Source: Roseicyclus persicicus
Lineage (GTDB): Bacteria > Pseudomonadota > Alphaproteobacteria > Rhodobacterales > Rhodobacteraceae
DNA: 64,000 bases
Assembly (NCBI RefSeq): GCF_012395815.1
Contig: NZ_JAAZQQ010000002.1
Span: forward strand, 434,001-498,000
Reading direction: 5' to 3'
Shown: positions 1-64,000 of the stretch, in pieces
How the letters are laid out: each line of letters opens with the position of its first letter
Position numbering within the stretch: position 1 is the stretch's first letter
Position numbers and translations under genes: made by a program
The notes under the pieces: model-generated
What the model was told of the DNA's origin: nothing
The model's input: the letters and a program-made list of their open reading frames with translations, nothing else
The model's database searches: none

Positions 1-639
1 GCCGCCCAGCCCGAACAGCGCCGCCGGCAGCGCGGCGCGGATCATCAGCTCCAGCGCCTCGTCGACGACGGCCGGGATCGGCAGCCCCGACAGGTTCACC
101 GCGAAGCCCAGCCCGATTCCGATCATCAGCGCGTTGCTGAAGATCGCGCGGGTCACGGTGACGGCCAGCTTCGCCCCGCCGGCCTCGGCGCGGACGATCT
201 CCATCGCCACGATCCCGAGCAGGTAGCAGAACGGCGCGTGCACCGCGACGATGGCGTAGTTCGGCCCCAGGCTTTCGATGCCGTAGGCGCGTTCCCCGAT
301 GGCGAGGCCCAGCAGCACCGAATTGGCGAAGAGCGCGCAGAACCCGATCGCCACGCTGTCGGTCCAGGGCCGCCCGAACATCAGCCGCGCCCCGAACATC
401 GCGGCGAAGAAGCTGACGGTGGAGCCCGCGTAGTAGCTGGCCAGCAGCGCGAGGTCGAAATCGGCGCCGAGGTCCAGCGTGGCGATGGCCGAGAACAGCA
501 GGCAGGGAATGGCGAATTTCTGGGTGAAGCTCATCAGCCCGTCGACCGCGGCGTGCGAGAACATCCCGCGCCAGACGGCCAGGTAGCCCGCGCCCACGAC
601 GAGGAAGACGGGCAGCACGATGGCAAGGATGTCGCCCAC
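1..639 (-). CDS. AEC family transporter (auxin efflux carrier type), C-terminus outside window
   Basis: Translation of the minus strand gives a very hydrophobic protein of at least 213 residues beginning VGDILAIVLPVFLVVGAGYL. It has repeated membrane segments and the AEC-type N-terminal layout (IPCLLFSAIA helix, then polar breaks between helices). AEC proteins export or import small carboxylates such as malonate or malate; the substrate here cannot be told. The start is a GTG only four bases after the stop of the MBL-fold gene, so it is probably the last gene of the housekeeping operon. The gene is partial because it runs past position 1. Family assignment is by recognition of the membrane pattern, not by a search. 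Confidence 0.8.
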   Translation of the reverse strand, partial: MGDILAIVLPVFLVVGAGYLAVWRGMFSHAAVDGLMSFTQKFAIPCLLFSAIATLDLGADFDLALLASYYAGSTVSFFAAMFGARLMFGRPWTDSVAIGFCALFANSVLLGLAIGERAYGIESLGPNYAIVAVHAPFCYLLGIVAMEIVRAEAGGAKLAVTVTRAIFSNALMIGIGLGFAVNLSGLPIPAVVDEALELMIRAALPAALFGLGG

Positions 640-643
640 CCGT

Positions 644-1441
644 TCAGACCTCGTAGGTCAGGGTCATGCCGTCATGGGCGGGCAGGACGTGGTCGGGGGT
701 CTCGGCGGCCACGGTGGCGTAGTCGAGGTCGATGTGCATGTTGGTCAGCACCGCGCGGCGCGGGCGGGCGCGCTCGATCCAGCCCAGCGACTTTTCCAGG
801 TGCGCGTGCGACGGGTGCGGTGTGCGGCGCAGCGCGTCGAGGATCCAGCAGTCGAGGTTGTCGAGCACCGGCCACACCCCGTCGGGGATGTCGGACACGT
901 CGGGCAGATAGGCCAGATCGCCGATGCGGAACCCCAGCGCGTCGATGTTGCCGTGTTCCACCTCGAAGGGCGTCAAGGTGATCGGCCCGCCGGGGCCGTC
1001 GATGGTCACGTCGCCCTCGATCGCGTTGAGGTCGAGGATCGGCGGGTAGGCCGAGCCCGGCGGCTGCACGAAGGCATAGCCGAAGCGATTGAGCAGGTCA
1101 TTCTGCGTCGGCCCGTCGGCCCAGACCGGCAGGCGCTGGCGCATGTTGAACACGATCATGCGCAGGTCGTCGAGGCCGTGGACATGGTCGGCATGGGCAT
1201 GGGTGAAGACCACCCCGTCGAGCCGCCCGATCCCGGCGTCCAGCAGCTGCGCGCGCAGGTCGGGCGAGGCGTCGATCAGGACCGCGGTTTCCGCGTCCCC
1301 GTCGCGCCGGCGGATCAGGAGCGAGCAGCGCCGCCGCGTGTTCTTCGGCTCGGCCGGGTCGCAGTCGCCCCAGTGCCCGCCGAGGCGCGGCACGCCGCCC
1401 GACGACCCGCAGCCGAGGATGGTGAAGATCAGCTGGGCCAT
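644..1441 (-). CDS. MBL-fold metallo-hydrolase (PhnP/RNase Z-like)
   Basis: A 265-residue metallo-beta-lactamase-fold protein. The metal-binding signature THAHADH (HxHxDH) lies near residue 85, an earlier GCGSSGG turn follows strand one, and further candidate metal ligands are the His in FEVEHGN, Asp in LPDVSD and the terminal LPAHDG. The architecture is that of the phosphodiesterase branch (PhnP/RNase Z-like), which cleaves phosphodiester substrates; the exact substrate is unknown. The ATG at 1441 is chosen because MAQLIFTILGCG begins the canonical first strand. It sits four bases from the TatD stop, and tatD-MBL pairing is common in alphaproteobacteria. Confidence 0.88.
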   Translation of the reverse strand: MAQLIFTILGCGSSGGVPRLGGHWGDCDPAEPKNTRRRCSLLIRRRDGDAETAVLIDASPDLRAQLLDAGIGRLDGVVFTHAHADHVHGLDDLRMIVFNMRQRLPVWADGPTQNDLLNRFGYAFVQPPGSAYPPILDLNAIEGDVTIDGPGGPITLTPFEVEHGNIDALGFRIGDLAYLPDVSDIPDGVWPVLDNLDCWILDALRRTPHPSHAHLEKSLGWIERARPRRAVLTNMHIDLDYATVAAETPDHVLPAHDGMTLTYEV

Positions 1442-1445
1442 CGTC

Positions 1446-2255
1446 TCACGCGGCCTTGGCCCAGGCGGCGGCCTTCCAGAACAGCCGGTCGAAATTGGCC
1501 GAGGTCTGGCGCGCGAAGGCCTCGTAGGACAGGCCGTAGACCTCGGCGCCGACGCGCGCGGTGTGCGCGGTGTAGGCGGGCTCGTTCCGCTTGCCCCGGT
1601 GGGGCGGCGGGGCGAGGTAGGGGCTGTCGGTCTCCAGCAGGATCCGGTCGACCGGCGCGGCGGCGAAGATGTCGCGCAGCTCCTGCGATTTCGGGAAGGC
1701 GGCGATGCCGGACATCGACAGGTAGAAGCCGAGGTCGAGCGCCGCCTCGGCCAGCCCGCGCCCCGAGCTGAAGCAGTGCATGACGCAAGCGTAGGCCCCG
1801 GCGCGGTGTTCCTCGGCGAGGATGCGGGCCATGTCCTCGTCGGCGTCGCGGGCGTGGATGATGAGGGGCAGGCCGGTGCGCCGTGCGGCCTCGATGTGCA
1901 GGCGCAGGCTGTCTTGCTGGATCGCCTTGCTGTCCGCCGTGTAGTGATAGTCGAGGCCGGTCTCGCCGATACCCACGAATTTCGGGTGCCGCGCCAGCGC
2001 CTCCAGCGCCTCGACACTCGCCAGCGGCTCCTCGGCCGCGCTCATCGGGTGGGTGCCGGCGGCCCAGAACACGGGCGCGTGGGCCTCGGCGATGCCGCGC
2101 ACGCTGTCGGCGTTGCGCAGCCGGGTGCAGATTGTGACCATGCGGGTGACGCCCGCCGCGCGGGCGCGCGCGACCACCTCGGGCAGCTCGTCCTTCAGCG
2201 CGTCGAAGTCGAGATGGCAATGGCTGTCGACGATCTCGGGCGTGGTCTCGGGCAT
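1446..2255 (-). CDS. tatD: TatD family metal-dependent DNase
   Basis: A 269-residue TIM-barrel amidohydrolase of usual TatD length. Visible metal and catalytic motifs are DSHCHLD (HxH) at the N-terminus, GETGLDYHY (Glu ligand), IHARDADED, MHCFSSG and LLETDSPYL with the C-terminal Asp. TatD enzymes are magnesium-dependent 3'-5' exonucleases acting on single-stranded DNA and RNA, linked to repair of oxidative damage. The gene follows holB in the same direction with an 18-base gap and is followed by the MBL-fold gene. The family is certain; the in vivo substrate is not. Confidence 0.95.
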   Translation of the reverse strand: MPETTPEIVDSHCHLDFDALKDELPEVVARARAAGVTRMVTICTRLRNADSVRGIAEAHAPVFWAAGTHPMSAAEEPLASVEALEALARHPKFVGIGETGLDYHYTADSKAIQQDSLRLHIEAARRTGLPLIIHARDADEDMARILAEEHRAGAYACVMHCFSSGRGLAEAALDLGFYLSMSGIAAFPKSQELRDIFAAAPVDRILLETDSPYLAPPPHRGKRNEPAYTAHTARVGAEVYGLSYEAFARQTSANFDRLFWKAAAWAKAA

Positions 2256-2273
2256 GGCTAGGCTTTCGCGGGG

Positions 2274-3407
2274 TCAGGCCGCGGCAAGCTCTGCGGCGGT
2301 CCGGTCGAGGTCGAGGAACATATCGAACGTGAGCGCGGCAGGGTCAAGGTTGACCGCCTTGCCCCGCCGGGCCCGCGCCGTCAGGGTCGCGGCCAGCTGC
2401 GCCCAGGCCCGCGCGGCGCGCGGATCGGGGGCAAGGCGGGCGAGCGTCCGGCCCTCGCCGGGCAGGATGTCGGGCGGCGCCGCCCCGGTCGCGCCGGTGC
2501 GGGCGAGGCGGGCAAGCGCGGTGTCGAGCAGCGACAGGGTCAGGTCGAAGCGCGCCTCGCCGGTCTTGCCCACCGTCGCCTCGGCCAGCTTCAGCGCCAG
2601 CGGCCGGTCGAGCCGCGGCAGCCCCTGCAACAGCGTGAGGAGCTCGGCGTAAAGCCCGAGCCCGTCGTGGGAAATCAGCCGCACCGCCTCGCCGACCGAG
2701 CCGCCGGCAAGTTCCGCCAGCCCCGCGGCGTTGTCGGGCGCGGCCAGCCCCGCCTGCGCCAGCGCGGCCTGCAGGTCGTCGGCCCCGAGCGGCTGGAACC
2801 GCAGGGTGCGGCAGCGCGAGCGGATCGTGGGCAGGAGGCCCGAGGGCCGGTGCGAGATCAGGAACAGGACGGCGTCCTTCGGCGGTTCCTCCAGCTCCTT
2901 CAGAAGCGCGTTGGCGGCCGAGGGGTTCATCTCGTCGGCGTTGTCGACGATCACGACCCGCCGCCCGTTGCCGCCGGCCGACAGGGCGAAGAAGCCCTTC
3001 AGCCGGCGCACCTCGTCGACGCGGATGACGTCGGACAGGGCCTTGCCGTCGGGGCGCGGGCCGCGGCGGATCAGGCAGAGGCCCGGCTCGGACAGGGCGC
3101 GCAGGCGCGCCGCGACCGGGTGGGCTGGGTCGATGTCGAGGCTGGCGGGCGGGGGCGGGGCGCCGAAGAGGCCGTCGCCCTCGTCGCGGGGCGTGGCCAG
3201 CAGGAAGCGGGCGGCGCGCCACGCGAAGCTGGCCTTGCCGGTGCCCGCGGGGCCGGTGAGGAGCCAGCCGTGGGGCAGGCGGCCGGAGGTGTAGGCCGAC
3301 AGGAACGCGGCCTCGGCGTCGGCCTGCCCGAACAGCCGGGCGGTCTCGCGCGGGTGGGGCGCGCCGTCGAGGCGGTCTGGCTCGGGCAGGAGGGCGTCGT
3401 CGCTCAT
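2274..3407 (-). CDS. holB: DNA polymerase III subunit delta'
   Basis: A 377-residue AAA+ clamp-loader subunit. Domain I carries GPAGTGKASF (a Walker A-like loop with Ala where Thr/Ser is usual, in line with delta' being a poor ATPase), then VIVDNADEMNPSAANALLKELEEPP and the sensor-1 region FLISHRPSGLLPTIRSRC. The SRC motif, the arginine finger of delta', is present. The protein loads the beta clamp during replication. The ATG at 3407 is preferred to a GTG two codons upstream; neither has a clear ribosome site. The gene follows tmk, as in many proteobacteria, but here the two are separated by three tandem palindromes. Confidence 0.95.
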   Translation of the reverse strand: MSDDALLPEPDRLDGAPHPRETARLFGQADAEAAFLSAYTSGRLPHGWLLTGPAGTGKASFAWRAARFLLATPRDEGDGLFGAPPPPASLDIDPAHPVAARLRALSEPGLCLIRRGPRPDGKALSDVIRVDEVRRLKGFFALSAGGNGRRVVIVDNADEMNPSAANALLKELEEPPKDAVLFLISHRPSGLLPTIRSRCRTLRFQPLGADDLQAALAQAGLAAPDNAAGLAELAGGSVGEAVRLISHDGLGLYAELLTLLQGLPRLDRPLALKLAEATVGKTGEARFDLTLSLLDTALARLARTGATGAAPPDILPGEGRTLARLAPDPRAARAWAQLAATLTARARRGKAVNLDPAALTFDMFLDLDRTAAELAAA

Positions 3408-3435
3408 GGGCACGGGTGTAGCACCGCGGCGGGGG

Positions 3436-3503
3436 GCGGAAAACTCGAGTTTTCCGCGTGGGAAAACTGCAGTTTTCCCATCCGAAAAACTGCAGTTTTT
3501 CGG
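3436..3503. repeat. Three tandem perfect palindromes between tmk and holB
   Basis: Three perfect inverted repeats sit side by side, one base apart: 3436-3457 (core AAAACTCGAGTTTT), 3459-3480 (core AAAACTGCAGTTTT) and 3482-3503 (core AAAAACTGCAGTTTTT). Each is 22 bp with GC-rich ends. They begin six bases downstream of the tmk stop codon and end 29 bases before the holB start. In RNA each would fold into a near loop-free hairpin; in DNA each is a symmetrical protein-binding site. Function is not known. Confidence 0.95.
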
Positions 3504-3509
3504 CGCCGG

Positions 3510-4136
3510 TCAGAGCCGCGCGGCCACCGCGTCCCGGATCGCTGCGGCGATGGCGTCGGCGTCCCGCGAGGCGTCGATCAGCACGCAGCGCCCCGGCGCC
3601 TCGGCCGCCAGCGCGCGGAACCCCGCCCGCAGCCGGTGCTGGAACTCCAGCCCGAACTCCTCGAACCGGTCCTCGCCCGAGCCGCGCGCGAGGCCGCGCG
3701 TCAGCGCCACCTCGGGGTCCATGTCCAGCACCAGCGTCAGGTCCGGCTCGATCCCGATGACCCGGGCGTGGATGTCGTCGACCAGCGCCCGCAGGTCGCC
3801 CCGCGTGGCACCCTGGTAGACCCGGGTGGAATCGGCAAAGCGGTCGGTCACCACGTCGCGGCCCGTGGCGAGCGCGGGGTGGATCGTGCGCTCCAGGTGG
3901 TCGCGGCGGGCGGCGGTGAACAGGAGGATCTCGGTCTCGGGCGACCAGCGGTCGGGGTCGCCCTCGACCAGCAGGCGGCGGATCTCCTCGGCCCCCGGCG
4001 CGCCGCCCGGCTCGCGCGTCAGGACCGGGTCGCGGCCCTGCGCGCGCAGCCAGTCGGCCAGCCGCCGCGCCTGCGTGGACTTGCCCGAGCCGTCGATCCC
4101 CTCGAGGCTGAGGAACAGCGCCTGCGTCGCGGCCAT
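3510..4136 (-). CDS. tmk: Thymidylate kinase
   Basis: A 208-residue dTMP kinase of the usual length. The P-loop GIDGSGKST is at residues 13-21, the DR(F/Y/H) motif appears as VTDRFADST and is followed by YQGATRG. The LID region has the form RGSGEDRFEEFG. The enzyme phosphorylates dTMP to dTDP for DNA synthesis. Its ATG overlaps the dacF stop codon by one base (a TGA/ATG arrangement at 4136-4138), so the two are probably translationally coupled. Confidence 0.97.
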   Translation of the reverse strand: MAATQALFLSLEGIDGSGKSTQARRLADWLRAQGRDPVLTREPGGAPGAEEIRRLLVEGDPDRWSPETEILLFTAARRDHLERTIHPALATGRDVVTDRFADSTRVYQGATRGDLRALVDDIHARVIGIEPDLTLVLDMDPEVALTRGLARGSGEDRFEEFGLEFQHRLRAGFRALAAEAPGRCVLIDASRDADAIAAAIRDAVAARL

Positions 4137-5350
4137 CACCCGCCCACGGCGGTGGGGGGCGGGCCGAGCAGCTCGTGCAGCACCGCGCGCGCCGCGGTCC
4201 CCAGCCGGATGCCGATGCCGCCCTGCGGCACCGCCTCGGTCGCGACCATCGGGATGCGGTGCTCGACCGCCGTGTCGCCCTCGCCGACGCGCACGACCAG
4301 TTCGCCCAGCGTGGCCCCGGCCTCGATCGGCGCCGGCACCGGGCCGGTGTAGGTGATCTCGGCCTGCAGCCCCGTCTCGCCCGTGGCGGGCAGGAGCAGC
4401 GTCAGGTCCCCGGCGGCGGCGAGGCCCACGTCGGCGGCGGTGCCCATGAAAACCGGCGCGCGGGCCAGCTCGGTGCCGCCCGTCACCACCTGCCGTTCGA
4501 CGAACTGGCGGAAGGCCCAGCTGAGGATGCGCTCGCTTTCCCGCGCGCGGGCCTCGGCGCTGGACAGGCCGGTGATGACGAAGGTCACCCGGCGGTTGCC
4601 CTGCACCGCGGACCCGACGAGGCCATAGCCCGCCTCCTGCGTGTGGCCGGTCTTGAGCCCGTCGGCGCCGATGCCCATGGCAAGCAGCGGGTTGCGGTTG
4701 AACCGGTTCGCGGGCGACCGGTTCTCGTAGTCGAACTCGGTCTCGGCGAAGTAGCGGTAGTATTGCGGGTGCTCGGTGATGATCTCCTCGGCCAGGATGG
4801 CGAGGTCGCGCATGCTCATCACGTGGCCGGGCGCGGGCCAGCCCGAGGCGTTCATCAGCGTGGTCGACGACATCCCCAGCTCGCGCGCGCGGTCGGTGGC
4901 GATGCGGGCAAAGCCGGCCTCGGTGCCGTCGGGGCTGAGCGCCTCGGCCAGCGCCACCGAGGCGTCGTTGCCCGACACGATGATGATGCCGCGGATCAGG
5001 TCCTCGACGGTGGGGCGGTCGGTGGTGTTCAAGAACATGGTCGAGCCGCCGAAGCTCATCGCGTGGGCGCTGACCGGGACGCGGGTGTCGAGCGTCAGCC
5101 GCCCGTCGCGCAGCGCCTCGAAGGCCATCAGCAGCGTCATCAGCTTGGACATCGACGCCGGCGGCAGCGGCACGTCGGCGTTGCGCGAGAACAGCACCTG
5201 GCCGGTGCCGTGGTCGATGACATAGGCGGCGGTGGCCTCGGTCTCGTAGCCCTGGGCGTGGGCGCCCGGCGCGGCGGAGATCAGGCAAACGGCGACCGCC
5301 GCCACGAGGGCGGCGGCGCGTCGGATCAGGTGGGATAGGGCAGCAGGCAT
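4136..5350 (-). CDS. dacF: D-alanyl-D-alanine carboxypeptidase (PBP5/6 family)
   Basis: A 404-residue serine peptidase S11. An N-terminal signal peptide (LIRRAAALVAAVAVCLISA, cleavage near AHAQG) precedes the transpeptidase-like domain with all three active-site motifs: SMSK (SxxK, near residue 65), SGNDAS (SxN) and LKTGHT (KTG). A C-terminal beta-rich PBP5-type domain follows from about residue 275. It trims the terminal D-Ala of peptidoglycan pentapeptides in the periplasm. It lies 22 bases after the SPOR lipoprotein gene, another envelope gene, and overlaps tmk. Confidence 0.95.
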   Translation of the reverse strand: MPAALSHLIRRAAALVAAVAVCLISAAPGAHAQGYETEATAAYVIDHGTGQVLFSRNADVPLPPASMSKLMTLLMAFEALRDGRLTLDTRVPVSAHAMSFGGSTMFLNTTDRPTVEDLIRGIIIVSGNDASVALAEALSPDGTEAGFARIATDRARELGMSSTTLMNASGWPAPGHVMSMRDLAILAEEIITEHPQYYRYFAETEFDYENRSPANRFNRNPLLAMGIGADGLKTGHTQEAGYGLVGSAVQGNRRVTFVITGLSSAEARARESERILSWAFRQFVERQVVTGGTELARAPVFMGTAADVGLAAAGDLTLLLPATGETGLQAEITYTGPVPAPIEAGATLGELVVRVGEGDTAVEHRIPMVATEAVPQGGIGIRLGTAARAVLHELLGPPPTAVGG

Positions 5351-5372
5351 TCTTTCCCCGTCGGTCTTGGCG

Positions 5373-6341
5373 TCACCTCGTGACGAAATAGGCGTCCTCG
5401 AAGCCCAGGCCGCGGACGGTGGCGAGGATCGCGTCGCGGTCCGCGCTGGTCTGGGCCGGGCCCACGACCACGCGCCAGAAGCGGCGGCCGTTCGAGCTCT
5501 GGTCGTAGATTGTCGGCACCAGCCCGGCGTTGCGCAAGGCCTGCCCGGTGTTGTTGGCGTTTTCCTGCACAGAGAAGATGCCGATCTGGATGAACGGCCG
5601 GTCCAGCGCCGAGGCGGCGGCGGCCGGGGCGGCGGCGACGGGCGTGGGCGCCGGCGTGGCGGAGGGCGCGGCAGGTGCGGCCGACGCGGTGGCCGCGGCG
5701 GGCAGCGGGCGGGCGGGGGCCGCCGCGGTCGCCGCGGCGATCTCGCTCTGGGTGATGGCGGCCTCGGCCGCGGCGATCGGGTCGCCCAGCGGCGTCGCGG
5801 TGATCGCGGGCGTCGCCACCTCGGTGCCTTCGGCGGCGGCCGGCAGGGCCTCGGCCCCCTCGGCGGGCTCGATCACCGGGTCGGACACCTCCTCGCGGCG
5901 GAGCGCGGTGACCTGCAGCAAGGTCGGGTCGCCCGCCAGGATGTTCAGCGCCGCCGCGGCGTCCGAGGACACCATCAGCTCGGGGCCGGGATGGTCGCGT
6001 TCGCGGCGGAACAGGGCGCCGATCACGAAGCGGCCGTTTTCCTCGTTGCGGATCAGCACGCGCTCGGGGTCGTCGGCGGTCGGGTGCGCCACCCAGACCC
6101 CGCCGAGCGAGGGCCGCCCGTCCCAAAGCCCCTCCTCGGTGACCTGGAACACCTCGGGCGCCTCGACGTCGCGCTCCACCAGCCGGGTCGCGCCGATCGG
6201 CGCCGGCCCGTCGCCGGTGGCGTTTCGGGTGCCCGCATCACCGAAGGGCCGGAAGTCCTCGCCGCAGGCCGCGAGGGCCAGCAGCGCGCAGAGCGCAAGC
6301 CCAAGCCGGGCACGCGACGGAATCGGGTGGAAACGTGTCAT
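5373..6341 (-). CDS. SPOR-domain lipoprotein
   Basis: A 322-residue protein with a lipoprotein signal ending LLALAAC (lipidated Cys26), a middle region, a long Ala/Pro-rich linker around residues 140-240 and a C-terminal SPOR domain (about 245-322, IQIGIFSVQENANNTG through RVVVGPAQTS). SPOR domains bind denuded glycan strands at the division septum. The ATG at 6341 is preferred to a GTG six codons upstream because it gives a compact lipoprotein signal. It heads the operon with dacF, so it is probably linked to cell-wall remodelling at division. Confidence 0.9.
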   Translation of the reverse strand: MTRFHPIPSRARLGLALCALLALAACGEDFRPFGDAGTRNATGDGPAPIGATRLVERDVEAPEVFQVTEEGLWDGRPSLGGVWVAHPTADDPERVLIRNEENGRFVIGALFRRERDHPGPELMVSSDAAAALNILAGDPTLLQVTALRREEVSDPVIEPAEGAEALPAAAEGTEVATPAITATPLGDPIAAAEAAITQSEIAAATAAAPARPLPAAATASAAPAAPSATPAPTPVAAAPAAAASALDRPFIQIGIFSVQENANNTGQALRNAGLVPTIYDQSSNGRRFWRVVVGPAQTSADRDAILATVRGLGFEDAYFVTR

Positions 6342-6557
6342 TTGCTGCTCTGTCCGCACTCAAGGGGCACCCACGGGATGCCACGGTTATCCGGCGGGTC
6401 CCTTCTGCCGGGGACCGCTCCGTCTTTGTTTTGACGCAAGATAGCCGGTTTCGGGGCATCTGAAAACCCGCTTGAAGCGGCGTCGGCAGACCGTTGCACG
6501 CCGCGCGCGCCGCCCGACGCCCCCGGACCGGCCCCGACGGGCCCCGGGTGCGGCCGC

Positions 6558-7619
6558 TCAGTCGTAGCCGGTCATCTCCAGGTAGCCGCGCCCGGCGTGG
6601 CTCCCGGCAAAGCGGATCGGGCCCTCCCAGTAGGACACCGACACGTCCATCCAGCTTTGCGGGTTCAGGGGCAGGGTGACGATGTCGACCCCCTGCGCGG
6701 GCAGGGCGATGCGCCACTCGGTCGGCACGGTCCGGCCCGCCACCTGCGTCTCGGCCAGCGGCGTCATGGTCAGCGCGCCGTCGGGGTAGGCGGTGGTGGT
6801 GCCGTCGGGCGCGATCCAGGTCGCGGCGGTGAAATCGGCCCCGCCACGGGCGCGCAGGGTGAAGCCCATCAGCCGCGCGCCGTCCTCGAACTGGAGCGAG
6901 ACCCAGTCCCAGCCCTCCTGCGTCTCGGACAGGGGCTGCGACGACCATTCCCGGTCGAGCCAGGCGGTGCCGGTGACGGGCACCGCGCCGCCGGGCAGCT
7001 CGAGCGTGCCCGCGACGTCGTAGAAGGGCTGCGAATAGTAGTAGCTGGCCTGGCCTTCGGGCGACTTGACCGAATAGCCGCCCTCGCCGTGGAAGATCAG
7101 CGGCCCCGTGGCCCGCAGCGCGAGGTCATAGGCGAACCCGTCCCCGCGGGCGGTGACCCGCAGCGCGTCGAGCGCGTCGGCGCCGCCCGCCGCGGTCGAC
7201 ACCATCGCCCAGTCGTCGATCCAGGCCTCGAAGGGCTCGGCCTCGGCGCCCGCCTGCCCGATGCCGCCGCGGGCCAGCCGCTCGGCGCTGTAATGCGCCG
7301 CGGGCGTGGTCAGCCCGGCGTGGCCCATCCACAGCTGCGTCGCCTCCCAGCCCGCGGCGGGGCGGGGGGCCAGCGCCGAGCGGAACAGCGTCCACTGCGC
7401 GCCGTAGTCGGTGCCGTCGGGCCCCGTCAGGGTGGCGGTCAGGTACCACCATTCGATGCGGTAGGCGGGATGGGCGCCGTGATCGGCGGGAAAGGCGAAC
7501 GCGGCCGGCCGTTCGGGGATGGCGAAGCCCTCGGCCGCGGTGCCGAGGCCCGCGAAGCCCTGCGCCCCCGCCGGCCCCGCGGCCAGCCACAGCGCGGCGA
7601 GAAGGATCCTAGCGTTCAT
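6558..7619 (-). CDS. Secreted lipocalin-like protein (AttH/CrtC family)
   Basis: About 353 residues with a signal peptide (ILLAALWLAAGPAGAQG) and the paired beta-barrel CrtC/AttH layout, including the hallmark EWWYLTATL motif and LDREWSSQPL later. Such proteins accompany ABC transporters of the AttEFGH/LolCDE type and probably bind a hydrophobic ligand in the periplasm. The ATG at 7619 is used; a TTG at 7625 is also in frame. The start overlaps the end of the permease gene by 11 bases, so it is co-translated with it. It is not expected to be a carotenoid hydratase, since no carotenoid genes are nearby. Confidence 0.85.
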   Translation of the reverse strand: MNARILLAALWLAAGPAGAQGFAGLGTAAEGFAIPERPAAFAFPADHGAHPAYRIEWWYLTATLTGPDGTDYGAQWTLFRSALAPRPAAGWEATQLWMGHAGLTTPAAHYSAERLARGGIGQAGAEAEPFEAWIDDWAMVSTAAGGADALDALRVTARGDGFAYDLALRATGPLIFHGEGGYSVKSPEGQASYYYSQPFYDVAGTLELPGGAVPVTGTAWLDREWSSQPLSETQEGWDWVSLQFEDGARLMGFTLRARGGADFTAATWIAPDGTTTAYPDGALTMTPLAETQVAGRTVPTEWRIALPAQGVDIVTLPLNPQSWMDVSVSYWEGPIRFAGSHAGRGYLEMTGYD

Positions 7620-10014
7620 GGGCAAAGACCTTGAGCAGCGTGGTGGGCGCCATCCGCCACAGCCGCAGCGCCGGCAGCGCGGCGGCCAGCAGCGCGGCGA
7701 TCAGCGCCAGCGCCAGCAGGCGCAGCCAGTCGGCCGGGAACAGCTGCATCGGCAGGCGCCAGCCGAAGGCCTCGACGTTCACCACCGCCAGCAGCACCCA
7801 GGCCAGCACGAGCCCCACCGGCAGCGCCAGCGCGAAGGTCAGCGCGGCGAGGACCACGCTGCGCAGAAGCTCCAGCACCGCCAGCCGGCCCCGCGTCAGC
7901 CCCAGCGCCCAGACCGGCGCCAGCTGCGGCAGGCGCAGCCCCGCCAGCGTGGTCAGGCTGGTCAGGAGCGCCACGGCGGCCACCCCCAGCGTCAGGATGT
8001 TCAGCGCGCCCGTGACCCGGAAGGTCTGCTCGAACACCTCGAGCGAGAAGCGCTTGATCTGCGCCTGGTTCACCACCGCGTCGGCGGGCAGGCCGAAGTC
8101 CTCCCGCAACGCCGTGGCCAGCGCCGCGGCCTGATCGGGCGGCACGCGCAGGGCAAAGCGGGTGGCGGCGACCTCGGGCCAGGTCGCGGCAAAGACGGGC
8201 AGGGTGACGATGGCCTGCGCCATCGGGTTGCCGTAGTCGGAATACACCCCCACCACCGGCAGCGTCAGGCCCGGCGCAAGGCGCAGGGGCTCGCCCAGCG
8301 CGAGGTCGCCGAAGCGGAACAGCTGTTCGTTCACCAGCACGCCCGCGCCGGCGGCCAGCCGGTCCCAGGCCCCGGCCTCGGCGGCGATCAGCGGCCAGTT
8401 CTCGCGGAAGGTGGCGTGGTCGGCCTGCCCGTAGACGGCGCCGAGCCGGCCCGCCAGCGTGGCCTCGGCGCGCACGATGGGCAGCACCGCCTCGGCGCGC
8501 GGGGCGAGCCAGGCCTGCAGGCGCGCGGCCTCGTCGACGTCGGTGGCGGTGAGGTAGAGCTCGGCGGCCAGCCTCTGGTCGAGCCAGCCGAGGAAGGTGC
8601 CGCGGAAGCTGCCCACCATGGTCGACACGCCGATGTTCGCCGCCAGCGCCAGCAACAGCGCCATCAGCGCCAGCGACAGGCCGGGCAGCTGCTGGCGGGT
8701 GTCGGCAAAGAGCCACTCGGCCAGCGCCCCGCGGGCGCCACGGGCCGCAAGCCTCAGCGACAGCCCCAGCAGCGCCGGCAGCGCCAGCGCGGCCCCGAGC
8801 AGCAGCGCGGCCAGCGTGGCGAAACCCGTGACCAGCGAGCCGCCCCAGAGCGCAAGGCCCAGCGCCGCCGCGGCCAGCACCCCGGCCGCCGCCGCCTGCA
8901 GCCGCATCGCCCGGGCCGAGGCCTGCGCCCAGGCCCGCGGCTGGGCCGGGGCGAGGATCGGCAGCCGCGCGGTGCGGCGGAGCGCCTGCGCCCCGGCCAG
9001 CCCCGCGCCCGCCAGCGTCATCGCCAGCCCCGCCAGCGCCCAGCGCGGATCGAAGGACAGGCCGCCCGCCACCTCGGCCCCATACAGCCCCCGCAGCGTC
9101 CCCGCGACCCCCGGCATCAGCGCCGCCGCGATGGCGTAGCCCAGCGCCAGCCCGGCAAGCCCCGCGAGGATCGCCAGTGCGGCCAGTTCCAGCCCGAAGG
9201 CCAGCAGCAGCGTGCGCAGCGGCAGGCCCAGCGCCCGCAGCGTCCGCATCGTGGCGCGGCGCTGCTCGAAGGCGAGGCCGATGGCGGCATGGACGATGAA
9301 CAGGCCGACCGCGAAGGACAAAAGCCCGAAGGCGGTGAGGTTGAGGTGGAAGCTGTCGGTCAGCCGGGCCACCCCGCTGTCGTCGCCGGGCGGCACGAGG
9401 CGCAGGCCGGTGGCCTCGGCCAGCGGCGGCAGGTGCGCGGGCTGGTCGGGCGCCACCAGCAGGAAGGACGGGTCCGCCTGCCCCAAGAGCCGCGCCGCGG
9501 TGCCGATGTCGGTGTAGGCGACGCCCGGCGGGATGCCGTCGCGGACCAGCACCGGGGGCAGGTCCGGGGGCAGGGGCCCGGCCTGCGTCGCGGGGCTCAT
9601 CAACAGGACGCCCGGCGCGGTGAAGAAGGCGGCAAGATCGATCCCCTCGCCGCCCAGCGCCGGCCCGCCGGCGTCTGGCGGGGCCGTCAGCAGGTCGAGA
9701 CCGAACAGCCTGAGCCGCGCCGCGCCGTCGCGCAGCTCGCCCGAGATCACCGGCGACACCGCGTGGCCCGCGCGCCGCAGCGCCACGTGCTCGGCCAGCG
9801 GCACCGGCCCGCCGTCGGGCGCCACCAGCCGCGCCAGCCGGTCCTGCCCCAGCGCCGCGGCGGCCTCGGCGTAGGAGCTGCGCGCCTCGGCGTTGATCGC
9901 CTGCACCCCCGACCACAGCGCGGTGGCCAGCGCCAGCCCCGCGAGCAGCGTGACCAGCTGCCCCGGGTGGCGCCGCCAGTGCGACAGGAGCGTGGCGAGG
10001 GCGGTCCGCAGCAT
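7609..10014 (-). CDS. ABC transporter permease, duplicated FtsX type
   Basis: 801 residues, roughly twice the size of a single FtsX-type permease. An N-terminal membrane helix ([15 protein letters not shown]) and a periplasmic domain are followed by membrane helices from about residue 230, and a second FtsX core with helices lies near the C-terminus ([19 protein letters not shown] and [18 protein letters not shown]). The layout is that of MacB/LolC-like mechanotransmission permeases, which move lipids or lipoproteins out of the inner membrane rather than import solutes. It lies between the ATPase (upstream, 3-base gap) and the lipocalin (overlapping), forming one three-gene operon. Confidence 0.88.
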
Positions 10015-10017
10015 GGC

Positions 10018-10683
10018 TCAGGCCGCGTCCGGGGCGCCGAGCCGCCCGCGCGACAGGTGCAGCCGCCGCCCGAGCCGCGCCGCAAGCCGGGTCGAGTGCG
10101 TGACCATCATCAGCGCCGCGCCGGTTTCCGCCACCAGCTCAAGGAGCAGCGCCAGCACCGCGTCGCCGGTCGCCTCGTCGAGGTTGCCGGTGGGCTCGTC
10201 GGCGAGGATCAGCTCGGGCCGGTGCGCCAGCGCCCGGGCGATGGCGACGCGCTGCTGCTGGCCGCCCGACAGCGCCTCGGGGTAGCGCGCCTCGAGGCCC
10301 GACAGGCCCAGCCGCCCGACCAGCTCGGCGCAGAGCCGCGGGTCGTGGCGCCCCGCGAGCCGCGCCTGGAACGCGATGTTCTGCGCCACGGTCAGGGACG
10401 GCACGAGGTTGAACTGCTGGAACACCAGCCCGATCCGGCCACGCCGCACCGCCGCCCGGCCGGCGTCGTCGAGGGCCCCGAGGCTTTGGCCGCCGATGCG
10501 GATCTCGCCGCTGTCGGGCGCGTCGAGCGCGGCGGCGAGGTGCATCAGCGTGCTTTTTCCCGACCCGCTTTCGCCGGTCAGGGCAAGCGCCTCGCCCCGG
10601 TCCAGCGCCAGCGACACGCCGCGCAGGACCTCCAGCGTGCCATGGGCCTTGGTCACGTCCGTGATCTGGAGAAACTCGGTCAT
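10018..10683 (-). CDS. ABC transporter ATP-binding protein (LolD/MacB type)
   Basis: 221 residues, the usual LolD length. Walker A is GESGSGKST near residue 36, the Q-loop [13 protein letters not shown], the signature LSGGQQQR and Walker [17 protein letters not shown]. The FNLVPSLT and GNLDEATG variants are typical of the LolD/FtsE/MacB branch. It powers the large permease encoded immediately downstream. First gene of the operon; the upstream 266 bases to the divergent kinase gene hold the promoters for both. Confidence 0.93.
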
Positions 10684-10949
10684 GCCCCGCTACCTAGCAG
10701 GTCCGCGCGCCGGTGGTAGGGGCGGATGGCGCAGGGAGCGCCGCGGCGCCGCGCCCCGGCCCGGGCGGCGCGGACACGGGCGCCGGGCGCGGGGCCGGGG
10801 CCGGCACGCCATGATTTGTCCTTGTTCCAGACCCGAATTGACCACGTTCGGACGGCCGAATCCGGTTGATTCCCTTCCGCGTGCGGAAACGTGGCCAGGC
10901 GATCGGCCGAGCCGCACGCAAGGGGCCTGGGGCATCACGAGCGAGGACG

Positions 10950-12230
10950 ATGGACTCCGCGCGGACGGACAGACGTGGCGATGAACTCCCGCCGGGGTCG
11001 ACCCTCTGTGGCGGGCAGTACACCATTGACGGCTACCTGAACGCCGGCGGCTTCGGCGTGACCTACCTGGCGGGCGACAGCCTCGGGCGCCGGGTGGTCA
11101 TCAAGGAATGCTTCCCCGGCGCCGTCTGCTACCGCGACAACGCGCAGGTCTGGCCCCGCTCGCGCAGCACCGGCGGCGAGTTCGAGACCATCCTCGGCCT
11201 GTTCGAGAAGGAGGCGCAGGCGCTGGCCGCCCTCCAGCACCCCTACATCGTCGGCGTGCACCAGTATTTCCGCGAGAACGGCACCGCCTACATGGCGATG
11301 GACTTCATCGAGGGGCGGACGCTGCTCGACGTGATCGAGACCGAGCCGCACCGCCTGACGCCGGACGAGGTCAAGCAGCTGCTGATCCGGCTCCTGCAGG
11401 CGGTGCAGTACATCCACGAGCACGACATCCTGCACCGGGACATCTCGCCCGACAACATCCTGATCGACCGCGACAACCTGCCGGTGCTGATCGACTTTGG
11501 CGCGGCGCGCGAGGGCGCGACCCGGGTCAGCCGGGTGCTGTCCAAGGTGCTGACCGTCAAGGACGGGTATTCGCCGCAGGAATTCTACCTCGCCGGCAGC
11601 GACCAGGTCCGCTCGAGCGACCTCTACGCGCTGGCGGCGACCTTCTACCACGTCGTTGGCGGCCAGCCGCCCCCCAGCAGCCACAAGCGCATGGCCGCCG
11701 TCGCCCGCAACCTCGCCGACCCGTTGCGGCCGCTCGAGGGGGTCGCGGGCTACGACGCGCATTTCATCGACGCGATCAACCAGTGCCTCAGCATCTTTCC
11801 GCAGCAGCGCCTGCCCAGCGCGGCGGCCTGGCGCGACGTGATCGACCGCGAGCGCCGCATCAAGCGGGCGCTGGAACAGGCCGCCCGCGACGAGGAGCTC
11901 GACCGCCGCATCCGCGCGCTGGTGGCCGAGTTCCGCCGCGACTTCGTGCCGGTCGCCCCGCCCGCGCCGGCACCCGCCGCCGCCCCGACCCCGCCCCCGA
12001 CGGCGCGCCCCGAGCCCGACACGGCAGGGCCAGCCGCCTCCGACGAGGTCGTCGCCATCGACCTGGCCGAAGCCGCGGCCGCGGAGGCGCCCGGCCCGGC
12101 GGACGACCCGGCCGACGCGCCCGCGGCGCCCGCCGCCCCGGCGAAACGGCCGCGCGGCCGGCTGTTCTCGCGGATCATCCGCCGCCGGACGGGCGCTGCC
12201 GCACAGGACACGAGCTGGAGGACCTCATGA
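10950..12230 (+). CDS. Eukaryotic-type Ser/Thr protein kinase
   Basis: 426 residues. The kinase domain (about 24-300) is complete: glycine-rich loop NAGGFGVTYLAG (31-42), catalytic Lys52 in VVIKE, catalytic loop HRDISPDN (162-169) and metal-binding DFG (182-184). A Pro/Ala-rich acidic tail from about 313 ends in a basic patch (RIIRRR). No membrane helix is seen, so it should be cytosolic, unlike PASTA-type kinases. The ATG at 10950 is preferred to one at 10866 because GAGGA lies just upstream and the upstream extension resembles non-coding sequence. It overlaps the FHA gene by ATGA and starts the eight-gene operon. Confidence 0.93.
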   Translation: MDSARTDRRGDELPPGSTLCGGQYTIDGYLNAGGFGVTYLAGDSLGRRVVIKECFPGAVCYRDNAQVWPRSRSTGGEFETILGLFEKEAQALAALQHPYIVGVHQYFRENGTAYMAMDFIEGRTLLDVIETEPHRLTPDEVKQLLIRLLQAVQYIHEHDILHRDISPDNILIDRDNLPVLIDFGAAREGATRVSRVLSKVLTVKDGYSPQEFYLAGSDQVRSSDLYALAATFYHVVGGQPPPSSHKRMAAVARNLADPLRPLEGVAGYDAHFIDAINQCLSIFPQQRLPSAAAWRDVIDRERRIKRALEQAARDEELDRRIRALVAEFRRDFVPVAPPAPAPAAAPTPPPTARPEPDTAGPAASDEVVAIDLAEAAAAEAPGPADDPADAPAAPAAPAKRPRGRLFSRIIRRRTGAAAQDTSWRTS

Positions 12231-13033
12231 ACATCAGGAGCCTGAGAAACGTCGCGGTGCGGATGCGGCCGCTGGGCTCGGCCGGTGGGGCCGAGCCGCC
12301 CTCGGACGATCCGCCCTGGGGGGACGAGCCGCCCCTGCCGGTCCGCTCGGCCGCGCCCGACCCGGCACCTGCGCCGGCCGCGCCGGAGATCCCCGCGCCC
12401 CCCGCCGCTGCCGCCACCCCGCCGCGCCGCAACATCTGGGATCTCGACCCCGAACCGCCCGCGGACCCCGCGCCGGCCCCCGCCCCCGTCCGCGCCGAGC
12501 CGCCGATGCCCCCCGAGGTGGCGCGCCCGCCCCGGCGCCCCGACCTCGGCGCAGCACCGGCGGCCCCCTCGGCCCGGGCCAAGACGCGCATCCTGGGCTT
12601 TCACGCGCAGGAGCTGGAGGCCGACGGCCTGGCCCCCGGCGCCGGGGCCGCGCCGCGCGGACCGTCCTTTCCGGCCGGCTGGCTGGTGGTGGTCGACGGG
12701 CCCGGCCGCGGCGCCTATTTCGCGGTCTCCACCCATGTCTCCAGCATCGGCCGCGGCGCCGACCAGGATGTGGCGCTGGATTTCGGCGACATGAGCATCT
12801 CGCGCAGCGGGCACGCCTCGGTGCTCTACGACGAGGAGCAGAACCGCTTCTTCATCGGGCACGGCAACAAGGCCAACGTGGTGCGCCGCAACGGTCAGCC
12901 GGTGCTCGCCACCGAGGAGATGCACGACGGCGACCTGATCCGCATCGGCAAGACCACGCTGCGCTTCGTGGCGCTGTGCGGCGCCGATTTCCGCTGGAAC
13001 ACCGGCGAGGGCGGGGAGGACGCGGATGCCTGA
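12227..13033 (+). CDS. FHA domain protein with Pro-rich linker
   Basis: 268 residues. Residues 20-115 are a low-complexity Pro/Ala linker containing an isolated NIWDLDPE motif (69-76); an isolated KTRILGF motif with Thr120 follows; the FHA domain spans about 152-250 with SIGRGADQ, DMSISRSGHA and NGQPV, which are the phosphothreonine-binding loops. FHA domains bind phosphothreonine peptides, so this is probably the substrate or adaptor of the kinase encoded just upstream. Thr120 is a plausible phosphoacceptor, by analogy with proteins whose FHA domain binds their own phosphorylated tail; that is inference. Overlaps both neighbours (4 and 8 bases). Confidence 0.9.
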   Translation: MNIRSLRNVAVRMRPLGSAGGAEPPSDDPPWGDEPPLPVRSAAPDPAPAPAAPEIPAPPAAAATPPRRNIWDLDPEPPADPAPAPAPVRAEPPMPPEVARPPRRPDLGAAPAAPSARAKTRILGFHAQELEADGLAPGAGAAPRGPSFPAGWLVVVDGPGRGAYFAVSTHVSSIGRGADQDVALDFGDMSISRSGHASVLYDEEQNRFFIGHGNKANVVRRNGQPVLATEEMHDGDLIRIGKTTLRFVALCGADFRWNTGEGGEDADA

Positions 13034-13925
13034 CAGCCTGTCGTTCCAGATCGACGCCGCGGCGGCGCTGGCCCAGGGCGCCCGCACCCGGCAGGAGGAC
13101 GCGCTGGCCGTCGCCTTTCCCGACGGCGCCGAGCGCGGCTTTGCCGTGCTGTCGGACGGCATGGGCGGCCACGCGGCGGGGGATCTCGCCAGCCGGATCA
13201 TCGTGGCCGAGGTCTTCGCCGAGCTGACCATCGGCCAGGCGGCGCGCGACGGCGCGGGCCCCGACATCCGCCGCCTGCTGCGCAAGGCGGTGGACCAGGC
13301 CAACGCCTCGCTGCAGGCCCATGCCGAGGCGCGCCGCGCCGACCAGGGCATGGGCGGCACGGTCATCGCCACCATCCTCGACGGCGACGGGCTGCACTGG
13401 ATCTCGGTGGGCGACTCGGTGCTCTACCTGTTCCGCGACAACGCGTTGAGCCGGCTGAACGCCGATCACTCGATGGCCCCGCAGATCGACCTGATGGCGG
13501 CCCAGGGCATGATCTCGGTCGAGCAGGCGCAGGCGCACCCGCAGCGCAACTGCCTGATCTCGGCCCTGACCGGCGACGAGATCGAGGCCATCGACTGCCC
13601 CGACCAGCCCCTGCGCCTGCGCGAGGGCGACGTGGTCATCCTCGCCTCGGACGGGCTGCAGTTCCTGCCCGACCCGATCATCGAGGCGGTGCTGCTGCGC
13701 GCCCGGCAGGAGGACAGCCGCACCATGGCGCAGGACCTGCTCGACGCGCTCGCCAGGATGGACGACCCAGAGCAGGACAACACCTCGATCGTGGTGCTGC
13801 GCGTGACCGCGCTGCGCCCGCGCGACCGCGCCGCCCGCGGCTGGATCGCGCGCAGCGGCCTGTTGCGCGCCTGGCGCCGCACGGTCGCGCCGCCGGTGCA
13901 CCTCAGCCAGCGGGGCCGCGCATGA
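13026..13925 (+). CDS. PP2C-family Ser/Thr protein phosphatase
   Basis: 299 residues. Core PP2C motifs are present: RQED near residues 22-25 in place of the common RxxNED, the metal-binding VLSDGMGGHAAGD (about 41-53), MGGTVIATIL, WISVGDSVLYLFRDN, ILASDGL and the final EQDNTSIVVLRV. The manganese/magnesium-dependent enzyme would reverse the action of the kinase two genes upstream, giving a writer/reader/eraser trio. The tail after about residue 265 is basic and ends without a membrane helix. It overlaps the FHA gene by 8 bases and the next gene by 4. Confidence 0.93.
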   Translation: MPDSLSFQIDAAAALAQGARTRQEDALAVAFPDGAERGFAVLSDGMGGHAAGDLASRIIVAEVFAELTIGQAARDGAGPDIRRLLRKAVDQANASLQAHAEARRADQGMGGTVIATILDGDGLHWISVGDSVLYLFRDNALSRLNADHSMAPQIDLMAAQGMISVEQAQAHPQRNCLISALTGDEIEAIDCPDQPLRLREGDVVILASDGLQFLPDPIIEAVLLRARQEDSRTMAQDLLDALARMDDPEQDNTSIVVLRVTALRPRDRAARGWIARSGLLRAWRRTVAPPVHLSQRGRA

Positions 13926-15115
13926 GGGACTGCGTCGAGGTCGACATCTCCGGGCCGGTGGCGCAGCTCGAGGGGCTGTTGGCCCGGGCGACGCTGTCGC
14001 CCAAGGACGCGGCGCGCTGCGCAAGGCTGGCCGAGGCGCTGCGCCGCCCGGCGCGGCTGTGCCTGCTCGGGCCCGACCCGGCGCTGCTGCACTGGCTGCT
14101 GGCGGGGCTGATCGGCGAGGCGCCGGTCGCGGCGGGGCAGATGCCGCCCGCGCTGGAGGTGTCGCACGGCGAGGCGCCCCGCACCGTCGCCACGCTGGGC
14201 GACGGCAGCACGCTGGCGCGGCCGGGGCTGCCGCAGCCCGACATGCTGGCCCGGGCGCCGGTGTTCCTGGCGGTCGAGGCGCCGGTGGCGCTCCTGCGGC
14301 GGATGTCGGTGCTGGCCGTCTGCCTCGACGTCGACCCGGCGCAGCATGTCCCCGCGCTCGCCTGGGCCGCCCGCCGGAGCGAGATCGCGCTGTGGTGCAC
14401 GGCCAGCTTCGGGCCGGCAGACGCGCGGATCTGGGCCGCGGCCCCGGACCGGTTGCACAACCACGCGGTCCTCGTTGAACGGGCGCCGGCCCCGACGCCG
14501 CCCCGCCTGCCCGCGGGGGCGGAGTTCGTGGCGCGCTTCGCCGCCGGGCCTGCGCCCGACGACGGCGCGGCCGCCCCCCGCGCCCTGGTCGCGGCGCTGC
14601 AGGAGCGGCTCCTGGCCGACATGGACGAGGCCCGCGCCGCCGACCTCGACGCGACGCGGCTGTTCCTGCACCGCCTCGGGTCCGCCGTGCCCGCGCCGGC
14701 GGCGGCCGTGGCGCCGCGCGCCGCGCCGGCCGCCGATGCGGCCCCCTCCGCCGGGATGCGCGCGCTGGTTTCCGAGCCGTTGCTCTACCTCACGCGGCGG
14801 GCGCGGGCGCTGGCGCAGGCGCTGGCCTGGCCGGACGAGGGCGGCGACTGGGCCGCCGAGGTGCTCGACGGCTGCTGCGAGACCGCCGAGGGGCTGCGCG
14901 ACCGGGCCGCCGACTGGCCCGAGGACGACCCCGCCGCCACCGCGCTGCGGCAGGCGATCGAGGAGATGGGCGACACCGCGCTGCTCCTGCAGATCGAGGG
15001 CGGTGCCGAGGCCGCCGAGACCGCGGCGGCGCTCATGGGACAGATGCGGTGGGAGCTTGAACAGGCGCTGGCGCGGTCGCCGGCGCCGGACCTTGAACCG
15101 GGAGTGGGCCGATGA
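13922..15115 (+). CDS. Degenerate dynamin-like GTPase (pseudo-GTPase)
   Basis: 397 residues of a protein not recognised by name. It shares landmarks with the small GTPase encoded at 17202. RLCLLGPDPALLHWLLAGLIG (from residue 45) aligns with that protein's P-loop region RIALLGEFSAGKSTLANALLG, but the GKS/T needed for nucleotide binding is gone. Further on, IALWCTASFGPADARIW (about 155-171) matches its IVLWCTPAS...AAIW segment. The G3 DxPG and G4 xRID motifs are not seen. I infer a catalytically dead paralogue serving as scaffold or partner. Ala/Pro-rich residues separate it from a C-terminal helical domain (about 270-397). ATGA overlaps on both sides. Confidence 0.65.
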   Translation: MRDCVEVDISGPVAQLEGLLARATLSPKDAARCARLAEALRRPARLCLLGPDPALLHWLLAGLIGEAPVAAGQMPPALEVSHGEAPRTVATLGDGSTLARPGLPQPDMLARAPVFLAVEAPVALLRRMSVLAVCLDVDPAQHVPALAWAARRSEIALWCTASFGPADARIWAAAPDRLHNHAVLVERAPAPTPPRLPAGAEFVARFAAGPAPDDGAAAPRALVAALQERLLADMDEARAADLDATRLFLHRLGSAVPAPAAAVAPRAAPAADAAPSAGMRALVSEPLLYLTRRARALAQALAWPDEGGDWAAEVLDGCCETAEGLRDRAADWPEDDPAATALRQAIEEMGDTALLLQIEGGAEAAETAAALMGQMRWELEQALARSPAPDLEPGVGR

Positions 15116-17205
15116 AACAGGACCGTCACGCCAAGACCCCGCTGGCGGGGGACCCCGTGGGCGACCCGCTGATCGCGGCGACCTACCGGGGGCTGGAGCC
15201 GCTGGTGACCGACATGGCCCGGCTGGACGAGGCGCTGCGCCTGCTGCTCGAGGTCGGCGACACCGCGCGCGAGCCCGAGATCCGCAAGCTGCGCCAGTCG
15301 CTGCGCGAGGTCGAGCCGACGGTGACGATGATCGGCCAGGTCAAGGCCGGCAAGACCACGCTGGTCGACGCCTTGATCGGGCGGCCGGGCCTGCTGCCCG
15401 CCGACATCAACCCCTGGACCTCGGTGGTGACGTCGCTGCACGTGTCGCCGCGGATCGCGCTCGACGCACAGAAGTCGCGGTTCCGTTTCTTCACCGACGA
15501 CGAATGGTCGAACCTGCTGCGCAAGGGCGGCCGCGTGGGCGAGCTTGCCAGCCGCGCCGGCGCCGACCAGGAGCTGGAGAAGGTGCGCCGCCAGCTCGAG
15601 GAGATGCGCGAGAAATCCCGCCAGCGCCTCGGCAGCCGCTTCGAGATGCTGCTGGGCCAGACCCACGACTACGGCTACGTCGATGCCGACCTGATCCAGC
15701 GCTACGTCTGCCTCGGCGACGAGCCGGACATCGCCGCCGCGGCCGGCGCCGACAGCGGGCAGGGCCGCTTTGCCGACATCACGCGGTCGGCCGACCTGTT
15801 CCTGTCGCAGCCCGCCCTGCCGATGCCGGTCTGCCTGCGCGACACCCCCGGCGTGAACGACACCTTCATGGTGCGCGAGCAGATCACGGTGAACGCGATC
15901 CGCGCCAGCCGGCTCTGCGTCGTGGTCCTGTCGGCGCACCAGGCGCTGTCGACGGTCGACCTCGCGCTGATCCGGCTGATCGCCAACATCCGGTCCCGCG
16001 AGGTGGTGCTGTTCGTGAACCGGATCGACGAGCTGTCCGACCCGGTCCGCGAGATCCCCGAGATCCGCGACAGCATCCGCGCCACCCTGCGGGCCCACAG
16101 CGGCCCGGCCGACGCCGAGATCCTGTTCGGCAGCGCGCACTGGGCGGTGCACGCGCTGCGCGGCGAGCTGGACCGGATCGGCGAACGCAGCGCACGCGCC
16201 CTGATCGCGCTGGCCGAGGACGAGGTGCGGCGCGGGATGGTCGAAACCGATGCCGCGGCGATGGTGTGGCACCTGTCGGGCCTGCCCGCGCTGGGCCGCG
16301 TGCTGGCCGACCGGATCACCCATGGCGAAGGCGCCGAGGTGGTGGACCGCATCGCGCGGCAGGGGCGCAACCTTGCGCAGGGCGTGTCGGCGGGCGTGCT
16401 GCTGGCGGCGCGCGGCGGCGGCGCCCGCGGGCCTGGCCGTCCGGTGGATGCCGCGGCGCTGGCGCACCGCTTCGACGCCCTGGCGCGCAAGGCCGAGGCG
16501 GATCTTGCGGGCCGTCTCGACGGGGTGCTCGCCGCCTTCGAGGGCCGGCTGCAGTCGTCGCGCGGCACCTTCGTGTCGCGCGCCACCGGGGCGCTGCTGC
16601 AGCATCTGGAGACCGAGGGCGACACCGAGGTCTGGACCTACGACCCCTCAGGGCTGCGGGCGCTGCTGCGGTCGGGCTACCACCTGTTCACCGGCAAGGC
16701 CACGCGCGCCGCCGAGGCGGTCTTCGCCGAGACCGCGCAGGCGGTGGCCGAGATCGGCGCCGCGGGGCTGGACCTCGAGCCGGGCACCTTCGCGCTCGAC
16801 CCGCCGTCGCTTCCCGAACCGCCGGTGCCGGTCATGCTGGGCCAGACCATCGCCCTCGATATCCGCGGCAACTGGTGGACGCGCTGGTGGCGCCGCCGGC
16901 GCAGCCCGCAGGCCTATGCCGAGGAGTTCGCCGCCCTGATCGACGCCGAGATCGCGCCGGTCATCGCCGAGCTGCAGACCGGCCATGCCGCCGCCCATGC
17001 CGACCGGCTCAAGGCGCTGCTGGGCGAGTTCCTGGCCGCGGAACGCGCCAGCCTGATGGACCTCGCGCAGCGCAGCGCCGGCGACCTCGCCGCGCTGCGC
17101 CGCCAGCAGGACGAGGACCGCCTGCGCATCGAGGCCCGGATCGACCGCGCCCGGCTGCTGCTTGCCGGGTTCCACAAGACCGAAGTGAAGGAGGCCGCAG
17201 AATGA
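15112..17205 (+). CDS. Dynamin-like large GTPase
   Basis: 697 residues. The GTPase domain has G1 GQVKAGKTT (75-83), a switch-I Thr candidate in NPWTSVV, G3 DTPGVND and G4 NRID. An unusually long insertion with charged helices (KVRRQLEEMREKSRQR) precedes G3. The C-terminal half is helical, and residues 584-597 form an aromatic/basic patch (NWWTRWWRRRR) that could contact membrane, as the paddle of bacterial dynamin-like proteins does. Those proteins polymerise on and remodel membranes; whether this one does so is not shown. It overlaps both neighbours by ATGA. Confidence 0.88.
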   Translation: MKQDRHAKTPLAGDPVGDPLIAATYRGLEPLVTDMARLDEALRLLLEVGDTAREPEIRKLRQSLREVEPTVTMIGQVKAGKTTLVDALIGRPGLLPADINPWTSVVTSLHVSPRIALDAQKSRFRFFTDDEWSNLLRKGGRVGELASRAGADQELEKVRRQLEEMREKSRQRLGSRFEMLLGQTHDYGYVDADLIQRYVCLGDEPDIAAAAGADSGQGRFADITRSADLFLSQPALPMPVCLRDTPGVNDTFMVREQITVNAIRASRLCVVVLSAHQALSTVDLALIRLIANIRSREVVLFVNRIDELSDPVREIPEIRDSIRATLRAHSGPADAEILFGSAHWAVHALRGELDRIGERSARALIALAEDEVRRGMVETDAAAMVWHLSGLPALGRVLADRITHGEGAEVVDRIARQGRNLAQGVSAGVLLAARGGGARGPGRPVDAAALAHRFDALARKAEADLAGRLDGVLAAFEGRLQSSRGTFVSRATGALLQHLETEGDTEVWTYDPSGLRALLRSGYHLFTGKATRAAEAVFAETAQAVAEIGAAGLDLEPGTFALDPPSLPEPPVPVMLGQTIALDIRGNWWTRWWRRRRSPQAYAEEFAALIDAEIAPVIAELQTGHAAAHADRLKALLGEFLAAERASLMDLAQRSAGDLAALRRQQDEDRLRIEARIDRARLLLAGFHKTEVKEAAE

Positions 17206-18098
17206 CGGACCAGGACGTGACGGCCCGCGCGGCCGCGAAACCGCGCATCGCGCTCCTCGGCGAGTTCAGCGCCGGCAAGAGCACGCTGGCCAACGCGCTG
17301 CTTGGGCAGGACAGCTCGCCCGTGCGCGTGACGGCGACCCAGGTGCCGCCGATCTGGTACAGCGCCGGGTCGGACGATCCCGTCCATGTCGGCATCGACG
17401 GCACCGAGACCGTCATCGACCACGACGAGATCAGCCGCATCCCGGTGCTGGGCACGCGGGCGGTGCGGGTGTTCCTCGAGGCCGATCTGCTGGACGCGGT
17501 GGACCTGATCGACATGCCCGGCAGCTCCGACCCGAACATGTCGTCCGACATCTGGGATGCGCTCCTGCCGCTGGCCGACATCGTGCTGTGGTGCACGCCC
17601 GCGTCGCAGGCCTGGCGCCAGTCCGAGGCCGCGATCTGGGAGGGCGTTCCCGAAGAGCTGCAGGCGCGCAGCCTGCTGCTGCTCACGCGTATCGACACGG
17701 TGCGCAACGAGGTCGACCGCGCCCGGCTGCTGGCCCGGGTCCGCCGCGAGACCGCGGGCCAGTTCCGCGCCGTGCTGCCGGTGTCGCCGCTCCTTGCGAT
17801 GGAGGCGGGCGACGACGCCGACCTGCAACGCGCCTCGGGCCTGCCGCGCCTTATGGACGTGCTGGCCGAGGTGGTCGCCGATCTGCGCGCCCCCGCCCGC
17901 CGCACCGCCGACATCGCCGCCGACCTGCGCCGGGCCCGCGCCGGGGACAGCGGCGCGCCCGGGCCGGACGGGGCCGGGGACGGGGCAGGGGCCGAGCCTC
18001 AGGTGCCGCAGGGTGCCCCGTCGGGCGTGATGCCCCGCCGGATCCGTCCCGCGGGCGGGGCCGCGCGCCCGGGCCGCCCGCGCGAAGCGCTGATCTGA
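17202..18098 (+). CDS. Small dynamin-family GTPase
   Basis: 298 residues: a single G domain with intact G1 GEFSAGKST (20-28), a candidate switch-I Thr in VTATQVPP, G3 DMPG (104-107) and G4 TRID (162-165). The hallmark LWCTPASQAW (129-138) follows G3. GEFSAGKST is typical of dynamin-superfamily proteins rather than Era/Ras types. The last 60 residues are Gly/Pro/Arg-rich and probably disordered. It lacks the large helical stalk of the preceding gene's product, so the two may form a hetero-oligomer. It ends 37 bases before the next gene. Confidence 0.88.
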   Translation: MTDQDVTARAAAKPRIALLGEFSAGKSTLANALLGQDSSPVRVTATQVPPIWYSAGSDDPVHVGIDGTETVIDHDEISRIPVLGTRAVRVFLEADLLDAVDLIDMPGSSDPNMSSDIWDALLPLADIVLWCTPASQAWRQSEAAIWEGVPEELQARSLLLLTRIDTVRNEVDRARLLARVRRETAGQFRAVLPVSPLLAMEAGDDADLQRASGLPRLMDVLAEVVADLRAPARRTADIAADLRRARAGDSGAPGPDGAGDGAGAEPQVPQGAPSGVMPRRIRPAGGAARPGRPREALI

Positions 18099-18135
18099 CC
18101 GGCGCCGAGACCCCCATGACACCGGAGCGCCCCGC

Positions 18136-18501
18136 ATGACCCCCGACACCCTCGCCCGTCTCCGCCGCGCGGTGCCGGCCTGCTCGCTGGTGGTCTGGGC
18201 CGACATCGACAAGGGCACGGTGCTGGCCGCCGACGGCGACCTGGCCTATCCGCAGGAACATCTCGACGCGCTGGGGGCCTGCGCGGCGCAACTGCTGGAG
18301 GTCGCCGCCCCGGGCTCCGGCCGTCAGCCCGACAGCGCGCTGTTCGCCGGGCCGACCGGCTGCCGGGTGTTCTTCCGGGTGCCCGGGGCGCCGGCCGAGG
18401 CGATCTGCTGTCTCGGCGGGCCGGTCGCGGACCCCCCGGCGCTGCTCGACCGGCTCCGCGGGGCGCTTGCCGCCGCGCCGCACCCGGAGGCCGCGGCATG
18501 A
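18136..18501 (+). CDS. Roadblock/LC7-like small protein (tentative)
   Basis: 121 residues. The pattern VPACSLVVWADIDKGTVLAADG near the N-terminus, followed by a helix, a central hydrophobic strand and CRVFFRVPGAPAEAICCLGG, resembles roadblock/LC7 folds, which pair with small GTPases as regulators (for example MglB with MglA). No catalytic motif is visible. The position immediately after two GTPase genes supports that reading, but the match is by shape only. It overlaps the next gene by ATGA. Confidence 0.5.
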   Translation: MTPDTLARLRRAVPACSLVVWADIDKGTVLAADGDLAYPQEHLDALGACAAQLLEVAAPGSGRQPDSALFAGPTGCRVFFRVPGAPAEAICCLGGPVADPPALLDRLRGALAAAPHPEAAA

Positions 18502-19211
18502 ACCCGCGCGGCGCGGTGCGCGCGCGGCTGATCCAGGCGGCCCTCGACGGCCCGCCGCCGCCGATCCCGGCAACGCCGGACGACGCGCTGCGGGCGGTGC
18601 TCGACCGGGTCGACACGACGGTGCTGGCGCGGCGGCTGACGATCCGCGGCGCGGGCGGCCGGGCCATCGCCCTTGACGCGGCGAATCGGCGTCTGCTGTC
18701 GCTTGCGGGGGATGCGGGCGGCGGCGCGCTCGGCCCCGGCGACGCGGCGGCGGTGGCGGCGGCCCTGCGCAGTGCGCTGGCCGGGGGCGGGCCGGTGACG
18801 GTCCGGTCCGGCCCGGCCGCACCGGGCGCGGGGGCGGGGCAGGTGGGCCTGACGCCGGCGGCCGTCCTGTCCGCTGCGGGCCTGGCCCCCCTTCCGGCCG
18901 CGGCCGCCTGCGCGCCGTCGCCCGAGGCCCTGTGCACGGTCCGCCTTGGCGAAGGCGCGCCCGATCCCGCCGTGCCGGAGGACGCGGAGACCGCCGAGCT
19001 GGCCGACTGGGCGGCCGGGGCGCTGGACCAGCTCCTGTCCGACACCTTCCCGCTGGCCGCGAGCCTCGAGACGGAGGGCACGCTGTGGCTCGACTACGGC
19101 GCGGAGGGGCGCATCCGCATCGCGGGCGACCTGGGCGGTTTCGACGTCAGCGTCCTTGGCCCCGACCCGGACGCGCCCCGGCCCCGGTCCGGCGGCGCGG
19201 CCTGCGGGTGA
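18498..19211 (+). CDS. Hypothetical protein, last gene of kinase/dynamin operon
   Basis: 237 residues, family not recognised. No signal peptide or membrane helix. It seems to have an N-terminal alpha/beta part (TIRGAGGRAIALDAANRRLLSL, about residues 46-67), an Ala/Gly-rich middle and a C-terminal acidic part with WLDYGAEGRIRIAGDLGGF. Codon use is as GC-biased as its neighbours and it overlaps the roadblock-like gene by ATGA, so it is very probably a real member of the operon. It ends 18 bases before the convergent metal ATPase gene. Confidence 0.75.
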   Translation: MNPRGAVRARLIQAALDGPPPPIPATPDDALRAVLDRVDTTVLARRLTIRGAGGRAIALDAANRRLLSLAGDAGGGALGPGDAAAVAAALRSALAGGGPVTVRSGPAAPGAGAGQVGLTPAAVLSAAGLAPLPAAAACAPSPEALCTVRLGEGAPDPAVPEDAETAELADWAAGALDQLLSDTFPLAASLETEGTLWLDYGAEGRIRIAGDLGGFDVSVLGPDPDAPRPRSGGAACG

Positions 19212-19229
19212 CGCGGCGGGAGGCCCAGA

Positions 19230-21143
19230 TCACCGCGCGCCGTCCGGGGCGAGGCCGGCCTGCCCTGCGGGGACGGGTGGCGGCGTTGTGGCGGGGTCAT
19301 GGGGCGTGATGCGCAGGGCGCGCAGCGCGTTCAGGATCACGGCGACGTCGATGACCTCCTGCAGGAGCGCGCCCTGCACCGGCGTAAGGTAGCCGAAGGC
19401 CGCCGCGATCATTCCCAGCACCGACAGGCCGATCCCGGCGACGACGCTTTCGACGGCGATGCGGCGGGCCCCGCGCGCGATCTCGATCCCCGGACCCAGC
19501 CGGTCGATGCGGTCCACCAGGAGCACCACGTCCGCCGCCTCGGCCGAGGCCGCCGCGCCCCGCGCCCCCATCGCCACGCCCACGTCGGCCGCCGCAAGGG
19601 CGGGCGCGTCGTTGACGCCGTCGCCCACCATCATCACGGGCCCGTTCTTGCGCTCGGTCAGCACCAGAAGCACCTTCTGGTCCGGCGTCAGGCCCGCGCG
19701 CAGCCCGTCGAGGCCCAGCCCCTCGGTCACGCGCTCGGCCACGTCCGCCCGGTCGCCGGTGGCGAGCAGGATGCGCGAGATCCCCTCCCGCCGCAGCCCG
19801 TCCAGCATGGCGCCCGCACCCTCGCGCAGCGGGTCGGACATGACGAGGTGCCCCGCCATGCGGCCATCCACGGCCACCGCGACGAGGACGGAGCCCGCGG
19901 CCATGGCGGGGTGATCGCCCGGCCGCCGCCCGACGCGCGACGCGACGAAGCCGTCCCCGCCGACGATGACCTTGCGGCCCTCGACATGGCCGAGGACGCC
20001 CTCGCCGGGGATCTCCGCCACCTCGGACGGCACGGCGAGGGGCAAGCCGCGCGCCTTGGCGGCCGCGACGATCGCCTGCGCGACCGGATGCTTGGACGCC
20101 TGGTCGAGCGCCGCGGCGAGGCGCAGGATGTCGTCCTCCGCCATGCCGTCGTGGCTGTCGATCGACACGATCTGCGGGCGGCCGTCGGTCAGTGTGCCGG
20201 TCTTGTCCAGGATCAGCGTGCGGATGCGCGCCATCGTCTCCAGCGGCCCCGCGCCCTTGATCAGCACCCCGAAATGCGCCGCCCGCGACAGCCCCGCGAC
20301 CAGCGCGACCGGCACGGCGAGGATCAGCGGACAGGGCGTGGCCACCACCAGCACGGCGACCGCCCGGATCGGGTCGCCGGTGGCCCACCAGGCGGCGACG
20401 GCGATGCCCACGGTGACGGCGAGAAAGCCCAGCGACCAGCGGTCGGCCAGCCGCGACATCGGCGCCTTGGATGCCTGCGCCGCCTCGACCAGCCGGACGA
20501 TCCCGGCGTAGGTGCTGTCCTTCGCCTCGCGCGTGGCGGTCAGGTCGAAGGCCTCGCCCGCGTTGGTCGCGCCGCTCATCGCCTCGGCCCCCTGCGCCAG
20601 CCGCACCGGCAATGACTCGCCCGTCAGCGCCGAGGTGTCGACGAAGGCCGCCGCCGAGGCCACCGCCCCGTCCACCGGCACCACGTCGCCCTGCCGGATC
20701 AGCAGGCGGTCGCCGGGGGCGATCCGGTCCAGCGGCACCTCCTCCAGCCCGCCGTTGCGGTGCCGGGTCGCGGTCCGGGGCACGCGGGACAGCAGGTCGT
20801 GCATCTCGGCCCTGGCGCGGCCCTCGGCGAAGGCCTCGAGGAAGGTGCCGCCCGAATACATCACCGCGACCACCGCCGCCGCGAGCGTCTCGCCGAAGAC
20901 CAGCGCCGCGGACATGGACAGCGCGGCGACGATGTCGAGGCCGACCTCGCCCGAGCGCAGGCTGCGCAGGATCTCGACCACCAGCGCCGCCAGCGCGGGC
21001 ACGACGCCGGCGATCCAGACCATGTCCGCGAGGGCGCCCCGGCCGGCGACGGAGAACCCCAGCCCCGCCGTCAGGCCGGCCGCGGCCAGCACCAGGATGG
21101 CCGTCTTGACGCGATCGGTGCGGGTCCTGTCCATGCGGCTCAT
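19230..21143 (-). CDS. Heavy-metal P1B-type ATPase lacking an N-terminal metal-binding domain
   Basis: 637 residues. All P-type motifs are present: TGES (174-177, actuator), TPCPLI (269-274, the intramembrane metal site), DKTGT (313-317, phosphorylated Asp) and MVGDGVNDAPAL. There is no CxxC heavy-metal domain before the first membrane helix (about 13-30), making it shorter than CopA or ZntA. The CPL variant of the membrane motif leaves the metal undetermined; zinc, cadmium or cobalt efflux are the likely options. The gene stands alone, convergent with the kinase/dynamin operon, and no metal-responsive regulator gene adjoins it. Confidence 0.9.
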   Translation of the reverse strand: MSRMDRTRTDRVKTAILVLAAAGLTAGLGFSVAGRGALADMVWIAGVVPALAALVVEILRSLRSGEVGLDIVAALSMSAALVFGETLAAAVVAVMYSGGTFLEAFAEGRARAEMHDLLSRVPRTATRHRNGGLEEVPLDRIAPGDRLLIRQGDVVPVDGAVASAAAFVDTSALTGESLPVRLAQGAEAMSGATNAGEAFDLTATREAKDSTYAGIVRLVEAAQASKAPMSRLADRWSLGFLAVTVGIAVAAWWATGDPIRAVAVLVVATPCPLILAVPVALVAGLSRAAHFGVLIKGAGPLETMARIRTLILDKTGTLTDGRPQIVSIDSHDGMAEDDILRLAAALDQASKHPVAQAIVAAAKARGLPLAVPSEVAEIPGEGVLGHVEGRKVIVGGDGFVASRVGRRPGDHPAMAAGSVLVAVAVDGRMAGHLVMSDPLREGAGAMLDGLRREGISRILLATGDRADVAERVTEGLGLDGLRAGLTPDQKVLLVLTERKNGPVMMVGDGVNDAPALAAADVGVAMGARGAAASAEAADVVLLVDRIDRLGPGIEIARGARRIAVESVVAGIGLSVLGMIAAAFGYLTPVQGALLQEVIDVAVILNALRALRITPHDPATTPPPVPAGQAGLAPDGAR

Positions 21144-21480
21144 GCTTCCCGGGCCGGGGCGGCGGTCGACTGCGCTACGGAAATGGACCGTCCGACGCCG
21201 AGGCCGCCGGCCCGGGCCGCATCATCGCGCAGGAGGGCCGGGGCGTCGAGCCTGCTTCGCCATCCCCGCGCCGCACCTGCCACGCCGCGGCGGTCCCGGT
21301 CGGATCGCCGCCCCTTGGCGCATGGCCGGCGTCCGTGCAGGCGGATGACCCCGACACGCCCGTCCCGCTGCCGTCGGCGCAGCCGTGCCTGCGCCCCGCG
21401 AAAAGGGCCGCGTCCCGGAGGACGCGGCCCTGTCGGTCGAGGTGGGGCAGGGCGCCTGTGGGCACCCTGCCGGGGGGGGG
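21144..21480. other. Intergenic region with terminator
   Basis: 337 bases between the metal ATPase start and the GMC oxidoreductase stop. Apart from the minus-strand terminator at 21401-21431 I see no gene. The part from 21144 to about 21400 should carry the ATPase promoter, but no clear -35/-10 pair stands out. Short ORFs on both strands here look like chance readings of GC-rich DNA. Confidence 0.6.
21401..21431 (-). terminator. Rho-independent terminator of the GMC operon
   Basis: A perfect 12-bp stem, AGGGCCGCGTCC pairing with GGACGCGGCCCT, with a 4-base loop. On the minus strand the stem is followed by TTT(T) before GC-rich sequence. It lies about 50 bases beyond the stop of the GMC oxidoreductase gene, the last gene of that minus-strand cluster. 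Confidence 0.85.
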
Positions 21481-23052
21481 TCAGAGCGCGCCGGCCGACA
21501 TCTGGCGGGCGATGTGGTCGGCCTGCCGGATCGCCAGCGCCACGATGGTCAGCGTCGGGTTCTCCGCCGCGCCGGTCGTGAACTGCGAGCCGTCCGAGAC
21601 GAACAGGTTGGCGACGTCGTGCGTCTGGCCCCAGCGGTTGACCACCCCGTCGCGCGGGTTCTCGGACATCCGGTTCGTGCCGAGGTTGTGCGTCGACGGG
21701 TAGGGCGGCGTCGGGAAGGTGCGGGTCGCGCCCACCGCCTCGTAGATCGCCTGGCCGCGGGCATAGGCGTGGTTGCGCATCGCGACGTCGTTGGGGTGAT
21801 CGTCGAAATGCACGTTCGCCACCGGCAGGCCCCAGCGGTCGGTGACGTCGTGGTTCAGCGTCACCCGGTTGGTTTCCTGCGGCATGTCCTCGCCCACGAT
21901 CCACATGCCGGCCATGTTCTGGTAGCTGTCGAGGGCCGAGGTGAACTCGCGCCCCCAGCCGCCCGGATCGAGGAAGGCCGCCATGAAGGGCAGGCCCAGC
22001 GCCAGCGTCTCCAGCTCGTAGCCCGCGACGAAGCCGCGCGAGGGATCGTGCCGCGCCTCGTCCTGGATGATGCCCGCCATGGTCGTGCCGCGCCACATGC
22101 GCACCGGCTGGTCGAACACGCCGTAGACCGAGCCGGTGACGTGGCGCATGTAGTTGCGCCCGACCTGGCCCGAGGAATTGGCGAGCCCGTCGGGGAACAT
22201 CGACGAGGCCGAGTTGAGCAGGAGCCGCGGGCTCTCGAAGGAGTTGCCGGCGACGCAGACGATGCGCGCGCGCTGGAACTGCAGGGCGCCGTCGCGGTCG
22301 AAGTACTCGACCCCGGTCACCAGCCCGCGGTCGTCGTGCAGGATGCGCGCGACATGGGCGTTCTCGCGCACCTCGAGGTTGCCGGTGGCCTCGCCCCGCG
22401 GGATGTCGGTGTAGGCCGCCGACCACTTGGCGCCCCACTTGCAGCCCTGGAAGCAGAAGCCCGTCTGCTGGCAGGCGGGCCGGCCGTCGAAATCGGCCGA
22501 GTTGATCGCCATGCGCCCGGTATGCACCTCCTCGTAGCCGACCGCGCGGGCGCCGGCCTCGAAGACCTTGTAGTTGTTGTTGCCGGGCAGGCCCGCGCGG
22601 CCGCCGGTGCGGGTGACGCCCAGCTTTTCCTCGGCCAGGTCGTACCAGGGCGCCATCTCGACCTCGTCGATCGGCCAGTCGAGCAGGTTCGCGCCCTGCA
22701 CGCGGCCATAGGTCGTCGCGGCCTTCCACTCATGCGGCTGGAAGCGGATCGAGGCGCCGGCCCAATGGGTCGTGGTGCCGCCGACGGCCTTCACGATCCA
22801 GGCGGGCAAGCCCGAGAAATCCCGCGCGACGCGCCAGTCGCCCGAGGTGGTGCGCGGGTCGGTCCAGGCGAGCTGCCCGAAGCTGTCCCACTCGTCGTTG
22901 AGGTAATCCTCGGGCAGGTAGCGCCCGCCGGCTTCGAGGGCCACGACGCTGACGCCGCGCTGGGCCAGTTCGTTGGCCAGCACGCCGCCGCCCGCGCCGG
23001 TGCCGATGATGACGACCACGCCGTCGTCGTTGAGGTCGAATGGAGCTGCCAT
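21481..23052 (-). CDS. GMC-family FAD oxidoreductase
   Basis: 523 residues of the gluconate/sorbose-dehydrogenase branch of GMC oxidoreductases. The FAD-binding loop GTGAGGG lies at 17-23 after strand VVVIIG. The C-terminal GMC signature carries HNLGTNRMSENP and the ending NLFVSDGSQF...NPTLTIVALA, with the active-site base probably in the HNLG region. A cysteine-rich insert CQQTGFCFQGCKWG (about 191-204) is typical of membrane-bound alcohol or sugar-acid dehydrogenases. Its partner is probably the small Tat protein encoded 20 bases upstream. The substrate is not known. No cytochrome subunit gene lies in the window. Confidence 0.9.
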   Translation of the reverse strand: MAAPFDLNDDGVVVIIGTGAGGGVLANELAQRGVSVVALEAGGRYLPEDYLNDEWDSFGQLAWTDPRTTSGDWRVARDFSGLPAWIVKAVGGTTTHWAGASIRFQPHEWKAATTYGRVQGANLLDWPIDEVEMAPWYDLAEEKLGVTRTGGRAGLPGNNNYKVFEAGARAVGYEEVHTGRMAINSADFDGRPACQQTGFCFQGCKWGAKWSAAYTDIPRGEATGNLEVRENAHVARILHDDRGLVTGVEYFDRDGALQFQRARIVCVAGNSFESPRLLLNSASSMFPDGLANSSGQVGRNYMRHVTGSVYGVFDQPVRMWRGTTMAGIIQDEARHDPSRGFVAGYELETLALGLPFMAAFLDPGGWGREFTSALDSYQNMAGMWIVGEDMPQETNRVTLNHDVTDRWGLPVANVHFDDHPNDVAMRNHAYARGQAIYEAVGATRTFPTPPYPSTHNLGTNRMSENPRDGVVNRWGQTHDVANLFVSDGSQFTTGAAENPTLTIVALAIRQADHIARQMSAGAL

Positions 23053-23072
23053 GGTGTGTCCTCCCTTTCAGA

Positions 23073-23594
23073 TCACAGCCAGGTGATGTCGTCGAAGCCG
23101 CGGTGGAGGTATCCACCCTGGCTGAAGCTTTCGCCCTCGTAGCCGAACAGCGGCCAGACCTCCTTCTGGTTGTAGAGGCCGGTCACGAGGCCGCCGCGGA
23201 TCTGCTGGAAGAAGGCGCTGTCCTCCATCGACCGCAGGATGTCGACGCGGTCGCGTTCCCAGCCGGTGCCGACGTAGCTGGGAAAGCCGCGCCCGCGCGC
23301 CGCCGCGTCCAGCGCGGCGATGCCGGCGGTGATGGCCGCGGCCTGCTCGGGGGTGTCGTAGCCGCGCACGGCGACGACGTAGTATTCGTCGGCGACGTAG
23401 TCGTGCGGGTAGATGTCCCGCGCCATCTGCACCAGTGTGGCGAAGGTCTCGGAGTCGAGATGGGTGGTCTCGATCGCCCAGGCGGCGTTGGGCGCGGCGA
23501 TGAAGCCTGCCCCCACCACGAAGGCACCCATGGCGCTGGCCCGCGCCAGAAGCTGACGGCGTGTCAGGCCACGTGGAGTCTCGTGCTTGCTCAT
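23073..23594 (-). CDS. Tat-exported small subunit of a GMC dehydrogenase (gluconate 2-dehydrogenase subunit 3-like)
   Basis: 173 residues with a twin-arginine signal (LTRRQLLARASAMGAFVVGAG, cleavage near AAWA). The mature part resembles subunit 3 of gluconate 2-dehydrogenase, with MARDIYPHDYVADEYYVVAV and a C-terminal QGGYLHRGFDDITWL. This subunit escorts the flavoprotein, which lacks its own signal, through the Tat pathway. The ATG at 23594 is chosen for its strong GGGAGGA ribosome site and the immediate Tat signal. It lies just upstream of the GMC gene in the same operon. Confidence 0.85.
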   Translation of the reverse strand: MSKHETPRGLTRRQLLARASAMGAFVVGAGFIAAPNAAWAIETTHLDSETFATLVQMARDIYPHDYVADEYYVVAVRGYDTPEQAAAITAGIAALDAAARGRGFPSYVGTGWERDRVDILRSMEDSAFFQQIRGGLVTGLYNQKEVWPLFGYEGESFSQGGYLHRGFDDITWL

Positions 23595-23650
23595 GTCTGT
23601 TCCTCCCTTGAACCGTTGACGGCGCAGGACGCCGCCGCAGGCCGCCCCGA

Positions 23651-24046
23651 TCACAGGAAGCGGCCACCTCTTTGCAGGACCTCGATCTGGTAGCCGTCGG
23701 GGTCCGCGACGAAGAAGAAGCGGGCGATCACCTCGCCCGCGGGCGCGAAATCCACCAGCCGGCGCGGCGCCAGCCCCGCGGCCTCGAAGCGCGCGTGTTC
23801 GGCGGCGGCGTCAGTGACGGACACCGCGAAATGCCCGTAGCCGTCGCCGAGGTCGTAGGGGTCGGTCCGGCCCTTGTTGACCGTCAGTTCCAGCTCGAAC
23901 GTGCTTTCCCCGTTCGACAGGTACACGAGCGTGAAATCCGGGAAATCGAGCCGGTCCGCCACCGTCAGGCCAAAGGCCTCGCGGTAGAAGGCGACCGATC
24001 GTGCCTCGTCCAGCACGCGGATCATGCTGTGGATTGCCTTGGCCAA
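23651..24046 (-). CDS. VOC-family protein (glyoxalase I-like)
   Basis: 131 residues in two beta-alpha-beta-beta-beta modules: IHSMIRVLDEARSVAFYREAFG, then YGHFAVSV and ADPDGYQIEVLQRG. Candidate metal ligands are His6 of IHSMIRV, Glu in ELELTVN, His in GHFAV and Glu in YQIEVLQ, as in lactoylglutathione lyase. It may convert the methylglutathione adduct of a 2-oxoaldehyde or an analogue. It sits between a ribbon-helix-helix gene and the GMC pair, all on the minus strand, so it probably shares their pathway. Confidence 0.88.
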   Translation of the reverse strand: MAKAIHSMIRVLDEARSVAFYREAFGLTVADRLDFPDFTLVYLSNGESTFELELTVNKGRTDPYDLGDGYGHFAVSVTDAAAEHARFEAAGLAPRRLVDFAPAGEVIARFFFVADPDGYQIEVLQRGGRFL

Positions 24047-24152
24047 CGCTCTGTCTCCTGTCCGTTGTCTGGGGTCGGAACAGGATAGACTCGGGTGGGC
24101 CGGGGGCGGGTAGTATCGGGATACTACCCCGTGCGGAATGGCCCGCGGCGCG

Positions 24153-24446
24153 CTACTCCGCGGCGATCTGCGCGGCCCGCGGGCGTTCGCCCGAGGCCAT
24201 GAACACCAGGCAGGCCGTGCGCAGGAGCGAGGTGAAATTCGGCGGCTCGCCGCGCAGGATCAGCACCTCGGAGTGCAGCTGCGAGATGAAGGCGGGCGTG
24301 CTGAGCCCGTCGCGGGCCGAGATCTGGTCAAGCAGGTCCCAGAACGCGTTTTCCAGCCTGATGCTGGTGCTCTGACCATTGATCCTCAGCCGCCGCGTCG
24401 TCAGGGCGTAGCGGTGCGGGTCCTGTCCGGCAAAGACTTCACACAT
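24153..24446 (-). CDS. Ribbon-helix-helix DNA-binding protein
   Basis: 97 residues. TTRRLRINGQSTSIRLENAFWDLLDQISARDGLST (about 16-50) fits a ribbon-helix-helix: a beta strand with alternating residues then two helices. The rest is helical. Members of this family in alphaproteobacteria are small DNA-binding proteins, sometimes autoregulatory. The ATG at 24446 follows GGGGAAGGA. A perfect 12-bp palindrome lies directly upstream of that site and may be its operator. The frame extends upstream but lacks protein-like character there. Confidence 0.82.
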   Translation of the reverse strand: MCEVFAGQDPHRYALTTRRLRINGQSTSIRLENAFWDLLDQISARDGLSTPAFISQLHSEVLILRGEPPNFTSLLRTACLVFMASGERPRAAQIAAE

Positions 24447-24460
24447 GGCTTCCTTCCCCT

Positions 24461-24472
24461 TCTTGTACAAGA
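24461..24472. promoter_or_regulatory. Palindrome TCTTGTACAAGA upstream of the RHH gene
   Basis: A perfect 12-bp palindrome 14 bases before the ribbon-helix-helix start codon, immediately upstream of its ribosome site. Ribbon-helix-helix dimers bind short palindromes, so autoregulation is plausible, but nothing more than the position supports it. Confidence 0.4.
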
Positions 24473-24579
24473 TGGATGGGACCCGCCGGTCTGGGGGCGG
24501 GTGCCGCAAGGTGACCGAAAAAGCTTCGGCGCGGCGACGGGTGCTGTCCAGAACAATCGTCGCTGCACCTGCAAAGGTT

Positions 24580-25392
24580 TCAGTCGAACATGTCGGGCTG
24601 ATCGACCACCAGCTGGTTCCAGATCGTCTGGAAATGCAGCCAGCCGATGTACTCGCTGCCGACATGCTCGCGCGAATAGCGGGCGCGGTCGGCGGGGATG
24701 CGGATGGGCTCGATCCCCGAGGCGGCGATGGCCAGCTGCTGCTGGCAGCAGCGCTCCAGCGCGATGAACCAGAAGGCCGCGCTTTCGATGGAATGGCGGC
24801 TGGCGGTGAGCAGGCCGTGGTTCTGGTGCAGCGCGGCCTTCACGCCCTTGAACGCCTTGGCCACGTCCGAGCCCGCGTGGTTTCCCACCGCCACCGCGCC
24901 GCCCTGTTCGCCGATCACCACGTGATCCTCGAAGAAGGCGCAGGCGTCCTGCGTGATCGGGTCGATCGGCCGGCCCGTCGCGCACCAGGCGGTGCCGTAG
25001 GTGGTGTGGGCGTGGCACATGGCGATGATGTCGGGGTGTTCCTCGTGCACGTTCGCGTGCAGCACGAACCCCGCGCGGTTGACCGCATGGGTGCCCTCGA
25101 TCACCCGGCCGGCATGGTCGACGAGGATCAGGTTCGACACCTTCACCTTGTCGAAATGCACGCACATCGGGTTGGTCCAGTAGAGCTCGGGCCGCTCGGG
25201 GTCGCGCACCGTCAGGTGGCCGGCGAACCCGTAGTCGAAGCCGTGCAGCGCGAAGGCCCGGCAGGCGGCGACGAGGCGTTCCTTGCGGTGGCGGCGCTCG
25301 TCCTCGACGGTGTCGAAGTCCGGCAGTACCGGAAAGATCAGCCCGTCCTGTTCGGGCTGGTAGATCGAGACGCGGTTTCCGAGATCGAGCAT
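24580..25392 (-). CDS. Class II aldolase/adducin-family protein
   Basis: 270 residues with the zinc-binding layout of class II aldolases: CHAHTTYG supplies two His and HQNHGLLTA a further His, with EEHPDI nearby and DHVVIGEQGG between. It probably cleaves or isomerises a sugar phosphate or a related hydroxy acid; some relatives are decarboxylases. The ATG at 25392 is used because GGGAGG lies 8 bases upstream. It is first in the minus-strand run leading to the GMC dehydrogenase and is divergent from a LysR regulator. Confidence 0.88.
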   Translation of the reverse strand: MLDLGNRVSIYQPEQDGLIFPVLPDFDTVEDERRHRKERLVAACRAFALHGFDYGFAGHLTVRDPERPELYWTNPMCVHFDKVKVSNLILVDHAGRVIEGTHAVNRAGFVLHANVHEEHPDIIAMCHAHTTYGTAWCATGRPIDPITQDACAFFEDHVVIGEQGGAVAVGNHAGSDVAKAFKGVKAALHQNHGLLTASRHSIESAAFWFIALERCCQQQLAIAASGIEPIRIPADRARYSREHVGSEYIGWLHFQTIWNQLVVDQPDMFD

Positions 25393-25519
25393 GGCCTTGG
25401 TCCTCCCTTCGGCGTGATGATCGGGCGGGGACACGCGCGGCCTCCTCCCCGCCGCGCGGTCGACCCGCCCTCGGCGCAGTATTGAAACCGCGCGCAGGAC
25501 CAGCAATTCTGCGGTGGCA

Positions 25520-25530
25520 ATAACTGTTAT
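25520..25530. promoter_or_regulatory. Candidate LysR-type operator
   Basis: ATAACTGTTAT is a perfect dyad (ATAAC-T-GTTAT) in the 152-bp divergent region, 14 bases upstream of the LysR gene. AT-rich dyads of this kind in a divergent promoter are usual LysR targets. It is much more AT-rich than its surroundings. Confidence 0.4.
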
Positions 25531-25544
25531 CGTGATGGGGGCGC

Positions 25545-26477
25545 ATGAAGGACGACCGCCTTGTCGAGATGCGGGTGTTCCGCGCGGTGGTGGAGACCGG
25601 GGGCTTCACCGCGGCGGCCCATGCGCTGGGCGCCAGCCAGCCCTTCGTCAGCCAGACCGTGCAGCGGCTCGAGGCGCGGCTGGCGACCAAGCTGTTGCAC
25701 CGCACGACGCGGGGCCAGCGGCTGACCCCGGCCGGCGAGCGCTACCTCGAGGCGGCGCGGCATGTGCTGGAGACGGTCGAGCGCTCCGAGACCCTCTGGC
25801 AGCAGGAGGCGGCCCAGATCGACGGGCGGCTGCGCGTCACGGCCCCGATCGCCTTCGGGCTGGACCGCGTCACGCCCCTGATGCCGGGCTTCCTGTCGCG
25901 CCACCCGGGCCTGTCGCTGGACCTGCGCCTGACCGACGATCACGAGGACCTGATCGCGGGCGCGATCGACGTCGCCATCCGCATGGGCCCGCTGACGGAT
26001 TCCAGCCTGCGCCACCGGCGCCTGTGCCGGCTCCGGCGTCTCGTCGTCGCCGCCCCGGCCCTGGTGCAGGCCCATGGCCGGCCCGCCACGCTGGACGACC
26101 TGGGCCGGCTGCCCTGCCTCGCCTGGGACGCCAACCGGGACCACCTCAACCGCTGGGCCTTCGATCGGGGCGGGGACCGCGTGGTGTTCCAGGCCCGCAG
26201 CCGGTTCCGCGGCAACCAGGGGATGTCGCTGTTCCAGATGTGCCTGGCCGGGGTGGGGGTGATGCGGGTGGCCGAGCACCTGGCGCGCCCCGCGATCCGC
26301 GACGGGCGGCTGGTGGAACTGCTGCCCGACCACGCGCCCGCCGACGACACGGCCATCCAGGCCGTGTTCCTGCCCGACCGCGACATGGTCCCCCGGATCC
26401 GCAGCTTCATCGACATGCTGGTCGCCGCCTTCCGCGCCCCGGATTGGGAGGCCGACGGCCCCGCGCCGGGGGCGTGA
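25545..26477 (+). CDS. LysR-family transcriptional regulator
   Basis: 310 residues of the usual LysR length. An N-terminal winged helix-turn-helix (about 6-65; FTAAAHALGASQPFVSQTVQRLEARLATKLLHRTTRG) is followed by a periplasmic-binding-like effector domain from about 92. It is divergent from the class II aldolase gene and probably controls the aldolase-GMC run. The inducer is unknown. Start at ATG 25545 gives the normal short N-terminal lead-in. Confidence 0.93.
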   Translation: MKDDRLVEMRVFRAVVETGGFTAAAHALGASQPFVSQTVQRLEARLATKLLHRTTRGQRLTPAGERYLEAARHVLETVERSETLWQQEAAQIDGRLRVTAPIAFGLDRVTPLMPGFLSRHPGLSLDLRLTDDHEDLIAGAIDVAIRMGPLTDSSLRHRRLCRLRRLVVAAPALVQAHGRPATLDDLGRLPCLAWDANRDHLNRWAFDRGGDRVVFQARSRFRGNQGMSLFQMCLAGVGVMRVAEHLARPAIRDGRLVELLPDHAPADDTAIQAVFLPDRDMVPRIRSFIDMLVAAFRAPDWEADGPAPGA

Positions 26478-26758
26478 CCGGGCCGGCCGTGCCCGGCCGC
26501 GGCAAGGGCGGCCGCGCCTGGCCCCGCCGCAGGGGCCGCGTCGTCCTGCCGGGCCGGTGCCCGGACCCGGCGGAGACCGCCCGCCGGGAGGGCCGCGATG
26601 GGCAACCCAGCCCAGGGCCTCGCCCGGGTTCCGGGCCGCATCACAAATTGGGCGCTTCGGCCGCGATCTGCGCAGGAATCGGGCGGCTTGCGTCCCGCCC
26701 CGGGCAGGCGCGCGGCGCAGCCCTTGCCAGCCCCGTCGCCGCCCCTCATCGCCGTTCC

Positions 26759-27343
26759 ATGCCTACCCCTCTTTCCATCGTGGTGGTCGAGGAAGACCGG
26801 GATCGCGCCATCGCGATCGTGGACGCGTTGAAGGACAGCGGCGACTATGACGTGCATGTCATCGGCAACGTCACCGGGCTGGCGCGGAAGATCGCGGCGT
26901 TCCTGCCCGACATCGTCCTGATCGACATCGACAACCCCACCCGCGACATGCTGGAGGAACTGACGCTGGCCTCGGGTCCGCTCGACCGCCCGGTGGCCAT
27001 GTTCGTCTCGGGCGCGGCGGGCGGGCTTGCCCGGGCCGCCGTGGAGGCGGGCGTGTCCGCCTACGTGGTCGACGGCCTGCAGCCCGAGCGGCTGAAGCCG
27101 GTCCTCGATACCGCCATCGCCCGGTTCCAGATGATGCGCCAGATGCGCACCGAACTGGACGAAACCCGCCGCGCGCTCGAGGAGCGCAAGGTCATCGACC
27201 GCGCGAAGGGCCTGTTGATGAAGGCCAAGGGCATCGACGAGGACGAGGCCTACGCCATCCTGCGCAAGGCCGCCATGGACCAGGGCCGCAAGGTCGTGGA
27301 TGTCGCCCAGGCGCTGGTGACGGCGGCGGGCCTGCTGCGATGA
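26759..27343 (+). CDS. nasT: Nitrate-responsive ANTAR antiterminator
   Basis: 194 residues. A receiver-like domain (about 1-125) keeps Asp56/Asp58 around strand three (DIVLIDIDNP) but lacks a clear acidic pair plus Lys set, consistent with control by protein binding rather than phosphorylation. The ANTAR RNA-binding domain occupies about 135-190 (ALEERKVIDRAKGLLMKAKG...DEAYAILRKAAMDQGRKVVDVA). NasT binds tandem hexaloop hairpins in leader RNA and prevents termination of nitrate genes; NasS holds it inactive without nitrate. It overlaps nasS by ATGA, and such hairpins are found before nrtA. Confidence 0.93.
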   Translation: MPTPLSIVVVEEDRDRAIAIVDALKDSGDYDVHVIGNVTGLARKIAAFLPDIVLIDIDNPTRDMLEELTLASGPLDRPVAMFVSGAAGGLARAAVEAGVSAYVVDGLQPERLKPVLDTAIARFQMMRQMRTELDETRRALEERKVIDRAKGLLMKAKGIDEDEAYAILRKAAMDQGRKVVDVAQALVTAAGLLR

Positions 27344-28512
27344 AGACCGTCACCCTGCCCGTCGCCTACATGCCGCTGGTCGATGCGGCCCCGCTGATCG
27401 TGGCGCAGGAAATGGGTTTCGCCGAGGCCGAGGGCCTGTCGCTCGACCTGGTGGCCGCCCCGTCCTGGTCGTCGGTGCGCGACATGCTGGCCTTTGGCCG
27501 CGTCGATGCCGCCCATCTGCTGTCGCCGGTCCCGGTGGCGATGGCGCTGGGTCTGGGCGGGGTCACGACCGCGATGTCGGCCGTGTCGGTCCTGTCCGTG
27601 AACGGCGACGTGATCGGCGTGAGCCGCGACCTCGAGGCGCGCCTGCGCGACACCGGCCACGGCTTCGACTTCGCCGATGCCGCGGCGGCGGGCGCGGCGC
27701 TGGCGCGGGTCGCGCCCGGCGGGCTGAAGATCGGGGTGCCCTTCCCCTTCTCCATGCATGTCGAACTGCTGCATGTCTGGTGCGCGGCGACGCCCCTGTC
27801 GCGCATCCGCATCGACATCCGCACCGTGCCGCCGCCGCTGATGGCGCAGGCGCTGGCCGCGGGCGAGATCGACGCCTTCTGCGTGGGCGAACCCTGGGGG
27901 TCGGTCTCGGTCGAGGGCGGCGCCGGGGCGCTGTTGCTGCCGGGCAGCGCGATCTGGGCCTTCGCGCCGGAAAAGGTGCTGGCCACGCGGACGGACTGGG
28001 CCGAAACCGAACCGCACCTGCTGGGCCGCCTGATGCGCGCGGTCTGGCGGGCGGGCCGCTGGCTGTCGCTGCCCGACAGCCGCACGGCGGCGGCCGAGAT
28101 GCTGTCGCGGCGCAGCTGGCTGGACGTGCCGTCCGAGGTGGTCGACCGCGCGCTGTCCGGGTTCCTGACGGTGTCCCCCTCGGGCGAGGTGCGCGAGGCG
28201 CCCCGGTTCCTCGAGTTCCATCGCGGCGCGGCGACCTTCCCGTGGCGCAGCCAGGCCAAGTGGATCGGCGGCCAGATCGCCCGCCGCACGGGTCTGGACC
28301 CGGCGATGGCGATGCAGCGCGCGGCCACGGTGTTCCGCAGCGACCTGTACCGCGCGGCCATGCGCGGCACCGGCGCCGACCTGCCGGGCGCCTCCGAGAA
28401 GCTCGAGGGCTCGCTCGCCAACGCGACCGCCGTCGCGTCGGGCTCGGGGCGGCTGATTCTCGAGCGGGACGTGTTTTTCGATGGTCGGGTTTTTGATCCT
28501 TCGCCGGATTGA
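27340..28512 (+). CDS. nasS: Nitrate sensor NasS (NrtA-like, cytoplasmic)
   Basis: 390 residues resembling the nitrate-binding protein NrtA but without a signal peptide, so it remains in the cytoplasm. Shared landmarks are PVAYMPLVDAAPLIVAQEMGF, CVGEPW and WIGGQIARRTG. In alphaproteobacteria NasS binds nitrate or nitrite and releases NasT. The overlap of ATG with the nasT stop keeps their ratio balanced. It precedes the nrtA leader. Confidence 0.92.
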   Translation: MKTVTLPVAYMPLVDAAPLIVAQEMGFAEAEGLSLDLVAAPSWSSVRDMLAFGRVDAAHLLSPVPVAMALGLGGVTTAMSAVSVLSVNGDVIGVSRDLEARLRDTGHGFDFADAAAAGAALARVAPGGLKIGVPFPFSMHVELLHVWCAATPLSRIRIDIRTVPPPLMAQALAAGEIDAFCVGEPWGSVSVEGGAGALLLPGSAIWAFAPEKVLATRTDWAETEPHLLGRLMRAVWRAGRWLSLPDSRTAAAEMLSRRSWLDVPSEVVDRALSGFLTVSPSGEVREAPRFLEFHRGAATFPWRSQAKWIGGQIARRTGLDPAMAMQRAATVFRSDLYRAAMRGTGADLPGASEKLEGSLANATAVASGSGRLILERDVFFDGRVFDPSPD

Positions 28513-28622
28513 TGCACGGATCTTGTGCAGCCTTGCGCTGGAATTGCGGCGCTGCAGCATTTTTCAACCGGGGTTCCGCAGGCGGCACTTGCAGCCCCGG
28601 GCGTTCGACGGCACGGTGGCCT

Positions 28623-28691
28623 TGCGCATGGACAATGGCGTCCGCGCACCGAGTTTTCCCACCGACCGGGATGTCCGAGCAGAGCCGCTCG
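28623..28691 (+). promoter_or_regulatory. ANTAR (NasT) target: tandem hexaloop hairpins in the nrtA leader
   Basis: Two hairpins with six-base loops. The first spans 28623-28648: TGCGC and GGAC pair with GTCC and GCGCA, with an AT bulge, and the loop is AATGGC. The second spans 28676-28691: CGAGC pairs with GCTCG around the loop AGAGCC. Both loops have A at position 1 and G at position 4, the conserved ANTAR recognition bases. The 27-base spacer and the overlap of the second hairpin with the terminator that follows fit the known antitermination mechanism. Confidence 0.8.
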
Positions 28692-28731
28692 ATCGTGTCG
28701 CCAGATGGCGACGGGATCGGCGGCTTTTTTT
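28683..28731 (+). terminator. Leader intrinsic terminator before nrtA, mutually exclusive with ANTAR hairpin 2
   Basis: An approximately 19-bp imperfect stem (AGCCGCTCGATCGTGTCGCC with GGCGACGGGATCGGCGGCT, loop AGAT) followed by seven T. Its left arm uses bases 28683-28691, which also form the loop and right arm of the second ANTAR hairpin. The two structures therefore exclude each other. It ends 51 bases before the nrtA ATG. Confidence 0.85.
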
Positions 28732-28782
28732 CGTTTTTCCGGCGTCCTCCCCCCGCCGGATACCAGCCAGGAGACACTGCCC

Positions 28783-30138
28783 ATGAAACGCCTCATCGGT
28801 ACGCTCGTCGCCACGACGGCGCTTGCCGGCCCGCTGGCCGCGCAGGAGCTGGAGGTCGACGAACTGACCTTCGGCTTCATCAAGCTGACCGACATGGCCC
28901 CGCTCGCGATCGCCTACGAGATGGGCTACTTCGAGGATGAGGGCCTGTTCGTCACGCTCGAGGCCCAGGCCAACTGGCGCGTGCTGCTGGACGGCGTGAT
29001 CGACGGCACGCTGGACGGGGCGCACATGCTGGCCGGCCAGCCCATCGCGGCCACCATCGGCTACGGCACCGAGGCGCATATCGTCACCCCCTTCTCGATG
29101 GACCTGAACGGCAACGGCATCACCGTGTCGAACCAGGTGTGGGAGCTGATGCGCCCGCACATCCCCTCGATGGAGGATGGCCGCCCGCAGCATCCGATCA
29201 GCGCCTCGGCGCTGGCCCCCGTGGTCGAGCAGTTCCGCAACGACGGCATCCGCTTCGACATGGGCATGGTGTTCCCGGTCTCGACCCACAACTACGAGCT
29301 GCGCTACTGGCTGGCCGCCGGCGGCCTGCACCCGGGCTACTACAGCCCGCAGGACATCAGCGGGCAGATCGGCGCCGACGTGTTCCTGTCCGTCACGCCG
29401 CCCCCGCAGATGCCCGCAACCCTCGAGGCCGGAACGATTTTCGGCTACTGCGTGGGCGAGCCCTGGAACCAGGCCGCGGTGCAGCGCGGCATCGGCGTCG
29501 CGGTCATCACCGACTACGAGATCTGGCCGAACAACCCCGAGAAGGTCTTTGGCCTGACCGCGGAGTTCGTCGAGGAGAACCCCAACACCACGCGCGCCAT
29601 CGTGCGGGCGCTGATCCGGGCGGCGATGTGGCTCGACGCCGACAACAACGCCAACCGGATGGAAGCGGTCGAGATCCTGTCCTACCCCGAATACGTGGGC
29701 GCGGACGTGGAGACCATCGCCGCCTCGATGACCGGCACCTTCGAGTACGAGCCGGGTGACGTGCGCGAAGTGCCCGATTTCAACGTCTTCTTCCGCTACA
29801 ACGCGACCTATCCCTACTACTCGGACGCGGTCTGGTACCTGACCCAGATGCGCCGCTGGGGCCAGATCTCCGAGCCGCATACCGACGAGTGGTATCACGA
29901 GGTCGCGCGGTCGGTGTATCGCCCCGACATCTACCTGGAGGCCGCGCGCAGCCTGGTCGAGGACGGGCTGGCCGACGAGGCGGATTTCCCCTGGGATACC
30001 GACGGGTTCCGCCCGGTGGCGACCGATCTGATCGACGGCATCCCCTACGACGGCCGCACGCCCAACGCCTACATCGACAGCTTCCCGATCGGCCTGACCG
30101 GCGGGCAGCTGGTGGTCGACGGCGAAGTGCAGGGCTGA
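28783..30138 (+). CDS. nrtA: Nitrate ABC transporter substrate-binding protein
   Basis: 451 residues. A Sec signal peptide ([18 protein letters not shown]) precedes the NrtA/CmpA-type binding fold, with [31 protein letters not shown] and [10 protein letters not shown]. Similar to the cytoplasmic NasS encoded upstream but exported. The absence of a lipobox and of a Tat motif suggests a soluble periplasmic protein. ATG 28783 is chosen because the signal follows directly; ribosome site CAGGAG lies upstream. Transcription should depend on read-through of the NasT-controlled terminator. Confidence 0.93.
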
Positions 30139-30151
30139 CCCCCCGATCCCT

Positions 30152-30181
30152 GCCGCGGGCGCCCCGACAGGCGCCCGCGGC
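30152..30181 (+). promoter_or_regulatory. Intercistronic hairpin between nrtA and nrtB
   Basis: A perfect 12-bp stem, GCCGCGGGCGCC with its complement, and a 6-base loop CCGACA, 13 bases after the nrtA stop. There is no T run, so it is not a standard terminator. Such stems often protect the upstream message and raise the binding protein above its permease. Three GTACAC units follow at about 30211-30239. Confidence 0.6.
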
Positions 30182-30300
30182 GCGGCCCGGACGCCGGGCG
30201 GGGCACAGCGCGTACACCGCGCGTACACAGCCGGTACACCGGCGCCCCCGCCCGACCGCCCCGAGCCGCCCATGCCGCAGCGCAGAAAAGGATGCCAGAC

Positions 30301-31371
30301 ATGACCACCGCAGACCCGAATTTCGATGCCGAGCGCGAGGCGCGCCGCGAACGCCGCTTTGCCGCGATCACCAAGGCCGATACCTGGTTCCGGGTTCTGG
30401 GCCTGGCCTGGATCACCCCCGTCCTGCGCATCGGCGCCGGTGACAACCCCAGGGCCCAGATGGGCGAGATCTGGCGCCTTCTGGGGGTGCCGGTGCTGGC
30501 CATCCTCGGCTTCCTCGTGCTGTGGGGCACGCTTGCGCCGCAGGTGCAGACCTCGCTGGGCGCGATCCCCGGCCCCGCGCAGGTCTGGGACCAGGCGCAG
30601 AACCTGCACGCCGACCACCTGCGCCAGATGGAGCGCGCCGCCGATTTCTACGCCCGGCAGGACGAGCGCAACGCCGAGCGCATCGCCGCGGGCGACGAGC
30701 CGCGCTACCGCGAGTTCACCGGCGCGCCGACCTTCTACAGCCAGATCTGGACCTCGATCCGGACGGTGTTCTTCGGCTTCCTGCTGGCGACGGTCATCGC
30801 GGTGCCGCTGGGCATCATGGCGGGCCTGAGCCAGACCGCGAACGCCGCGCTGAACCCGCTGATCCAGGTGTTCAAGCCGGTCAGCCCGCTGGCCTGGCTG
30901 CCGATCGTGTCGATCGTCGTCTCGGCGGTCTACGCCACCGACGACGGCTGGTTCGAGAAGTCCTTCCTCGTCTCGGCGATCACGGTGACGCTGTGTTCGC
31001 TGTGGCCGACGCTGATCAACACCGCGCTGGGCGTGGCGTCGATCGACAAGGACCTGGTGAACGTGTCGAAGGTGCTGAAGATGGGCACCTGGACCAAGAT
31101 CCGCAAACTGGTGCTGCCCTCGGCCCTGCCGCTGATCTTCACCGGGCTGCGGCTGTCGCTCGGCGTGGGCTGGATGGTGCTGATCGCGGCCGAGATGCTG
31201 GCGCAGAACCCGGGCCTGGGCAAGTTCGTCTGGGACGAGTTCCAGAATGGCAGCTCGGACAGCCTGGGCCGGATCATGGTGGCGGTCTTCACCATCGGGA
31301 TCATCGGCTTCCTGCTGGACCGGCTGATGTTCACGATCCAGTCGCTCTTCACCTTCACCAACAACCGTTGA
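30301..31371 (+). CDS. nrtB: Nitrate ABC transporter permease
   Basis: 356 residues, longer than a typical NrtB because of an N-terminal cytoplasmic lead and a periplasmic charged segment (about 70-150, with the [19 protein letters not shown] stretch) between the first and second membrane helices. The rest has five further helices and the EAA-type loop around [30 protein letters not shown] 30301 is preferred to one at 30292 since GGA then sits at proper spacing. The product forms the channel with the ATPase encoded 11 bases downstream. Confidence 0.9.
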
Positions 31372-31382
31372 GGGCCGGGACC

Positions 31383-33053
31383 ATGGCGTTTCTCGAACTG
31401 AAATCCGTGTCCAAGAGCTACGGCGAGACGCCGGTCTTGAAGGACATCGACCTGGCGGTCGAGGAGGGCGAGTTCCTCGTGCTCCTCGGCTTCTCGGGGA
31501 CGGGCAAGACGACGCTCATCAACCTGATGGCGGGGCTGGAGATGCCCACGCGGGGCGAGGTGCTGTTCAAGGGCAGGCCGGTGACGGAGCCGGGCCCCGA
31601 GCGCGGCGTGATCTTCCAGAACTATTCGCTGATGCCCTGGCTGACGGTGAGCGGGAACGTGGGCCTGGCCGTCGACACGATGTTCCCCGGCCTGTCCAAG
31701 GCCGAGCGGGCGGCGAAGGTCGCGCATTACGTCGCCATGGTGGGGCTGAGCCACGCGGCGGGTCGGCGCCCGGCCGAGCTGTCGGGGGGGATGCGCCAGC
31801 GGGTGAACGTGGCGCGCGCCCTGGCGATGGACCCCGAGATGCTGCTGCTGGACGAGCCGCTGTCGGCGCTGGATGCGCTGACGCGCGGCAATCTGGCGGA
31901 AGAGATCGAGAAGATCTGGGAGGCGGACAAGAAGACCTGCGTCCTGATCACCAACGACGTGGACGAGGCGATCCTGCTGGCCGACCGGATCATCCCGCTG
32001 AACCCCGACGGGACGCTGGCCGAGGCGATCCGGGTCGACATTCCCCGTCCGCGCGACCGGTCGGCGATGAACCACGACGCCACCTTCAAGCGGCTGAGGG
32101 CGCGGGTGACGACCTACCTGATGGACGTCGGCATCGAGGCCAAGGTCGAGGGCACGCGCGTCCTGCCGAACGTGACGCCGATCCACGGCGTGCCCGCGGC
32201 CGTGGCGACGGCGGCGCAGTCGGCGCTGGACGAGAAGTACCTGGAGTTCTCGCAGCTGCACAAGATCTACCCCACGCCCAAGGGGCCGCTGACCGTGGTC
32301 GAGGATTTCGACCTGAAGCTGCGGAAGGGCGAGTTCATCAGCCTGATCGGGCATTCGGGCTGCGGCAAGTCCACGGTCCTGACCATGGTGGCGGGCCTGA
32401 ACGAGGTGTCGAAGGGCGCGATCAAGCTGGACGGGATGGAGGTGCGCGGCGCCGACCCCGAGCGCGCGGTGGTGTTCCAGTCGCCGTCGCTGTTTCCGTG
32501 GCTGACCGCGCGGGAGAACTGCGCCATCGGCGTCGACCGGGTCTATCCCCGCGCCAGCCAGGCCGAACGGCAGGACGTGGTGGACTACTACCTCGAACGG
32601 GTGGGGCTGGCCGACGCGATGGACAAGCCCGCGGCCGACCTGTCGAACGGGATGAAGCAGCGGGTGGGCATCGCGCGGGCCTTTGCGCTCAGCCCCAAGC
32701 TGCTGCTGCTCGACGAGCCCTTCGGGATGCTCGACAGCCTGACGCGCTGGGAGCTGCAGGAAGTGCTGATGGAGGTCTGGAGCCGCACCAAGGTGACGGC
32801 GATCTGCGTCACCCATGACGTGGACGAGGCGATCCTGCTGGCCGACCGGGTGGTGATGATGACGAACGGGCCGCGCGCCACGATCGGCAAGATCACCCAT
32901 GTCGACCTGCCGCGCCCGCGCACGCGCAAGGCGCTTCTGGAGCACCCCGACTACTACGCCTACCGGCAGGAGGTGCTCGATTTCCTCGAGGAATACGAGC
33001 ACGGGCGCGAGGCGAAATCGAAACCGGCCCCCAAGGCCCTGGCGGCGGAGTGA
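31383..33053 (+). CDS. Nitrate ABC transporter ATPase with two fused nucleotide-binding domains
   Basis: 556 residues, about twice the normal ATPase. The first domain (about 1-250) has [17 protein letters not shown] and [14 protein letters not shown]; the second (about 280-540) has [17 protein letters not shown] and [14 protein letters not shown]. Between them lies a linker with [19 protein letters not shown]. In cyanobacteria NrtC and NrtD are separate and NrtC carries a regulatory NrtA-like domain; here the two catalytic domains are joined and no solute-binding domain is present. It overlaps the potential GTG start of nirB. Confidence 0.9.
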
Positions 33054-33058
33054 GCAAG

Positions 33059-35497
33059 ATGGGCAAGCAGAAACTCGTCGTGATCGGTGCCGGCATGGCC
33101 AGCGGCCGGGTGCTGGAGCACCTGACCGACGCGGCGCCGGACGCCTGGGACATCACGCTGTTCAACGCGGAGCCGCGCGGCAACTACAACCGGATCATGC
33201 TGTCGCCGGTGCTGTCGGGCGAGAAGACCTATGCCGACATCGTCACCCATGACGACGCGTGGTACGCCGCGCGCGGCATCGCCTGCCGCTTCGGCGAGCA
33301 CGTGACCGCCATCGACCGGGAGGCCCGCACGGTGACCGGGCAGCAGGGCGCCGTGGCCTACGACAAGCTGCTGATCGCCACCGGGTCGGCGCCCTTCATC
33401 ATCCCGGTGCCGGGCAAGGACCTGCCGGGGGTCATCACCTATCGCGACCTCGACGACACCGAGGCCATGGTGGCGGCGGCCGAGCGCGGCGGCACCGCGG
33501 TGGTGATCGGCGGCGGGCTTCTGGGGCTGGAGGCGGCCGCGGGGCTGCGGCTGAGGGGCATGGACGTGACCGTGGTTCACCTGATGGGCCACCTGATGGA
33601 ACGCCAGCTGGACGAGGCCGCCGGCTACCTGCTGAAGAAGGATCTGGAGGCCAAGGGGATCACGGTGCTGACCCGCGCCTCGACCAAGGCGATCCTCGGC
33701 ACGGACCGGGCCGAGGCGGTCCTGCTCGAGGACGGCACGACCCTGCCGGCCGACCTGGTGGTGATGGCCGTGGGCATCCGCCCCGAGACCCGGCTGGCGA
33801 CCGCCGCGGGCCTCCGGGTCGCCCGCGGGATCGAGGTGGATGCGCAGATGCGCAGCTCGGACCCCGACATCCACGCCGTCGGCGAATGCGTGGAGTTCGA
33901 CGGGCACCTGTTCGGCCTGGTGGCGCCGCTCTACGACCAGGCGAAGGTCGTGGCCGACAGCCTGCTGGGCCGCGAGAACGCGTTCCAGGTCAGGGACGTG
34001 GCGACCAAGCTGAAGGTCACGGGCTGCGATCTGTTCAGCGCGGGCGATTTCCGGGACGGGCCGGGCCGCGAGGACATCGTCTACCGCGACCCCGCGCGCG
34101 GCATCTACAAGCGCCTGGTGATCGAGGGCGACCGGCTGGTGGGCTGCGTCATGTACGGCGACACCGCCGACGGGAGCTGGTTCTACGGCCTGATCCGGGA
34201 CGAGACCGACATCGAGGAGATGCGCGAGACGCTGATCTTCGGCCCCGCCTTTCAGGGGGGCGCCACCGCGGACCCTCTGTCGGCCGTTGCAGCCTTGCCG
34301 CCTGAGGCGGAGATCTGCGGCTGCAACGGCGTTTGCAAGGGCACCATCGTGGCGGCCATCGAGGGCGGCGCGGGCGACCTGGGCGCGGTGCGCGCCCGCA
34401 CCAAGGCCAGCGCGTCCTGCGGCACCTGCACGGGGCTGGTGGAGCAGCTGTTGCAGGCGACGCTGGGCGAGGGCTACGCGGCCCCCGCGGTCCAGCCCGT
34501 CTGCGGCTGCACCGACCACACCCACGAGGATGTGCGGCGGCTGATCAAGACCATGCCGCTGAAAAGCCAGGAGGCCGTCTGGCAGGAGCTGGGCTGGAGC
34601 ACGCGGAACGGCTGCCATGTCTGCCGCCCGGCGATCAACTTCTACCTGCTGGCCGACTGGCCGCTGGACTACCGCGACGACCCGCAGAGCCGGTTCATCA
34701 ACGAGCGCAAGCACGCCAACATCCAGAAGGACGGCACCTTCAGCGTCGTCCCGCGCATGTGGGGCGGGATCACCACGCCGGACGAGCTGCGCGCGATCGC
34801 GGACGCGGCCGACAAGTACAAGGTGCCGACGGTCAAGGTCACGGGCGGGCAGCGGATCGACCTGCTGGGCGTCCGCGGCGAGGACCTGCCGGCGATCTGG
34901 GCCGACCTGAACCGGGCGGGCCTGGTCTCGGGCCACGCCTATTCCAAGGGCCTCAGGACCGTGAAGACCTGCGTCGGCACCGACCATTGCCGGTTCGGCA
35001 CGCAGGACAGCACGGGTCTGGGCATCAAGCTGGAAAAGGTGCTGTGGGGGTCGTGGACGCCGCACAAGGTGAAGCTGGCGGTCTCGGGCTGCCCGCGGAA
35101 CTGCGCCGAGGCGACCTGCAAGGACGTGGGCATCGTCTGCGTCGACAGCGGCTACCAGGTGGGCGTCGCGGGGGCCGCGGGCATGGACGTGAAGGAGACC
35201 GAGCGCCTGGCCGACGTGCCGACCGAGCAGGAGGCGATCGACCTGACGGTGGCCTTCATCCAGCTTTACCGCGAGAACGCCAAGTACCTGGACCGGCCCT
35301 ACAAGTGGGTGGCGAAGGTCGGGCTCGACTGGGTCAGGGCGCGGGTCGTCGACGATCTGGAGGAGCGCGCGCGGCTGATCGCGGCCTTCGAGCTGAGCCA
35401 GTCCATCTACCGCAAGGACCCCTGGGCCGAGCACGCGGCGACGCGGGCGGACAGCTATGCGCCGCTGGCCGACCTGACGCTGGAGGCGGCGGAATGA
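33059..35497 (+). CDS. nirB: NADH-dependent nitrite reductase large subunit
   Basis: 812 residues. In order: FAD/NAD(P) oxidoreductase domain (KLVVIGAGMASG, AVVIGGGLLGLEAA), two bacterioferredoxin-associated [2Fe-2S] segments (CGCNGVCKG with CGTCTG; CGCTDHTH with GCHVCRP), then the nitrite/sulfite reductase halves. The siroheme-[4Fe-4S] ligands are CVGTDHC and CPRNC in the C-terminal half. It reduces nitrite to ammonium using NADH, with the Rieske protein NirD. ATG 33059 is preferred; GTG 33050 would overlap the ATPase gene. Confidence 0.95.
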   Translation: MGKQKLVVIGAGMASGRVLEHLTDAAPDAWDITLFNAEPRGNYNRIMLSPVLSGEKTYADIVTHDDAWYAARGIACRFGEHVTAIDREARTVTGQQGAVAYDKLLIATGSAPFIIPVPGKDLPGVITYRDLDDTEAMVAAAERGGTAVVIGGGLLGLEAAAGLRLRGMDVTVVHLMGHLMERQLDEAAGYLLKKDLEAKGITVLTRASTKAILGTDRAEAVLLEDGTTLPADLVVMAVGIRPETRLATAAGLRVARGIEVDAQMRSSDPDIHAVGECVEFDGHLFGLVAPLYDQAKVVADSLLGRENAFQVRDVATKLKVTGCDLFSAGDFRDGPGREDIVYRDPARGIYKRLVIEGDRLVGCVMYGDTADGSWFYGLIRDETDIEEMRETLIFGPAFQGGATADPLSAVAALPPEAEICGCNGVCKGTIVAAIEGGAGDLGAVRARTKASASCGTCTGLVEQLLQATLGEGYAAPAVQPVCGCTDHTHEDVRRLIKTMPLKSQEAVWQELGWSTRNGCHVCRPAINFYLLADWPLDYRDDPQSRFINERKHANIQKDGTFSVVPRMWGGITTPDELRAIADAADKYKVPTVKVTGGQRIDLLGVRGEDLPAIWADLNRAGLVSGHAYSKGLRTVKTCVGTDHCRFGTQDSTGLGIKLEKVLWGSWTPHKVKLAVSGCPRNCAEATCKDVGIVCVDSGYQVGVAGAAGMDVKETERLADVPTEQEAIDLTVAFIQLYRENAKYLDRPYKWVAKVGLDWVRARVVDDLEERARLIAAFELSQSIYRKDPWAEHAATRADSYAPLADLTLEAAE

Positions 35498-35529
35498 CGG
35501 GGCGGTTCGTCGCCTTCGGCGCCGACCCG

Positions 35530-35580
35530 GTGGGGGCCCTGCCCCCACACCCCCGGAGTATTTTCGAAGCAAAGATGGAG
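35530..35580 (+). repeat. Rhodobacterales-type intergenic repeat
   Basis: A hairpin GTGGGGGC-CCT-GCCCCCAC (35530-35548) followed by a C-rich stretch and TATTTTCGAAGCAAAGATGG (35559-35578). This combination recurs, in my recollection, in intergenic regions across Rhodobacterales genomes. It lies between nirB and nirD, upstream of the nirD GTG, where it separates an otherwise overlapping operon. Confidence 0.6.
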
Positions 35581-35588
35581 GCGGGGTC

Positions 35589-35918
35589 GTGAGCTGGATC
35601 GACATCGGATCGCTGGAGGATGTGCCCCTGCGCGGCGCGCGGCTGGTCAAGACGCGCCTGGGCTGCGTCGCGGTGTTCCGCACCGCCGAGGCCGAGGTCT
35701 TCGCGGCGTCGAACGCCTGCCCCCACAAGGGCGGCCCGCTGGTCGAGGGGATCGTGCACGGCACCCGCGTGACCTGCCCGCTGCACAACTGGGTGTTCGA
35801 CCTGGAGACGGGCGCGGCGGTGGGCGAGGACGCCCGGATCGCCACCTACCCGGTGCGGGTCGAGGCGGGCCGGATCCTGATCGACGGCACGGCGCTGGGC
35901 CGGCGGAGCGCGGCCTGA
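35589..35918 (+). CDS. nirD: Nitrite reductase small subunit (Rieske type)
   Basis: 109 residues forming a Rieske [2Fe-2S] domain with the ligand pairs CPHKG (C-x-H) and CPLHNW (C-x2-H), the NirD/NasE layout. It works with NirB to pass electrons from NADH to siroheme. A GTG start at 35589 is used because no ATG fits the family's length. It overlaps nasA by one base (TGATG). Confidence 0.93.
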   Translation: MSWIDIGSLEDVPLRGARLVKTRLGCVAVFRTAEAEVFAASNACPHKGGPLVEGIVHGTRVTCPLHNWVFDLETGAAVGEDARIATYPVRVEAGRILIDGTALGRRSAA

Positions 35919-38557
35919 TGGACGGCGGGTCGCAGGGGCCGGGCCTACCCGAGACGCGGTCGACCTGCCCCTATTGCGGGGTGGGGTGCGGCGTGCTGCT
36001 GCGCCCGAACGGCGCGGGCGGGCTGGCCGTGCGGGGCGACCCGGCGCACCCGGCGAACTACGGGCGGCTGTGTTCCAAGGGCTCGGCGCTGGGGGAGACG
36101 GTGGGCCTGGGGCACCGGCTGACCGCGCCGCGGGTCCACGGGGTCGAGACCGGGTGGGACGACGCCCTGCAGCTGGTGGCCGACCGGTTCCGCGAGACCG
36201 TCGCGGCGCACGGGCCGGATGCCGTGGCCTTCTACGTGTCGGGGCAGCTGCTGACCGAGGACTACTACGTCGCCAACAAGCTGATGAAGGGGTTCATCGG
36301 CTCGGCCAACATCGACACCAACTCGCGGCTGTGCATGGCGTCGAGCGTCGCGGGGCACCGGCGGGCCTTTGGCACCGACACGGTGCCCGGCACCTACGAG
36401 GACCTCGACGCGGCGGACCTGGTGGTGCTGGTGGGATCGAACCTGGCCTGGTGCCACCCGGTGCTGCATCAGCGGGTGATGGCCGCGAAACAGGCGCGCG
36501 GCACCAGGGTGGTGGTGATCGACCCGCGCCGCACGGCCAGCTGCGACGGCGCCGATCTGCACCTGGCCATCGCCCCCGGGGGCGACGCGGCGCTGTTCAA
36601 CCGGCTTCTCTGCGCGATCCACGCGGGCGGCGCGACCGACGCGGCGTTCCTGCGCCATACCGAGGGGTTCGACGCGGCGCTGGCGGCGGCACGGGCGGAT
36701 CGCGGCGAGACCGGGCTGAGCGAGGCCGAGATCGCGGCCTTCTGCCGGCTCTGGATCGGGACCGAGCGGGTGGTGACGGTCTATTCGCAGGGCGTGAACC
36801 AGTCGACGAGCGGCACCGACAAGGTGAACGCGATCCTGAACTGCCACCTGGCGACCGGGCGGATCGGGCGGCCGGGCAGGGGGCCCTTCAGCGTGACGGG
36901 GCAGCCCAACGCCATGGGCGGGCGCGAGGTGGGGGGGCTGGCCAACATGCTGGCCTGCCACCTGGACCTCGAGAACGCGGACCACCGGGCGGCGGTGCGC
37001 GGCTTCTGGCGGGCGCCCGCGATGCCGGACGCGCCGGGGCTTAAGGCGGTCGACATGTTCCGCGCGGTGGGCGCGGGGCGGGTCAAGGCGCTGTGGATCA
37101 TCCACACCAACCCGGCGGTTTCCATGCCCGAGGCCGATGCCGTGCGCGACGCCATCGCCGGCTGCGACTTCGTCGTGGTCAGCGACGTGACCGGGGCGAC
37201 CGACACCGCGCGGCTGGCCCATGTCCTGCTGCCCGCCGCGGCCTGGGCCGAGAAGGACGGGACGGTCACGAACTCGGACCGCACGATCAGCCGCCAGCGC
37301 GCGGTGCTGCCCGCGCCCGGGGCCGCGCGGCCCGACTGGGCGATGCTGGCCGAGGTGGGGCGGCGCATGGGCTGGACGGCGGCCTTCGACTACGCCGGCC
37401 CGGCCGAGATCTTCCGCGAATACGCCGCGCTGTCGGGGATCGCGGGGCGGCTGGGGCGGGATTTCGACATCTCGGGCCTGTCGGGGCTGGACGACGCGGG
37501 CTACGACGGGCTGGCGCCGCTGCGCTGGCCGGTGACGGCGACGCGCGAGGGCGGCCGGTTCTTTGCCGATGGGGCGTTCTTTCACGAGGGCGGCAGGGCG
37601 CGCCTCGTGGCCGTCACCAGCCGCGCGCCGGCCGCGCAGACCTCGGCCGACCACCCGTTCCGGCTCAACACCGGGCGGGTGCGCGACCAGTGGCACACGA
37701 TGACGCGGACGGGGCTGAGCGCGAAGCTGTCGGCGCACCTGGCCGAGCCCTTCCTCGACATCCACCCCGCCGACGCCGCGCGGCTGGGGCTGGCGGCCGC
37801 CGACCTCGCCGAGGTGACGAGCGCCCATGGCCGGGCCATCCTGCGGGTGCGGATCACCGACGCGGTGCAGCCGGGGCAGCTGTTCGCGCCGATGCACTGG
37901 ACCGGCGAGACCGCGCCCTCGGGCCGGATCGACGCGCTGGTCGCGGCGGCGACGGACCCGGTGTCGGGGCAGCCCGAAAGCAAGGCCGCGGTCGTGTCGG
38001 TGCGCCGGATGCAGGCGGCGTGGTACGGCTTCGCCGTCTCGGCGGGTCCGATCCGGCCCGATTGCGCCTACTGGGCGCTGGCCACCACGCGGCAAGGCAC
38101 CCGGGCCGAGCTGGCCGGCCGCGAGGCCCCCGCCGACTGGGAGGCCGAGGCGCGCCGGCTGTTCGACCTGCCCGGGGCCGATGCGACCTCGATCATCGAC
38201 ACCGCGCGCGGCACGGCCCGGATCGCGCTGGAGGAGGACGGGCGGCTTCTGGCGGCACTCTTCGTCTCGCCCGCGCCGGTGGCGGTGATGCGCGACTACC
38301 TGGCGGCGCTGCCCGGCACGGGGGCCGCGGGCGTGCTGACCGGGCGGCCGCCCAAGGACATGCCGGACCCGGGCCCGGTGCTCTGCGCCTGTTTCGGCGT
38401 CGGGATCAACACGATCGTCGCCGCGATCGAGGCGCGCGGGCTGATGAGCGTGGACGCGGTGGGGGCCGCGCTGGAGGCCGGCACGAACTGCGGCTCCTGC
38501 CGCCCCGAGATCGCGGCGCTGCTGGCGCGCGCACCACACAGGGAGGCGGCGGAATGA
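35918..38557 (+). CDS. nasA: Assimilatory nitrate reductase catalytic subunit
   Basis: 879 residues. N-terminal [4Fe-4S] ligands in STCPYCGVGC and LCSKGS; molybdopterin-dinucleotide domains follow (LVVLVGSNLAWCHPVL, QGVNQSTSGTDKVNAI, TGRVRDQWHTMTRTG). The C-terminal 60 residues form a bacterioferredoxin-associated [2Fe-2S] domain (LCACFGVG and NCGSC), which links it to NADH or ferredoxin electron delivery rather than the narrow NarB type. It reduces nitrate to nitrite in the cytoplasm using a bis-MGD cofactor. The next gene overlaps by ATGA. Confidence 0.94.
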   Translation: MDGGSQGPGLPETRSTCPYCGVGCGVLLRPNGAGGLAVRGDPAHPANYGRLCSKGSALGETVGLGHRLTAPRVHGVETGWDDALQLVADRFRETVAAHGPDAVAFYVSGQLLTEDYYVANKLMKGFIGSANIDTNSRLCMASSVAGHRRAFGTDTVPGTYEDLDAADLVVLVGSNLAWCHPVLHQRVMAAKQARGTRVVVIDPRRTASCDGADLHLAIAPGGDAALFNRLLCAIHAGGATDAAFLRHTEGFDAALAAARADRGETGLSEAEIAAFCRLWIGTERVVTVYSQGVNQSTSGTDKVNAILNCHLATGRIGRPGRGPFSVTGQPNAMGGREVGGLANMLACHLDLENADHRAAVRGFWRAPAMPDAPGLKAVDMFRAVGAGRVKALWIIHTNPAVSMPEADAVRDAIAGCDFVVVSDVTGATDTARLAHVLLPAAAWAEKDGTVTNSDRTISRQRAVLPAPGAARPDWAMLAEVGRRMGWTAAFDYAGPAEIFREYAALSGIAGRLGRDFDISGLSGLDDAGYDGLAPLRWPVTATREGGRFFADGAFFHEGGRARLVAVTSRAPAAQTSADHPFRLNTGRVRDQWHTMTRTGLSAKLSAHLAEPFLDIHPADAARLGLAAADLAEVTSAHGRAILRVRITDAVQPGQLFAPMHWTGETAPSGRIDALVAAATDPVSGQPESKAAVVSVRRMQAAWYGFAVSAGPIRPDCAYWALATTRQGTRAELAGREAPADWEAEARRLFDLPGADATSIIDTARGTARIALEEDGRLLAALFVSPAPVAVMRDYLAALPGTGAAGVLTGRPPKDMPDPGPVLCACFGVGINTIVAAIEARGLMSVDAVGAALEAGTNCGSCRPEIAALLARAPHREAAE

Positions 38558-39531
38558 GCCCCGACGCCGACCTCGCCGCCCATGTCGCCACGCTGGGGCG
38601 CGGCCCCGGCCGGTCGCGGTCGCTGACCCGCGCCGAGGCGGCGGAGGCCATGGCCGCGATGCTGTCGGGCCGGGCCGCGCCCGAGGCGGTCGGCGCGCTC
38701 CTGATGCTGCTGCGGGTGAAGGGCGAGACGGCGGAGGAGATCGCGGGCCTTGCCGATGCGGCGCAGGCGGCCTGCCCGGCCCTGCCGCGCGCGGCGCTCG
38801 ACTGGCCCAGCTACGCCGCGGGGCGCACGCGGGGGCTGCCCTGGTTCCTGCTGTCCGCGCGGCTGGTGGCGCGGGCGGGGCACCCCGTGGTGCTGCATGG
38901 CTGGAACGGCTCGGACGAGACGGTGCGGGCGCACCTGGCCGCGGCGGGCATCCCGGTGGCGGACGCCGTGGGGACGCAGGCCGCGCTCGACCGGGCGGGG
39001 GTGGTCTACCTGCCGCTGGAGGCGCTGCACCCGGCGCTGTTCTCGCTGCTGTCGCTGCGGGGGGTGCTGGGGCTGCGGTCCTGCGTCAACACGGTGTGCC
39101 GGATGCTGAACCCTGCGCGCGCGGCGGCAAGCGTGCAGGGGGTGTTCCACCCGTCCTACCGGCTGTTGCAGGCGGATGCGGCGGGCCTCCTGGGGTGGCG
39201 GGCGCTGACGGTCATCAAGGGCGGCGGCGGCGAGTTCGAGCGGCACCCGGGCAAGGGGGTGGCGGGCTTCGGCCTGCGCGGCGGCGCGGCGGTCGACCGG
39301 TCCTACCCGGCCAGCCTCGGCGGGGGCGAGGCGGTGCGCCTGGCCGACGGGCCGCGGCCGGGCACGGGCCTGGCCGGGCTCTGGGACGGCACGACGCCCG
39401 ACCCCTTCGCCGAGGCGGTGGTGATCGGCACGGCGGAACTTGCGCTCGACACGCTGGGGGTCGCAAGGCCCGGCGCGGTGGCGCGGCAGGCCTGGGCGAC
39501 GCGCCTGGCCGGGACGGAGGCGGCGGCATGA
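38554..39531 (+). CDS. TrpD-like glycosyltransferase-family protein of the nas operon
   Basis: 325 residues of the anthranilate phosphoribosyltransferase fold (YbiB-like branch), with LTRAEAAEAMAAMLSG, ALLMLLRVKGETAEEI, VLGLRSCVNTVCRML and VIKGGGGEFERHPGK. The TrpD anthranilate-binding set is not evident. Its role in nitrate assimilation is unknown; YbiB-type relatives bind nucleic acid. It overlaps nasA and cysG by ATGA on each side, so co-expression is firm. Confidence 0.85.
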   Translation: MSPDADLAAHVATLGRGPGRSRSLTRAEAAEAMAAMLSGRAAPEAVGALLMLLRVKGETAEEIAGLADAAQAACPALPRAALDWPSYAAGRTRGLPWFLLSARLVARAGHPVVLHGWNGSDETVRAHLAAAGIPVADAVGTQAALDRAGVVYLPLEALHPALFSLLSLRGVLGLRSCVNTVCRMLNPARAAASVQGVFHPSYRLLQADAAGLLGWRALTVIKGGGGEFERHPGKGVAGFGLRGGAAVDRSYPASLGGGEAVRLADGPRPGTGLAGLWDGTTPDPFAEAVVIGTAELALDTLGVARPGAVARQAWATRLAGTEAAA

Positions 39532-40937
39532 AGAGCTTTCCCATGTTCATCCGCACCACGGGGCGGCGCGTGGTCATCGCGGGCGGCGGCGAACAGGCGG
39601 CGCAGAAGGCGCGGCTGATCCTCAAGACCGACGCGCGGATCGTGCTGGCGGCCCCGACGCTCGACGACGAGCTGGCGGCGCTGGTGGCCGCGGGCCGGGC
39701 CGAGGCCCATGCCGGGCCGGTCACGGCCGCGCTGTTCGAGGGGGCCGCGATGGCCTTCGTCGCCACGGGCTGCCCGGGCTGGGACGCGAGCCTGCACGCG
39801 CTGGCGCAGGCGGCGCGCTGCCCGGTGAACGTGGTCGACCGGCCCGAGCTGTGCGACATCACCACGCCCTCGATCGTGGACCGCGACCCCGTCGTGGTCG
39901 CCATCGGGACGGAGGGCACGGCGCCGGTGCTGGGCCGGGCGTTGAAGACGCAGATCGAGACGATGCTGCCGGCGAACATCGGCGGGCTGGCGGCGTTGGC
40001 CGGGCGGCTGCGCGCCAGCGTGGCGGCGGCGGTGCCGCGGGCGGGGCGGCGCGCGTTCTGGGCCTGGGTCTTCACCGGCGCCCCGCGGGCGGCCTGGGCC
40101 CGGGGCGCCGAGCGCGAGGCGGCGCAGGCGATCAAGGCGGCCATCGCCGCCGGCGGCGCGCCCGGGGCCGAGGCGGCCGGGTCCATCGCGCTGGTGGGCG
40201 CGGGGCCGGGGGCGCGCGACCTGCTGACCCTGCGGGCGGTCGCGCGCCTGCAGGAGGCCGACGTGATCTTCTACGACCGGCTGGTCGACGAGGAGGTGCT
40301 GGAACTGGCGCGGCGCGATGCGGACCGGGTCTTTGTCGGCAAGCATGTCGGCGCCCATGCCTGGCCGCAGGACCGGATCAACGCGGTCATTGTGGCCGAG
40401 GCGCGCAAGGGCCGCCGGGTGGTGCGCCTGAAATCCGGCGACCCCGGCATCTTCGGCCGCGCGGGCGAGGAGATCGACGCCGCGCGGGCGGCCGGCATCC
40501 CGGTCGAGATCGTGCCGGGCGTCACCGCGGCCTCGGCCGCCGGGGCGGCGCTGGGCCACAGCCTGACCGAACGCGGCGTGTCGGACACGCTGGTCCTGTC
40601 GACCGGCACCGGCCGGGCCGAGGACCCGCTGCCCGACTGCACGCGCTTTGCCGGGCCGGGCACGACGACGGCGATCTACATGGGCGTCCGCCAGGCCGAC
40701 CGGATCTGCGCCGCGCTGAGGGCGCGGGGATTGCCCGAGGCGGCCCGGATCGAGCTGTGCATCGACGTGTCCAAACCGACGCAGCGGCTGGTGGCGACGA
40801 CGCTGGCCGGGCTGTGCGACCGGATCCTGCACGATGGCATCAGCGGCTGCGCGATCCTGCTGATCACCTGGCCGGTGCCGGCCGCCTGCGCCGGGGCCGA
40901 CCCGGTGCGCCCGCGCGCGGGGCTTGCCGTGGCCTGA
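39528..40937 (+). CDS. cysG: Siroheme synthase (trifunctional)
   Basis: 469 residues. The N-terminal dehydrogenase/ferrochelatase part starts MKSFPMFIRTTGRRVVIAGGG with the NAD loop, then helical SirC-type region to about 215. The C-terminal uroporphyrinogen-III methyltransferase part begins GSIALVGAGPGARDLLTLRAV (about 222) and includes VGKHVGAH, RLKSGDPGIFGR and VPGVTAASAAGA. It makes siroheme, the cofactor of NirB, which explains its place in the cluster. Last gene of the nas block. Confidence 0.95.
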   Translation: MKSFPMFIRTTGRRVVIAGGGEQAAQKARLILKTDARIVLAAPTLDDELAALVAAGRAEAHAGPVTAALFEGAAMAFVATGCPGWDASLHALAQAARCPVNVVDRPELCDITTPSIVDRDPVVVAIGTEGTAPVLGRALKTQIETMLPANIGGLAALAGRLRASVAAAVPRAGRRAFWAWVFTGAPRAAWARGAEREAAQAIKAAIAAGGAPGAEAAGSIALVGAGPGARDLLTLRAVARLQEADVIFYDRLVDEEVLELARRDADRVFVGKHVGAHAWPQDRINAVIVAEARKGRRVVRLKSGDPGIFGRAGEEIDAARAAGIPVEIVPGVTAASAAGAALGHSLTERGVSDTLVLSTGTGRAEDPLPDCTRFAGPGTTTAIYMGVRQADRICAALRARGLPEAARIELCIDVSKPTQRLVATTLAGLCDRILHDGISGCAILLITWPVPAACAGADPVRPRAGLAVA

Positions 40938-41247
40938 CGCAGGCGCGCGGTCGGGCGGCGGCGCGCGGGCGTTGGACGGTGCCGGGCAAGCCGTAGCGGG
41001 GCATGAGGACCGCTGGCGCAGGGGCGGGGGCCGATGGGTCTCTTGTTCTCGAAGCCACCGAAAGATCCGATATTTCAGTGGTTTCTCAGCCGGGTCCGTT
41101 TCCCGACCGGGCCTGCCGTCCTGGCCGCGACTCCATCGGGAAAGACGCACGGCCTTGCATCCCGCGCGCCCGTCCCCGCGGAACATGGCGGAATCCGAGG
41201 GGTCTTTGTCCTAACGGTCACTTGGCGGAATGCCCTAGTGTCGGACC
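40938..41247. other. Intergenic region before glxA-like gene
   Basis: 310 bases after cysG. No protein-like reading was found on either strand. AT content rises after about 41040 (TGTTCTCGAAGCC, GATATTTCAGTGG), as expected for a promoter region serving the plus-strand regulator at 41248. No hairpin with a T run was seen after cysG. Confidence 0.55.
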
Positions 41248-42288
41248 ATGGCACAGGAACCGAACAACCAGACAGGGCGTCTGACGCGCAGGGTCGTGAT
41301 GGTGACCTATCCCGAGGCGCATATTCTCGACGTCGTGGGCCCGCTCGAGGTGCTGACCGGCGCTAAGTTCTTTCTTCCCGAAGGCCCGGAGCCCTATGCC
41401 GTCACGCTGGTCGCGCCGCATGAAGGGCCGGTCTCCACGACGTCGGGCCTGAGCCTGATGGCCCACAGGTCCTTCGCCGCGGCGATGGCGGATGCCGATC
41501 CGATCGACACGCTGATCGTCAGCGGCGGCCACGGCACCACCGCCGCGCTGGAGGACGCCGAGCTGCTGGCCTTCGTGCGCCAGGCCGCCGGACGGGCGCG
41601 GAGGATCGTCTCGATCTGCACGGGCGCGATGATCCTGGCCGAGCTCGGGCTTCTCGACGGCCGGCGGGCCAGCACCCACTGGTGGTGGTGCCCGATCCTC
41701 GAACGGCGGTATCCCAAGGTGCTTGTCGACCGCGACGCGATCTTCGTCCGCGACGGCGACATCTGGACCTCGGCCGGCGTGACCTCGGGCATGGACCTGG
41801 CCCTTGCGCTGGTCGAGATGGATTTCGGTCACGCCATCGCGCTGCAGGTCGCGCGCTACAACGTGATGTACATGATGCGCCCCGGCGGGCAGTCGCAGTT
41901 CAGCGCGCACCTCGTGGCGCAGCGCGCCGAGGACCCGGCGATCAACGCGACGCTCGACTTCATCCTCGGGAACCCCGGCGATCCGCTGACCGTGACGGCG
42001 CTGGCCGCGCGCGCGGGCCTGTCGGAGCGGACCTTCGCGCGCCGGTTCAAGGACGAGACCGAGATGACGCCCGCCGCCTATGTCGAGACGGCGCGGGTTC
42101 AGGCGGCCCGCGTGGCGCTGGAGACGACGACGACCGGTGTCGAACAGATCGCGCTGCAGACCGGGTTTCAGAACGCCGAGCGGATGCGGCGCGCCTTTCA
42201 GCGGCATCTCGGTGTCTCGGCGACGGATTATCGCGCGCGGTTTCGCGGGTCCGAGGCGGCGGCCCTGATCCGCGACGGCCCCGACTGA
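41248..42288 (+). CDS. GlxA-type transcriptional regulator (DJ-1/PfpI plus AraC)
   Basis: 346 residues. Residues about 10-190 form a DJ-1/PfpI-like class I amidotransferase domain (VSGGHGTTAAL; the nucleophile elbow is SICTGAMILAELGLL with Cys); the AraC-type DNA-binding domain follows from about 235, with ALAARAGLSERTFARRFKDETEMTP and a second helix-turn-helix near VEQIALQTGFQNAERMRRAFQRHLG. GlxA-family proteins control catabolic genes for small nitrogen or amine compounds. The regulon here is unknown. Confidence 0.92.
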   Translation: MAQEPNNQTGRLTRRVVMVTYPEAHILDVVGPLEVLTGAKFFLPEGPEPYAVTLVAPHEGPVSTTSGLSLMAHRSFAAAMADADPIDTLIVSGGHGTTAALEDAELLAFVRQAAGRARRIVSICTGAMILAELGLLDGRRASTHWWWCPILERRYPKVLVDRDAIFVRDGDIWTSAGVTSGMDLALALVEMDFGHAIALQVARYNVMYMMRPGGQSQFSAHLVAQRAEDPAINATLDFILGNPGDPLTVTALAARAGLSERTFARRFKDETEMTPAAYVETARVQAARVALETTTTGVEQIALQTGFQNAERMRRAFQRHLGVSATDYRARFRGSEAAALIRDGPD

Positions 42289-42383
42289 CGCGCGGCCTGT
42301 CCTGACACCCGACCATGCCCACGCGCCGCAGGCCCTGCGTTTGCGCGATCCTCTCCCCATGCCCGAAAATCCCGGTGATCCCC

Positions 42384-42746
42384 ATGAAATTCAAGTTCCT
42401 TGCCCCCGTGCTGGCCGCCCTTCTGGCCGCCTGCGCCGACAGCGGCGCCAATCATGTCCCGATCCTCGACGGCCCCCCGACCGCCGCCTTTCAAGGCGAT
42501 CTGGCCGCCTGCCAGGGCCTTGCCCGCAGCCAGCGCCAGTTCGACCATGAGACCGCGGGCGCGGTCGTGCTCGGGGCGGGCGCAGGTGCGCTCCTGGGTG
42601 CGGCGGACGACCACGGCGATGCGGCCGGCGGCGCGATTGCCGGGGGCCTCGCGGCAGGTGTCGCAGGCGCCGTCAACGCCGGCGAGCGGCGCGAGGCCAT
42701 CGTTGTCGAATGCCTGCAGGGCCGCGGCCACCGGGTCGTCGGCTGA
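42384..42746 (+). CDS. Glycine-zipper lipoprotein
   Basis: 120 residues with a lipoprotein signal ending LLAACAD (lipidated Cys near 17) and a glycine-zipper (GAVVLGAGAGALLG then GGAIAGGLAAGVAGAV, about 62-96). Two further cysteines (LAACQGLA and VVECLQG) may form a disulphide. Glycine-zipper outer-membrane lipoproteins are common in alphaproteobacteria and of unclear role. ATG 42384 is used; the upstream extension has no signal character. Confidence 0.75.
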   Translation: MKFKFLAPVLAALLAACADSGANHVPILDGPPTAAFQGDLAACQGLARSQRQFDHETAGAVVLGAGAGALLGAADDHGDAAGGAIAGGLAAGVAGAVNAGERREAIVVECLQGRGHRVVG

Positions 42747-42777
42747 CCCATCGCCCAGATCACGAAAGGACCGCGAC

Positions 42778-42972
42778 ATGCCCCCCATCGTCTTTCGCCG
42801 CCGTTCCCGGCTGTCCGGGCTTTGGGCCCTGCTCGGGTGGTCCCCGGTCGGGGGCGTTTCGGGCAACCGCGCCTCGCCGCTGCCCACCGCGCCCCGGCTC
42901 CGGCGGGATATCGGCCTGCCCGAGATCGAGCCGGCGCCGCCGATCTACCCCCAGTGTTTCCGCAGGTTCTGA
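42778..42972 (+). CDS. Small hypothetical protein
   Basis: 64 residues beginning MPPIVFRRRSRLSGLWALLGW, with a short hydrophobic patch and a Pro-rich tail ending YPQCFRRF. GAAAGGA lies at suitable spacing upstream of the ATG. Not recognised; it lies in the same direction as its neighbours with small gaps and may be a membrane-associated peptide. Confidence is limited by the length. Confidence 0.45.
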   Translation: MPPIVFRRRSRLSGLWALLGWSPVGGVSGNRASPLPTAPRLRRDIGLPEIEPAPPIYPQCFRRF

Positions 42973-43015
42973 CGCGGGCAACGCGCAGCGCGCGGACCGA
43001 ACAGGGAGGACCATC

Positions 43016-43390
43016 ATGACGAGCCAGACCTTTGCCCTTTTCTACGCACTCCTCGCGGCCCTTCCCGCCGCGATGCATGTGGCGGTCGCCGCGGGGGCGC
43101 CCCTGGGGCGTTTCACGGTCGGCGGGCGGTTCCCGGGCCGCCTGCCGCCGCTCTGGCGGGGACTGGCGCTGGTGCAGGCCGGGCTGCTGGCCGGAATGGC
43201 GCTGGTCGTTCTCGGGCGGGGCGGCGCGCTGTCCACCGGGCTGCCACCGGGATTGTTCTGGCCAGTGCTGGGCCTGACCCTGCTCAGCCTCCTTGCGAAC
43301 GCGGCCAGCCCCTCGCGCCCCGAGCGCCTGCTGTGGACGCCGGTCCTGCTGGGCATGGCCGCAAGCGCCCTCGGGGCGGCATTCCTGTGA
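43016..43390 (+). CDS. Small integral membrane protein
   Basis: 124 residues with four hydrophobic stretches: LFYALLAALPAAMHVAVAA, LVQAGLLAGMALVVLG, FWPVLGLTLLSLLANAA and PVLLGMAASALGAAFL. The AGGGAGGA ribosome site at 43003-43010 precedes ATG 43016. It is first in a run with the NAD(P)-binding protein, another membrane protein and the alpha/beta hydrolase. Function unknown. Confidence 0.7.
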   Translation: MTSQTFALFYALLAALPAAMHVAVAAGAPLGRFTVGGRFPGRLPPLWRGLALVQAGLLAGMALVVLGRGGALSTGLPPGLFWPVLGLTLLSLLANAASPSRPERLLWTPVLLGMAASALGAAFL

Positions 43391-43422
43391 TCCCCCTTCA
43401 GCCTCGCCCGAAAGGACAGCCC

Positions 43423-44277
43423 GTGCGAACCGTCTTCATCGCCGGAGCGACCGGCTACCTCGGCCGCCACCTGTGTGCGGAATACCGCGGACGCGGCTGG
43501 CGCGTCCGGGCCCTGGTCCGGGACGTCGGGCGCGCGCGTGACCTCGACGCCGACGAGTTGGTCGAGGCCGAAGCCACCCGGCCGGACAGCCTTGGCGGTG
43601 TCATGGAGGGGGCCGACCTGGTCATCTCTGCCCTGGGCATCACCCGGCAGGCGGATGGGCTGGGGTATCGGGACGTCGACTACCAGGCGAACCTCAACCT
43701 GCTGGATGAGGCGCTGTCCGCCCGCGTGCCACGCTTTGCCTATATCCATGTGCTGAACGCCGAGCACATGGCGCATGTGCCGCTGGTCGCCGCCAAGGCG
43801 GCCTTTGTCCGGGCGCTGGAGGAGGCCGGGATTGCCTCGACCGTGATCGCGCCGTCGGGGTATTTCTCGGACATGGCCGATGTGCTGGCCACGGCGCGGT
43901 CGGGCCGGGCCTGGCTATTCCGGGGCGGCGCGCATCGGATCAACCCGATCCATGGGGCGGATCTGGCCAGGGCCACGGCGGATGCCATCGACCGGGGCCG
44001 GGATTGGCTGGACGTGGGCGGGCCCGACATCTTCAGCCAGGCCGAGCTGGTCGAGGCCGCGTTCCGCGCCGCCGGCAAGCCGGTGAAGATCACGTGGCTG
44101 CCGGACTGGCTCCGCCGCGCGGCCCTGGTGTTGCTGCCGCGGCTGACCCCGCGCCGCATCCATGGCCCGGCGGTGTTCTTCCTGAGCGCGCTCGGGCTGG
44201 ACATGGTGGGCGCACCCCACGGCACCCGGCACCTCGACGCCTATCTCGCGGCGCTCGCGGACGGGCGTCCCGGGTGA
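43423..44277 (+). CDS. NAD(P)-binding atypical SDR protein
   Basis: 284 residues. Rossmann motif VFIAGATGYLGRHLC at the N-terminus, typical of extended/atypical SDRs (NmrA-like, complex I NDUFA9-like). A TIVIAPSGYFSDMADVL-like active region replaces the canonical YxxxK. GTG at 43423 is chosen because AAAGGA lies upstream and the Rossmann strand follows at once. The substrate is unknown. Confidence 0.82.
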   Translation: MRTVFIAGATGYLGRHLCAEYRGRGWRVRALVRDVGRARDLDADELVEAEATRPDSLGGVMEGADLVISALGITRQADGLGYRDVDYQANLNLLDEALSARVPRFAYIHVLNAEHMAHVPLVAAKAAFVRALEEAGIASTVIAPSGYFSDMADVLATARSGRAWLFRGGAHRINPIHGADLARATADAIDRGRDWLDVGGPDIFSQAELVEAAFRAAGKPVKITWLPDWLRRAALVLLPRLTPRRIHGPAVFFLSALGLDMVGAPHGTRHLDAYLAALADGRPG

Positions 44278-44302
44278 GATCCTCCCAGGAAAGGACGGAC
44301 CC

Positions 44303-44992
44303 ATGACGCTACAGCGCATCGGCGGCCTCGCGGCGCTGGTTTGCGCGGCCACCTACCTGGCGGGCTTCGCGCTTCTGGTCACATGGCTCGCGCCGTTGGG
44401 ATACGGCACGGCGGAGGTCGACGCGCGCGGGGTTGTCGACCTTGTCCACGCGCGCCCCGGCATCCTGATCGCCTGGAACACGACGATCTACGTCGTGAAC
44501 GCGCTCGCGCTCGTGGTGCTGGTGGTGGCGCTGTCCGAGCGGCAGGCCGCGGTCACGCCGGGCTGGGCCGCCGTCACCCGGGCGTTCGGCCTGATCTGGG
44601 CGGCACTGGTCCTGGGGGCGGGCATGATCGCGAACATCGCGGTGGAGCGTGCGGCACCGCTCCATGCGGCCGATCCGCAGGCCGCCGCCGATCTCTGGGG
44701 CATCCTGCACGCGGTCGAGCTTGGACTGGGCGGTGGCAACGAGATCGCGGGCGGGGTGTGGATCCTGTGCGTCGGCATCGCCGGGCTGGTCGGACGTGGC
44801 CTTGCGCGGCCGGTCGCCATTCTCGGCGTCCTGACGGGGGTCGCCGGCCTCGTCACCATCCTGCCCGCGCTCGGCGACGCGGCAGGGGCGGTCTTCGGCC
44901 TCGGGGCGATCGCGTGGTTCCTGGGGGTCGGCGCCCAGCTTCTGTCGGGCACCCACCCGCGGCCGGGCATGGTCGGGGAGAGCGGGGAATGA
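44303..44992 (+). CDS. Integral membrane protein (DUF4386-like)
   Basis: 229 residues with about six membrane helices (for example IGGLAALVCAATYLAGFALL, VNALALVVLVVAL, LVLGAGMIANIAVE, GVLTGVAGLVTILPAL). The pattern resembles DUF4386-family membrane proteins of unknown function. ATG 44303 follows GGAAAGGA. It overlaps the hydrolase gene by ATGA. Confidence 0.75.
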   Translation: MTLQRIGGLAALVCAATYLAGFALLVTWLAPLGYGTAEVDARGVVDLVHARPGILIAWNTTIYVVNALALVVLVVALSERQAAVTPGWAAVTRAFGLIWAALVLGAGMIANIAVERAAPLHAADPQAAADLWGILHAVELGLGGGNEIAGGVWILCVGIAGLVGRGLARPVAILGVLTGVAGLVTILPALGDAAGAVFGLGAIAWFLGVGAQLLSGTHPRPGMVGESGE

Positions 44993-45999
44993 GACGCATC
45001 CTGCGCTGGGTCATCGGCCTGACCGGAGCCGTCCTTGCCATCGGTGTCGGCCTCGTCCTCGCCACCCGGGGCGACTATCCCGTCCCGGCGCTGGTCACCG
45101 GCGACCCCTCGCTGCCCGCCCTTGAGATCGCCGGGATCAGGTTGCATGTCCGGGTGGTCGATGGCCCGCCCGGGGCGCCCACGGTCATCGTCCTGCACGG
45201 GGGGCCGGGCGGCGATTTCAGGTCGCTTCAGGCGCTTGCCGCCCTGTCCGACAGCCATCGCGTCGTGTTCTACGACCAGCGCGGCGCGGGCCTGTCCGAG
45301 CGGGTGCCGGCCGGGGCGCTGACCCTCGACGGGCACCTGGCCGAGTTGGCGGCGCTGATCGACCATGTGGCCCCGGGCGGGCCGGTCGCCCTGATCGGGC
45401 ATTCCTGGGGCGCGATGCTGGCCACCGCCTACCTCGGCGCGCATCCGGGCCGGATCGACCGCGCCGTGCTGATCGAACCGGGGTTCCTTGATGCCGCGGG
45501 GCGCGATCGCTGGACGGAGGAAAGCCGTCGCTACATGTCCGGCCCAGGGTTTCTCGGCGCCGCCGCCCTGACCGGGGTCCGGGCGGTCCATGTCGACGGT
45601 CCCGACCGCCACGCGCGACAGGATTTCCTGATCGGGCGCATGGTGCGGCGCTTTGCCGGCCATCCGGACAACCCCTATCATTGCGGCCACGGCTACGACG
45701 CCCCGGGCTGGCGGTTCGGCGCGCTCTCGAGCGAGACGATGGGCAGGGCGCCCGCATCCCAGATCGACCGCATCGCCGCGGGCGCGGCCGCCTTCGACGG
45801 ACCGGTGCTGCTGCTGGCGGGGGCCTGCGACGACTGGCTCGGCGCGCCGCTGCAATCCCGGCACGCCGCGCGTTTCGCCGACGCGCGCCTCGTGGTGGTT
45901 CCGGGGGCGGGTCACGACGTGGTCTGGGACAACCCCGAGGATGCCCTTGCCGCAATCAGGGCGTTTCTGGCCGAGGCTCCGCCAGGTCCGGCGCAGTGA
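44989..45999 (+). CDS. Alpha/beta hydrolase (proline iminopeptidase-like)
   Basis: 336 residues. An N-terminal membrane anchor or signal (VIGLTGAVLAIGVGLVLA) precedes the fold. The oxyanion HGGPGGD, nucleophile elbow GHSWGAM and catalytic His in GAGHDVVWDNP are visible; the acid is probably Asp in GACDDWLG. HGGPG and the DQRGAGLS sequence are hallmarks of proline iminopeptidases, but the anchor suggests a periplasmic hydrolase. Last of the four-gene run. Confidence 0.88.
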   Translation: MRRILRWVIGLTGAVLAIGVGLVLATRGDYPVPALVTGDPSLPALEIAGIRLHVRVVDGPPGAPTVIVLHGGPGGDFRSLQALAALSDSHRVVFYDQRGAGLSERVPAGALTLDGHLAELAALIDHVAPGGPVALIGHSWGAMLATAYLGAHPGRIDRAVLIEPGFLDAAGRDRWTEESRRYMSGPGFLGAAALTGVRAVHVDGPDRHARQDFLIGRMVRRFAGHPDNPYHCGHGYDAPGWRFGALSSETMGRAPASQIDRIAAGAAAFDGPVLLLAGACDDWLGAPLQSRHAARFADARLVVVPGAGHDVVWDNPEDALAAIRAFLAEAPPGPAQ

Positions 46000-46120
46000 C
46001 GCCATGCCGCCCGCATCGTCACCCCGCCCTGGACCCCGGGACCGTTCCGACAGGCTTTGGTCGAGGACGACACCACGGGCCGGCGCGGTGGTGGGAAAGG
46101 GCGACCGGCAGCGGGAAGAG

Positions 46121-46149
46121 GACCGGGAGCCCCTGAAAGGCTCCCGGTC
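46121..46149. terminator. Hairpin between convergent genes
   Basis: A perfect 11-bp stem, GACCGGGAGCC with GGCTCCCGGTC, around a 7-base loop. It lies in the 200-bp convergent gap between the hydrolase and DUF4345 genes. No long T run is present on either side (CTCTTCC on the minus strand), so it may act as a weak bidirectional terminator. Confidence 0.5.
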
Positions 46150-46199
46150 GAGGCGCGGGTCGGATGGGAGGCCGCGAGCCTCCCGCCCGGTCCGCGATG

Positions 46200-46625
46200 T
46201 CAGGCGGCGGTTCGCCGGTTCCGTGTCGACGCCGTCGACCAAAGCCTGTGGCGGAAGGCTGCCAGGCACAGCGCGGCGATCGCCAGTTCGAGGACCAGCG
46301 CGCCGAGGATGCCGCCCGACGGCATGCCATCGACGACCAGCCCGACCAGCCGCCCGGCCGGAAAGGCCAGGAAGACGGTCGATGCCGCGGTGATCGACAC
46401 CGGGGCCCAGGCCCGGCGCAGGATCCCGGCCAGCATAATGACCCCGAGGGCGGCCAGGCAAGCGGCCGGGGCCCGCACCTCGCTCAAGACGCTGGCGTCG
46501 GTGCCCAGCGAAATGCCGTAGCTTGCGTAGAAGGCGTGCGGCGCGGCGAGGATGAAGCCGCCGATACCAAGCGCCGTGGCGCCGGCGATGCCGAGCGCGA
46601 CCTGTTCAAGACGTGTGAGGCTCAT
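46200..46625 (-). CDS. DUF4345-like membrane protein
   Basis: 141 residues with four membrane helices, beginning MSLTRLEQVALGIAGATALGIGGF. The second, LAALGVIMLAGILRRAWAP, and the pairing of AFYASYGIS with this arrangement are typical of DUF4345 proteins. ATG 46625 is used; the reading frame extends upstream with no membrane character. It lies 34 bases after the NmrA gene, so it is probably co-transcribed. No function is known. Confidence 0.8.
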   Translation of the reverse strand: MSLTRLEQVALGIAGATALGIGGFILAAPHAFYASYGISLGTDASVLSEVRAPAACLAALGVIMLAGILRRAWAPVSITAASTVFLAFPAGRLVGLVVDGMPSGGILGALVLELAIAALCLAAFRHRLWSTASTRNRRTAA

Positions 46626-46659
46626 CTGATATTCCTTCCGGATCGAACCTGGGAAAAGG

Positions 46660-47487
46660 TCAGGCCGCGACCGGCCATGTGCCCGCCCGGGCGGCGGCGT
46701 TCGCGAAGTCGGCGAAGTCCCGCGGCGGCCGGCCGAGCGCGCGCTGCACGCCATCGGCGAGCTGCGCGTTGCGCCCGTCCAGCGTCTCGCGCGCGATGGC
46801 GGTGAAGACGTCGGCCACGAAGTCGCCGCCCGCCTTGGCGATATTGGCGTGGAAGTCCTCGAAACCGATCGGGATGTGCCGGATCGGGCGACCGATGGCC
46901 TGGCCCAGTTCCCGGGCCATGTCGCCGAAGGTCATCAGGCGCGGCCCCGTCACCTCGTAGAGCTGCCCCTTGTGGCCCTCTTCGGTCAGCGCGGCGACCG
47001 CGACATCGGCAATGTCGTCGATGTCGATGATGGGTTCGGCGATGTCGCCGCCCGGCATCGGCAGCACGCCGGCAAGGACCGGGTCGCGCAGGTAGCCTTC
47101 GCTGAAGTTCTGCGCGAACCACGCGGCCCGCACGATGGTGAAATCGATGCCCGACTTGCGCACCACCTGCTCGCCCAGTCGGGCGTGGTGCTCGCCCCGG
47201 CCCGACAGCAGCACGAGGTGCCCGACGCCCACGTCCTTCGCCGTCTCGACGAGGGACCCGAGCTTTTCGACCGCGCCGGGGAAGGCGAGGTCGGGGAAGT
47301 AGGTGACATAGGCGGCGCGGGCCCCGCTCAGGGCCGGCGCCCAGGTTTCCGGCGCCTCCCAATCGAAGGGCGTCGCGGAGTGGCGCGAGCCGCGGCGCAC
47401 CGGATGCCCGGCGGCCTCCAGTTTGGCTGCGACGCGGCGTCCGGTCTTGCCGGTGGCGCCGATGACGAGGATGGGGGTCGTGTGCAT
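46660..47487 (-). CDS. NmrA-family NAD(P)-binding protein
   Basis: 275 residues starting MHTTPILVIGATGKTGRRVAAKL, a Rossmann motif of the NmrA/QorB type. A VLLSGRGEHHARLGEQVVRKSGIDF region follows, typical of NAD(P)H-sensing or quinone reductase-like proteins. The ATG at 47487 is used because the Rossmann strand begins there and GGAGCA lies upstream. It is divergent from nothing; the AraC regulator lies immediately upstream on the same strand and probably controls it. Confidence 0.88.
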   Translation of the reverse strand: MHTTPILVIGATGKTGRRVAAKLEAAGHPVRRGSRHSATPFDWEAPETWAPALSGARAAYVTYFPDLAFPGAVEKLGSLVETAKDVGVGHLVLLSGRGEHHARLGEQVVRKSGIDFTIVRAAWFAQNFSEGYLRDPVLAGVLPMPGGDIAEPIIDIDDIADVAVAALTEEGHKGQLYEVTGPRLMTFGDMARELGQAIGRPIRHIPIGFEDFHANIAKAGGDFVADVFTAIARETLDGRNAQLADGVQRALGRPPRDFADFANAAARAGTWPVAA

Positions 47488-47593
47488 GGGTCGTGCTCCT
47501 TGGCTTCGGGTGAGGGCCAAGGCGTAGCAGCGGGGGCGCGGCGCGGTCTTGACCGGCCCTGCCACCGTTTTGACCGCCGCCGCCACGGCGGCG

Positions 47594-48598
47594 TCACCGG
47601 CCCATGCGATCCTTGCGGTAGCTCGCCGGTGTCGTGCCCACCCAGCGTTTGAAAGCCCGGGTGAACGAGCTCTGCTCGGAAAAGCCGGTCAGGAACGCGA
47701 TCTCGGCAAGGGAATGGCTTTCGTCCCGCAAGAGCCCTTCGGCCAGGTCGCGGCGGGTGTCCTCGGTCAGGGTCTGGAAGCTCATCCCGTGTTCCGCCAG
47801 ACGCCGATGAAAGGAGCGCGCGCTCAGGCCCAGGCCGCGGGCGATGTCCGGCATCCGGGGCGCGCCCCCGCTGAGCGCCTGTGCGATGGCGTCCTTCGCG
47901 CGGGCCACCAGCGGGGCCTCCTCGGCGATCTCCGACAACTCGGCATCCAGATGCGAGATCAGGTAACGCGAGATCCCCTCGTCGCCGAGGATGTTCGGCC
48001 GCGCCAGCGTCTCGCGCGAGAAGAGGATCGCATCGAGCTCCGCGCCGAAGCGGACGGGACAGCCGAAATGGTCGTCGTGACCTGCCGTGGACCTCGGGGC
48101 CGGATGCCGGACCAGCACCTCAAGGGGCGCGACGGGCACCGGGCAGACCTGCCGCGCGATCGAGACGGTGCTCGCCAGCGTCGCCTCGTTCGACAGCCGG
48201 AGGCCCAGCCGCCGCTCGCCGGAGCGGTGCAGGATGAAGAGCGTGCCGCGCCGATCGGGGCGCAGCTCGTATTCCACGACGCTGGTCCAGAGCCGGGCGT
48301 AACGCTCCACCCGCTGAAAGGACCCGCCCAGCGTCGTCGCCGCCTTGAACGCCAATCCCAGCGCCCCGTATTCGTCGAGCCGCATGGATGCGCCGACGCG
48401 CACCGGCAGATCGGTCACGTCCGTTTGCGCGGCGATGCGTTCCAGCAGGCCGTAGTAGCTGTCGGCGGGAAGCATCGCCTTCGGATCCGAAGGCCCCTCG
48501 GCATCGAGGCCGACCGAGGCAAGCAAGGCGGCCGCATCGACATGGGGGCCCGCCGCGGCGACCATCTTTCGCGCGAATAATGACGTAACGTAGCCCAC
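47594..48598 (-). CDS. AraC-family regulator (Arabinose-binding-like OruR/ArgR type)
   Basis: 334 residues from a GTG at 48598. The N-terminal effector domain (about 1-225) resembles the AraC-associated arabinose-binding-like domain; the C-terminal AraC DNA-binding domain has IARGLGLSARSFHRRLAEHGMSFQTLTEDTRRDLAEGLL and AEIAFLTGFSEQSSFTRAFKRWVGTTPASYR. The start is uncertain: the frame runs upstream to 48763, but that part is Arg/Pro-rich shadow sequence. Probably regulates the NmrA-DUF4345 pair. Confidence 0.88.
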   Translation of the reverse strand: MGYVTSLFARKMVAAAGPHVDAAALLASVGLDAEGPSDPKAMLPADSYYGLLERIAAQTDVTDLPVRVGASMRLDEYGALGLAFKAATTLGGSFQRVERYARLWTSVVEYELRPDRRGTLFILHRSGERRLGLRLSNEATLASTVSIARQVCPVPVAPLEVLVRHPAPRSTAGHDDHFGCPVRFGAELDAILFSRETLARPNILGDEGISRYLISHLDAELSEIAEEAPLVARAKDAIAQALSGGAPRMPDIARGLGLSARSFHRRLAEHGMSFQTLTEDTRRDLAEGLLRDESHSLAEIAFLTGFSEQSSFTRAFKRWVGTTPASYRKDRMGR

Positions 48599-48894
48599 GG
48601 GCCGGACTTTACGCCGAATGGGCGCGAGCTCCAAACGTGCCGGTTCCCGGCAAGGTCGCGTCACCGCCGATCCGGCAGTCGGGCGCCTTGCGACACGGCC
48701 CGGTGTTCCGCCGATCGACCCTTGCTCCCTCCGCCCGAGCGGGCGCTTGCCAAGCGTTGGCATTGGTTTCGGCGGGACGAGTTTGGGGGCAGAGTGCGCT
48801 CCGAATACCCCTCTAATACAACGAGAAATTCCGGCTACAGCCGGGAGGGGAGAACGCTTTCGCGGGGGCTGGTGGCGGAGGGGAGGGGCGGCGC
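48599..48894. other. Intergenic region, no gene seen
   Basis: 296 bases. A stretch around 48800-48850 is distinctly AT-rich (CCTCTAATACAACGAGAAATTCC), possibly promoter or foreign sequence at the start of the accessory islet. A short dyad CCGGCTACAGCCGG lies at about 48832. No protein-like reading was found. Confidence 0.5.
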
Positions 48895-49077
48895 TCAGAC
48901 AAGCGTCGCCTCGGTCACGCCGTCGGCGAGTTCCAGGAGCTTCAGGCCACCCTCGACCACCTCAAGCACGCCGAGGTTGGTGATGATCAGGTCCACCACC
49001 ACCACCACGCGGCCGACGCCGGCGACGAGGTCTATCGCCCCGAGGATCGCCATGGCGATCTTGCCGCCCCGGATCAT
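48895..49077 (-). CDS. Small hypothetical membrane-type peptide
   Basis: 60 residues from ATG 49077 (a second ATG is at 49053). Two hydrophobic stretches, IAMAILGAIDLVAGVGRVVVVVDLIIT and LGVLEVVEGGLKLLEL. Third codon positions are almost all G or C, as in real genes here, and the plus-strand readings are not protein-like, so a genuine gene is plausible. The frame stays open upstream beyond the chosen ATG, so the start is uncertain. Family not recognised. Confidence 0.4.
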   Translation of the reverse strand: MIRGGKIAMAILGAIDLVAGVGRVVVVVDLIITNLGVLEVVEGGLKLLELADGVTEATLV

Positions 49078-49080
49078 GCC

Positions 49081-49269
49081 GAAGCTGGTCGCGCTGTCGA
49101 AATCGGCGGGGTGGGCATGAGCGTGTTCGTCCTCAAGGCCGTGCTGTCCGAAGTGCCGGTGGCCCGCATCTTCCGTGGCCTGGTGCCGTTCGTCGGGGTG
49201 GACCTGGTCCGGCTCGGGCTGCTCGTGGTTTTCCCCCCGATCGCGCTTTGGCTGCGCAACACGATCTGA
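49081..49269 (+). pseudogene. C-terminal remnant of a TRAP transporter large permease (DctM)
   Basis: This frame reads VEIGGVGMSVFVLKAVLSEV then PVARIFRGLVPFVGVDLVRL and a hydrophobic end. It matches the last ~60 residues of DctM-type TRAP permeases, whose conserved VEIG-ITPPVGMNVFVIKG motif lies here with the ITPP portion missing. Nothing of the rest of the ~430-residue gene, nor dctP or dctQ, is present. The likely origin is a deletion that left the 3' end. An ATG at 49117 could still give a 50-residue peptide. Confidence 0.6.
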
Positions 49270-49540
49270 TCGCATCGTGGTCGCAGGGCGCAAGGCGCAA
49301 GTCCCGCGTCTCTCGCGGACCACGGATCAACCCGTGCGGCCCGCGACGGAGACCTCCTGACCGCTGGGGCAGGTCATGGCATGAACGATGTCGGGACAGG
49401 CAGAAACGATGGTCCGGTGAGGGGCGTGGATGACGGCGCGTGCGCCTTGGGGGGCAGCGGCGGCGAAATGCGCCCGGGTCGAAGGGCGCGGCGTGCAGCC
49501 CCTTGCCGCGCAGGCAGGATGCTCGGCGGTCCACCTTCGA

Positions 49541-50074
49541 TCAAGTCCCTGTCGCTCCCTTGCGGCCGCGCGATGGGGACGGTGTTTCCGGTCTTGAGGG
49601 CATGCCCTCGTTTTCGGCGGCCCGGATCGACTGTTCGTCCCGCATTGCCTGGGCCGTTGTCCCCGAGGACGGCGCCGCCAGGTCGGGGTCGGGCGTCCCG
49701 TGGCCGGAGTAGAGGTTTCGCAGCTGCGCCTCTGAGACCCCGTCGGCCTTCATCACGAGGCGCACCATCGGATCAGCCAGCATTTCCTCGAGGAAGAAGT
49801 CGGACAACGCCCTGCCCGTCAACTTGTCCCTTGCCCGCGCGTGGTCGAGGTCGGCGAGGGAAACGGTGAGCGTCCGCACAAGTCCCGGATGCGATACGCG
49901 GGGATGAAGCCTTACGAGGACGGAGGCTTTCCAGGCGCCCGGATCCCGTTGGTCCGGGGGGGACGCCAGCTCCGTCTCGATCTCGTACTCCCCCGCCGGG
50001 AGCGTCTCGGCAAAGCCCGGAACGGTGAACGGCCGCGTGAACACCGCAACGGTCTTGCTCGTCAGGTCTTCCAT
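49541..50074 (-). CDS. Hypothetical protein of the LPAGEYE stress-islet family
   Basis: 177 residues, function unknown. Residues 6-35 (KTVAVFTRPFTVPGFAETLPAG then EYEIETEL) match the start of the protein encoded at 53117 (STVTFSNAFTLSGYPGDLPAG then DYEVLVEE), so the two are paralogues. A helical middle (about 88-125) and a disordered tail containing AENEGMPSR follow. No signal peptide. The upstream neighbour is a 45-residue Lys/Ala-rich peptide gene on the same strand. Confidence 0.75.
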   Translation of the reverse strand: MEDLTSKTVAVFTRPFTVPGFAETLPAGEYEIETELASPPDQRDPGAWKASVLVRLHPRVSHPGLVRTLTVSLADLDHARARDKLTGRALSDFFLEEMLADPMVRLVMKADGVSEAQLRNLYSGHGTPDPDLAAPSSGTTAQAMRDEQSIRAAENEGMPSRPETPSPSRGRKGATGT

Positions 50075-50151
50075 CGGCGTGATCCTTTTCCTTGGTGCTG
50101 GGGGTGGTCCGCGCCCCGGGTTCGCACCGGGGCGCGCGACCTGTGATCGTG

Positions 50152-50289
50152 TCAGGACGTCTTGGATTTCGCCGGCGCCTGGGTGTCGGCAGCCTTGGAC
50201 GCCTGCCCCTTGGCGGGGGGCGTCGCGGTCTCGGCAGGCTTCGGCTTCACGGCGGCCGCAGCCCTGGCGGTCAGGTCCTTGAAGGACAT
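50152..50289 (-). CDS. Small Lys/Ala/Pro-rich peptide
   Basis: 45 residues beginning MSFKDLTARAAAAVKPKPAE and ending PAKSKTS. Too short for the automatic track but with AAGGGA upstream of its ATG and uniform GC3. Resembles small basic Ala/Lys-rich proteins that accompany CsbD-type stress genes. Lies 77 bases before the LPAGEYE gene start on the same strand. Confidence 0.5.
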   Translation of the reverse strand: MSFKDLTARAAAAVKPKPAETATPPAKGQASKAADTQAPAKSKTS

Positions 50290-50421
50290 GTCATCGATCC
50301 CTTGATTGGCCGGCGCCAACTCCCCGTCCATGACGGACCGGGACGCCCGGCGTCGGTCCTAACTACATGGGGATCAGCGACCCGGTTTGCGATGGCGCAT
50401 CGGACAGGAAGCCCGGCCGGA

Positions 50422-51228
50422 TCACGGCAGGTCGTCCGTCCAGACCTGAAACCCGGTCAACGTGTTTTCACCGAATGTCTGGGTCAGAGGCACATCGGCG
50501 GCATCGCGCCCGCGCGCGATCAGGATCCTGGCGATCCGCGGCTTGTTGTTGCGCGGGTCGAACACGTGCCATTCACCGGCAAGAAAGACCTCCATCCACG
50601 CCGCGAAATCCCCGGGCGGGTGAGGAAGAGGGTCGCCGATGTCGCTCAGGTATCCGGTGCAGTAGCGGGCCGGGATGTTCATGCAGCGGCACAGGGCGAT
50701 GGCGAGATGGGCGAAGTCGCGGCAGACACCCTGGCGCTCGGCCAGGGTCTGCGAGGCGGTTCGCGTCGCCTTCGCCTGCATGTAGTCGAAACGGACATGC
50801 TGGTGCACGAAATCGCAGATCGCCTGAACGCGGGACCATCCGGGTTCGGTGGTCTGGAATAGCCGCCACGCATCCTGCGAAAGAAGGTCGGTGTCGCAGT
50901 ATCGGCTCCCTTGCAGGAACACGAGCGTGTCGGATGGCAGATCCTGCACCGCGTGCTGCTGCGCGCCCGGTGACACGGGGTCGGGCTGGCCCGTGTCGCG
51001 GATGATGCCATCCGTCGACAGGCAGAAGTCGCCCGCCGGAGCCACCAGGCGCGTGCACCAGTTGCCAAAGCCATCGCGGTAGCTTTCGAGCGGCACGCTT
51101 GGCGACGTCACCAGATGGTCGGGGCGCTCCAGGTCGCCAAACCGCGAGTAGTGCACGTTCAGCAGGGCGATCAGCGGCGTCGGCTGCGGGAAGCTGTATC
51201 GCAAACGGCACCCTATGCTGACGCGCAT
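50422..51228 (-). CDS. Transglutaminase-like peptidase
   Basis: 268 residues. An N-terminal beta-rich domain (about 1-140; LRYSFPQPTPLIALLNVH) precedes a transglutaminase core with nucleophile Cys in RQGVCRDFAHLAIALCR, His in FAAWMEVFLAGEWHVFDPRNN (the His of EWHVFD) and Asp of the same motif. Such bacterial proteins hydrolyse or cross-link peptides; the partner is unknown. ATG 51228 is used since the earlier frame overlaps the upstream gene. It lies 31 bases after the cysteine-repeat gene and is probably co-transcribed. Confidence 0.88.
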   Translation of the reverse strand: MRVSIGCRLRYSFPQPTPLIALLNVHYSRFGDLERPDHLVTSPSVPLESYRDGFGNWCTRLVAPAGDFCLSTDGIIRDTGQPDPVSPGAQQHAVQDLPSDTLVFLQGSRYCDTDLLSQDAWRLFQTTEPGWSRVQAICDFVHQHVRFDYMQAKATRTASQTLAERQGVCRDFAHLAIALCRCMNIPARYCTGYLSDIGDPLPHPPGDFAAWMEVFLAGEWHVFDPRNNKPRIARILIARGRDAADVPLTQTFGENTLTGFQVWTDDLP

Positions 51229-51259
51229 CCCGGACGCGCCAGGGTGCGATGCATCCCCA

Positions 51260-52063
51260 TCACCGTGCAAGGCTGCACACCCCGTCGGAGAGCCGGAAGC
51301 CGCGGTCGCAGGTCCACCGGTTGCCGGACCGGTCGAGATGGGCGTTCGCCGGCAGAACCAGGGCGGCGCAGGCGCCGTTCAGCGGCTCGTACCCCCGCTC
51401 GCAGCGCCAGCCCGGTTCGTGGGAGATCGGGTCGAGAAACGCGTTCGCCGGCAGGGGTATGGCGTCGCACCGGTCGTCGTTCCTGACGAAGCCTCTTTCG
51501 CAGGCCCAGACGGGACCAAAGCTTGCGTTGGTCAGGTATGCGTTCGCCGGCACGGCAATCGGCAGGCATGTTCCCTCAAGGGCGGCATAGCCGCGATCGC
51601 AGGTCCATCCTGTCCCCGCGGGGTCGTCCGTCAGATAGGCGTGCTCGGGCAGGAGGATCGGCACACATGCGTCGCGATCCCGCAGGTAGCCGCGGTCGCA
51701 TTGCCATTCATGGCCGGACGACCGGAGAAAGGCGTTTTCGGGCACTGGGATGGGATCGCAGGACGCCCCGTTCGTCTCCACATAGCCCCGGTCGCATTCC
51801 CACCCCGTGCCGTAGGAGCGCCCCGTTGGATGGGAATGCGCAGGCATGTGCAGGGCGAGGCAGTCGGCGCCCTCCTGCCGGAAACCCAGGTCGCAGACCC
51901 AGCCGCCACCATGGCCGCGCGGCTGGGCATTCTCCGGGATCGGGCCGGTGCCATCCTGCGCAAGGACCGGGAAGGCGAAGGACGCGATCACCCCGGCCAC
52001 GACGGCGACCCTTGCGATCAGCCGCGCGGGGGCGCGTCGTGCTGGTTCCTTGTGATGTCTCAT
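51260..52063 (-). CDS. Secreted cysteine-repeat protein
   Basis: 267 residues from ATG 52063, with a signal peptide (RLIARVAVVAGVIASFAFPVLAQ). The mature part is six full and one partial copies of a 31-33-residue unit of form W-x-C-D/E-R-G-Y/F-x6-8-C-x-x-I/L-x-x-P-x-N-A-x-L, the repeats starting at WVCDLGF, WECDRGY, WQCDRGY, WTCDRGY, WACERGF, WRCERGY and WTCDRGF. Each has two cysteines that could pair. Probably a periplasmic or surface protein. The frame continues upstream to 52267 but without protein character. Confidence 0.8.
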   Translation of the reverse strand: MRHHKEPARRAPARLIARVAVVAGVIASFAFPVLAQDGTGPIPENAQPRGHGGGWVCDLGFRQEGADCLALHMPAHSHPTGRSYGTGWECDRGYVETNGASCDPIPVPENAFLRSSGHEWQCDRGYLRDRDACVPILLPEHAYLTDDPAGTGWTCDRGYAALEGTCLPIAVPANAYLTNASFGPVWACERGFVRNDDRCDAIPLPANAFLDPISHEPGWRCERGYEPLNGACAALVLPANAHLDRSGNRWTCDRGFRLSDGVCSLAR

Positions 52064-52263
52064 CGCCGCTTGTTCGCTGGCGGACCAGAGCCCGCCGGCG
52101 GCCGCGCGCGCCATCGACGGCCCAAGCGTGAGCGTTCCGGTCAACCGTCGCGTGGGCGCGGGCTTTGGCGGGCGGCCCGTGGCAATCGACCTCGATGGCA
52201 TCCCTTCGTTCTCGGCCACCTCGATCGCAAAGTCCCGCGGGGCTGTCGGATGTGTGCTGGCGG

Positions 52264-52737
52264 TCATCGGCTTGACAGCTTGACCAGCGCCGCAGCCGCC
52301 AGCGCGTGTTCCTTCTGGTGATAGTCACCGTGGAACCTGCCATCGACCTGCACTTCCCAGATCCCGTTTCTTTCGCGGACCTGCACCTCGCCTCGCGGCG
52401 CTGTCCGGTTCACGGTGGGCGCCTGGTCCCCCCTGGTGGTCGTCGGCATGGGCTTCCTGTCGGTCATGTCCGGCTCCTTCGCTGTGGGCGCACGCAATTC
52501 TCCGAGGAGCATCACGGCGCGAATGAATTCCTCCGCGTAGTCGTCGGTTCCGCGGTAGTCCTGTTCGTGGCGGGCCATGTCCATCGGTTCGACGAACCGT
52601 GCTTTCAGGTGATCGATGAAGCGCGGCTCCGTCCGGGCCATGAAGGCGATCAGCGCCTGCAGCACCTGTTCATGGGCCAGAACCCGCCGTTCGAGATCGG
52701 TCGTCTCGGGTGACGTGATTGCCATGACGGGGGTCAT
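52264..52737 (-). CDS. Hypothetical protein with DUF2188-like C-terminus
   Basis: 157 residues. A helical N-terminal part (LERRVLAHEQVLQALIAFMARTEPRF) is followed by a linker and a C-terminal segment with RERNGIWEVQVDGRFHGDYHQKEHALAAA, which looks like the compact DUF2188-type fold common in stress-related small proteins. The start at 52737 is chosen because its ATG overlaps the upstream stop as ATGA; ATG 52725 is the alternative. Last of a three-gene run. Confidence 0.7.
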   Translation of the reverse strand: MTPVMAITSPETTDLERRVLAHEQVLQALIAFMARTEPRFIDHLKARFVEPMDMARHEQDYRGTDDYAEEFIRAVMLLGELRAPTAKEPDMTDRKPMPTTTRGDQAPTVNRTAPRGEVQVRERNGIWEVQVDGRFHGDYHQKEHALAAAALVKLSSR

Positions 52738-53120
52738 CCTTCTTGCACTCCGCTTTCCGCAGGCTCCGTCGATCCATCGACATCGAGGGCTGCCAGGCAG
52801 GCCTGTGCGAGGTCGCGGTCCGGGGCGTCGGTTCCGGGCATGGTCGCCCAGCCGGCGGTCATGAGCGCATCGCGCCGCTGGTAGGTCGGGGCTGCCCGTA
52901 TCGCGGCCAGCTTGTCCGCCCGTGCCGGATCTGACCGTGCCATCTGGAGGCACACCGGGACCATGGAGGCGACGACATCGTGCCGGGACATCGCCATCGC
53001 CCTCTCGGTCGCGGTGCCGCCGGTGACCCAGCCGCCCCATGTGAACCCCGCGACACCGACGAACGCCGCGCCGAACAGCGCGCCGTAGATGCCGGGTTTG
53101 AGCCATCCGGGCCGGTTCAT
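52734..53120 (-). CDS. Hypothetical protein with one membrane helix
   Basis: 128 residues beginning MNRPGWLKPGIYGALFGAAFVGVAGFTWGG, a single N-terminal helix that may be a membrane anchor or signal. The rest is helical with two cysteines (VCLQM and ACLAAL). GGAGGACAGATC precedes the ATG. Overlaps both neighbours by ATGA. Function not recognised; relatives are known from alphaproteobacterial stress islets. Confidence 0.72.
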   Translation of the reverse strand: MNRPGWLKPGIYGALFGAAFVGVAGFTWGGWVTGGTATERAMAMSRHDVVASMVPVCLQMARSDPARADKLAAIRAAPTYQRRDALMTAGWATMPGTDAPDRDLAQACLAALDVDGSTEPAESGVQEG

Positions 53121-53431
53121 GATCTGTCCTCCTGCGGGGAAAGCGCCGCATCGCCGTGATCGTTCCTCTCGGTCGCGGCCTGGTCCCGGCGCAGCGCCTT
53201 TTCCAGGTCCCTGTCGGAAATCGCGCGCAACTCGGTGCGTCCCGCACGGCTGCCCCGTCCGCGCACGGTCAGGTAGGTTGCTGTCCGTCTGTAGGCCTCG
53301 AAGCTCAGTCCCTGGAGAAGCTCCTCCTCGACGAGGACCTCGTAGTCGCCGGCGGGCAAATCGCCCGGGTATCCCGACAGGGTGAACGCGTTCGAAAAGG
53401 TCACCGTCGATCTTGTCGACCGCAGGGTCAT
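53117..53431 (-). CDS. Hypothetical protein, paralogue of the 49541 protein
   Basis: 104 residues. STVTFSNAFTLSGYPGDLPAGDYEVLVEEELL matches the N-terminus of the protein at 49541. The shared part is beta-rich; the remainder (YLTVRGRGSRAGRTELRAIS) and the charged tail differ. No signal peptide. It is first in the run 53431-52264. A conserved 14-bp motif lies 119 bases upstream. Confidence 0.7.
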   Translation of the reverse strand: MTLRSTRSTVTFSNAFTLSGYPGDLPAGDYEVLVEEELLQGLSFEAYRRTATYLTVRGRGSRAGRTELRAISDRDLEKALRRDQAATERNDHGDAALSPQEDRS

Positions 53432-53937
53432 CTCTGGTCTCCGTGATGCAGGCAGATCCGTCGTCCGTCATTGCTGAATGCGCCTCGGATGCCGGGCCTG
53501 GTCAGTCGAACGATGTCTCCCCTTGTAGCCGAGGACCGTGCGACGCGCGCTGACACAGGTTAGTCCCGAGGGCCGCGTCGGTCGGAACAGCCTGTAGCAG
53601 TCGCCGGCACAGACCTGTGTAGGGGCCGCAGGGTCGACCCGCGCACAGCCGGCGCGAAACAGGGATGATCGCCGTTCCTGCAAGCCACGGACGGACCCGC
53701 GATGGCCGAACCCGATGTCCTCAATCCGCGCCCACCCGGACTGCGAGGGCACCGGGCCAAGTGACCGGGCCGCTGTCGGCGCGTGAACAGGCCGTGCGGT
53801 GGCGCAGCCCCCCGAAACAACCGGGAGGAGAGGCGCAGGACGAACCGGTTCCCGGCGCGCCCGTCGGTCAGGATCGCCGAAGAGCCGACGGGATAGATGC
53901 CGCTGTCTGGTGCGCGGCGGCCTGAACGTCCCGCGCT
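53432..53937. other. Intergenic region of the stress islet
   Basis: 506 bases with no convincing gene. Long readings on the minus strand (53468-54157 and 53560-53820) are Arg/Pro-rich and overlap the neighbouring gene's antisense, so I reject them. It contains the motif copy at 53550-53563 and a short dyad near 53610 (CAGACCTGTG). Promoter of the 53117 run is presumably in the right half. Confidence 0.5.
53550..53563 (+). promoter_or_regulatory. CTGAYNCAGGTTAG motif, copy 1
   Basis: CTGACACAGGTTAG, one of four near-identical 14-mers in the islet. It lies 119 bases upstream of the 53431 gene start. Role unknown. Confidence 0.4.
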
Positions 53938-54129
53938 TCAGCCGCCAACGGTCATGCCGCGCATCCCGCCCAGCATGCCGAACGCACTCAGCAGCCACAG
54001 GACGACGGCGATCACGATCACGACGTTCAGGATGGATTTTATCTTCGAGTCCATCGGGATGTAGGTGTTGATGAGCCACAGCAGCACACCGACGACGATC
54101 AGCGTGACGACAAGATTGATGAGGGGCAT
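53938..54129 (-). CDS. Thivi_2564-type small membrane protein
   Basis: 63 residues with two membrane helices: INLVVTLIVVGVLLWLI and ILNVVIVIAVVLWLLSAFG. The opening MPLINLVVTLIVVGVLLWL, the YIPMDSKIKSILN turn and the Gly-rich tail identify the Thivi_2564 family of unknown function, widely found next to stress genes. ATG 54129 is used. A motif copy lies 90 bases upstream. Confidence 0.85.
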   Translation of the reverse strand: MPLINLVVTLIVVGVLLWLINTYIPMDSKIKSILNVVIVIAVVLWLLSAFGMLGGMRGMTVGG

Positions 54130-54218
54130 GGCCAGCGTCCTTTTCCGTGCGCGGCACCGGCTTGGCATCTTCGCCACCGGGCCGTGCTGCACCCTAGGCC
54201 GCCACCGGCCGGGCGACG

Positions 54219-54232
54219 CTGATCGGGGTTAG
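54219..54232 (+). promoter_or_regulatory. CTGAYNCAGGTTAG motif, copy 2
   Basis: CTGATCGGGGTTAG, 90 bases upstream of the Thivi_2564-type gene. It differs from copy 3 mainly in the middle. Confidence 0.35.
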
Positions 54233-54391
54233 TGGCCGGTGAAGGCCCTGCCGCTGATCTGCATCAGCCGCCCGGGCGGTCAGATCGGGTAGCCATGGGC
54301 GGCGGGCACGGCTTGCCCCCTTGCTCCACCACGATCAACGCGGCGCCGCGGCCCGGTTTGGGCCCGGGCATCCGGCGAAAGGATGACCACC

Positions 54392-54814
54392 ATGTCCAGA
54401 ATGGATTTCCTGCGCGGGGGCGTCACGCCCTTTGACGGGTTTCTCTATGCCACGCTTGGCGATGACCGGCGTGGCAACGCCGTCAGCGTCCTGTCCGCGC
54501 TTGCGCGGCTGGGTCTCGACCCATGGGACGAGGCGGCCGCGCTGTCCGGCCTGCCGCGTGGCGGCGCGGAGGCGCGGCTTGGCGATCGCCTGTCCCGGTT
54601 CCGTGACGTGCCGGGTCTTTCGGCCGAACAGGGCGCGATCCTGCAGCGGCTCTTGAGCCTGCTGCCCCGCGATGACACAGGGCGCGAGGGCGCAGACCTC
54701 GTCGACAGGGTGCGCGGGCGGCTGGGCGGGACGGGTCCGCTCATCGCGCTGCTTCTGCTGATCCTTTTCCTTGTGCAGACCCTGGTGTTGGGGTCGTCCG
54801 GGTCGGAGGGATGA
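54392..54814 (+). CDS. Hypothetical protein with C-terminal membrane anchor
   Basis: 140 residues. An N-terminal helical soluble part (FLYATLGDDRRGNAVSVLSALARLGLDPWDEAAALSG) is followed by a C-terminal membrane helix LIALLLLILFLVQTLVLG near residue 115. Such tail-anchored layout is seen in small stress-associated proteins. ATG 54392 has AAAGGA at correct spacing; the ATG at 54383 would sit too close. Function not recognised. Confidence 0.72.
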   Translation: MSRMDFLRGGVTPFDGFLYATLGDDRRGNAVSVLSALARLGLDPWDEAAALSGLPRGGAEARLGDRLSRFRDVPGLSAEQGAILQRLLSLLPRDDTGREGADLVDRVRGRLGGTGPLIALLLLILFLVQTLVLGSSGSEG

Positions 54815-54919
54815 GGGCCCGGGAATGACATCCGCACACGGTGGTGAAACCCGGCTCGGGCATCTCGAGGCCGCTTTGGACCGGTGGCAGGGCCGGGTTG
54901 GCGATGGTCGTCCAGCCGG

Positions 54920-54933
54920 CTGACGCAGGTTAG
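54920..54933 (+). promoter_or_regulatory. CTGAYNCAGGTTAG motif, copy 3
   Basis: CTGACGCAGGTTAG, 113 bases upstream of the CsbD start. With its neighbours it forms an imperfect dyad GCTGAC-GCAG-GTTAGC. Confidence 0.4.
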
Positions 54934-55045
54934 CGCCGTGTCCCCCCGGACCGGCGATCATCTTCGGCAGGGCGTGCGACGTCGCGGCTGATCGCCATTC
55001 CGGCAGCCGGTCGCCCCCAGTTCCTACCGAAAAGGATCTCGGACC

Positions 55046-55219
55046 ATGGACAAGGACCGCGTCAAGGGCACCGCCAAGCAAGCCACGGGCAGTGCCAAGG
55101 AAAGCCTCGGCAAGATCACCGGCGACACCTCGCTCGAGGCGGAAGGCAAGGTCGAGCAGGCCGAAGGCACCATCCAGAAGGCCTACGGCAAGGCCAAGGA
55201 CGCCCTGCGCAAGCTGTGA
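55046..55219 (+). CDS. CsbD-family stress protein
   Basis: 57 residues beginning MDKDRVKGTAKQATGSAKES and including GKITGDTSLEAEGKVEQAEG, the CsbD signature. CsbD proteins are small, hydrophilic and induced by general stress in many bacteria; their action is unknown. AAAAGGA precedes the ATG. Too short for the automatic ORF cutoff. Followed 36 bases later by a second small gene. Confidence 0.93.
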   Translation: MDKDRVKGTAKQATGSAKESLGKITGDTSLEAEGKVEQAEGTIQKAYGKAKDALRKL

Positions 55220-55255
55220 CGCAGGCGCAAGACCACCATCAACAAAGGATCACCC

Positions 55256-55414
55256 ATGATGGAAAAACCGGCCAAGAAGAAGGGCACGGGGACCAAGGCG
55301 GCCAAGACCCCGAGCGCCTACAAGGCGCGCGAGGCCGAGGGCAAGGCCAGCACCCCCAACGCCCAGTTTCGCAAGACGTTCGGCACGGCGAAGGACGCCC
55401 CGCGCAAGGGTTGA
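55256..55414 (+). CDS. Small Lys/Ala-rich peptide
   Basis: 52 residues from MMEKPAKKKGTG, rich in Lys, Ala and Thr, ending GTAKDAPRKG. AAAGGA is upstream, and a strong terminator follows its stop by 17 bases. Same operon as CsbD. Similar in composition to the small peptide at 50152. Unknown role; basic nature could suit nucleic acid binding. Confidence 0.65.
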   Translation: MMEKPAKKKGTGTKAAKTPSAYKAREAEGKASTPNAQFRKTFGTAKDAPRKG

Positions 55415-55431
55415 TCTCGCCGCCGGAACGG

Positions 55432-55467
55432 CCCCGCCGCCTCGTACCTCGGGCGGCGGGGTTTCTC
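55432..55467 (+). terminator. Rho-independent terminator after the CsbD pair
   Basis: A 10-bp perfect stem, CCCCGCCGCC with GGCGGCGGGG, around a 10-base loop TCGTACCTCG, followed by TTTCTCTT. It lies 17 bases after the small Lys/Ala-rich gene. Confidence 0.85.
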
Positions 55468-55507
55468 TTGTCCTGTTCGGGACCTGCGCCCTTCGGGGCC
55501 CAACGGG

Positions 55508-55741
55508 TCAGCGTCGGCGCACGGAATTACCCCCCGCGAGGATCCCGTTGATCAGTGCGGCCACGGCCTTGTGCATATCGGCCTGGTCGCGGCCCGGCGC
55601 GGCGTTATGCGCGGCGGCCGCGTCCTGCAGGATGCCGACGATCTCCTTCTCGGGCAGGATGTTGCGATCGTTCAGCGCCAGAAGCAGCGACTCACAGATG
55701 GACAGCGCGGCTAGTCCGGCGATGTCGGTGGGCACGGGCAT
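55508..55741 (-). CDS. Small helical hypothetical protein
   Basis: 77 residues from ATG 55741: MPVPTDIAGLAALSICESLLLALNDRN then a helical stretch EIVGILQDAAAAHNAAPG and the tail AALINGILAGGNSVRRR. Similar small proteins are common in alphaproteobacteria near stress regulators. Divergent from the Crp/Fnr gene. Upstream extension of the frame is rejected, being GC-poor and covering the shared promoter. Confidence 0.72.
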   Translation of the reverse strand: MPVPTDIAGLAALSICESLLLALNDRNILPEKEIVGILQDAAAAHNAAPGRDQADMHKAVAALINGILAGGNSVRRR

Positions 55742-55912
55742 GATCGGCGCTTTCTGTTGGGGGCGGGGCGAAACGGCCTGGCCGGATCCGAATGTGTCGC
55801 AACGATATTCAATGTCGATTATGATGAACTGACATAGAGCAGGATGCCGCCCATTTCCGGCAGGTACGGCTGGGCTAATGCGCACCCGCTCGATCAGCAG
55901 AGGGACCTGGTG

Positions 55913-56656
55913 ATGCTGACCCTCCTCAGTCCGTTGACCAGAAAACTCTCGGCCTACGTGGCCCTTTCGCCCGGTGACCTCGACATCCTGGCGCGGTTTC
56001 ACAAGCGCCGGCGGAGCTTCAGGCTAGGCCACGAGCTGGTCCACGAGGGACAGAGCCACGGGTCGGCCTTCGTCCTGGCAAAGGGCTGGGCCTGTTCCTA
56101 CAAGATGCTTCCCGACGGGGAACGCCAGATCGTCGATTTCCAGGTCCCCGGCGATTTCATCGGCTTGCGCAGCATCCTGTTCCGCACCTCGGATCACAGC
56201 GCCGAGGCCGTGACGCGGATCGAGGCCTCCGAGGTGCTGGCCTCCGACATCCTCGACAGCTTCGCGCAGGCGCCGCGGCTGGCCACGGCGGTGCTCTGGG
56301 CTGCCTCGCGCGACGAGGCGATGGTGGTGGAGCATCTCGTCAATCTCGGCCGCCGTTCCGCCGACGAACGGATGGCGCATTTCATGCTGGAGCTCGGCGC
56401 GCGGCTGCGGCTGGTGGGGGTCGGGGATGCCACGGGCTTCGACTGCCCGCTGACGCAATACCACCTCGCCGATGTGCTGGGCCTGAGCGCCGTGCATGTG
56501 AACCGCGTGCTGCGCCACCTGCGGGAAGAGGGGCTGATGACCTTCCAGAAGGGGCGCGTCAGCTTCGACGACATCGCCCGGCTGAAGCAACTGGCCGCGT
56601 TCGATCCGGAGTATCTGGATCAGGGCCGGCCGTTCCTGCCCGCGCCCGGGGCCTGA
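55913..56656 (+). CDS. Crp/Fnr-family transcriptional regulator
   Basis: 247 residues. The cNMP-like domain occupies about 20-140 (LGHELVHEGQSHGSAFVLAKGWACSYKMLPDGERQIVDFQVPGDFIGL) and the Crp helix-turn-helix about 165-225 (CPLTQYHLADVLGLSAVHVNRVLRHLREEGLMTF). No N-terminal four-Cys cluster is present, so it is not an oxygen-sensing Fnr; cAMP-contact residues are not evident either. Starts at ATG 55913 after AGAGGGA. It stands amid stress genes and may control them. A CCCCCGGGC hairpin (56665-56688) follows the stop. Confidence 0.9.
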   Translation: MLTLLSPLTRKLSAYVALSPGDLDILARFHKRRRSFRLGHELVHEGQSHGSAFVLAKGWACSYKMLPDGERQIVDFQVPGDFIGLRSILFRTSDHSAEAVTRIEASEVLASDILDSFAQAPRLATAVLWAASRDEAMVVEHLVNLGRRSADERMAHFMLELGARLRLVGVGDATGFDCPLTQYHLADVLGLSAVHVNRVLRHLREEGLMTFQKGRVSFDDIARLKQLAAFDPEYLDQGRPFLPAPGA

Positions 56657-56712
56657 CGGCGCTCCCCCCGGGCCGTCTTGCCCGGGGGAAACACGTCCGG
56701 CGGTGGCCGTGG

Positions 56713-56907
56713 TCAGACGAGCGCGTGCCGCGCCGCCTCAAGCGCGCGGTTGCACTCCGCGTCGTTGTGGGCGGCCTGCGCCTTCTCGGCCGCGCGGAAA
56801 TGCTTCAGCGCCGCGTCCTTCTTGGGGCCCGCGGGCGCGGCATTCCACGCCGCCTTGACCGTCTTCATCTTGTCGGCCGTGGTGGTGGAAGGGGTCTTGT
56901 TGTCCAT
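56713..56907 (-). CDS. Small Ala/Lys-rich stress-type protein
   Basis: 64 residues beginning MDNKTPSTTTADKMKTVKAA with AGPKKDAALKHFRAAEKAQAA in the middle and ECNRALEAARHALV at the end. Highly helical and charged. AAGGACC precedes the ATG. Seen as a real gene by GC3 and its ribosome site; function unknown. A motif copy lies 168 bases upstream. Confidence 0.65.
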   Translation of the reverse strand: MDNKTPSTTTADKMKTVKAAWNAAPAGPKKDAALKHFRAAEKAQAAHNDAECNRALEAARHALV

Positions 56908-57440
56908 GGGACAGGTCCTTTCGGTGCGGTTCACGGGGCAGCGGCCCCTCGGCCAGACTGGCCGGACGCCCCGGTCACAGGACCGGGTCGCTGGCGTCGC
57001 CGCGTGAACACAGGATCGACGGCGGGATGGTGTGCCGTCTGACGAAACCATGGCGGGGACCTGCATGGCCCGGACTGATGCAGGTTGGTGGCCCGCCATC
57101 TTTCCCGCCGACCGGCGGAAACCCACCGACAGGAGAAGGACGGGCGCGGGATTGGCCCGGCCTGTCCGCAGCGGTCCGTCAGCTGGGGGTGACGACGATC
57201 TCCACCCCGCGGCTATCCGGCCCCGCGGCGGGGGATCCTGCACGCCGACGCCCGCGCCCGCTTCAACGCCCTGTCCGGGGCCGCGCGGCCGTCGCCGATC
57301 ATCCCATCGGCGCGTCCTCGTTGCCGGGAATGGCATGGAGCGAAGTTGGCGTGGCCAGGCGAGCGTCCACAGGCTCGGTTCCGATATTGACAGCCGGGCG
57401 GCGTTCCACGCGAATGCCCCTGCCAGATGGAAGTGGAGCA
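56908..57440. other. Intergenic region with motif copy 4
   Basis: 533 bases. The readings 57027-57577 and 57027-57818 (upstream part) are Arg/Pro-rich and unsupported by ribosome sites, so I do not call genes before 57441. Contains the motif at 57075-57088. AT content rises near 57380-57440, consistent with a promoter for the 57441 gene. Confidence 0.5.
57075..57088 (+). promoter_or_regulatory. CTGAYNCAGGTTAG motif, copy 4
   Basis: CTGATGCAGGTTGG, 168 bases upstream of the 56907 gene start. Confidence 0.35.
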
Positions 57441-57818
57441 ATGACCGGCCTTTACGTCGTTTTCTCGAAACGCCGGCAGGAGCAGCTGACCAGCCGTCGC
57501 AACGGCTACCGGCAATACATTCTGGACGACGGCTTCGGTTATGTCCGGGAAGAGCACGATACCGATTTCCTGGGTGACCGTCAGATCGACCGTGTCCGGA
57601 TGTCGGACCAGTGGATCGCCGACATACTGTCGGTCAAGGAAGATCCTCACGCGACGTTCTTCTTCGTGGACAACAGGCACCGGGAATCCGTGCCCGATGC
57701 CATCAGACGGGGCCTGAACCTTCCGCTGGGCAGAACGCCAGACGGAACCGTACACATCGACCGGGCGCGGCATCTGGCTTCCGATCTGAGGACCGTCCCT
57801 CGCAGCCTTGACGAATAA
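57441..57818 (+). CDS. Hypothetical soluble protein
   Basis: 125 residues beginning MTGLYVVFSKRRQEQLTSRR, with YILDDGFGYVREEHDTDFLG and a middle VKEDPHATFFFVDNRHRES. No signal or membrane helix; alternating beta and helix suggested. AAGTGGAGCA precedes ATG 57441. Family not recognised. Base composition is lower in GC than neighbouring genes, a possible sign of transfer. Confidence 0.6.
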   Translation: MTGLYVVFSKRRQEQLTSRRNGYRQYILDDGFGYVREEHDTDFLGDRQIDRVRMSDQWIADILSVKEDPHATFFFVDNRHRESVPDAIRRGLNLPLGRTPDGTVHIDRARHLASDLRTVPRSLDE

Positions 57819-58148
57819 GGCCGGATCCCGCCCGACCATCTGGGATCAAGGGACCTGGCCGCGGCCGGGTCGGGAGACCCGCACCGTCTGGTGGCTGATC
57901 TCGACGCCGCGCTCGTGCAGCAGGTCCGCGACATTGCGCAGCGACAGCGGGCACCGGACATGCATCATCACCGCGCGGCGAATGATTTCGGGGCGCGTCT
58001 TGAACCACTTGAAGGGGCTGGGTCGGGTCATGCGCCGACGCCAGACAGTCTCCTGCCCCAGAGCCCGGCAGACTGCTCGGCATGATGGTTGCCGCCTCAG
58101 CCATTCGGAACGCGCCTGAGGGCGGGGCGGCCGGCGCTGAACCGGTGC
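57819..58148. other. IS-bearing gap between islet and tup module
   Basis: 330 bases. Apart from the IS6 remnant I find no gene. The 58032-58148 part has no visible feature. This gap is the probable right boundary of the accessory islet. Confidence 0.5.
57846..58031 (-). pseudogene. IS6-family transposase N-terminal remnant
   Basis: The frame from 58031 reads FKWFKTRPEIIRRAVMMHVR then PLSLRNVADLLHERGVEISH and QTVR, which matches the first ~45 residues of IS6/IS26-type transposases (consensus ...FKWRHFPPDVILWAVRWYLRYPLSYRDLEELLAERGLEVDHTTIYRWV). After QTVR the match ends at about 57885 and unrelated codons follow to a stop. The catalytic DDE domain is absent. No terminal inverted repeats were found. 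The element is dead. Confidence 0.75.
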
Positions 58149-59069
58149 TCAGCCGTTCCAGACCACGGTGCCGAGACCGCTCAGGTCGTAGCCCCCCAGA
58201 TGGGCGGCGCGCGAGGCAAAGGTTTCGGTCCTTGCGAAAGCCAGGAGCTTCTGGACCGGCGGATCGAAATAGGCGCGTCGGGTCATCACCAGATCGAAGC
58301 TTTCGTCCGAGATCAGCGGAAGGAAATGCAGCGCACCCGCCGCAGCCTGAAGCCCGAGGCCGCAATCGGCCTGCCCGGTGTCGATCAGGGCCGCCAGATC
58401 GGTATGGGTGTCGACGGCTTGACCGGCGGTCACGAGATCGGCGTGCGAAAGACCCTCGCGGGCGAGCAGCACCTCGAGCAGGCGTTGCGACCCCGCCCCC
58501 TCGGACCGGAGCGCGAAGCGCAGGCCGCGCGCCACGGCATCGGCCAGCCCCGTGACGCCCTTGGGATTGCCCGTCGCCAGCAACAGACCCTGGGTCCGGC
58601 GCGCCCAGTGGATCAGGACGTGGCGCGATCCGGGCAGATGCGCGTGCACCGCCGCGATGTTCCATGCCCCGCTCTGGGGATCGATCAGGTGCAGCCCGGA
58701 CATGACCGCGCGACCCGCCGCCAGATCGTCGAGCCCCTGCGCCGAGCCGCGCGCCAGCACCGCCAGGCCGCTGCCCGATTGGCGCAGCGCCCATTCCAGC
58801 AGGGGATCGTTCGATCCGGCATAGATCGGCGGGGCCGGGGCGATGCCCGCATCGGGCAGTTCGGTCTGCGCCTCGAGCCAGGCGTCGATGAGCCGGCGCG
58901 GAAAGAGGATCTTTCCCGTGGCCCGGGTGAAGGGAATCGTCTGGCGGGACACCATCTCGTAGATCGTGCGCTCCCGCAGGCGCAGGTAGGTCGCGACTTC
59001 GCCGGTTGTCATGAGGGACGACGCCTCGGTGATCACCGAGAGAGAGGGGGTCACGTTCTGCATTTCCAT
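58149..59069 (-). CDS. TunR-like regulator: excisionase-type HTH plus substrate-binding-like domain
   Basis: 306 residues. An N-terminal MerR/excisionase-type helix-turn-helix (LMTTGEVATYLRLRERTIYEMVSRQTIPFTRATGKILFPRRLIDAWL, about 19-65) is fused to a periplasmic-binding-like domain (ALRQSGSGLAVLARGSAQGLDDL; ARRTQGLLLATGNPKGVTGL). This matches regulators of tungstate/molybdate transporters (TunR type), which sense the oxyanion through the second domain. It is divergent from tupBCA, sharing an 81-base promoter region. The alternative start at 59063 would remove two residues. Confidence 0.85.
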   Translation of the reverse strand: MEMQNVTPSLSVITEASSLMTTGEVATYLRLRERTIYEMVSRQTIPFTRATGKILFPRRLIDAWLEAQTELPDAGIAPAPPIYAGSNDPLLEWALRQSGSGLAVLARGSAQGLDDLAAGRAVMSGLHLIDPQSGAWNIAAVHAHLPGSRHVLIHWARRTQGLLLATGNPKGVTGLADAVARGLRFALRSEGAGSQRLLEVLLAREGLSHADLVTAGQAVDTHTDLAALIDTGQADCGLGLQAAAGALHFLPLISDESFDLVMTRRAYFDPPVQKLLAFARTETFASRAAHLGGYDLSGLGTVVWNG

Positions 59070-59101
59070 GCACTTCCGTGCAAAAATTACGTTGTTGAAC
59101 G
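59064..59101. promoter_or_regulatory. Candidate operator in the tunR-tupB divergent region
   Basis: Two direct repeats TTCCATGCA and TTCCGTGCA start 10 bases apart (59064 and 59074), one helical turn. A dyad CGTT-GTTG-AACG follows at 59090-59101. The site covers the regulator's start codon, which fits autorepression. Confidence 0.45.
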
Positions 59102-59150
59102 ATATTGCAGTTTGATCCTAATTTCCAGCGGGTCTTGGGGAGGAGTGCCT

Positions 59151-59846
59151 GTGGAAGGGCCGTTCGCGACCGCTTTCGGCCTGCTTCTGGCCGCCGATCC
59201 GGTGCTGATGCAGATCATCGGCCTGTCGCTGCGCGTGACGCTGACGGCGGTGCTGATCGCCTGCCTGATCGGTCTGCCGCTCGGGGCGGCGCTGGCCTTG
59301 GCGCGGTTTCCCGGTCGGGGGCCCGTCATCATCGTGTTCAACGCGCTGATGGGTCTGCCCCCCGTGGTCGCGGGCCTGATCGTCTACCTGATGCTGTCTC
59401 GCACGGGGCCCCTGGGCGATCTGGGCCTGCTCTTCACGCCCGAGGCGATGATCCTTGCGCAGGTCGTGCTGATCCTGCCCATCGTGGTGTCGCTGACGCG
59501 GTCGGTGGTCGAAGACATCTGGGCCGAATACCGCGAGCAGTTGCAGAGCCTTGGCGCCGGGCGGCTGCGTGCGGTGCCCACGCTCTTGTGGGACGGCCGG
59601 GTCAGCCTTCTGACCGGGGTTCTGGCGGGCTTTGGTCGGGCCAGTGCCGAAGTGGGCGCGGTTCTGGTCGTGGGCGGCAATATCGCGGGCCATACCCGCA
59701 CCATGACGACCGCGATCACGCTGGAAACCAACCGCGGCAACCTCGGCCTTGCGGTGGCGCTGGGGATCATCCTGCTCACGCTGACCCTGACGCTGAACGC
59801 GGCCGCCTGGGGGGCCGGACAATGGGCGCGGGGGCGGTTGGGATGA
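59151..59846 (+). CDS. tupB: Tungstate ABC transporter permease
   Basis: 231 residues with five to six membrane helices and the permease EAA-type loop (QLQSLGAGRLRAVPTLLWDGRVSLLTGVLAGFGRASAEVGA). GTG at 59151 is used, with GGGAGGAG upstream. The arrangement regulator-permease-ATPase-binding protein and the permease sequence fit the TupB/WtpB type rather than ModB. It overlaps the ATPase gene by ATGA. Confidence 0.88.
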   Translation: MEGPFATAFGLLLAADPVLMQIIGLSLRVTLTAVLIACLIGLPLGAALALARFPGRGPVIIVFNALMGLPPVVAGLIVYLMLSRTGPLGDLGLLFTPEAMILAQVVLILPIVVSLTRSVVEDIWAEYREQLQSLGAGRLRAVPTLLWDGRVSLLTGVLAGFGRASAEVGAVLVVGGNIAGHTRTMTTAITLETNRGNLGLAVALGIILLTLTLTLNAAAWGAGQWARGRLG

Positions 59847-60574
59847 CCCATGTGCGCGCCTTCGTTCCGTCGATCCTGCCGCTCCGGCTCGAGGGGGTGG
59901 GGTATGCCGTGGGGGTCAAACCTCTGCTGTCGGATGTGTCGTTGACGGTCGAACCGGGACGGCGGCTGGTTGTCCTCGGCGCGAATGGCGCGGGCAAGAG
60001 CCTGCTCCTGCGGCTGTGCCACGGGTCGATCGCGCCGACATCGGGCCGGTTTTTCTGGGCTGATGGATCGCCCCGGCCCGAGGCACAGGCCATGGTGTTC
60101 CAGCGCCCGGTCCTGCTGCGCCGCACGGTGGCGGCCAACATCGACTATCCGCTGGCCCTGCGCGGCCTGTCCCGGTCCGACCGGCGCGCCATGGTCGCGC
60201 GCACGCTCGACCGCTTCGGGCTGGGCGCGATGGCCGAGCGGCCCGCGCGGCTCTTGTCGGGCGGCGAACAGCAGCGGCTGGCGCTGGCGCGGGCCTGGGC
60301 GATGCGGCCCGAGGTCCTGTTTCTGGACGAGCCGACATCGGCGCTCGACCCGTCGGCCACGCGGATCATCGAGGAGATGATCGAAAGCTTCTCGGCCGAG
60401 GGCATCACCATCGTGCTCACCACGCACAACCTCGGGCAGGCGCGTCGCCTGGCCGAGGACGTGGCCTTTCTGCATCGCGGCCGGTTGATCGAACAGGGAC
60501 CTGCCGCGGCCTTCTTCGCGGGGCCGAAGACCACCGAGGCCCGCGCCTTTCTTGCGGGCGATCTGATCTGGTAA
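59843..60574 (+). CDS. tupC: Tungstate ABC transporter ATPase
   Basis: 243 residues. Walker A GANGAGKSLL (the usual KST is KSL here), signature LSGGEQQRLALARAW, Walker B VLFLDEPTSALDPSA. No C-terminal molybdate-binding MOP domain, unlike ModC. Overlaps tupB by ATGA and is followed by tupA after 19 bases. Confidence 0.9.
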   Translation: MTHVRAFVPSILPLRLEGVGYAVGVKPLLSDVSLTVEPGRRLVVLGANGAGKSLLLRLCHGSIAPTSGRFFWADGSPRPEAQAMVFQRPVLLRRTVAANIDYPLALRGLSRSDRRAMVARTLDRFGLGAMAERPARLLSGGEQQRLALARAWAMRPEVLFLDEPTSALDPSATRIIEEMIESFSAEGITIVLTTHNLGQARRLAEDVAFLHRGRLIEQGPAAAFFAGPKTTEARAFLAGDLIW

Positions 60575-60593
60575 ACAACGGGAGTGATCTACC

Positions 60594-61409
60594 ATGACGC
60601 CGACACGGCGTTCGGCCCTTCTGGGTCTTGCATCCAGCCTCGCAATGCTGGCGGCGCTGCCTGCGGCCGCACAGGAGTTCATCACCGTCGCCTCGACGAC
60701 CTCGACCGAGAATTCGGGGCTTTTCGGGCACATCCTGCCCATCTTCGAGGCCGAGACCGGGATCGAGGTCCGCGTCGTGTCGCAAGGCACCGGCCAGGCG
60801 CTGGAGACCGGGCGGCGCGGCGATGCGGATGTGGTTTTCGTCCATGCCCGCGCGCAGGAAGAGGCCTTTGTCGCCGAAGGCTACGGGGTGCAGCGCTTCG
60901 ACGTGATGTACAATGATTTCGTCATTGTCGGACCGTCCGACGACCCCGCCGGCGTGCGCGCGACCGACAGCGCCGCCGGCGCCATGGCCGCGATTGCCGG
61001 GGCCGGGGCATCCTTTGCGTCGCGCGGGGATGACAGCGGCACCCATGTGGCCGAACAGGGTCTGTGGGCCGCCGCCGGGATCGCGCCTGCGGGGGATTGG
61101 TATCTGTCGACCGGTTCGGGCATGGGCGCCACGCTGAACACCGCGGCGCAGGTGCCCGCCTATGCGCTGACCGACCGGGGCACCTGGCTGTCATTCGCCA
61201 ACCGTGGCCCGCTCGAGATCGTGTCCGAGGGCGATCCGGTGCTGTTCAACCCCTATGGCATCATCCTGGTCAATCCCGAACGTCACCCCCATGTGAAGGC
61301 CGATCTGGGGCAGGCGTTCATCGACTGGATCACCTCGCCCGAAGGTCAGGCCGCCATCGCCAGCTTCGAGGTCGGGGGCGAACAGCTGTTCTTCCCCTCG
61401 GCGCAGTAG
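60594..61409 (+). CDS. tupA: Tungstate ABC transporter substrate-binding protein
   Basis: 271 residues. Signal peptide (SALLGLASSLAMLAALPAAAQ) and mature start EFITVASTTSTENSGLF, in which the TTST loop is the oxyanion-binding feature of TupA. Further: SQGTGQALETGRRGDADVVFVHA and SRGDDSGTHVAE. It should bind tungstate, perhaps molybdate, in the periplasm. ATG 60594 is used. Confidence 0.9.
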   Translation: MTPTRRSALLGLASSLAMLAALPAAAQEFITVASTTSTENSGLFGHILPIFEAETGIEVRVVSQGTGQALETGRRGDADVVFVHARAQEEAFVAEGYGVQRFDVMYNDFVIVGPSDDPAGVRATDSAAGAMAAIAGAGASFASRGDDSGTHVAEQGLWAAAGIAPAGDWYLSTGSGMGATLNTAAQVPAYALTDRGTWLSFANRGPLEIVSEGDPVLFNPYGIILVNPERHPHVKADLGQAFIDWITSPEGQAAIASFEVGGEQLFFPSAQ

Positions 61410-61455
61410 GGCGGCGCACTGGCCTTTGCCGGCGCGGGGGCCTAAGTCATGCGGG

Positions 61456-62442
61456 ATGAGCAGCCTTGTTCCCCTTGACGATTGCCTCGCGCAGGCGCTG
61501 GCGGGCGTGGTCCCCGTCGCGCCCGAGCGCGTGCCGCTGGCTGTCGCACGGGGCGGTGTATTGGCCGAAGATCTGGGTTTTCCGCGCGATACCCCGCCCG
61601 TGGCCGAAGCGCTGCGGGCGGGCTTTGCCGTGACGGCGCTGGATCTGACCGGGGCGAGCGCGGGCCTGCCCATCCCCTTGGGTGCGGCGGTCCCGGTTCT
61701 GCCCGGCGATCCCATGCCGCCCGGAACGGATGCCGTTCTGCCGCCCGACGGGGTCGAGCCGATCCCGACAGGCGTTGCCGCGGTCCGGCCGATCGCGCCG
61801 GGTGAGGGCATGCGCCGCGCGGGTCACGACGGGCGGGCGGGGGTGGTCCTTGCGCCGATGGGCACGATCCTGTCCGACCGGCTGTGCCGTGTCGGGCAGC
61901 TGGCGGGGATCGGCGAGTGCGGCCTGCGCCGCGCGCGGGTCGCGGTCGATCTGCCCGATCCGGCGCAGGCGGGGCTTGCCCGTGCGCTCCTGGGGGTGTT
62001 CGGCGATCCGGTCGCGCCGGATGCGGCGGACATGGTGCTGCGCCCGTCCTCGGATCAGGCGCCGCGCCTTGCCCTTGCGCCCGGTGACACGGCGTGGCTT
62101 GCGCGGGAGGGGGCGGCGCTGATCCTGTCGGTGCCGCGCCGGTTCGACGGCATGGTCGCGGCCTGCCTTGCGCTGGGCCGTCCCGCGCTCGACGCGCTGA
62201 CCGGGGCGACCCGTTCCCCCGAGACCCGCGCGCTGACGCGCAAGGTCGCCTCGGGCCTCGGCCTGTCCGACCTGGTCCTGTTGCGGCGCTCGGGCGACGG
62301 CTGGGGTCCCGGCCCGGCGGGCAGTGTGACGCTTGCGGCTCTTGCCGCCGCCGATGCCTTTGCCATCCTGCCCCCCGGCAGCGAGGGCCTGCCCGCGGGC
62401 GCGATGCTCGCGGCGTTTTCCCTGTCCTTTCCCCCCGGGTGA
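61456..62442 (+). CDS. Degenerate MoeA-like protein
   Basis: 328 residues resembling MoeA but altered. The N-terminal part (PERVPLAVARGGVLAEDLGFPRDTPPVAEALRAGFAV) parallels the MoeA start; GDPMPPGTDAVLPPD parallels MoeA's TGAPLPEGADAVV loop. In the MoCF-like region the GGxSxG and D ligands are missing and ALAPGDTAWLAREGAALILSVP stands where KPGKP..VFGLPGNP is expected. It may be inactive or a chaperone for molybdenum insertion. ATG 61456 is used. It precedes the true MoeA fusion gene with 5 bases between. Confidence 0.7.
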   Translation: MSSLVPLDDCLAQALAGVVPVAPERVPLAVARGGVLAEDLGFPRDTPPVAEALRAGFAVTALDLTGASAGLPIPLGAAVPVLPGDPMPPGTDAVLPPDGVEPIPTGVAAVRPIAPGEGMRRAGHDGRAGVVLAPMGTILSDRLCRVGQLAGIGECGLRRARVAVDLPDPAQAGLARALLGVFGDPVAPDAADMVLRPSSDQAPRLALAPGDTAWLAREGAALILSVPRRFDGMVAACLALGRPALDALTGATRSPETRALTRKVASGLGLSDLVLLRRSGDGWGPGPAGSVTLAALAAADAFAILPPGSEGLPAGAMLAAFSLSFPPG

Positions 62443-62447
62443 CCACG

Positions 62448-64000
62448 ATGTCTGCACCGAACGCGCCAGGTCTTGCGGGGCATCAGCAGGAGCAGTTCCT
62501 GCAGGTCCTGTCCCGCGATGACGCCGAGGCGGCCTTCATGGCCGCGCTTGGCCCGCGGCCGTTGGGGGCAGAGGAGGTTGCGCTCGAGGCGCTGCTCGGG
62601 CGGGTGCTGGCGCGCGACATCGCGGCCCCGGTCGATGCCCCGCCCTTCGACCGGGCGGTGGTCGACGGCTTCGCCCTGCGCGCCGCCGACCTGTTCGAGG
62701 CCTCGGAGGCGGAGCCGGTGCGGTTGCGCCTGAACCCGGAGGTGATCCATTGCGGCACCGCGCCCGCGCTGCCCGTCGCCCCCGGCACCGCCACGCCCAT
62801 CGCCACGGGCGGGCCCATCCCCCGCGGGGCCGATGCCGTGGTGATGATCGAGCATACCGAGCCGGAGGGCGACGGGATCGCGGTCGCCCGCGCCGTGGCA
62901 CCGGGCAGTTTCATCGGCTTTGCCGGGTCCGACATCGCGCGCGGTCAGACGCTTCTGCGCCGGGGCGTCGTGATCGGGGCCCGCGAGGTGGCGATGCTGG
63001 CCGCCGTGGGGCTTGACCGCGCGCCGGTCTGGCGCAAGCCGCGGGTCGCGGTCCTGTCCACGGGCGACGAGCTGGTCCGGCCCGGCGATCCGCTGCGCCC
63101 GGCCGGGGTGTACGATTCGAACGGCCCGGTGATCGCCGCGGCGCTGGCCGAGAATGGCTGCGAGGCGGTGCATCTGGGGGCCATCCCCGATGACGAGGCG
63201 CAGCTGACCGAAGCGGTCCGCGCGGCCTTTGCCGCCCATGATGCGCTGATCCTGTCGGGCGGCACGTCCAAGGGTGCGGGCGATCTGACGACAAGGGTCA
63301 TCGCCGGTCTGGGCGCGCCGGGGATCGTGGCGCATGGCGTGGCGCTCAAGCCCGGAAAGCCGCTCTGCCTTGCGGTGTGCGACGGCAAGCCGGTCGCGGT
63401 TCTGCCGGGGTTTCCGACATCCGCGATGTTCACCCTGCACGAGATGGTTGCCCCCGTGCTTCGGATCATGGCGGGGCTGCCGCCACGGGGCGCGGCCCGG
63501 ATCGAGGCGGTGCTGCCCCTGCGCCTTGGCTCGGAACTGGGGCGGACGGAATTCGCGATGGTTGCGCTGACCGAGGGGCCGGAGGGGGCGGTGGCCCATC
63601 CGGTCGGCAAGGGATCGGGCGCGGTCACGGCCTTCGCGCAGGCCGACGGGTTCCTGACGGTGCCCGCCCTGGTCGACAGCCTCGCCGCCGGCACGCGGGC
63701 CGAGGTCACGCTGTTCGGCGTCGGTGTCGCCGCGCCCCGGCTGGCGGTGATCGGCAGCCATTGCGTTGGGCTGGATGCGGTCGTCGGGCGGCTGGCCGGG
63801 CAGGGGATGACGGCCCGCATCCTGGCCACCGGATCGCAGGGCGGGTTGGCCGCGCTGGCGCGGCGGGAATGCGACATCGCCCCGATCCACCTGTTCGATC
63901 CCGCCACCGACAGCTTCAACACGCCTTACCTGGCCGATGGAATGCGGCTGATCCCCGGCTGGCGGCGGATGCAGGGCCTCGTCTTTCGCGCGGGCGATGC
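62448..64000 (+). CDS. moeA: MoeA-type molybdopterin molybdotransferase fused to a substrate-binding-like domain (3' end outside window)
   Basis: At least 517 residues, still open at the edge. The MoeA part (about 1-425) is intact: FDRAVVDGFALRA, TGGPIPRGADAVVMIEHTE, VAVLSTGDELVRPG, SGGTSKGAGDL, ALKPGKPLCLAV and VLPGFPTSAMFTLHEM. After about 425 it continues LAVIGSHCVGLDAVVGRLAG then ALARRECDIAPIHLFDPATD, a periplasmic-binding-like (LysR-substrate or TupA-like) domain. MoeA inserts molybdenum into molybdopterin. The fused domain may sense or hand over the oxyanion; this is inference. ATG 62448 chosen since the stop of the previous gene is 5 bases before it. Confidence 0.9.
   Translation, partial: MSAPNAPGLAGHQQEQFLQVLSRDDAEAAFMAALGPRPLGAEEVALEALLGRVLARDIAAPVDAPPFDRAVVDGFALRAADLFEASEAEPVRLRLNPEVIHCGTAPALPVAPGTATPIATGGPIPRGADAVVMIEHTEPEGDGIAVARAVAPGSFIGFAGSDIARGQTLLRRGVVIGAREVAMLAAVGLDRAPVWRKPRVAVLSTGDELVRPGDPLRPAGVYDSNGPVIAAALAENGCEAVHLGAIPDDEAQLTEAVRAAFAAHDALILSGGTSKGAGDLTTRVIAGLGAPGIVAHGVALKPGKPLCLAVCDGKPVAVLPGFPTSAMFTLHEMVAPVLRIMAGLPPRGAARIEAVLPLRLGSELGRTEFAMVALTEGPEGAVAHPVGKGSGAVTAFAQADGFLTVPALVDSLAAGTRAEVTLFGVGVAAPRLAVIGSHCVGLDAVVGRLAGQGMTARILATGSQGGLAALARRECDIAPIHLFDPATDSFNTPYLADGMRLIPGWRRMQGLVFRAGD

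Follow-up and report, generated by a model that had tools for sequence, protein, structure and literature searches.

The Cj-DLP1/Cj-DLP2 pair of dynamins of Campylobacter jejuni is described, in the accessible part of its report (PMC6104087), as heterotypic, lipid-binding and membrane-tethering, and that part mentions no kinase, FHA protein, phosphatase, roadblock protein or third G domain, all of which are encoded at the locus considered here. The switching and the purpose of bacterial dynamins are largely open. LeoABC likewise comprises bacterial dynamin-like GTPases, and we know of no kinase cassette associated with it. A roadblock gene lies beside a GTPase gene both in MglA/MglB and in the Streptomyces conservon, the latter being a set of genes for a histidine-kinase-like protein, a roadblock protein, a DUF742 protein and a Ras-like GTPase. 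The threonine phosphorylation module of type VI secretion systems (T6SS), finally, consists of PpkA, Fha and PppA.

The locus lies in a 64,000-nucleotide stretch of the Roseicyclus persicicus genome (the window). The sequence-only reading had reported a block of eight genes at 10950..19211 that joins a kinase, an FHA protein and a PP2C phosphatase to GTPases and a roadblock protein, an observation that our analysis confirmed (Table 1). It had also held the set to be without earlier description, and our literature search, which was thin on subscription journals, yielded no publication about an operon of this kind.

Table 1. Features of the operon, with positions counted within the window.
Feature	Position	Strand	Remark
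A, Hanks-type Ser/Thr kinase, 426 aa	10950..12230	+	Pfam Pkinase 6.4e-31
B, FHA protein, 268 aa	12227..13033	+	FHA 1.7e-7
Thr120 codon of B, proposed phospho-acceptor	12584..12586	+	phosphorylation inferred
C, PP2C phosphatase, 299 aa	13026..13925	+	PP2C_2 7.6e-13
D, pseudo-GTPase, 397 aa	13922..15115	+	Walker A intact in relatives
E, large dynamin-like GTPase, 697 aa	15112..17205	+	Dynamin_N 1.1e-10
F, small GTPase of dynamin type, 298 aa	17202..18098	+	Dynamin_N 3.6e-12
G, roadblock/LC7 fold protein, 121 aa	18136..18501	+	
H, conserved protein without assigned family, 237 aa	18498..19211	+	

E was matched in 77 of 295 family genomes, or about a quarter at a sampling of one genome per genus, and we used these matches to draw up a set of 75 loci from 69 genomes. 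The set leaves aside the Roseicyclus genome itself, two contig fragments (G022, G159), second matches within a region already fetched (G612, G153), G147, G465:C16 and weaker rows, mostly of E' type. That the genes might prove to be rarely neighbours had been named as the outcome that would count against the operon; the result was the opposite, with E and F adjacent in 71 of the 75 loci and all eight genes present in order in 34. A roadblock gene is present in 67 loci, H or its counterpart h4 in 56, B in 53 (mostly in one gene run with the GTPases) and the kinase in 51, some loci being cut by contig ends. The gene row is retained in many marine relatives, and relatives also occur on plasmid records from Leisingera and Ruegeria in culture. 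The core of the system is E-F plus the roadblock protein, and this core occurs also without the kinase cassette. The cassette is missing from some loci, so the core does not depend on phosphorylation.

E and F both score above the Dynamin_N cut-off, have intact P-loops (Walker A at residues 75-82 of E and 20-27 of F) and are encoded by adjacent genes, as expected of a dynamin-like pair. Compared with solved structures, the E profile gave 5owv_A as its top match (1.1e-11) and matched Nostoc BDLP (2j68) at 3.2e-9; a search with the single E sequence ranked 5owv second. The best PDB match of F is 5owv_C (3.6e-7). Judging partly by chain length, the two kinds of chain in 5owv are probably Cj-DLP1 and Cj-DLP2, and the likeness to that pair extends from the two adjacent dynamin-like genes to the top solved matches of both proteins; F, however, has 298 residues against 614 in its matched chain. 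About 350 residues follow the G domain in E, where they probably form a stalk and tip, and include a Trp-rich basic motif (WWTRWW from residue 588) whose WWxxW pattern is found in 57 of 75 E proteins and missing from 18. F has a short low-complexity tail alone after its G domain, which leaves no room for a complete dynamin stalk. A PRR(I/V/L) motif in this tail was left unused as evidence because just 37 of the 75 F proteins contain it (against 50 of 1500 shuffles). Membership of LeoABC was rejected, as F reaches 14.3 bits on the NCBIfam LeoA model, which has a cut-off of 325, and E is unlisted.

D descends from the same kind of protein. Its profile matches that of F' at 2.6e-45, and its residues 50-57 (GPDPALLH) align with the Walker A motif of its relatives. 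Judged from these alignments, D represents a third GTPase, one that has lost its P-loop several times across lineages; the P-loop count leaves out L164, a cut locus.

G has the alpha-beta-beta-alpha-beta-beta-beta-alpha order of the roadblock/LC7 fold, and by fold it matches MglB and Streptomyces roadblock proteins. Sequence comparisons gave no match of G to the PF03259 model up to an E-value of 0.1, only noise between the G profile and roadblock proteins (best 0.19), and a value of 0.034 for the rb4 relative on PF03259 (14.3 bits against 23). A direct link between G and rb4 failed (profile probabilities of 3.2 and 6.2), as did a profile link from the Ruegeria c5 protein to roadblocks; the g6 profile links to both G (98.0) and rb4 (67). 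H found no family in the family-model searches and its profile no credible relative among solved structures (best 0.82); compared by family profile, H matches the h4 family of Ruegeria with a probability of 98.3. In one locus, L200, F is fused in frame to a roadblock of the rb4 group, the roadblock part sharing 72% identity with a free-standing rb4 protein. This fusion suggests that F and the roadblock protein are in direct contact; the 205.8-bit rb4 match of L200 is uninformative because L200 itself is among the seven rows from which the profile was built.

The MglB-like fold of G and the L200 fusion also fit another way to view the operon, namely as a polarity or motility switch in which a roadblock-GTPase pair marks the pole or flagellar site, as in MglA/MglB, with the dynamin pair as effector. 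In L053, the run E-F-g6-h4 directly adjoins motB, flgE and flgK (read by eye), and the same clusters are found in L048. However, flagellar neighbours were noticed, in passing, in these two loci alone, and there are none beside the operon in the window. Moreover, in contrast to MglA/MglB and the conservon, the GTPase beside the roadblock gene matches Dynamin_N and no Ras-like family, and we consider a polarity switch rather unlikely. Membership of the conservon itself was rejected, since the eight proteins gave neither a histidine kinase nor a DUF742 match.

The patchy presence of the operon, one other genome from within the genus (G1112) having no E match, and its occurrence on Leisingera plasmid records would suit anti-phage defence, in which the kinase, on infection, would trigger a dynamin system with the membrane as its target. 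The kinase does resemble PADLOC mad6 (155 bits) and PD-T4-6 (150 bits), but these matches span mainly the kinase domain, and the matches of E and F to LeoA/LeoBC are weak (24-31 bits, taking the higher-scoring model for each protein). Nor are the immediate flanks in the window defence genes, being an ABC transporter and a P-type ATPase, and the location of the cassette, in some relatives, near periplasmic binding-type proteins better suits nutrient or envelope sensing. A search of phage records gave no match to E at 1e-5, by which a phage origin was rejected as well. Defence is an unlikely function for the operon.

A, B and C are the only matches in the genome to PF00069, PF00498 and PF13672, respectively. 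A carries HRD and DFG motifs and a basic C-terminal tail (read by eye) and shows no transmembrane (TM) segment in its hydropathy, while C scores 138.4 bits on the NCBIfam Stp1/IreP model, below the cut-off of 230. In B, the motif KTRILGF, containing Thr120, lies in the linker ahead of the FHA domain, and a threonine motif of the KTR(L/I)LGF type is nearly invariant (51 of 53 B proteins against none of 1060 shuffles). Nine kinases of relatives (L132, L139, L151, L155, L160, L162, L175, L183 and L189) have a TM segment followed by a long further part, as read from hydropathy; a scripted count at a cut-off of 2.0 also gave nine, but it took in L163 and left out L189, which scores 1.95. In six of the nine, the operon is flanked by PBP/OmpA and PilJ-type or by LysM/binding-protein genes. 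L160 has no neighbour of the PBP/OmpA/PilJ/LysM type within its stretch, and for L132 and L183 the locus is cut. Nor does a neighbour of this type accompany L163 or L174, whose kinase frames contain a hydrophobic stretch close to their end, and in L138, where the kinase lacks a TM segment, LysM/binding-protein genes lie at least 2.4 kb off. The Ruegeria LysM/binding protein gave no match in the Roseicyclus genome, a weak result from a search run without a positive control.

TM kinases beside periplasmic-protein genes recall the actinobacterial GlnH-GlnX-PknG-OdhI relay (PMC8546545). The likeness to this relay and to GarA lies in a kinase paired with an FHA protein that has a conserved threonine motif ahead of its FHA domain and, in some relatives, in binding-type periplasmic proteins near a membrane kinase. 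Together with the match of B to the NCBIfam OdhI model (6.9e-8), the frequent position of TM kinases beside periplasmic-protein genes would be expected of a PknG-OdhI-like metabolic phospho-switch, where B controls an enzyme from outside the operon, with the GTPases acting downstream or being incidental. We find this improbable. The OdhI score of 32.4 bits is far from the cut-off of 200, on which membership was rejected, and the ETTS motif is replaced in B by KTR(L/I)LGF. Furthermore, B usually shares a gene run with the GTPases, E-F plus roadblock is found without B too, and the operon is tied to dynamin-like GTPases rather than to 2-oxoglutarate dehydrogenase. Last, it is highly improbable that the operon is a T6SS remnant or accessory block (PpkA/Fha/PppA), for although the joint presence of kinase, FHA protein and PP2C recalls that phosphorylation module and VipB is found in three of 12 relatives' genomes, it is absent from the other nine, the sheath model PF05943 (VipB/TssC) gave no match in the Roseicyclus genome (0/1, with a positive control search in Escherichia coli) and B reaches 14.6 bits on the T6SS FHA (TagH) model, whose cut-off is 120.25, so that for this genome the T6SS reading was rejected and the earlier claim of a conserved phospho-signalling and dynamin-like operon, not a T6SS module, holds. 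The sequence-only reading is borne out in part; the membrane remodelling, envelope repair, defence or vesicle formation that it put forward are conjectural roles.

Our preferred reading, which we hold with about as much belief as doubt, is that the operon encodes an inner-membrane GTPase machine, built of dynamin-like and roadblock proteins and switched by phosphorylation. E, with its long C-terminal part and Trp-rich motif, and F, which is mainly a G domain, would form a heterotypic dynamin-like pair, with D as a third G-domain subunit, nucleotide-dead here. G would serve F as its roadblock partner, controlling or docking it in the way MglB acts on MglA, and H would be a further partner that usually accompanies G. 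Anchored to the membrane perhaps by its basic tail (in relatives by a TM segment, often near periplasmic-protein genes), kinase A would phosphorylate Thr120 of B, whose FHA domain would then bind its own phosphothreonine, so that a GTPase target is released or, instead, bound, by analogy with OdhI/GarA; C would reset the switch. As predicted output, the pair would assemble at the envelope, on its cytoplasmic face, and there tether, remodel or repair membranes. A more specific proposal, offered tentatively as slightly more apt to fail than to hold, is that of a new class of system in which a kinase sensing the periplasm or membrane flips a KTRLLGF-FHA switch that gates the dynamin pair via the roadblock protein and the third G-domain subunit. 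If true, this would be, as far as is known, the first threonine-phosphorylation control of a bacterial dynamin. Since the genome's only Hanks kinase, FHA and PP2C_2 Pfam matches sit in this one dynamin-roadblock operon, and since relatives occur in cultured Leisingera and Ruegeria, kinase-dynamin control is testable in laboratory strains by means of a single deletion and a single predicted phosphosite. With its repeated P-loop decay, D additionally provides a series from GTPase to pseudo-GTPase within a single operon.

The eight co-directional genes A to H that the sequence-only reading had described are present as described, and the operon they form is real and conserved. Family-model searches identified A as a Hanks kinase, B as an FHA protein and C as a PP2C phosphatase, and placed dynamin-type GTPase domains on both E and F, while D, G (the roadblock protein) and H had no Pfam, NCBIfam or PADLOC family match up to an E-value of 0.1. 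Each of the three models searched genome-wide, PF00069, PF00498 and PF13672, gave one match, all three within the operon. With the flanking genes on the minus strand on both sides, the block appears to be self-contained.

The operon and its surroundings in the window
Feature	Coordinates	Strand	Remark
Eight-gene block A-H	10950-19211	+	genes overlapping or closely spaced
Gene F	17202-18098		dynamin-type GTPase
Upstream flank		-	FtsX-type permease and its ABC ATPase
Downstream flank		-	P-type ATPase

To view the operon across relatives, we took 75 E loci, drawn from 69 of the genomes in the family survey, and assigned their genes by profiles. This synteny search bears out the operon that had been proposed, in that the genes are conserved neighbours. 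E and F scored in all 75 loci and lie side by side in 71; a roadblock protein was found in 67, either H or the related h4 in 56, C and D in 54 each, B in 53 and A in 51. The complete set of eight, ordered as in the window, occurs in 34 of the 75 loci, a count that takes h4 as H and includes one split E, and outside which several loci are cut by contig ends or are without a detected G or H. Plasmid NZ_CP041163 of Leisingera aquaemixtae repeats the window's order, with genes for a kinase, an FHA protein and a PP2C, a hypothetical protein, a pair of dynamin-family proteins and two more hypotheticals. The Ruegeria order, with c5 and g6 further Ruegeria-type families and E' and F' further GTPases, is c5-E-F-g6-h4-E'-F'-kinase-FHA-PP2C, followed by two LysM/binding-protein genes. 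Some loci are reduced to E-F-E'-F', others to E-F, where a roadblock is detected in some cases and not in others. Thus, the operon has as its core the two GTPases, in most cases together with a roadblock protein, and the phospho-cassette is a module that joins this core.

Surveys with the E profile found E in 77 of 295 family genomes (one per genus) and in 72 of 196 genomes of the order. Across the class it was found in 2 of 385 genomes, each of them a family member, and across the phylum in 9 of 398. Eight of these nine are in the family; the ninth, from another family of the class, is a weaker, E'-like match. In its locus an E'/F-like pair is present, and the remaining operon profiles match nothing within 20 kb. 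Named relatives with E are Rhodobacterales (Roseibacterium/Roseicyclus, Roseovarius, Ruegeria, Leisingera and others). Since a genome of the window's own genus gave no E match in the order search, and E relatives sit on 18 plasmid records (all typed non-mobilizable, some several hundred kilobases), the operon looks accessory.

The literature search found the operon under no described system, in agreement with the earlier view that no described system with this set was known. Most likely it works as a dynamin pair gated by phosphorylation and regulated by a roadblock protein, a chain that, taken as a whole, we give an even chance of being right. In one step of this chain, B would contact a GTPase. 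The E profile matched 5owv_A (1.1e-11) and the Nostoc BDLP 2j68 (3.2e-9), and F matched 5owv_C (3.6e-7); judging by their length, these two chains are probably Cj-DLP1 and Cj-DLP2. PMC6104087 describes Cj-DLP1/2 as a heterotypic 2:2 complex that binds lipid and hydrolyses GTP when assembled, and bacterial dynamin-like genes as mostly side-by-side pairs. The reading's dynamin-like GTPase and second small GTPase with intact motifs are both dynamin-type. Within E, a Trp-rich basic motif (W588, W589 and W592 invariant in a 21-sequence alignment; WWxxW in 57 of 75 E proteins) may serve a membrane role. The low-complexity tail of the window's F carries a short PRR(I/V/L) motif, found in 37 of 75 F proteins as against 50 of 1500 shuffles. 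By eye, the C-terminal part of F' in L192 and L193 is roadblock-like (L192:4425-5738), with no roadblock domain in L192 by Pfam; if so, it would give a Rag-like layout of G-domain plus roadblock.

D is a decayed GTPase. It is the GTPase-fold protein that had been read as lacking a P-loop, and its profile matches the third Ruegeria GTPase F' over 398 columns (E-value 2.6e-45) as well as F (2.8e-27). Scored on the E tree, Walker A is kept in 36 of 54 rows and missing in 18, including the window's, the latter being approximate because rows labelled absent include odd or extended frames. The fewest changes on this quick tree number six, and relatives show intermediate P-loop forms (GLPDAGKP, GLPRAGKA, GPKGAGKR). 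The window falls in a 12-row clade (support 87, not starred) where none of the 11 scored D proteins has the motif. By contrast, Walker A is present in 78 of 78 F frames and in 77 of 79 E frames; the two E frames that do not show it are short and partial.

In the linker before its FHA domain, B carries KTR(L/I/V/M)(L/I)GF or a close variant in 51 of 53 proteins, against 0 of 1060 shuffled copies; the exceptions are L174 and L141, the latter truncated by a contig end. The window's copy is KTRILGF, its threonine Thr120. In OdhI/GarA, the FHA domain closes on its own phosphothreonine after phosphorylation. According to PMC8546545, PknG phosphorylates the conserved ETTS motif of these proteins, which is located N-terminally, outside the FHA domain; a binding lipoprotein, GlnH, and a membrane protein, GlnX, are encoded together with pknG. 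On this scheme, A would write, B switch and C erase. The likeness lies in the logic of the switch and not in family membership; B reaches only 32.4 of 200 bits on the OdhI model. In locus L131 a second frame matching the FHA family of B sits immediately upstream of the kinase gene, on the other strand.

Nine kinases among the relatives were judged by inspection to have a transmembrane segment and a long C-terminal part. The operon is followed by a PBP/OmpA and a PilJ-type protein in four of them (L139, L151, L155, L189) and by a LysM/binding-protein pair in L162; in L175, C is immediately followed by what reads by eye as a LysM-type protein carrying a signal peptide. L160 has none of these neighbours, and the L132 and L183 loci are truncated. 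In L163 and L174 the kinase frame has a hydrophobic stretch near its end, again with no such neighbour. L138 is a counter-example, with LysM/binding-protein genes at least 2.4 kb off, beside a stray PP2C gene, and a kinase without a transmembrane segment. The window's kinase has no transmembrane segment; its basic tail, KRPRGRLFSRIIRRRTG, resembles those of many relatives by eye and, at a guess, might bind membrane.

Several loci have further neighbours. Of 80 named loci, 47 have the short protein c5, which has no Pfam match, ahead of E (for example L060:9509-9985); most of these loci are from Ruegeria and Aliiroseovarius. L106 to L108 are triple E-F tandem loci; in L107 (14676-18436) the tandem is followed by an ABC-type ATPase and a Fer2-FAD-NAD-globin fusion protein, whose cluster is also in L106 and L108, making a link to nitrosative or oxygen stress possible. 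In Sulfitobacter algicola (L053:15430-19188) E-F-g6-h4 lies directly upstream of genes that look by eye like motB, flgE and flgK, and Pseudaestuariivita L048 has the same clusters beside it. On a Rhodobacter sp. CZR27 plasmid (L203:817-11267), four dynamin-family genes are followed by a histidine kinase, DUF6781 and an AarF/UbiB-type kinase gene.
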